Origin: Candidatus Schekmanbacteria bacterium
GTDB lineage: Bacteria; CSSED10-310; JACPHN01
Reading direction: 5' to 3'
DNA: 20,955 nucleotides
NCBI GenBank assembly: GCA_016188575.1
Contig: JACPHN010000159.1
Span: 1 to 20,955, forward strand
Numbering within the stretch: position 1 is the first letter of the stretch; each line of letters starts with the position of its first letter. Shown in pieces: positions 1 through 20,955 of this stretch. The notes beneath the pieces were generated by a model, which saw only the letters and a list, made by a program, of their open reading frames with translations, did no database searches and had not been told where the DNA came from. Made by a program: the position numbers and the translations under genes.

Positions 1-133
1 CGTTTGGGGTCTCGCGGCCGAGCTTGGTCAAGTAGTAGATGCGCCACGCCACCACCAGGTCGATACCCATCGCCCGGCGAAGCGCCTCGGCCGTCTCGAG
101 CTGGCGGTCTTGGATCCGACAGCCGCTTTTTAG
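1..133 (-). pseudogene. IS4-family transposase, C-terminal remnant (truncated, runs off left edge)
   Basis: Read on the minus strand from 133 to 1, the frame gives LKSGCRIQDRQLETAEAL, then an R-R-A-M-G-I-D-L-V-V-A-W-R-I-Y-Y-L-T stretch ending at the edge with K-L-G-R-E-T-P-N. The L-K-S-G-C-R segment followed by a hydrophobic VVAWRIYYLT helix is typical of the C-terminal part of IS4-family DDE transposases. The same frame stays open upstream to about position 202, but that part (W-S-S-F-C-S-R-R) no longer looks like transposase, and no start or catalytic DDE residues are present. I therefore read it as the tail of an element broken near 133. The rest of the C-terminus lies outside the window. 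IS4 as the family is a recognition from memory, not a search. Confidence 0.7.
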
Positions 134-151
134 TTTTCCACTGCTCCGCCG
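131..151 (-). repeat. Short motif shared, inverted, with the right-hand IS110 flank
   Basis: The minus strand of 131-151 reads CGGCGGAGC-AG-TGGAAAACTA. It matches 20462-20483 on the plus strand (CGGCGGAGC-CGG-TGGAAAACTA) apart from one substitution and one base of length difference. On the left it sits exactly where similarity to the IS4 transposase begins. On the right it sits 15 bp outside the stop codon of the IS110 transposase. It may be a terminal or flanking sequence of an insertion element. Which element it belongs to cannot be decided from this window. Confidence 0.5.
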
Positions 152-205
152 GCTGCAGAACGAGCTCCACATCGACGATCGGCATCTTTGCCAAGCTCCT
201 TTTCG

Positions 206-625
206 TTACGGCACATGCGGGGGGTGGGGTACGGCCCATACCGCAGCCCGAAGTCGTTGGGCGCTGCTTGAAAGGCGTTGCGAACGCTGCCGGCAGCGGC
301 CCTGCCGCCCCGGAAGAGAACCACTCGCGCTGCGGTAAATCGCCAGAAGCGTGCCGGAGAGAAACAGCAGGGCCACGGCAATAAGCTCGCCGCCGGCGCG
401 CAGGCTGGCCGGCAGCAGGCGGCGCGCCGCCGCCATTCGCAGACCGCTCAGGAGCGGCACGTCGTGCAGATACGCCACGGCATGAGGCGGCATGAGTCGA
501 GGGTCCCCCGAGGCGAAACGCTGCCACAGGTGCAACGCGAGCCGCCATGCGGAGAAAGCGAGAGCCAGCCGGACCGCCCGCTCCTGGCCACGCGCGTTCT
601 TCTCAGGCGCCGCGTCGTTGCTCAC
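206..625 (-). CDS. Small hydrophobic protein, possibly DUF423-like (uncertain)
   Basis: A 139-aa frame starts at a GTG whose first bases overlap the stop codon of the acetyltransferase (GTGA at 622-625), so it would be translationally coupled to that gene. Residues ~17-35 (LALAFSAWRLALHLW) and ~76-95 (GGELIAVALLFLSGTLLAIY) are hydrophobic. The second segment, with its F-L-S-G-T-L-L pattern, faintly resembles the last helices of DUF423/YgdD inner-membrane proteins. From about residue 98 onward the sequence turns arginine- and serine-rich and looks like out-of-frame reading, so the gene may carry a frameshift or be decaying next to the IS4 remnant. The family assignment is weak. An alternative is that the reading frame is spurious. 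Confidence 0.4.
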   Translation of the reverse strand: MSNDAAPEKNARGQERAVRLALAFSAWRLALHLWQRFASGDPRLMPPHAVAYLHDVPLLSGLRMAAARRLLPASLRAGGELIAVALLFLSGTLLAIYRSASGSLPGRQGRCRQRSQRLSSSAQRLRAAVWAVPHPPHVP

Positions 626-1167
626 CGCTGCATCGCTTTCGACATATAGATGTCCGGCCGCCCGCGCCCGTTGGCGTCGGGGAGCACTCCCGTTACGACA
701 TGGCCGAGCCGCTGATAGAAGAGCAGCGGATGGCCGCGGCCGAGATCACGGACCTGGGCGATGTGCCGCGGGATGTCGCGACACAGGTCGACGCAGGAAA
801 GTGAGGTCATGCCCGAGTCGTCATCGGTGCCCAGGGTAACGGTGAGCGCTCCGCGGCTGGCCGCCTCCGCCTCGAAGGCGGCGACGAGCGCGCGGCCGAG
901 ACCGCGCCTGCGGTGCTCGCGGCGCACCACGAGGGAATGCAGCTCGAAGACGCGTCCATCGTATTCAGGTAGCCCACCGACCCACCCGAGGAGCAGCTCG
1001 CCGTCGAGCATCCCCCGCATGAATTCGGCGCCGCCAACGTGCTCGACCGCCGCACGCGCCAGCTCCAGGTTGGGCCAGCCGCGAGGCTCGTCGAAATGCT
1101 CGACGAGCAGCAGGGCCGCCTGTTCCCGGATAGGCTCCGTCTCCCCGGCGAGGTCTACGATTCTCAT
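622..1167 (-). CDS. GNAT-family N-acetyltransferase, AAC(6')-like
   Basis: The 181-aa protein begins MRIVDLAGETEPIREQAALL and has the length of a single GNAT domain. The acetyl-CoA pyrophosphate-binding signature appears as R-R-E-H-R-R-R-G-L-G-R-A-L, preceded by the beta-strand FELHSLVV. The C-terminus (L-F-Y-Q-R-L-G, then V-T-G-V-L-P-D-A-N-G-R-G-R-P-D-I-Y-M-S-K) is the ending common in AAC(6')-type and related GNAT proteins. It should transfer an acetyl group from acetyl-CoA to an amine in the cytoplasm. The substrate is unknown, and resistance to aminoglycosides cannot be claimed from the fold. The frame is open upstream to 1419, but that extension is low-complexity and unlike the family, so I start at the ATG at 1167. 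No strong ribosome binding site is visible there. Its stop overlaps the start of the next small gene. Confidence 0.8.
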   Translation of the reverse strand: MRIVDLAGETEPIREQAALLLVEHFDEPRGWPNLELARAAVEHVGGAEFMRGMLDGELLLGWVGGLPEYDGRVFELHSLVVRREHRRRGLGRALVAAFEAEAASRGALTVTLGTDDDSGMTSLSCVDLCRDIPRHIAQVRDLGRGHPLLFYQRLGHVVTGVLPDANGRGRPDIYMSKAMQR

Positions 1168-1399
1168 ATCTGCTGTCCGCGCAGTGTCCGCGACGCCGCG
1201 GAAGGAAAGACGACTGTCCCCTGGGCGACTGTCCATATTCCCCTCCGGTATCTGCATGCTAGCGCGATGCGCCGCCATTTGCTCGCCTCGATGCAGACCT
1301 CGGCGATGAACCCGAGACGCGCTCTTTACTCCTTCCAGCGTTGGCGCTAAATCCGGAGAGGTTTCGTGCGGACAATGCCCGGTCGGTTGGAGAGCAGTC

Positions 1400-1846
1400 A
1401 TGCCGAAAAAGCTCCTCACATTCCTCGCCGTCGCCTGCCTGGCGGCCTACGCAGGCTTCGGCACGTTGCGCGCGTACGCGGCGCGGGAAAGCTTCGGGGA
1501 CGCCGTCTGGGAGCGCATGAAAGACCTCAAGCAGACGCCACCGGAGGGCTTCGTGCCCGTGGTCGTGCAGATCGGCGCCGCTCACGGGTATGAGGTGCGG
1601 CCGGAGGACGTGCAGATCACCAACGTTCCGATCCAGGGCAATCCGCTGCTCGAACCGTTCCACAAGGCCGATTTCAAGTCCCGTTCCGCGCGCTTCCACC
1701 TCGAGGCGCGCTACCGGACATCCGTCCTCGGAGTGCCCCTGGACATGGCATTCGCCCGGGAGCGGGAGGTCCTCCTCATCCTGTATCACCCCAGGGACGA
1801 GGAAGCGCTGAAGATGGAGGGCCGGCTGCCCGAGCCGCCGCGCTGA
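1400..1846 (+). CDS. Small exported or membrane-anchored protein of unknown function
   Basis: The 148-aa protein opens with MPKK and a hydrophobic stretch (LLTFLAVACLAAYAGFGTL, residues ~5-23), which fits a signal peptide or an N-terminal membrane anchor. The remaining ~120 residues are a single soluble segment with alternating strands (F-V-P-V-V-V-Q-I, A-R-F-H-L-E-A-R-Y, V-L-L-I-L-Y) and no cysteines beyond the signal region. I do not recognise a family. Start choice: the ATG at 1400 puts the signal at the N-terminus, with a weak GGAGAG about 5 bases upstream. It stands alone, divergent from the acetyltransferase and convergent with the aminotransferase gene. A minus-strand frame of similar size over the same bases is an overlap artefact. 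Confidence 0.6.
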   Translation: MPKKLLTFLAVACLAAYAGFGTLRAYAARESFGDAVWERMKDLKQTPPEGFVPVVVQIGAAHGYEVRPEDVQITNVPIQGNPLLEPFHKADFKSRSARFHLEARYRTSVLGVPLDMAFAREREVLLILYHPRDEEALKMEGRLPEPPR

Positions 1847-1891
1847 ATCCACCGCCTGTCCGACGTCGGCGCGACAGCGTTCTCCTCCGTG

Positions 1892-1915
1892 CCTCCCCGC
1901 GCTGGCGGGGTGAGG
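1892..1915. repeat. GC-rich hairpin between convergent genes
   Basis: CCCCGC (1895-1900), a GCTG loop and GCGGGG (1905-1910) form a perfect stem. It is extended by CCT (1892-1894) pairing with AGG (1913-1915) across a two-base bulge. It lies between the ends of the genes at 1400-1846 (+) and 1930-3105 (-), where a bidirectional transcription stop would be useful, but there is no T-tract on either side. Its CCTCCCC...GGGG-AGG make-up resembles the longer palindrome at 7101-7140, so both may belong to one dispersed repeat family. Confidence 0.5.
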
Positions 1916-1929
1916 TAAGGTGGAGGCTC

Positions 1930-3105
1930 TCAGAGGCGGCGCATGAGGCGGTCGATGCCCTCCAGCGCCCGCTGGATCGTATCGAACGAAGCGGCGTAGG
2001 CGCAGCGGACGTGCCCTTCACCGCCGGCTCCGAAGGCGCTTCCGGGAACGATCGCAACGCGCTCCTCGACGAGCAGCTTGCGGCAAAACTGGGCGCTGGT
2101 CAGGCCGGTCGACGCGATTGACGGGAAGGCGTAGAAGGCTCCGTCCGGCAGGTGGCAGGGCAGCCCAACCTCATTTAGCCCAGTGACGATCACCCTGCGC
2201 CGCTGCTCGTATTTCTCCACCATTTCGCGCATCGGCTCGCCACCGGAGCGCAGCGCCTCGAGCGCGGCGAGTTGCGACAGAATCGGGCAGCACAGCATCG
2301 AATACTGGTGAATCCGGCAGGCGGCGCGGATGAGATCGGGCGGCCCCGCGAGGTAGCCGATGCGCCAGCCGGTCATCGCCCAGGCCTTCGAAAACCCGCT
2401 GATCACCACGGTGCGTTCGCGGGCGCCTGGCAGCGCAGCCACCGAGGTGTGCGCGCCATTGTACGTGAGCTCGGCGTAAATTTCGTCGCTCAGCAAGATG
2501 AGGTCGTGTTCCTGCGCGACGTCGGCGATCGCTTGCAGGGTCGCACGATCAAAAGTCGTGCCTGTGGGATTGCTCGGGTAGTTGAGCAAGATGGCCTTGG
2601 TTTTCGCGGTGACGCGTGCGGCGAGCCGTCGCGGGTCGAGGCGAAACCCCTCGTCGAAACTCGTCTCGACGGCCACCGGAACCCCGCCGGCGAGCAGGAT
2701 CATGGGTTCGTAGGCGACATAGCACGGCGTGTGCAGGATGACCTCATCACCAGGATCGATGATGGCGCGAAGAATGAGGTCATAACCCTGGCTGCCGCCG
2801 ACGGTGGGGAGGATCTCGCAGGTCGGGTCGTAGGTGACGGAAAAACGGCGCGTCACGTAATCGGCAATGGACTCGCGCAGCTCGAGGATCCCCCAATTTG
2901 ACGTATAGGAGGTTTTTCCGTGCTCCAGCGCAAACATGGCGGACTCGCGGATCGTCCACGGGGTGACGAAATCCGGTTCGCCGACGCCGAGCGTGACCAG
3001 GTTGTCCATGGACATGACGAGGTCGAAGAACTCGCGGATCCCGGAGGGTTTGAGCCCGGCAACCACGCGCGCAACCCGGGCACGGGAAGACATGGCTTCA
3101 GTCAT
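1930..3105 (-). CDS. Class I/II pyridoxal-phosphate aminotransferase (AspC/PatA type)
   Basis: The 391-aa protein has the normal length of a fold-type I aminotransferase. Visible motifs are V-G-E-P-D-F (residues 41-46), the PLP-phosphate loop GGSQGYDL (~103), NYPSNPTGT with the conserved Asn179, SDEIYAELTY with Asp207 and Tyr210, the Schiff-base lysine in SGFSKAWAMTGWRIGY (Lys240), and the substrate-carboxylate arginine near the end (HVRCAYA, Arg367). This composition matches the aspartate/PatA-like subgroup. The true amino donor is not determined by sequence. It is the last gene of a minus-strand operon: 38 bp separate it from the Lrp-type regulator, and an amino-acid dehydrogenase lies upstream. 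It probably shuttles amino groups between an amino acid and a 2-oxo acid in the cytoplasm under control of that regulator. Confidence 0.92.
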   Translation of the reverse strand: MTEAMSSRARVARVVAGLKPSGIREFFDLVMSMDNLVTLGVGEPDFVTPWTIRESAMFALEHGKTSYTSNWGILELRESIADYVTRRFSVTYDPTCEILPTVGGSQGYDLILRAIIDPGDEVILHTPCYVAYEPMILLAGGVPVAVETSFDEGFRLDPRRLAARVTAKTKAILLNYPSNPTGTTFDRATLQAIADVAQEHDLILLSDEIYAELTYNGAHTSVAALPGARERTVVISGFSKAWAMTGWRIGYLAGPPDLIRAACRIHQYSMLCCPILSQLAALEALRSGGEPMREMVEKYEQRRRVIVTGLNEVGLPCHLPDGAFYAFPSIASTGLTSAQFCRKLLVEERVAIVPGSAFGAGGEGHVRCAYAASFDTIQRALEGIDRLMRRL

Positions 3106-3143
3106 GTTGTTGTTTCCAGTAACGTTGCCGGCGGCCGATGGGG

Positions 3144-3623
3144 TCAGGGCGAGACCGGCAGCCGGTCCGCTGCCGCGGAATCGACCAGCTTCACGCCGGA
3201 CTCCTTGTACTTTCGCAGGATGAAGTGGGTCGTCGTGCTCGTGACGTGCTCGAGCGTCGCGAGCTTTTCCGCGACGAAGTCCGCGACGTCGCGCAAGGAG
3301 TCACCTTCGACGAACACGAGCAGGTCATAGCCCCCGGAAACGAGGTAGCAAAGCTTGACCTCGGGGAACTCGTAGATGCGGCGGGCGATGGCGTCGAATC
3401 CGCGGTTGCGCTCCGGGGTGACCTTGACCTCGATGATGCCGGTAAGGCGGCCGTCGTCCGCCTTGTCCGGGCGCACCAGGGCCTGGTAGCCGACGATGAC
3501 GCCGTCGTCCTCGAGCTTTCTCACGGCCGCCGCCGCCGCGGGCTCGGAGATTCCGAGGCGGTCAGCGATCTCGCGGGGGCTCAGCCGCGCCTCCCGGCGC
3601 AGCAGATCGAGCACCTGTTTCAT
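3144..3623 (-). CDS. Lrp/AsnC-family transcriptional regulator
   Basis: The 159-aa protein begins MKQVLDLLRREARLSPREIA. The N-terminal winged helix-turn-helix (ADRLGISEPAAAAAVRKLED, about residues 19-40) is followed by a V-I-V-G-Y-Q-A-L-V-R hinge. A RAM/AsnC ligand-binding domain follows, ending in V-T-S-T-T-T-H-F-I-L-R-K-Y-K. I start at the ATG at 3623 because AGGAG lies 8 bases upstream and the length then fits the family. The frame is open to 3737, but that adds a proline/alanine-rich tail overlapping the dehydrogenase gene. Lrp-type proteins form octamers that sense amino acids and bind promoters. Lying between a dehydrogenase and an aminotransferase gene, this one probably controls its own operon in response to their substrate. 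Confidence 0.92.
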   Translation of the reverse strand: MKQVLDLLRREARLSPREIADRLGISEPAAAAAVRKLEDDGVIVGYQALVRPDKADDGRLTGIIEVKVTPERNRGFDAIARRIYEFPEVKLCYLVSGGYDLLVFVEGDSLRDVADFVAEKLATLEHVTSTTTHFILRKYKESGVKLVDSAAADRLPVSP

Positions 3624-3696
3624 CTGGTCATCTCCTGTTGGGGGCGGTTGCGACCGGGCTGGTGCGGCATCCGGCGCCGCAGCCGGAGCGGCGTGG

Positions 3697-5010
3697 TCAT
3701 GGTCCGGCGGTGCCCCAGCCATGACGGAGAAGATCATCGACGATCAGCCAACCCCGGTGCCCCCAGATCGGGTGGGGGACTTCGGCAAGCTCATCGGCGA
3801 GCATTCTGGCCTCATCGGCGGGCGTCCGACCCGAAGCACGGGCGCGCGCGAAGATTTCCAGGCAGCGCTGGAATATGCCTCCGGGAGTCGTGTGGTCGAG
3901 ATGCGCCAGGATCGCGGGATCGTCCGCCAGCGACCCGTACTGCTCGTTGGCGCAGTTGACGATACCCATGCGGTTGGCGAGAAAATCCGGAACGTAGAGG
4001 ATGGCGCGCTGGTGCAGAGCCGCGGCGTCGCGCCCGGGGTCTTCGAGCTGGTTGTTGGCGGCGCCGCAGACGATGGGGGCGGCGATGGTGGCGATCGTCC
4101 GCGGGTTCAACACCCCGCCGATCGCGCTCGGCGCGAGGATGTCGCAGGGGTCGCCGAGAATCGAAACGTCGTCGCCGGCGGCGAGACGCAGCTCCAGAGG
4201 TGCACCGGGGAAGCGCCCCCGGACCCGTGCCACGGCTTCGGCGTCGATGTCGGCAGCGACGATGCGGCCGACACGGCGCTCCAGAAGCTCGGCGATCATG
4301 TGCGTCGCCACGTTGCCCAGACCCTGCATGGCCACCGTCTTGCCGGCGACCGTCCCGGCGCCGAGGTGGCACAATGCCGCCTCCATCGCCACCACGACGC
4401 CCCTGGCCGTGAGGATGCTGGGATTGCCGCTGCCTCCGAGTCGCTGTGGGATGCAGGTGGTGAAGCGCGTCTGGGTGAAGATCTCGGCCATGTCGTCGGG
4501 GGTGGTGCCGACGTCCTCTGCGGTGATGTAACAGCCGCGCAGGCTGGCGATGAACCGGCCATAATCGCGAAAGACGGCAGCGCGCCGGCCGGGATCGCGA
4601 TAGTCCACGCCAGGAGCACGGCTGATCACGCCCTTGCCGCCGCCCCACCACAGTCCGGCGAGCGCGCACTTGTGCCCCATGCCGCGGCTCAGGCGCAGTC
4701 CGTCGCGGACGAGATGCTCCATCGTGGCGTAGCTCCAGAAACGGACGCCGCCCGCGGCCTGGCCGCGCCGGCTCTTGTGAATGAACGCGGCGAGCAGGGT
4801 CTCGCTTTCGGCGCCGATTTCAAAGAAGCAGGCCTCGTGTCGTGCATAGTCGCGAGCGTCCGCGGATATCGCTTCGGCGAGGCCCACCAGCAGGTCCCCG
4901 GCCGCGGTCAGGCGCGAGGCGCCGGGCAGGGTGTAGAGCATCGCGCGCCGCGCGCCGCCCGCGCGCAAAGTCGCCGCGAAATCGCCTGGAGATGCGTGCC
5001 ACAGGTTCAT
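3697..5010 (-). CDS. Leu/Phe/Val/Glu-type amino acid dehydrogenase
   Basis: The 437-aa protein belongs to the ELFV dehydrogenase family (oxidative deamination of an amino acid to its 2-oxo acid with NAD(P)+). The substrate-binding region has G-M-G-H-K-C-A-L-A (Lys114) and L-W-W-G-G-G-K-G-V (Lys126, the catalytic position). The 12-residue spacing between the two lysines is as in leucine dehydrogenase, where the corresponding residues are Lys68 and Lys80. TAEDVGTT (160s, Asp166) follows. The Rossmann NAD-binding domain begins at M-Q-G-L-G-N-V-A (~228-235), and A-A-N-N-Q-L lies in the C-terminal half. Loop composition is closer to Leu/Phe/Val dehydrogenases than to hexameric glutamate dehydrogenases. 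It has about 45 extra N-terminal residues compared with leucine dehydrogenase. It heads the operon that continues with the regulator and the aminotransferase. Confidence 0.9.
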   Translation of the reverse strand: MNLWHASPGDFAATLRAGGARRAMLYTLPGASRLTAAGDLLVGLAEAISADARDYARHEACFFEIGAESETLLAAFIHKSRRGQAAGGVRFWSYATMEHLVRDGLRLSRGMGHKCALAGLWWGGGKGVISRAPGVDYRDPGRRAAVFRDYGRFIASLRGCYITAEDVGTTPDDMAEIFTQTRFTTCIPQRLGGSGNPSILTARGVVVAMEAALCHLGAGTVAGKTVAMQGLGNVATHMIAELLERRVGRIVAADIDAEAVARVRGRFPGAPLELRLAAGDDVSILGDPCDILAPSAIGGVLNPRTIATIAAPIVCGAANNQLEDPGRDAAALHQRAILYVPDFLANRMGIVNCANEQYGSLADDPAILAHLDHTTPGGIFQRCLEIFARARASGRTPADEARMLADELAEVPHPIWGHRGWLIVDDLLRHGWGTAGP

Positions 5011-5129
5011 GCTGCATGTCGCTCCGGATGAGGTTGGGCGCCCGCTGCCGCGCCGAGTCGCGACGTATCGTATCGCGGCGGTGCGATTGGCGAAACGGGG
5101 CGGCTTGCCCTGAATCCGGCGAGGCCTCG

Positions 5130-5158
5130 TTGGCGCCGGCGCGGTTCGCGAGTAGACT
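5130..5158 (+). promoter_or_regulatory. Putative sigma-70 promoter of the truncated repeat copy
   Basis: TTGGCG (5130-5135) and TAGACT (5153-5158) are separated by 17 bases, about 60 bp before the ATG at 5221. The -10 hexamer and spacer lie inside the duplicated segment and are conserved at 7557-7562, which supports a function. The -35 hexamer lies just outside the duplicated segment. Confidence 0.45.
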
Positions 5159-5486
5159 GGCTACCGTCGCCGTTTCCGCGTCCGAGGTCGCGGGTCGCTT
5201 GCAGCTCGTGTCCCCAAAACATGAAGCCGAAGACTGCACCGCCAGTACCCGTACGCGAGTCGCCTCCAGCAGGACGTCGGCGCGCGCGGCGCGGTCTGGT
5301 ATTGGGCCTGTGTGCCGTCGCCGTGTTGCTCGGCGCCGGCGGGGCAGCGGGCCTGAGTCACCTGCGCCGCACCTTGCCGCGCCAGGTCGCCGAGGTGCTC
5401 GCCGGGAAGCTCGCCGACGACGCCGGCGAAGTCGGGGCGATCGACTTCGACGCAACCGGCGTCACGATCCACAAGCTGACCGCCCA
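5136..5486 (+). repeat. Direct repeat copy A (promoter, leader and N-terminal part of transglycosylase gene)
   Basis: This ~351-bp segment matches 7540-7889 in the same orientation. I counted 18 differences over the 266 coding positions, 4 substitutions over the ~85 leader positions, and one extra C before the start codon, which is about 93% identity overall. Coding and non-coding parts have diverged to a similar degree. The match ends abruptly at 5486, where a GlsB-type gene fragment begins on the other strand. The two copies flank the small-protein stress cassette. Confidence 0.92.
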
Positions 5487-5538
5487 GCATGATGAACCTT
5501 GCCAGCCGACCGGCGATCAGACGATCGGACAGAGATGA
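5221..5538 (+). pseudogene. Truncated duplicate of the AsmA-like/GT51 transglycosylase gene (N-terminus only)
   Basis: The frame begins MKPKTAPPVPVRESPPAGRR. The first ~89 residues align with the start of the full transglycosylase at 7624: basic cytoplasmic N-terminus, one membrane helix (LVLGLCAVAVLLGAGGAAGL), then EVGAIDFDATGVTIHKL. After position 5486 it runs into unrelated sequence (D-E-P-C-Q-P-T-G-D-Q) and stops at 5538, giving 105 aa. No glycosyltransferase domain is present. If translated it would be a small single-pass membrane peptide. It keeps an ATG where the full copy has GTG, and retains the -10 element. It most likely arose by segmental duplication or insertion rather than as a functional gene, but expression is possible. 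Confidence 0.8.
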
Positions 5539-5557
5539 TCCACACCAGAATGCTCAC
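5487..5557 (-). pseudogene. Fragment of a GlsB/YeaQ/YmgE-type membrane stress protein gene
   Basis: On the minus strand, GGAGG lies 9 bases before a GTG at 5557 that reads VSILVWII. After a small frame disruption, the +1 frame continues L-I-A-G-R-L-A-R-F-I-M-L-G-G. The combined pattern (S-I-L-x-W-I-I ... L-I-A-G-x-L-A-R-x-I-M-x-G) is the first half of the transglycosylase-associated GlsB/YeaQ/YmgE family, whose members are ~80-aa membrane proteins often found beside the other genes of this cassette. The similarity stops at 5487, precisely at the border of direct repeat copy A, so the second half is missing. The short length makes the call tentative. Confidence 0.5.
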
Positions 5558-5691
5558 CGCGACGAACCTCCAAGACGGAGTGGTCGAAAACCCAATGGCG
5601 GCTGACGACCACGCCCCGCAGCGGCCTTGTCGCAGCGCCGCGGCGATACTGGGGTCGGCTGGAGCACCTGGTCAGGCGGCAGGAGCAGCGG

Positions 5692-5913
5692 CTACCCCCG
5701 CTTGCCCGCAAAAAGCAGGAGCCCGCCGCCAACCACGATCGCTCCCACGCCAGCCCAGACCGGGACGTTGACCTTCTGCTTGTCCTTTACCGACAGCTCG
5801 ATCGCACCCATCTTGGCCGTGTGGGTCTCCTTGGTGTAGCTGAAACCACCATACACCAACCCAAGAATTCCGGCCAGAATCATCACGATTGCGAGAATCC
5901 TGAGCCAGCCCAT
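5692..5913 (-). CDS. DUF3185 family small membrane protein
   Basis: The 73-aa protein has an N-terminal membrane helix (LRILAIVMILAGILGLVYGGF) and a short polar middle containing YTKETHTAKMGAIELSVKDK. A second helix (V-W-A-G-V-G-A-I-V-V-G-G-G-L-L-L-F) ends in A-G-K-R-G. This two-helix layout with the T-A-K-M-G-A-I-E-L-S-V centre is how I recognise DUF3185. The biochemical function of the family is unknown. A strong AAGGAGA lies four bases before the ATG. It is the third gene of a minus-strand set of stress-type small proteins and has clearly lower G+C than the genes around the cassette. Confidence 0.82.
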   Translation of the reverse strand: MGWLRILAIVMILAGILGLVYGGFSYTKETHTAKMGAIELSVKDKQKVNVPVWAGVGAIVVGGGLLLFAGKRG

Positions 5914-5946
5914 TGTGTCTCCTTATAGTAATAGTCCGTTATGCCG

Positions 5947-6096
5947 TTACAATACCCGTCTACCCTGAATGACACGAATAACGACCACTACGACCGCAAG
6001 GACCAGAAGGACGTGAAGTAACCCGCCCATTGTGTACGACGTCACAAGACCGAGCACCCACAGTACAACCAGGACAACTACAATCGACTCTAACAT
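5947..6096 (-). CDS. lmo0937-family 49-aa membrane protein
   Basis: The translation begins MLESIVVVLVVLWVLGLVTS and continues Y-T-M-G-G-L-L-H-V-L-L-V-L-A-V-V-V-V-V-I-R-V-I-Q-G-R-R-V-L. Two very hydrophobic helices are separated by the T-M-G-G-x-x-H-x-L-L turn, which is the hallmark of the lmo0937-type (YqaE-unrelated) mini membrane proteins. These proteins have no known biochemical activity and are usually found with other general-stress genes. AAGGAG sits 8 bases upstream of the ATG. It lies 15 bp downstream of the coiled-coil gene and 33 bp upstream of the DUF3185 gene, so the three are very probably co-transcribed. Confidence 0.85.
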   Translation of the reverse strand: MLESIVVVLVVLWVLGLVTSYTMGGLLHVLLVLAVVVVVIRVIQGRRVL

Positions 6097-6111
6097 TGCT
6101 ATTCTCCTTGT

Positions 6112-6402
6112 CTAATCTTTGAACTTCGATGTGAATTCACGAACGCCAGACCTCAAGGAATCCCAAACAGATTCCGCCCCTTTCTTGACGGAGTCCCACG
6201 CGTCTTCGCTTGCCCCGGAAAGCTCTGAAAGCTTCGCCTGGCCGTCTGCGAGTCCGCGCTCAAGTGCTCCAACCTGCTCTCTCATCGCTAGTTGAGCGTC
6301 CGCCTTGGCCACTGAGGCCCTGGCCTTGAGCTTGGCGATATCCGCCTTCCACTCATCGAGCTGCGCCTGAAACTTTTCTCTGTACAACTCCTTGTCATTC
6401 AA
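6112..6402 (-). CDS. sll1863-family stress response coiled-coil protein
   Basis: The predicted 96-aa protein starts at a TTG (6402) followed by NDKELYREKFQAQLDEWK, with AGGAG 7 bases upstream. The frame runs further upstream to 6639, but that part is compositionally unlike the rest and I exclude it. The protein is a charged, alanine-rich helix (ADIAKLKARASVAKADAQ and E-Q-V-G-A-L-E-R-G-L-A-D-G-Q-A-K-L) ending in a W-D-S-V-K-K-G-A-E-S-V-W-D-S-L pattern. That pattern is typical of the sll1863-type stress response family. It has no signal peptide or membrane segment. It is the first gene of the three-gene minus-strand run ending at the DUF3185 gene. Confidence 0.8.
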   Translation of the reverse strand: MNDKELYREKFQAQLDEWKADIAKLKARASVAKADAQLAMREQVGALERGLADGQAKLSELSGASEDAWDSVKKGAESVWDSLRSGVREFTSKFKD

Positions 6403-6808
6403 TGCCTTTCTCCTTTGGTTGTGGGGTTGTGGACGTTCGGTCGGTCTTCTCTCCCGAGTGCCCGAGTCTCTCCGCATTCCTTCTATGCATTTTTCGGGCC
6501 ATCGTCTGAGAACCGCCTGGTTCCCTGATCCATGTCGAGACCAAGGGCCGGCGTGGTGGCGGGAACGATCAAAATGAATTACCAACTCCTTCAATTCGAG
6601 GGAGAGCGATGGTCGGTGCGCACCCACGATCCGAATCACGAGGAGCTCGTGGCCGTGAGCCCGAAGGCACCGCCGGGCACGGCGACCGCCGCGAGTCCTG
6701 CCGGCTGCAGATCCTGCCCGTGGCCTCCAGGTGACCGAGTATCAGGTCGAGACCCCCTACTCTGATGCTGCCCCTGTCAGCCGGCCGCAGGAATCGGTGC
6801 ACATCGAC
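6403..6808. other. Gene-poor stretch upstream of the small stress genes
   Basis: No convincing gene was found in these 406 bases. Short open frames on both strands (for example a plus-strand frame starting MNYQLLQFEGERW at 6574) match nothing I know and quickly become low-complexity. The segment should contain the promoter of the minus-strand set starting at 6402. One feature that could be an operator is the inverted repeat GAACC-GCCT-GGTTC at 6510-6523, about 110 bp upstream of the TTG start. Confidence 0.5.
6510..6523. promoter_or_regulatory. Small inverted repeat, possible operator of the stress operon
   Basis: GAACC (6510-6514) and GGTTC (6519-6523) form a perfect 5-bp inverted repeat with a 4-base spacer, ~110 bp upstream of the coiled-coil stress gene. 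It could be a regulator site or chance. Nothing else supports it. Confidence 0.25.
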
Positions 6809-6976
6809 CTATCGCTGCAGCAAGATCAATACGCCCACAGCAATTGCGAGGATGGCCCTGAGAGTATCGAGTCCCGAAAAACTGAGATTCAGCAGCGGTA
6901 CCAGTCCAGCCAAGATGAGCCAGATACCCAACAAGGGCATGCCGAGATTCTTGGGCAGACTCTTGGGCAGATTCAT
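6809..6976 (-). CDS. 55-aa double-helix membrane protein of a stress cassette
   Basis: The ATG at 6976 is preceded by AAAGGAG with 7 bases of spacing. The product reads MNLPKSLPKNLGMPLLGIWL, then I-L-A-G-L-V-P-L-L-N-L-S-F-S-G-L-D, then a second helix (AILAIAVGVLILL) and Q-R at the end. The frame continues upstream to 7174, but it crosses the palindrome at 7101-7140 and lacks sense, so the short form is the gene. Two short membrane helices joined by an L-S-F-S-G-L loop occur in many unnamed small proteins of stress-type clusters. I cannot give a family name with confidence. It lies on the same strand as the sll1863/lmo0937/DUF3185 set but is 406 bp away and probably has its own promoter. Confidence 0.72.
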   Translation of the reverse strand: MNLPKSLPKNLGMPLLGIWLILAGLVPLLNLSFSGLDTLRAILAIAVGVLILLQR

Positions 6977-7100
6977 TGAAAGGCTCCTTTCTTCGAGTGA
7001 ATTGAGGATGACGGGAAGCGAGGGATGGTACGAAATGGACCAGTCATCAGAGCTCGTTGATGGGCGCAAATGTTGGACATCGCCGCGGCCCGAGCCCCCC

Positions 7101-7140
7101 CATCCTCGCCTCCCCCCGCGTGCGGGGGGAGGCGAGGATG
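7101..7140. repeat. Perfect 40-bp palindrome (REP-like hairpin)
   Basis: The arm CATCCTCGCCTCCCCCCGC (7101-7119) and its exact reverse complement (7122-7140) are separated by GT. A 19-bp perfect stem with a 2-base loop would extrude easily as a hairpin. It is preceded by a C-run and has no T-tract, so it is not a standard terminator. Its core resembles the hairpin at 1892-1915. It may be a member of a dispersed palindromic repeat family. Confidence 0.85.
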
Positions 7141-7299
7141 GGAAGAGGAAGCGAGCACGGTGCCGAGCAAACACAATCTCCCCTGAATCCGCGGCCTCAC
7201 TGGCGCGAGGCTGCCATCATCCTTATGCCGGCGTGCTCCCGCCCGGCGAAAGTCGAGAAGGATTTGGCCGGGGTGCCGGTGGAGGGTTTTCCCGCGACT

Positions 7300-7315
7300 C
7301 GCCCCCGAGGGGGCG
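7300..7315. repeat. Short G/C hairpin
   Basis: CGCCCCC (7300-7306) pairs with GGGGGCG (7309-7315) around GA. There is no T-tract, and the role is unknown. Confidence 0.4.
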
Positions 7316-7532
7316 GTGGATTCTGAGCTGCGATAGTGCATGTTCCTGGTCCTCTTGATGGATGCCCTCATGTCCTCCAGGCGAACCGCGCTTACTAATG
7401 TTGCAAGCCGTGCGCCAGGCCTGAAGCCACAGGCCGTTCGGCATCGGGGTGACAGCTCGCAGTCGGGAGCTGTGCGCGCCGGGACGACTTCGGGTGCGCG
7501 GAGGAATGTGCGTACATCGTGCGCGCTCGCGA

Positions 7533-7562
7533 TTGCGCTCCGGCGCGGTTCGCGAGTAGACT
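7533..7562 (+). promoter_or_regulatory. Putative sigma-70 promoter of the transglycosylase gene
   Basis: TTGCGC (7533-7538) and TAGACT (7557-7562) have an 18-base spacer, about 60 bp before the GTG at 7624. The -10 region is shared with the duplicate at 5153-5158. The -35 lies outside the duplicated segment and differs between copies, so the two promoters may differ in strength. Confidence 0.45.
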
Positions 7563-7889
7563 GGCTACCGTCCCCGTTTCCGAGTCCGAGGTCGCTGGTC
7601 GCTTGCAGCTCGTATCCCAAAACGTGAAGCCGAAGACTGCACCGCCAGTACCCGCACGCGAGTCGCCTGCAGCAGGACGTCAGCGCGCGCGGCGCGGTCT
7701 GGTCTGGGGCCTGTGTGCCGTCGCCGTGTTGCTCGGCGCCGGTGGGGCCGCGGGCCTGAGCCACCTGCGCCGCACCTTGCCGCGCCAGATCGCCGAGGTG
7801 CTCGCCCAGAAGCTCGGCGGCGCCGCCGTCGAAGTCGGGGCGATCGACTTCGACGCAACCGGCGTCACGATCCACAGGCTGTCCGCCCA
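7540..7889 (+). repeat. Direct repeat copy B (within the full-length transglycosylase gene)
   Basis: This is the second, full-gene copy of the ~350-bp segment described at 5136-5486. It covers 84 bp of leader and the first ~89 codons. One base is missing in the leader relative to copy A (TATCCCAAAAC here, TGTCCCCAAAAC there). The frame upstream of the start is therefore not conserved between the copies, which supports translation starting at 7624. Confidence 0.92.
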
Positions 7890-9582
7890 CCGGCCGGAAG
7901 CGGGCGTTCAGGCGGAGCTCCGCGACCTCCGCATGGCGCTGTCCCTGTCCTCAGCGATGTCCGGAAACGGCGCTGTCGAGCGCATCTCCGTCGAGAGCGG
8001 GGAGGCCGCGCTGGCCCTTGCCCCGCTGGCATCCTGGGTGCACTCCCTGGCGGCCGAGCGACCGGGGCCGCCTCCCCACGGTGCACCCGAGTCAGGCGCG
8101 CTCACCCGCGGCGAGCTCCCGGGCATCGCCGCGCTGCTGTCGCCGCACGCGACCATCGCCGTCGAAAATCTTGTCGCGCGCGTGACCTTGCCCTCCGGCG
8201 TCGTCTCACCGTGGACCGTCGAGGCGGCGGTGCTCGATCGCCGCGGCCTCACGTCCTTTGGGTTTCGCGGCACGGCGACGGGCACCGGAGGTGGTCTGGC
8301 GCGCTATGACGTCGCTGTCGACCTCGCTCGCCGGCGCTTGACGGCGCGCGCGAGCATCGACTCGCTGCCGCTCGCAACTGTTCATCGCCTCATCCCCTCG
8401 GTCCCGAAAGCGCTCCTGGAGTCCGGCGAGCTCGATGCTACGGTGCAGCTCGACGGCGACGGCGTGTCCCCGGATGTGCGCATCCATGGCACCCTGGCGC
8501 TGCGCGATGTGGCGCTACAGGCGGGCTGGCTCGGCTCCCAGGCGCTCGCCGGACTGGCGCCGACCATCGCGGGCGATCTTACCGTCCGGCGCGCCGAAAC
8601 GCGCCTCGTCTCGGCGGCCGCCCGCATCGCTCTTGGGCGGATCGCCATCGAGATCGACGGCCGGCGACCCGCCGCGGCCGCGCCTGACGCCATCGAAGCG
8701 CGGCTCGTGGTACCGCCTACCCCCTGCGCGGCGTTGCTCGAGGACATGCCGCGGGCGCTGACCGCGCCACTTGCAGGGTTCACCCTCACGGGAAGCTTCG
8801 GCGCGCAGCTCACACTCGCGACCACGGGCGAGCCCGGCACAGAGCCCATCGTGCAAGTAACGCTCGATCAGCACTGCCGGTTCGCGGCGATCCCCTCGTG
8901 GGCCGACCCCGATCGCTTCCGCCGCCCGTTCCCGCATCACGTCTTCGCCAGCGACGGCACCATCTACTACATCCCGCGCGGTCCGGGCACGACCGGTTGG
9001 ACGCCGCTCGCCGACATCAGCCGTCCGCTCGTCACCACCGTGCTCGCCCACGAGGACGACGGTTTCTATCACCACGCCGGCATCGCCTCGTGGGGGTTGG
9101 AATCGGCGATTCTCGAGAACGTCGCGAAGCACCGCCTGCGCTTCGGGGGCAGCACGATCTCGATGCAGCTCGCCAAGAACCTGTTCCTCAATCACCGGCG
9201 CACCGTCGAGCGCAAGTTTCAGGAAGTGGTCCTGACCTGGATGCTCGAGTCCCAGATGAGCAAGGACGAGATGCTCGAGCTTTACCTGAACATCATCGAG
9301 CTTGGTCCCGACATCTACGGGATTCATCAGGCGGCGGCCTACTACTTCGGCTGCCATCCGCGGGATCTCACGCTGGTGCAGGCGGCGCTGCTGGCGACCT
9401 TCCTGCCGTCACCCCGCCGCTACCACGACGCCATGATCGCCCGCGGCGGGCTTACTCCGGCGGCGACCTCGCAAATCCGGCGGTTGCTCGGTATCATGGA
9501 GGCGCTCAAATCGATATCGCCAGTGGAGCGCGAGGCGGCACTGCAGCAGATGGAGAGCATGCGGCTCCTGCCCCTGCTGTGA
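7624..9582 (+). CDS. Membrane-anchored AsmA-like domain / GT51 peptidoglycan glycosyltransferase fusion
   Basis: The 652-aa protein has a basic cytoplasmic N-terminus, one membrane helix (LVWGLCAVAVLLGAGGAAGL, ~residues 26-45), then ~350 residues of beta-rich sequence resembling AsmA/DUF3971-type periplasmic domains (VEVGAIDFDATGVTIHRL; LESGELDATVQLDGDGVSPD). The C-terminal ~200 residues are a GT51 glycosyltransferase. H-E-D-D-G-F-Y-H-H-A-G carries the catalytic Glu477, FGGSTISMQLAKNLFL starts at 507, and E-R-K-F-Q-E has Glu534. Then comes ELYLNIIELGPDIYGIHQAA. No transpeptidase domain is present, so it should polymerise lipid II glycan without cross-linking, as monofunctional transglycosylases do. 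The start is a GTG matching the ATG of the duplicate. An in-frame ATG at 7519 is disfavoured because the leader frame is not conserved. The SbcD-like gene follows directly. Confidence 0.88.
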   Translation: MKPKTAPPVPARESPAAGRQRARRGLVWGLCAVAVLLGAGGAAGLSHLRRTLPRQIAEVLAQKLGGAAVEVGAIDFDATGVTIHRLSAHRPEAGVQAELRDLRMALSLSSAMSGNGAVERISVESGEAALALAPLASWVHSLAAERPGPPPHGAPESGALTRGELPGIAALLSPHATIAVENLVARVTLPSGVVSPWTVEAAVLDRRGLTSFGFRGTATGTGGGLARYDVAVDLARRRLTARASIDSLPLATVHRLIPSVPKALLESGELDATVQLDGDGVSPDVRIHGTLALRDVALQAGWLGSQALAGLAPTIAGDLTVRRAETRLVSAAARIALGRIAIEIDGRRPAAAAPDAIEARLVVPPTPCAALLEDMPRALTAPLAGFTLTGSFGAQLTLATTGEPGTEPIVQVTLDQHCRFAAIPSWADPDRFRRPFPHHVFASDGTIYYIPRGPGTTGWTPLADISRPLVTTVLAHEDDGFYHHAGIASWGLESAILENVAKHRLRFGGSTISMQLAKNLFLNHRRTVERKFQEVVLTWMLESQMSKDEMLELYLNIIELGPDIYGIHQAAAYYFGCHPRDLTLVQAALLATFLPSPRRYHDAMIARGGLTPAATSQIRRLLGIMEALKSISPVEREAALQQMESMRLLPLL

Positions 9583-9602
9583 CGCAGGAGAAGGCAAACG
9601 TC

Positions 9603-10925
9603 GTGACGACCCAGCTCAAGTTCCTACATGCCGCGGACATCCACCTCGATAGCCCGATGCGCGGCCTAGCGCGCTACGGCGACCTCCCGATCGAGGACAT
9701 TCGCTGCGCGTCGCGCCGGGCGTGCGAGCAGCTCGTGCAGCTCGCGATCGAGGAGGAGGCGGCGTTTGTCGTGGTCGCCGGCGATCTCTACGACGAGGAC
9801 TGGCGCGACTACAACACCGGACTTTTCCTGGTCCGGCAGATGGCGGCGCTGCGCGATGCCGGCATTCAGGTCTTCGTAGTGAAGGGAAACCACGACGCGG
9901 CGAGCCGGATCACCAAGTCGTTACGCTTGCCGGACAACGTGCGCGTGTTTGCCGAGCGCAAGCCCGAAACGATGATCCTGGAGGAGCTCGGCATCGCCAT
10001 TCACGGACAGAGCTTCGCGGCACCGCACGTGCCGGAGGATCTGTCGGCGGCCTATCCTTCCCCGCGTCCGGGGTTGCTGAACGTTGGCGTGCTTCATTCC
10101 AGTCTGGACGGGAGGCCGGGGCACGACGTCTACGCACCGTGCACGAGCGCCGGGCTGCGGGGCCGCGGTTACGACTACTGGGCGCTCGGGCACGTGCACC
10201 GCTGGGAAATCGTGGCGGCGGATCCGTGGATCGTGTTCCCCGGCAACGTGCAGGGGCGTCACGCGCGCGAAACGGGTCCGAAGGGGTGCGCGCTGGTCAC
10301 GGTAGACGATGGCCGGGTCGCCGCAGTGGAACGTCGGGAGCTGGATGTGGTGCGCTGGGCGGAGGTAGCGGTTGACAGCACGGGGTGCCGGGTGGCGACG
10401 GAGCTGCTCGACCGGGCGCAGGTGGAGATGCGGGCGGCGCTTGGCGCGGCGGGCGGCCGGCCGGTGGTCGCGCGCGTCGTGGTAACGGGGGCGAGCGCGC
10501 TGCGGGATTCGCTGGTGGTTCACGATGAAAAGTGGCGGCAGGAGCTGCGCGCGGCAGCAGCCGATGTCGGTCGTGACCGCCTGTGGATCGAGAAGGTGCG
10601 GGTGGAGGCGATGCCGGCGGCGGCGGCAGGCGATGGTCAGAGCGAGGGCGCGGCGGCCGCGGCCGAGGCGGCCGTGGGAGCAGGCGCGCCGGCACTGCGC
10701 GAGCTCCTGGCGGCGCTGTCGCAGGACGATGCGGAGGGCGACGACGAGGTGATCGCCGAGCTCGTCCAGGAGCTGGCGCCGCTGCGCAACCGGCTGCCCG
10801 CCGAGCTCGCCGGCGGCGTGGGCGCGCTCGACCTCACCAGTCCCGACCTGCTGCGGCAAACGCTTCGCGAAGCGCGCGCGCTGCTGGGCGCGGTGCTGTT
10901 TCCCGCGGAGGCGCAGGGGCGATGA
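9603..10925 (+). CDS. SbcD/YhaO-like DNA repair metallophosphoesterase
   Basis: The 440-aa protein starts MTTQLKFLHAADIHLDSPMR and shows the calcineurin-like metal-binding motifs in order: A-D-I-H (Asp12, His14), A-G-D-L-Y-D (Asp61), K-G-N-H-D (Asn96, His97), and G-H-V-H (His197, His199). The ending (~340-440) is alanine-rich and helical. This is the architecture of Mre11/SbcD-type nucleases of the YhaO subgroup, which act with an ATPase on DNA ends. I start at the GTG at 9603 (AGGAG/AAGG upstream). An in-frame GTG at 9579 that overlaps the previous stop codon is possible and would add 8 residues. The stop overlaps the ATG of the ATPase gene, so the two are translationally coupled. Confidence 0.9.
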   Translation: MTTQLKFLHAADIHLDSPMRGLARYGDLPIEDIRCASRRACEQLVQLAIEEEAAFVVVAGDLYDEDWRDYNTGLFLVRQMAALRDAGIQVFVVKGNHDAASRITKSLRLPDNVRVFAERKPETMILEELGIAIHGQSFAAPHVPEDLSAAYPSPRPGLLNVGVLHSSLDGRPGHDVYAPCTSAGLRGRGYDYWALGHVHRWEIVAADPWIVFPGNVQGRHARETGPKGCALVTVDDGRVAAVERRELDVVRWAEVAVDSTGCRVATELLDRAQVEMRAALGAAGGRPVVARVVVTGASALRDSLVVHDEKWRQELRAAAADVGRDRLWIEKVRVEAMPAAAAGDGQSEGAAAAAEAAVGAGAPALRELLAALSQDDAEGDDEVIAELVQELAPLRNRLPAELAGGVGALDLTSPDLLRQTLREARALLGAVLFPAEAQGR

Positions 10926-13900
10926 GAGTCGTCGCGCTCCACCTGATCGCCTATGGCTCGTTCACGGACCGCCGTCTGGAATTCCCGGAGCGTCTCGGCG
11001 CTGCCGATTTCCACGTCGTCTTCGGCCGCAACGAGGCAGGCAAAAGCACCGCTCTGCAGGGGCTTCGCGACCTCCTGTATGGAATCCCCGAGCGGACCAC
11101 GCTCGACTTCGTTCATGCGCGCAGCGACCTGCGGGTGGGTGGACGGCTCAGCGCCGGCGACGGCCGCGAGCTGGAGGTCGTACGGCGGCGGGGCCGGCTG
11201 CGCACCTTGCTGTCGGCCGACGACGGCTCGCCGCTGGCAGAAGAGCTGCTGTCTCCACTGCTCGGGGGGGTGCCCGCCGACGTCTTCTCGACGATGTTCG
11301 GCATTGATCATGCGGCGCTCGTGCGGGGGGGGCGCGAGCTGCTCGCACAGGGGGGGGAGCTCGGCAAGGCGCTGTTCGCCGCAGCACTCGGCGGGGGCGC
11401 GCTGCGGGAAGCGTTGGCGCTGCTGCAGCGACGCTGCGAGGAGCTGTTCGTCCCCGGTGGAAAGCGCCTGATCGGCGAGACCCTGAAGCGACTTGCCGAC
11501 CAGAAGGCGGCGCTCCGCGACGCGTCGCTGTCCGCGCACGAGTGGGTGACGCTCGACCGCCGGCGCAGGGCCGTGGAGAGCGAGATTGCCGGGCTCGACG
11601 CCGGTCGCGCCGAACGCACCGCCGAGCACGTCCGCACTGAGCGCCTGCGCGCCGCGCTGCCGCTGCTGGCGGATCGCGCGCGCGTCATCGAGCGGCTCGC
11701 GGCGCTCGCCGACGTCCGCCTGCTCCCCGAGGATTTCGGGGCACAGCGCCGGGACGCACTGCAGCGCCTCGCGGTGGCGCGCCGCGATCGGGAACGCGCG
11801 CTGGCCGACATCGAGCGGGTGCGGCGCGACCTCGCGGAGCTGTCGCCGAGCGAGCAGATCCTCGCCGCTGCGGCCGCCATCGAGGACCTGCACCAGCGCC
11901 TGAGCGCCTACACGCGCGCCCTGGCCGAGCTGCCGCGCATGCGGGGTGAGCTGGATACGCTCCGGGCCGATGCCGACCGCCTGCTGCGGTCGCTGCGCCC
12001 GGACCTGCCGGCGGAGCGGGCGGACGAAACCCTGCGACCGCTTCTGGCAGCGCGCGCCCCTCGGCTGCGGGCGCTGGTGACGGCGGCGGGGGCCATCGGC
12101 GAGAAAGAGGAGCGCGCCGGACGCTCGCTGCGCAAGGCGGAGACCGCGCTGGCGGCGGTCCGGGCGGAGCTGGAGCCGCTACCGGCGCCGGTACCGATTG
12201 CCGACCTGGAGGCGGCGCTCGAGGCGGCCGTCAAACGGGGCGACCTCGACGCGCAGCGGGCGGAGCTTGCGGTGGAGATGCACGCCGACGAGGCCGCCTG
12301 CAGCGGGGAGGTGATGCGGCTCGGCCGGTGGCCGGGAAGCTGGGCGGAGCTCGTCGCCGCGCCGCTACCGATGCGCGCCACCCTCGACCGGCACGCGCAG
12401 CTCCTCGACGAGCTCGACACCCAGCTCCGGCGTGCCGCTGAAAAGCGCGAGCGACTCGCCGAGGAGCTTGACGAAGTGGAGCGGGATCTGCTGACGCTGG
12501 AAGTAAGTGGCGCCGTGCCGTCGGAGGCCGACCTCATGGCGGCTCGCCGGCGGCGTGACGCCGCCTGGACGCTGGTGCGCGGTAGCTGGCGCGAGGGTCT
12601 TGACGCGGCGGCGGTGGCCACGGCTGCGGCGGCGAACGATCCCGACCGAGAGCTGGCGGATTCGCTGTCATTCTGGATGGGCAGGTCCGACGAGATCGCG
12701 GATCGGCTGCGGCGCGAAACTGATCGAGTGCGCCGGCGGGCGGAGCTGGCGGTGCGTCGCGACGGACTGCGGACCGCGGCGACGGCAAGTGCCGAGCAGC
12801 ACACGGCGCTCGGCGACAGGCGCGGCGCTCAGGAAGGCGCTTGGCGCGAGGAATGGCGACGGTGTGGCGTCGAACCGGCATCGCCTCGAGAAATGGCGGT
12901 CTGGCTGGACCGCGTGGAGAATTTGCGGCGCCGGGCGGAGGGTATCGACAGGGCCCGCGCCCGCCTGGGGCGCATGGCGAGCGACATTGCGGAGCACCGG
13001 ACGGCGCTGGCGAAGGAGCTCGCCGCGATGGGGGGCACGCCGCCGCCCGGCGAGGACGCGGAGCGGCTGTCGCCCTGGTTGGCGGCGGGCCGCAAGGCAC
13101 TGGCTCTGGTCAGGGAGCGCGCCGAACGGCGCCGGGGGTTGGCGCAACGCGCGGAGCAGCTTGTCGCGGACGGTGATGAGGCGCGCGTGGCGCTGGCGGA
13201 CGCGCTCGCCGAGAAAGAGCGCTGGAGTCGCGATTGGTCCGCGGCAGTGGTGCCGCTCGGACTCGGCCCGGACGCGCATCCCGCCGAGGCCGAGGATGCG
13301 GTGGCGCGGCTCGGCGCGTTCTTCGCAAGACGGGACGAGGCGGCGCGACTGGGAGCCGCCTGCGCCGCCGCCGAGCGGGAGGCCGCGGCCTTCGAACGCG
13401 ATGCTATGGAAATCGTCGTGCGCACGGCGCCCGAGCTCGCGACCGGACCGGTTCAGGTCGCCGCCGCGGCGCTGTACGAGCGCTTCGGGCGCGAAAAGGA
13501 TGCCGCCACGAGGCGGCGGGCGCTGCAAGACGAGCTGCGGCGACACGAAAAGTCACTGGCCCAATCCGCGGCGGCACACGCGGACGCCGAACGGCGGCTC
13601 GCCGACCTCGGCCGCATCGCAGGCTGCGACGACGTCGCGGAGCTCGAGGAAAAGGACGCGCGCTCCAACGAGGTGCGGGCGCTGCGGCGCGAGCGCGAGC
13701 GCCTCGAGTCCCAGCTTGCGACGGCGACGGGAGAGGCCGACCTCGAGGCCACCGCGGCCCGCGCTCTCGGCACTGACGAAGCGGTCCTCGCGGCGCGCTC
13801 ACAGGGGCTGACCACCGAGCTCGAGTCGCTCGACGCGCAGCGCGACGCTCTGCATCGCGAGCACGGCGAGCTGCGGGGGCGACTCGCCACCATGGCCGGA

Positions 13901-14452
13901 CAGGCAACCGCGGCGGCGATTGCGGAAGATTGCCAGGAGACCCTCGCCGTGCTCGAGGAGCAGGTCACGGCGTATTTCCGCGCGCGCGCCGCGCTGCTCT
14001 TGCTGCGGCGCGAGATCGAGCGGGTGCGGAAGTCGAGCCAGACCCCGCTGGTGCGGCGCGCCGGGGAGCTGTTCCGGCAGCTCACGCTCGGATCGATCGG
14101 TGGGCTCGGCATCGGCTATGACGCGAAGGAAGAGCCGATTCTCGTCGGCCTGCGGGCGGGCGACCGGTCGGTCACCGTCGAGCAGATGAGCGACGGAACC
14201 CGCGACCAGCTCTTCCTGTCCCTGCGGCTCGCGACGCTCGAACAGCTCGCCACGACCGGCAAGACGCTGCCGCTGATCGTGGACGACATTCTCGTCAACT
14301 TCGACGACGAGCGCACCGCCGCGGCGCTCGGCGTGCTCGCCGACATCGCGTGCCACACGCAGGTGATCCTGTTCACCCACCACGGGCGGATACCGGAGCT
14401 CGGCGGCCGCCTCGAGGCCGCACGAGCACCGGTGGTGCAGAGCCTGGCATAG
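10922..14452 (+). CDS. SbcC/YhaN-like AAA ATPase with long coiled coil
   Basis: The 1176-aa protein begins MRVVALHLIAYGSFTDRRLE. The Walker A motif is GRNEAGKST (35-43, Lys41), followed by an L-R-D-L-L-Y-G-I-P lobe. About 900 residues of charged, alanine/arginine/glutamate-rich helix form coiled coils. The C-terminal ATPase half has the ABC-type signature M-S-D-G-T-R-D-Q (1089-1096) and Walker B L-I-V-D-D-I-L-V-N-F-D (Asp1121/Asp1122). This is the Rad50/SbcC arrangement in the YhaN subgroup, and the partner nuclease is the overlapping upstream gene. Inferred role: ATP-driven opening of DNA ends for the nuclease. No CXXC zinc hook is seen in the middle. Three poly-G tracts (7, 8 and 8 bases) occur at 11264-11357 without breaking the frame. 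Confidence 0.9.
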   Translation: MRVVALHLIAYGSFTDRRLEFPERLGAADFHVVFGRNEAGKSTALQGLRDLLYGIPERTTLDFVHARSDLRVGGRLSAGDGRELEVVRRRGRLRTLLSADDGSPLAEELLSPLLGGVPADVFSTMFGIDHAALVRGGRELLAQGGELGKALFAAALGGGALREALALLQRRCEELFVPGGKRLIGETLKRLADQKAALRDASLSAHEWVTLDRRRRAVESEIAGLDAGRAERTAEHVRTERLRAALPLLADRARVIERLAALADVRLLPEDFGAQRRDALQRLAVARRDRERALADIERVRRDLAELSPSEQILAAAAAIEDLHQRLSAYTRALAELPRMRGELDTLRADADRLLRSLRPDLPAERADETLRPLLAARAPRLRALVTAAGAIGEKEERAGRSLRKAETALAAVRAELEPLPAPVPIADLEAALEAAVKRGDLDAQRAELAVEMHADEAACSGEVMRLGRWPGSWAELVAAPLPMRATLDRHAQLLDELDTQLRRAAEKRERLAEELDEVERDLLTLEVSGAVPSEADLMAARRRRDAAWTLVRGSWREGLDAAAVATAAAANDPDRELADSLSFWMGRSDEIADRLRRETDRVRRRAELAVRRDGLRTAATASAEQHTALGDRRGAQEGAWREEWRRCGVEPASPREMAVWLDRVENLRRRAEGIDRARARLGRMASDIAEHRTALAKELAAMGGTPPPGEDAERLSPWLAAGRKALALVRERAERRRGLAQRAEQLVADGDEARVALADALAEKERWSRDWSAAVVPLGLGPDAHPAEAEDAVARLGAFFARRDEAARLGAACAAAEREAAAFERDAMEIVVRTAPELATGPVQVAAAALYERFGREKDAATRRRALQDELRRHEKSLAQSAAAHADAERRLADLGRIAGCDDVAELEEKDARSNEVRALRRERERLESQLATATGEADLEATAARALGTDEAVLAARSQGLTTELESLDAQRDALHREHGELRGRLATMAGQATAAAIAEDCQETLAVLEEQVTAYFRARAALLLLRREIERVRKSSQTPLVRRAGELFRQLTLGSIGGLGIGYDAKEEPILVGLRAGDRSVTVEQMSDGTRDQLFLSLRLATLEQLATTGKTLPLIVDDILVNFDDERTAAALGVLADIACHTQVILFTHHGRIPELGGRLEAARAPVVQSLA

Positions 14453-14550
14453 GCCCGAGGAGTGGATGCAGGCGAGGTTGGGCTGCACAGCGGCATGTCG
14501 GCAACGCCGTCACGACGATGCGGATCGAGTCGACGCCGGCTCGCGAACCC

Positions 14551-14567
14551 CCTCGCCCGCGGCGAGG
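14551..14567. terminator. Hairpin downstream of the ATPase gene (weak terminator candidate)
   Basis: CCTCGCC (14551-14557), loop CGC and GGCGAGG (14561-14567) form a perfect 7-bp stem about 100 bp after the ATPase stop codon. There is no T-tract, so intrinsic termination is doubtful. Confidence 0.3.
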
Positions 14568-14696
14568 TATCGCCGCACCCTGGCGCGCAGCGACGCGTCC
14601 CGCCAGGCGCTGTGAACGAGGCCGCGGTCTACCTTGAAGGAAATCTTAGGCGGGCTGGTGAATCTAGGCGCGCTCGCCCTCAAGCCAGGGAGGCGA

Positions 14697-14726
14697 TTGA
14701 CAGCCTTCTCACGCCAGCCATAGAAG
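14697..14726 (+). promoter_or_regulatory. Putative sigma-70 promoter of the lipoprotein gene
   Basis: A perfect TTGACA (14697-14702) is followed after 18 bases by TAGAAG (14721-14726), or after 16 bases by CATAGA. Transcription would begin near 14733, immediately before the first possible ATG at 14736. This supports the later start at 14811, which has a signal peptide and a normal leader. Confidence 0.5.
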
Positions 14727-14810
14727 ATCGGCCCTATGATGGAGCGGCAGGCGATCCAGAGATCGAGACGCCGATGCCGCCGGGCGCAGGCGGAACGATG
14801 GGGAAGGGCG

Positions 14811-15989
14811 ATGGCGCACGGTTTTGCCGCCGCGGTGCTGCTTACGTCTTGCCTTTCGATGCTGGCTGGCTGCGAGGGAGACGATCCGCCCGCCGGATTT
14901 GGCGCCAGTGTCGAGGTTCCCTCGCTGTGTTGCATCAATGACTCGCTGCAGCTCGCCGCCAGCGACGAGGACCGCGCGTACTTCGCGTGGTACCACTATA
15001 TTCGCTACACCGGTGTGCCCCGGCTGTCCCGCACCGATGATCGGCACGCGTTTGTCGAGCTGGACTCCCTCCCCGCTGGCCTCGATGGCAGGCCGCTGCA
15101 ACTTCTCGATCTCGGAGACGAGGGGCTCGCCGCGCTCTGGGCGGATGCGCCCGCCAGCGAGTGCCAGCCTTACTGTTATCGCCATGAGACGCGAATGGCG
15201 GTGAGCCACGACGGCGGAGTGTCTTTCGGGGGACCCATCGGCGTTGCCCCGCCAGGCAGCAGCGGGGGCAACATCGCGCAGCTCGGCCCGGAAAGCTGGG
15301 TGGCCGCCTATGAATTGGAGGGGGACGTTTACTTTCGCCGCAGCATTGCCGAAGGGCTAGCCTTTGATAACCCCCTGCTCGTGGCCACCGGTGCCGACCC
15401 CTTGGTTCTTCCGGTTGCGATCGACGAGGTGGACGTGGCCTACTCTGCCGGTCCGCCGGGTGCGCGCCAGGTTGCGATCGCCCGCTTGAGCGTCGGGGAG
15501 TCGCGCGCCGTCGTGAGGGGACGGCAGACAGGGCACTGCGGCACCGGCGAGCAGCGGCTGAGCGACGCGAAAGTGACCCGAGCGGGTGGTCTGGCACTGG
15601 TCTGGCAGCAGCGAGAGAAGTCGAGCTCCGCAAGCCGCATTTACTACGCCTTGCGGCCGGACCGGACCAGCCCGCTTGGACCGTGCGCGCTCGTGAATGG
15701 CTCGGTTGCTACCACCGAGGAGATCGACGCCCGCATGGCGCTGACGCCGCGCGCGGACCTCGTGATTGCCTTCACCGACGCGGGCAGCGCCGAGGACCCT
15801 CAGGACAGCCGCATCTACTATGCGCTCCTGCCTGCGGGTGCCAGTGCCTTCGATGCCCCCCTGCGTCTCGACGACACCGCCGGTCAGACCCGCGGCAGTG
15901 TCCAACTGGCCAACGGCGCCAACGAGTCCATTCACGCCGTCTGGTTCACCACCAATCCGCGCTACGCTTTCGCGGATCACTTGCGGTAA
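14811..15989 (+). CDS. Lipoprotein with sialidase-type beta-propeller features
   Basis: From the ATG at 14811 the 392-aa protein has a clear lipoprotein signal (MAHGFAAAVLLTSCLSMLAG, then Cys21). The residue after the cysteine is Glu, so inner-membrane retention is not indicated and the outer membrane is likely. GGAAGGG lies just upstream. The body is beta-rich with repeated Y-Y-A-L strands (R-I-Y-Y-A-L twice, ~80 residues apart), a Y-F-A-W strand, and one Asp-box S-H-D-G-G-V-S-F-G (132-140). This is typical of sialidase-superfamily propellers that bind or hydrolyse glycans. No catalytic arginine triad is recognisable, so an enzyme activity cannot be claimed. The frame is open to 14736, but that part is arginine-rich and lacks sense. 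The gene is unlinked to the ATPase gene by operon logic. Confidence 0.72.
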   Translation: MAHGFAAAVLLTSCLSMLAGCEGDDPPAGFGASVEVPSLCCINDSLQLAASDEDRAYFAWYHYIRYTGVPRLSRTDDRHAFVELDSLPAGLDGRPLQLLDLGDEGLAALWADAPASECQPYCYRHETRMAVSHDGGVSFGGPIGVAPPGSSGGNIAQLGPESWVAAYELEGDVYFRRSIAEGLAFDNPLLVATGADPLVLPVAIDEVDVAYSAGPPGARQVAIARLSVGESRAVVRGRQTGHCGTGEQRLSDAKVTRAGGLALVWQQREKSSSASRIYYALRPDRTSPLGPCALVNGSVATTEEIDARMALTPRADLVIAFTDAGSAEDPQDSRIYYALLPAGASAFDAPLRLDDTAGQTRGSVQLANGANESIHAVWFTTNPRYAFADHLR

Positions 15990-16293
15990 AGATGCCAACC
16001 CCGCATCGCCAAACCTCGGTACCGGGATGCCCCTCACGCTGCTCTTCCGCCTCGATCGCGGCGATGGCGATGGCCGGTGCGCTGCTCATGCGCCGGAACC
16101 TCCCGAGGCGGGGCGCGGTTGCCGCTGTCCCTTGCAAGATGGCGCATGTACGGCGCGCCATCTGGCGGAATCCAGTCGAGCCGTTGACAGGCGGCATCCA
16201 TGGCGATACCACAGCCGGCGTGGTCCCGGATTCCTGATCCGCCGCGCTGAGGCCAATGCCCGGCGCCTTCCCAAACAGGAAATCGACAGCGCC
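15990..16293. other. Intergenic region before the HEAT-repeat gene
   Basis: No gene is seen in these 304 bases. The HEAT frame is open through part of it (to 15766), but without HEAT-like sequence and overlapping the lipoprotein gene. The only candidate signal is a perfect TTGACA at 16184-16189, followed after 17 bases by a poor TACCAC. Confidence 0.5.
16184..16212 (+). promoter_or_regulatory. Possible promoter of the HEAT-repeat gene
   Basis: TTGACA (16184-16189), 17-base spacer, TACCAC (16207-16212). The -35 is perfect and the -10 is weak. It lies ~80 bp upstream of the ATG at 16294. Confidence 0.3.
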
Positions 16294-17466
16294 ATGGAAA
16301 CTTCTGACCTCGACTCCGATCGGCTTCGCATCATCTCGTCTGCAGCGCAAGCGGGAGCGGACATCGGACCATACTTGCCGGTTCTGTGGAAGTGCCTGGC
16401 AACTCCGAGCGTGGAGCGAAGGCTGCGCGACACGGCGGCGGGAGTCATGCTGTCCTTCAGCATCGATCACAGGCACTGGAGCGAAGCAGGCGAGCTGCTA
16501 GCTCACCCGGACACCGAAGCGCGCGAAGGGGTATTCAAGGAGCTCAAGGCGTTGCTCGACCTGCGCGAGGGCCTCGCGCTGGAGCCACTACTGCCCCAAT
16601 TGATTGCCATCCTCGGCGACGATGGCAGCTCGAGCTTGATCCAGGACACCTGTGCGCGCGCCCTGGTCCGGCTGGCGGAGGCCGGGGTGGACATGGGAGA
16701 CGCGGCGAGCACCCTGCGCCGCAGGCTGACGCGAGCCACCAAAATCACGCGCCGGCAGAGCGCCCTTGCTCTGGCCATTCACGCTGCCGCCACGGGCGAT
16801 CTGGCGACGGTGCAGGCACTCCGAGAGAGCGCCGATCCCAATCTCCGCACGGCGGTCGTCCGCGGCTTGGCGCGGCGACCCGATGCCGGCAGCGCTCGAG
16901 ACCACGAGACCTGTGACCTCGAGCTGACCGCGGCGCTAGCTGACGGCCATCCTTCCGTCCGGCGCGCGGCGCTCGATACCCTGCGAGCCATGCTCGATGA
17001 GGCCCACGGCGACCTGCCCGCAAAGCGCGCCATCGCCAGACGGATCTCCGCACTCCTGGAGCCGCTTCGCGCCATCAGCCGCGAGGCCACCGCACTCGCC
17101 GAGAAATGCGCTTGCCTCGCCGTGCTGCCGGTGCTTCCCGAGGAGCTCGAGGCCGAGGCCACGGCCCTGTCCACCGCCAGCGGTCAGCGGGCGCGCGATA
17201 TCCTCGGGCGGCTCCGGTCAGCGGCCCGGGAGGGTGTCGACCTGAAGCCAGTCCATCACCAGCTCACGGCGCTACTCGGCAACGCCGACGACCAAATATC
17301 CGATGCGGCGACGCGGACGCTCGCCGTCGATTGCGTGACGCAGCGTCGATTCGGCATGGTCGAGGAGCTGCTCCACCATCCGGACGCACGCGTCCACCGG
17401 CTGTGCGCGGATCTTGTCTCTGCCATGGAGACGGGTCGCGACGTCGGCCATCTGGGGGCGGTCTGA
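16294..17466 (+). CDS. HEAT-repeat protein of unknown function
   Basis: The 390-aa protein starts METSDLDSDRLRIISSAAQA and consists of helical pairs in which leucine/alanine-rich helices alternate with charged ones. Examples are P-S-V-R-R-A-A-L-D-T-L-R-A-M-L (about residues 223-237), P-N-L-R-T-A-V-V-R-G-L-A and D-Q-I-S-D-A-A-T-R-T-L-A. The D/P-x-x-V-R-x-x-A-x-x-x-L pattern is the HEAT signature. I see roughly six to eight repeats, no signal peptide and no membrane segment, so it is probably a cytoplasmic scaffold or protein-binding solenoid. G-A-D-I-G-P-Y-L-P-V-L, G-V-D-M-G-D-A and G-V-D-L-K-P-V mark recurring repeat junctions. The ATG at 16294 is chosen because sequence upstream is not HEAT-like. 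A CAGGA lies 14 bases before it. Confidence 0.75.
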   Translation: METSDLDSDRLRIISSAAQAGADIGPYLPVLWKCLATPSVERRLRDTAAGVMLSFSIDHRHWSEAGELLAHPDTEAREGVFKELKALLDLREGLALEPLLPQLIAILGDDGSSSLIQDTCARALVRLAEAGVDMGDAASTLRRRLTRATKITRRQSALALAIHAAATGDLATVQALRESADPNLRTAVVRGLARRPDAGSARDHETCDLELTAALADGHPSVRRAALDTLRAMLDEAHGDLPAKRAIARRISALLEPLRAISREATALAEKCACLAVLPVLPEELEAEATALSTASGQRARDILGRLRSAAREGVDLKPVHHQLTALLGNADDQISDAATRTLAVDCVTQRRFGMVEELLHHPDARVHRLCADLVSAMETGRDVGHLGAV

Positions 17467-17678
17467 TCGAGAGAGAGCTCATCAAGGGGTTGCGTGGCGA
17501 TTCCATCGCAGCGAGCTCTTCATCTGACGCGTCAATTTCGGCACAACGCGTGGATCGATCAGATTTGCGAAGAGAGCGGCTGGATTGAGGTCAGGTGTCG
17601 TGTGTCGGTGAATCACAGATCACAAGGAAGCGCCGCAGGCAGTTGGACCAGGATGATCCACCGGTCGCGCACCCGCTG

Positions 17679-17706
17679 TTGCCCGCGGCCATGGCCTGAG
17701 TATACT
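17679..17706 (+). promoter_or_regulatory. Putative promoter of the metalloprotease-like gene
   Basis: TTGCCC (17679-17684), 16-base spacer, TATACT (17701-17706, five of six matches to the -10 consensus). Start of transcription would be near 17713, giving a ~37-base leader that contains the ribosome binding site. Confidence 0.5.
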
Positions 17707-17734
17707 CGGAGCCGATCCAGGCGATCCGCACATC

Positions 17735-17741
17735 AAGGAGG
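17735..17741 (+). promoter_or_regulatory. Strong ribosome binding site fixing the start at 17750
   Basis: AAGGAGG lies 8 bases before the ATG at 17750. It is the best Shine-Dalgarno sequence in the window, which suggests high expression of the secreted protein. Confidence 0.75.
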
Positions 17742-17749
17742 CCAAGACC

Positions 17750-20317
17750 ATGAGACCGAGGTCACCGCACCAGGCGTTCGTACTGATCTTGTTGACCCTA
17801 CCGGCTCGCGCCTGGGGTGCCGACACCGACGCCTGCTGCTGCAAGGCGGGGATCACGTTCGGGGCGGTGCAGCTCGTCCAGCCCGTGCAGGTGGTCTACC
17901 CCTACGACCCGCGCTTTCCCGTCACCGGAGACAGCTTTCTCCCCAACCCTGACGATGGCGGCGCCTTCGATCCGGCGGGCACCCTGGATGACACCGGACC
18001 GCTCGCCGAGGGCGCCCACTGCGCCAATGCCCGCTGGCGCCGGCAGGTCAACGTGCCACTGGTGGAAAACCGGCGCGCGCTGCTGTTCGGCCATCCGACG
18101 CGGGAAACGCTCGGGCAGCTCACCCTGGAGAACTGGGGCTGCGATGGACTGATCGGCACCGCGGCTGCGTCGGTGAAGCTCCGGTTTTCGCTGCAGCCAG
18201 CCAACACCCAAATCGGCGAGCTGCAAGGCCCGTATACGATCCCGAGCGCCGGACCGTGCCCGCAGCCGCCCAACTGCGTGACTACCCCAGGGTGGCTCGA
18301 CGTCAACATCCCGGTCCCGCAGGGTTTCCCCACGGGCGGCGTCTCGATTCCCGCCGGCACCACCTCGGTCCGCGTCGAAATCGTCGACGCGAGCAGCGGC
18401 GCGGCGATCGCGGACACCTGCCCGCTGGACCAGGTGCTGGACACTGAGGTGTCGACGCGCGCGACGCGGACTATGCAGGTATGCCTCACGCCCGTGCTCT
18501 TCGAGGACTGGGAGCAGGCCTGGTTCGGTACCGTCGCGAACGCCGCGCGCACGAAGCAGCTCTTGCAGCAGCTCGCGAACATGACCGAGGCCTTCGTTCC
18601 CGATGTTTTCCCGCTGCCGGACGGCGGCTATGGCCAATTTCGCCTGAACACCCCGGTGTGGCTGAGCTTTTCTGAAGCAACCTCCTTCGAAGAATTCGAC
18701 GACCTGTCGGCCTCGGCCAAGGACGAGCTGCGCGTGCGGGCGATCCAGCAGCTCGACTACCTCCGGTCGGCGGGGCAGTGCGATCGGATGGTGGCCATGG
18801 TTCCGCCCCGGTGGTTCATGATCAACTGGGGTGTGCAGGCAGACGCGATCGGCCTGTGGTGGAGCGACAGCGCCAAGGGCGTCGTCTGGGTCGTCCAACC
18901 GGAGGCGGCGAGCGGCGGGCTCGGATCGACCGTGGCACACGAGATCGGTCACACCCTTGGCCTGCGCCTGGGGAGCGATCCGGAAGAGTACGTGGAGATG
19001 CCGCCCGCCTACGAGGCTTCCGGATACGCGGTGGCCGACAACGTGGACAAGCAATCCCGCGCGTGCTTCATGGGGGCCCGGATAATGAACGCGAGCGATG
19101 ATCTGTACTGGATCGACAAGGAAGAATACGGCCGCTTGCTCGACAAGTTCGACGATCCGGTGCTGGACCCGGAGGTGCTGTGGATCGGTGGGACGCTGAC
19201 CTCACCCGCGCCCGGGACGTACGCGGTGGAGGCGCCGCCGTGGCGCTATCTTCCCACCGGCACGGTGAGCCTCGCCGAGGGCGCCTCGGGCGAGCTCACG
19301 GTCCGAGCTCTCGACGCCGCGGACAACGCGCTGTTCACGGCCGGCTTCGACGTGAGCTTCGACGGCGGCTTCGAACCTGCGGAAGGATCGGCGCCGCTGA
19401 CCCCGGTGACCTTTCTCGCCGCGCCGTTTGGATTCACCATTCCATGGCAGCCCGACGCGGCCGCGATCGTCATCCTGGATGCCGGCGAGCGCGAGATCTA
19501 TCGCCGCTCCGTGTCCGCGAGCGCGCCTGCCGTGCAGCTCACGGTGCCGCCATTTGCCGCGCCGGTGACGGAAGGCGACACCGTGGCGCTGGCGTGGACG
19601 GCAAACGACCCTGACGGCGATGCGCTGGCCTACGACGTACTGTATTCCGCCGACGGCGGCGTGAGCTGGTCGGTGCTGGCGCTCGCCCAGAGCGGCACGA
19701 GCTTTTCCTGGGACACCGCGGGCGCGGGGACCGGAACGGCGTTTCGCGTCCGTGTGCAGGCCGGTGACGGCGTGCGCACCGCGCGCGCCGAGAGCGAGGA
19801 TTTTGCCATCGCGGCGCCGGCCGACGCGGACGATGACGGCTTGCCGGACACCTGGGAGGCCGCGAACGGCGTCAGCGATCCGACCGCGGACGACGATGCC
19901 GATGGGCTCACCAACCAGGACGAGTACGAGCGCGGCGCCAATCCTCAGTTGGGGGACTCGGACGGCGACGGGCTGGGCGACGCCGACGAGGTGGGCCTGT
20001 ACGGCACGTGCGCGGGAGCACGGCGGGCATGCTCGACCACCGAGCCGAACGTCGCCGACAGCGACGCCGACGGGATGCCCGACGGGTGGGAGGCGACCTA
20101 CAGCCTGGATGCGGCGGACCCGCGCGACCTGGCGGCGGATCCCGATGGCGATGACTATGCGAACGTCGACGAGTATCGCGGCGGCAGCGACCCGACGGAC
20201 CCCGATAGCGTGCCGCCGGGCGTGAGCGCCGGAGGAGCCGGACCGCTGCTCGCGCTCCTTTCCATGGCAGGGCTGGTGATGTTGCGCCACCGCCGCCGAG
20301 AGGGGATGCGGCAATGA
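17750..20317 (+). CDS. Secreted metalloprotease-like protein with TSP3 repeats and GlyGly-CTERM-like anchor
   Basis: The 855-aa protein has a signal peptide (S-P-H-Q-A-F-V-L-I-L-L-T-L-P-A-R-A-W-G-A) and then a cysteine-rich D-A-C-C-C-K-A-G start. A zincin-like H-E-I-G-H-T-L-G-L (His397, Glu398, His401, Gly404) follows, and a possible Met-turn A-R-I-M-N (Met446) comes before W-I-D-K-E-E-Y. Residues ~600-690 look like an Ig/fibronectin-type domain (GDTVALAWTANDPDGDALAY). From ~692 to ~815 five calcium-binding TSP3-type repeats occur (D-A-D-D-D-G-L-P-D-T-W; D-S-D-G-D-G-L-G-D). The end, G-G-A-G-P-L-L-A-L-L-S-M-A-G-L-V-M-L-R-H-R-R-R, is a glycine motif, a helix and basic residues, as in GlyGly-CTERM or MYXO-CTERM sorting signals. 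The third metzincin zinc ligand is Leu407 instead of His, so activity is uncertain. It is probably surface-attached. Confidence 0.8.
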   Translation: MRPRSPHQAFVLILLTLPARAWGADTDACCCKAGITFGAVQLVQPVQVVYPYDPRFPVTGDSFLPNPDDGGAFDPAGTLDDTGPLAEGAHCANARWRRQVNVPLVENRRALLFGHPTRETLGQLTLENWGCDGLIGTAAASVKLRFSLQPANTQIGELQGPYTIPSAGPCPQPPNCVTTPGWLDVNIPVPQGFPTGGVSIPAGTTSVRVEIVDASSGAAIADTCPLDQVLDTEVSTRATRTMQVCLTPVLFEDWEQAWFGTVANAARTKQLLQQLANMTEAFVPDVFPLPDGGYGQFRLNTPVWLSFSEATSFEEFDDLSASAKDELRVRAIQQLDYLRSAGQCDRMVAMVPPRWFMINWGVQADAIGLWWSDSAKGVVWVVQPEAASGGLGSTVAHEIGHTLGLRLGSDPEEYVEMPPAYEASGYAVADNVDKQSRACFMGARIMNASDDLYWIDKEEYGRLLDKFDDPVLDPEVLWIGGTLTSPAPGTYAVEAPPWRYLPTGTVSLAEGASGELTVRALDAADNALFTAGFDVSFDGGFEPAEGSAPLTPVTFLAAPFGFTIPWQPDAAAIVILDAGEREIYRRSVSASAPAVQLTVPPFAAPVTEGDTVALAWTANDPDGDALAYDVLYSADGGVSWSVLALAQSGTSFSWDTAGAGTGTAFRVRVQAGDGVRTARAESEDFAIAAPADADDDGLPDTWEAANGVSDPTADDDADGLTNQDEYERGANPQLGDSDGDGLGDADEVGLYGTCAGARRACSTTEPNVADSDADGMPDGWEATYSLDAADPRDLAADPDGDDYANVDEYRGGSDPTDPDSVPPGVSAGGAGPLLALLSMAGLVMLRHRRREGMRQ

Positions 20318-20497
20318 GATGATGAGCTCAGGTCAGCCGGCGCGCAATCGCGTCGATTCCCTTCATCCCGGAGCCAAAACGACTCATCGCTCCGCGATGT
20401 TCCGCCAGCTCGCTAATGAGAAACTCAGGTTGCGAGGTCGTTCGTTTCATCCGGCGCGGGTCGGCGGAGCCGGTGGAAAACTAGTAGGAAACTCGAG
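20318..20497. other. Intergenic region between the metalloprotease-like gene and the IS110 transposase
   Basis: These 180 bases form the 3' flank of the transposase gene. They contain a small hairpin (CATCGC-TCC-GCGATG, 20385-20399) and the motif shared with the left edge (20462-20483). An IS110-type element end is expected here, but the exact boundary cannot be set. Confidence 0.4.
20462..20483 (+). repeat. Motif beside the IS110 stop codon, inverted copy of 131-151
   Basis: CGGCGGAGC-CGG-TGGAAAACTA is found 15 bp from the transposase stop codon and is nearly identical to the minus strand of 131-151. Details are given with that entry. Confidence 0.5.
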
Positions 20498-20955
20498 CTA
20501 TGCGGCCTCCTTGATCTCGACGGCGCATCCGAGGGCACCCAGCTTACAGATGAGGCGGCGTGCGGGCGCGGCCTTGTCAACGCGATCGAAGTAGTCCGTG
20601 CCGAGATCGTGGTAATCGACGTCGTCGCGCAGCATGTAGAAAACGGCGGTAAGCATCGAGGCCGCGACGGCCATGATCGCCTTCTTCGGTCCTCGACGGC
20701 TCTTGAGGCGGAGAAACTGCGCCCGGAGGTAGCCACTCTTGGCGCGTGCCGCCGACCAGGCAGCCTGGGTCAGGGTGGCCTTGAGCCAGGGGGCGCCCTG
20801 CCGCAGCCGCGTCGAACGGCGCTTGCCGGCACTCTCATCGGTGCGTGGGCAGAGCTCGGCCCACGAGATGAGGTGCGCAGCGCTCGGGAAGCGGGTCATG
20901 TCGAGGCCGATCTCGGACACGATGACCTGCGCGGTGACGTCGCTGATCCCCGGCA
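20498..20955 (-). CDS. IS110-family transposase, C-terminal part (5' end outside window)
   Basis: The frame enters from the right edge and reads P-G-I-S-D-V-T-A-Q-V-I-V-S-E-I-G-L-D-M, then FPSAAHLISWAELCPRTDES, A-G-K-R-R, and a G-A-P-W-L-K-A-T-L-T-Q-A-A-W-S-A-A-R helix. It ends with Y-H-D-L-G-T-D-Y-F-D. These are the hallmarks of the C-terminal (Transposase_20) domain of IS110/IS116/IS902-type serine/DEDD recombinases, including the P-G-I helix-hairpin motif and the conserved serine of E-S-A-G-K. About 152 residues are visible. The N-terminal RuvC-like DEDD domain lies beyond the window. The visible part is uninterrupted, so the element may be intact. Confidence 0.9.
   Translation of the reverse strand, partial: PGISDVTAQVIVSEIGLDMTRFPSAAHLISWAELCPRTDESAGKRRSTRLRQGAPWLKATLTQAAWSAARAKSGYLRAQFLRLKSRRGPKKAIMAVAASMLTAVFYMLRDDVDYHDLGTDYFDRVDKAAPARRLICKLGALGCAVEIKEAA

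Follow-up and report, generated by a model that had tools for sequence, protein, structure and literature searches.

A foreign-like block of small stress-protein genes between two direct copies of a transglycosylase gene 5′ end: a candidate single-crossover insertion

The window analysed here, one whole contig of 20,955 bp from a 275-contig, 9.2-Mb draft genome, carries a block of small stress-protein genes of foreign-like composition set between two direct copies of the 5′ end of a peptidoglycan transglycosylase gene. Copy A (positions 5130–5487, plus strand) and copy B (positions 7533–7890, plus strand) align over 358 columns with ~93% identity, and each comprises the promoter, the leader and the first ~89 codons of a DUF748-like/GT51 transglycosylase gene. 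Copy B is the opening of the intact 652-codon gene, and copy A is a truncated stub lying upstream. We favour, at roughly an even chance, the explanation that the foreign block was integrated as a small circularised fragment through one crossover in the transglycosylase 5′ end (Campbell-type integration). The locus is probably an ordinary product of recombination-based insertion in nature, though unusually easy to read, and not a new kind of mobile element. It provides a readable natural scar of short foreign DNA joining a chromosome without an integrase while the target gene is spared.

The match between the two copies is far beyond chance (E 5e-151, pairwise search within the contig). The alignment contains two 1-nt gaps, neither within the reading frame, and the longest exact match between the copies is 47 bp. 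Homology ends sharply at both limits of the repeat, with no residual similarity in the flanking sequence. The GC content of the repeats is 0.70–0.71, and that of the contig 0.68. The two copies are the sole repeat pair of this kind within the contig, and a search for a third copy across the 9.2-Mb genome found none. An earlier note on this DNA had placed a ~93% direct repeat at 5136–5486 and 7540–7889; the repeat is real and unique in the genome, with slightly wider limits that bring it to 358 bp.

The intact transglycosylase gene (positions 7624–9582, plus strand) encodes a protein of 652 aa with a GT51 Transgly domain (PF00912) scoring 165 bits against a Pfam cut-off of 27, and containing the catalytic-type motif HEDDGFYHH. 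The N-terminus scored 31 bits against a Pfam cut-off of 50 for DUF748/AsmA-like domains, and is a resemblance only. No match to the full transglycosylase was found in 84,980 species genomes and viral contigs; comparison with seven genomes of the same phylum showed the GT51 domain alone in common, and none of the seven has the full gene. The resident neighbour upstream is a divergently oriented gene (positions 3697–5010, minus strand) for a Glu/Leu/Phe/Val-type (ScyB-like) dehydrogenase (PF02812/PF00208), which scored 211 bits against NF035922, under the cut-off of that model. Downstream of the transglycosylase, the region 8898–14452 holds genes for a metallophosphatase and, after it, an AAA_27 ATPase, which we take to be an SbcD/YhaO- and YhaN-like pair.

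The 2045-bp insert between the copies (positions 5488–7532) shares no sequence similarity with its flanks and is unlike them in composition, with a GC content of ~0.53–0.65; its genes (~0.53–0.55) fall below both the repeats and the contig. Four recognisable small genes are present, all on the minus strand. The first (positions 5692–5913) encodes a 73-aa two-helix membrane protein with relatives in many phyla that belongs to no Pfam or NCBIfam family; in particular, Pfam gave no match to DUF3185. It is followed by a gene for a 49-aa lmo0937-family membrane protein (positions 5947–6096; DUF5670), with 56.3 bits against NF033488 (cut-off 30), and by a gene for a 96-aa sll1863-family stress response protein (positions 6112–6402), with 100.8 bits against NF052504 (cut-off 35) and present in single copy in the genome. 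The fourth gene (positions 6809–6976) encodes a hydrophobic small protein of 55 aa with a membrane-like sequence and no confident Pfam or NCBIfam match. The lower GC content of the insert, together with the lmo0937- and sll1863-family genes aboard, supports a foreign origin. The description of the interval as holding only small stress and envelope genes applies to these four minus-strand genes and does not extend to more than half of its length, which has no recognisable gene. At positions 7099–7142 lies a GC-rich, REP-like palindrome of 44 bp, 95% self-complementary, which is probably a REP-like element or a member of a terminator family. Since it has dozens of relatives genome-wide, this part of the insert would be either home-grown or colonised after arrival.

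Searches for mobility functions gave consistently negative results. Among insert ORFs of at least ~60 aa, Pfam and PHROGs revealed no integrase, transposase or phage protein; no tRNA and no RNA families were found in the window; and the two ends of the insert do not form inverted repeats. Comparison of the insert with phages gave no match, and comparison with plasmids a single one of 155 bp, at the region of the 73-aa gene.

The state of the two copies bears on their history. Copy A remains in frame for 89–92 codons and continues into the insert, where the frame closes to give a 105-aa ORF (positions 5221–5538, plus strand) with 83% protein identity to residues 1–92 of the full gene; this stub is probably a pseudogene. 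Over 88 codons, the copies differ by 14 replacement and 4 silent changes (pN 0.075, pS 0.053), so skewed a count that evolution of both copies as working alleles with ω ≤ 0.3 is rejected (P = 0.003). The copies thus show no sign of purifying selection, and the differences would mostly have arisen after the duplication in an unconstrained copy, which should be the truncated copy A. The clustering of 7 of the 20 coding differences in codons 62–69 may reflect one event, which weakens this argument. The pattern would be better explained by decay of a stub after the duplication than by a donor allele acquired from a relative, and the proposal of a relative as the source of the second copy is accordingly disfavoured. 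Given the 47-bp identical run, recombination between A and B would be possible in principle; it would delete 2403 bp and restore a single intact gene.

Under the favoured explanation, the incoming fragment would have consisted of the stress-gene block adjoining 358 bp of transglycosylase promoter and N-terminus. Its ends would have been joined to form a circle, which would then have integrated via one RecA-type crossover inside the 358-bp stretch. The product would be two direct copies with the same limits: copy A, truncated and adjacent to the original upstream gene, and copy B, continuous with the remainder of the gene, so that the transglycosylase remains whole and keeps its own promoter. 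Copy A would afterwards have decayed as a stub. The arrangement observed has host repeats in register at both ends of the insert, each joined to one side of the old locus. The equal limits of A and B, and the continuity of each with one side of that locus, support a single crossover. In E. coli lacZ experiments with linearised small plasmids carrying one stretch of homology, duplication of part of the gene, as opposed to deletion, was seen in 56 of 60 recombinants; the 14 recombinants sequenced had duplications of 109–950 bp, attributed to recircularisation and a single crossover (PMC3240628). The present locus resembles those products (PMC3240628) in having foreign DNA between direct repeats of a host gene, with one flank truncated and the other continuous with the gene, and differs in being natural and old (7% divergence), with a donor circle that we infer.

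The same geometry was found at two further loci, in bacteria unrelated to this one. In Deltaproteobacterium RBG_13_61_14 (G047), the 5′ end of a response-regulator gene, with the DNA preceding it, is present as two direct repeats of 372 bp (94% identity); one continues into the complete gene, the other is truncated, and the pair is unique in the genome. The 5.1-kb block between them carries the 73-aa gene, the lmo0937 gene and a fragment of an IS4-type transposase. Pseudomonas sp. sp1636 (G290) has the 73-aa and lmo0937 genes in a block bordered on one side by a complete glutathione S-transferase gene and on the other by a second copy of that gene (95%) truncated at its 5′ end. The duplicated segment spans nt ~56–594 of that gene, and the right copy has lost its middle. 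A relative, Pseudomonas G372, is collinear at 85–90% to the left and to the right and carries there one glutathione S-transferase gene without interruption, which constitutes an empty site. With four outgroups, six of the seven polarised differences between the sp1636 copies are derived in the truncated copy, two of these six calls resting on an outgroup majority. For the insertable module proposed in the earlier note, the sp1636 layout with its empty site in G372 is a supporting parallel. Since the footprint in Pseudomonas, with empty site and polarised decay, occurs outside draft metagenomes, the route becomes testable. Across the genus Pseudomonas, 10 of 398 species have the 73-aa gene, which lies at several distinct places in the chromosome, and the other cassette sites showed no cassette-spanning host-gene repeats of comparable identity.

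The strongest competitor of a single crossover, with a smaller but real chance of being correct, is break repair or template switching, in which a staggered break or a fork switch would capture the block and the refilling or re-copying of 358 bp would duplicate the target, with no need for homology between the block and the gene. A staggered-break or template-switch insertion leaves an identical footprint, which counts against the single crossover as the exclusive reading of the geometry. It would also produce copies identical at birth, in keeping with the lack of purifying selection here and with the decayed state of the truncated Pseudomonas copy. Against it, hundreds of base pairs are long for a staggered break, and published bacterial duplications of such size have been ascribed to single crossovers (PMC3240628). 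An unlikely alternative is that the block came from a related strain, where it already lay upstream of the gene, by homology-facilitated illegitimate recombination, so that copy B would be the donor allele. This is a known bacterial route, proposed for the orphan immunity genes of Vibrio (PMC5361080); it should produce a comparable scar and explains why a promoter and gene start lie at the cassette edge. However, its usual outcome is deletion and not duplication (PMC3240628), and between two functional alleles most differences should be silent, which is not the case for A and B.

We regard an assembly artefact, in which a metagenome bin had joined two strain variants, as quite improbable. A draft in 275 contigs, of which the window is one (20.9 kb), and a palindrome in the insert that is repeated many times in the genome both leave room for a misjoin; on the other side, there is no N run at the locus, the longest exact match between the copies is just 47 bp, the bin contains no alternative contig, and the same layout stands on a 165-kb Pseudomonas contig (the sp1636 locus) whose record is not labelled as a metagenome assembly. 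Least probable, by a narrow step, is an active mobile element or genomic island that would target gene 5′ ends and restore the promoter and N-terminus. The layout is like that of islands that rebuild their target gene, and three similar loci exist in unrelated bacteria. Nevertheless, neither the integrase, tRNA and short att repeat of an integrase-mediated island nor the transposase and terminal inverted repeats of a transposon or insertion sequence were found, and the long repeats are 358 bp of host-gene sequence and not att sites. Moreover, the three loci have unrelated targets, share only two to three passengers and do not significantly exceed the background rate. The earlier suggestion of an insertable module that rebuilds its host gene therefore holds insofar as a foreign block lies between duplicated 5′ ends, with the promoter and N-terminus rebuilt downstream, and fails as regards an island-like mobile element.

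Similar outcomes are known from other systems. SXT-type integrative elements enter gene 5′ ends and resupply the promoter and N-terminus, and the present locus likewise has a target gene intact behind a rebuilt promoter and start; in contrast to those elements, the insert has no integrase, short att sites, conjugation genes or phage genes. Orphan immunity-gene arrays and orphan Rhs ends (PMC5361080) share with it a module anchored by a homologous gene end and a partial gene copy left behind, although the displaced part in those cases is the 3′ end of a toxin gene, whereas the duplicated part at this locus is the 5′ end of a gene of housekeeping type. Other lmo0937 (NF033488) and sll1863 (NF052504) clusters contain the same families, often adjoining the 73-aa gene in many phyla, but are usually not flanked by host-gene repeats.

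Relatives of the 73-aa gene were collected from 80 named loci (50–76% identity) distributed patchily over many phyla, including Proteobacteria, Desulfobacterota, Acidobacteria and Gemmatimonadetes; none was found in viral contigs. The lmo0937 gene lies nearby in 36 of the 80 loci and the sll1863 gene in 7, and in genome G010 the 73-aa, lmo0937 and sll1863 genes occur in the same order and direction as in the insert. Direct repeats of at least 100 bp and at least 90% identity spanned the 73-aa gene in 2 of 54 loci and the centre in 0 of 68 control stretches, a difference that is not significant; the controls amounted to 1.35 Mb and held one such repeat pair elsewhere, off centre. The present locus was left out of this count because it had been chosen for its repeat. 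The association between repeats and stress genes is suggestive and not significant, and the lack of a significant excess of flanking repeats around these genes also speaks against the single crossover. It appears doubtful that the 73-aa/lmo0937 block is a recurrent enzyme-less passenger that would pick up a local gene fragment and integrate through it, the broken and whole target copies marking its ends. Should the pattern recur around these stress genes, it would explain their spread over many phyla without mobility genes of their own.

Two candidate loci were set aside. In Gemmatimonadetes L132, a GT51 gene lies near the 73-aa gene, but the enzyme is short and monofunctional and a NUDIX-like gene stands in between, so the arrangement is not the same. 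The repeat beside the 73-aa gene in Gallionellaceae L231 was left out of the count because it is intergenic, lies beside other local repeats and does not flank the gene.

Some further features of these neighbourhoods were observed. In two Gemmatimonadetes loci, L118 (positions 2245–3029) and L120 (positions 999–1897), the 73-aa gene is tandemly duplicated around the lmo0937 gene. At L038 (positions 4116–5117), an IS4-type transposase frame (DUF4372 and DDE) runs antisense through the 3′ part of the 73-aa gene. A 56-bp segment in the decayed transferase copy of L137 (positions 5495–5550) recurs with 84–91% identity in other Pseudomonas genomes and is probably an insertion-sequence scar. In Methylotuvimicrobium buryatense (L248, positions 9608–15259), several short direct repeats of 100–135 bp lie near the cassette and perhaps represent a MITE family.
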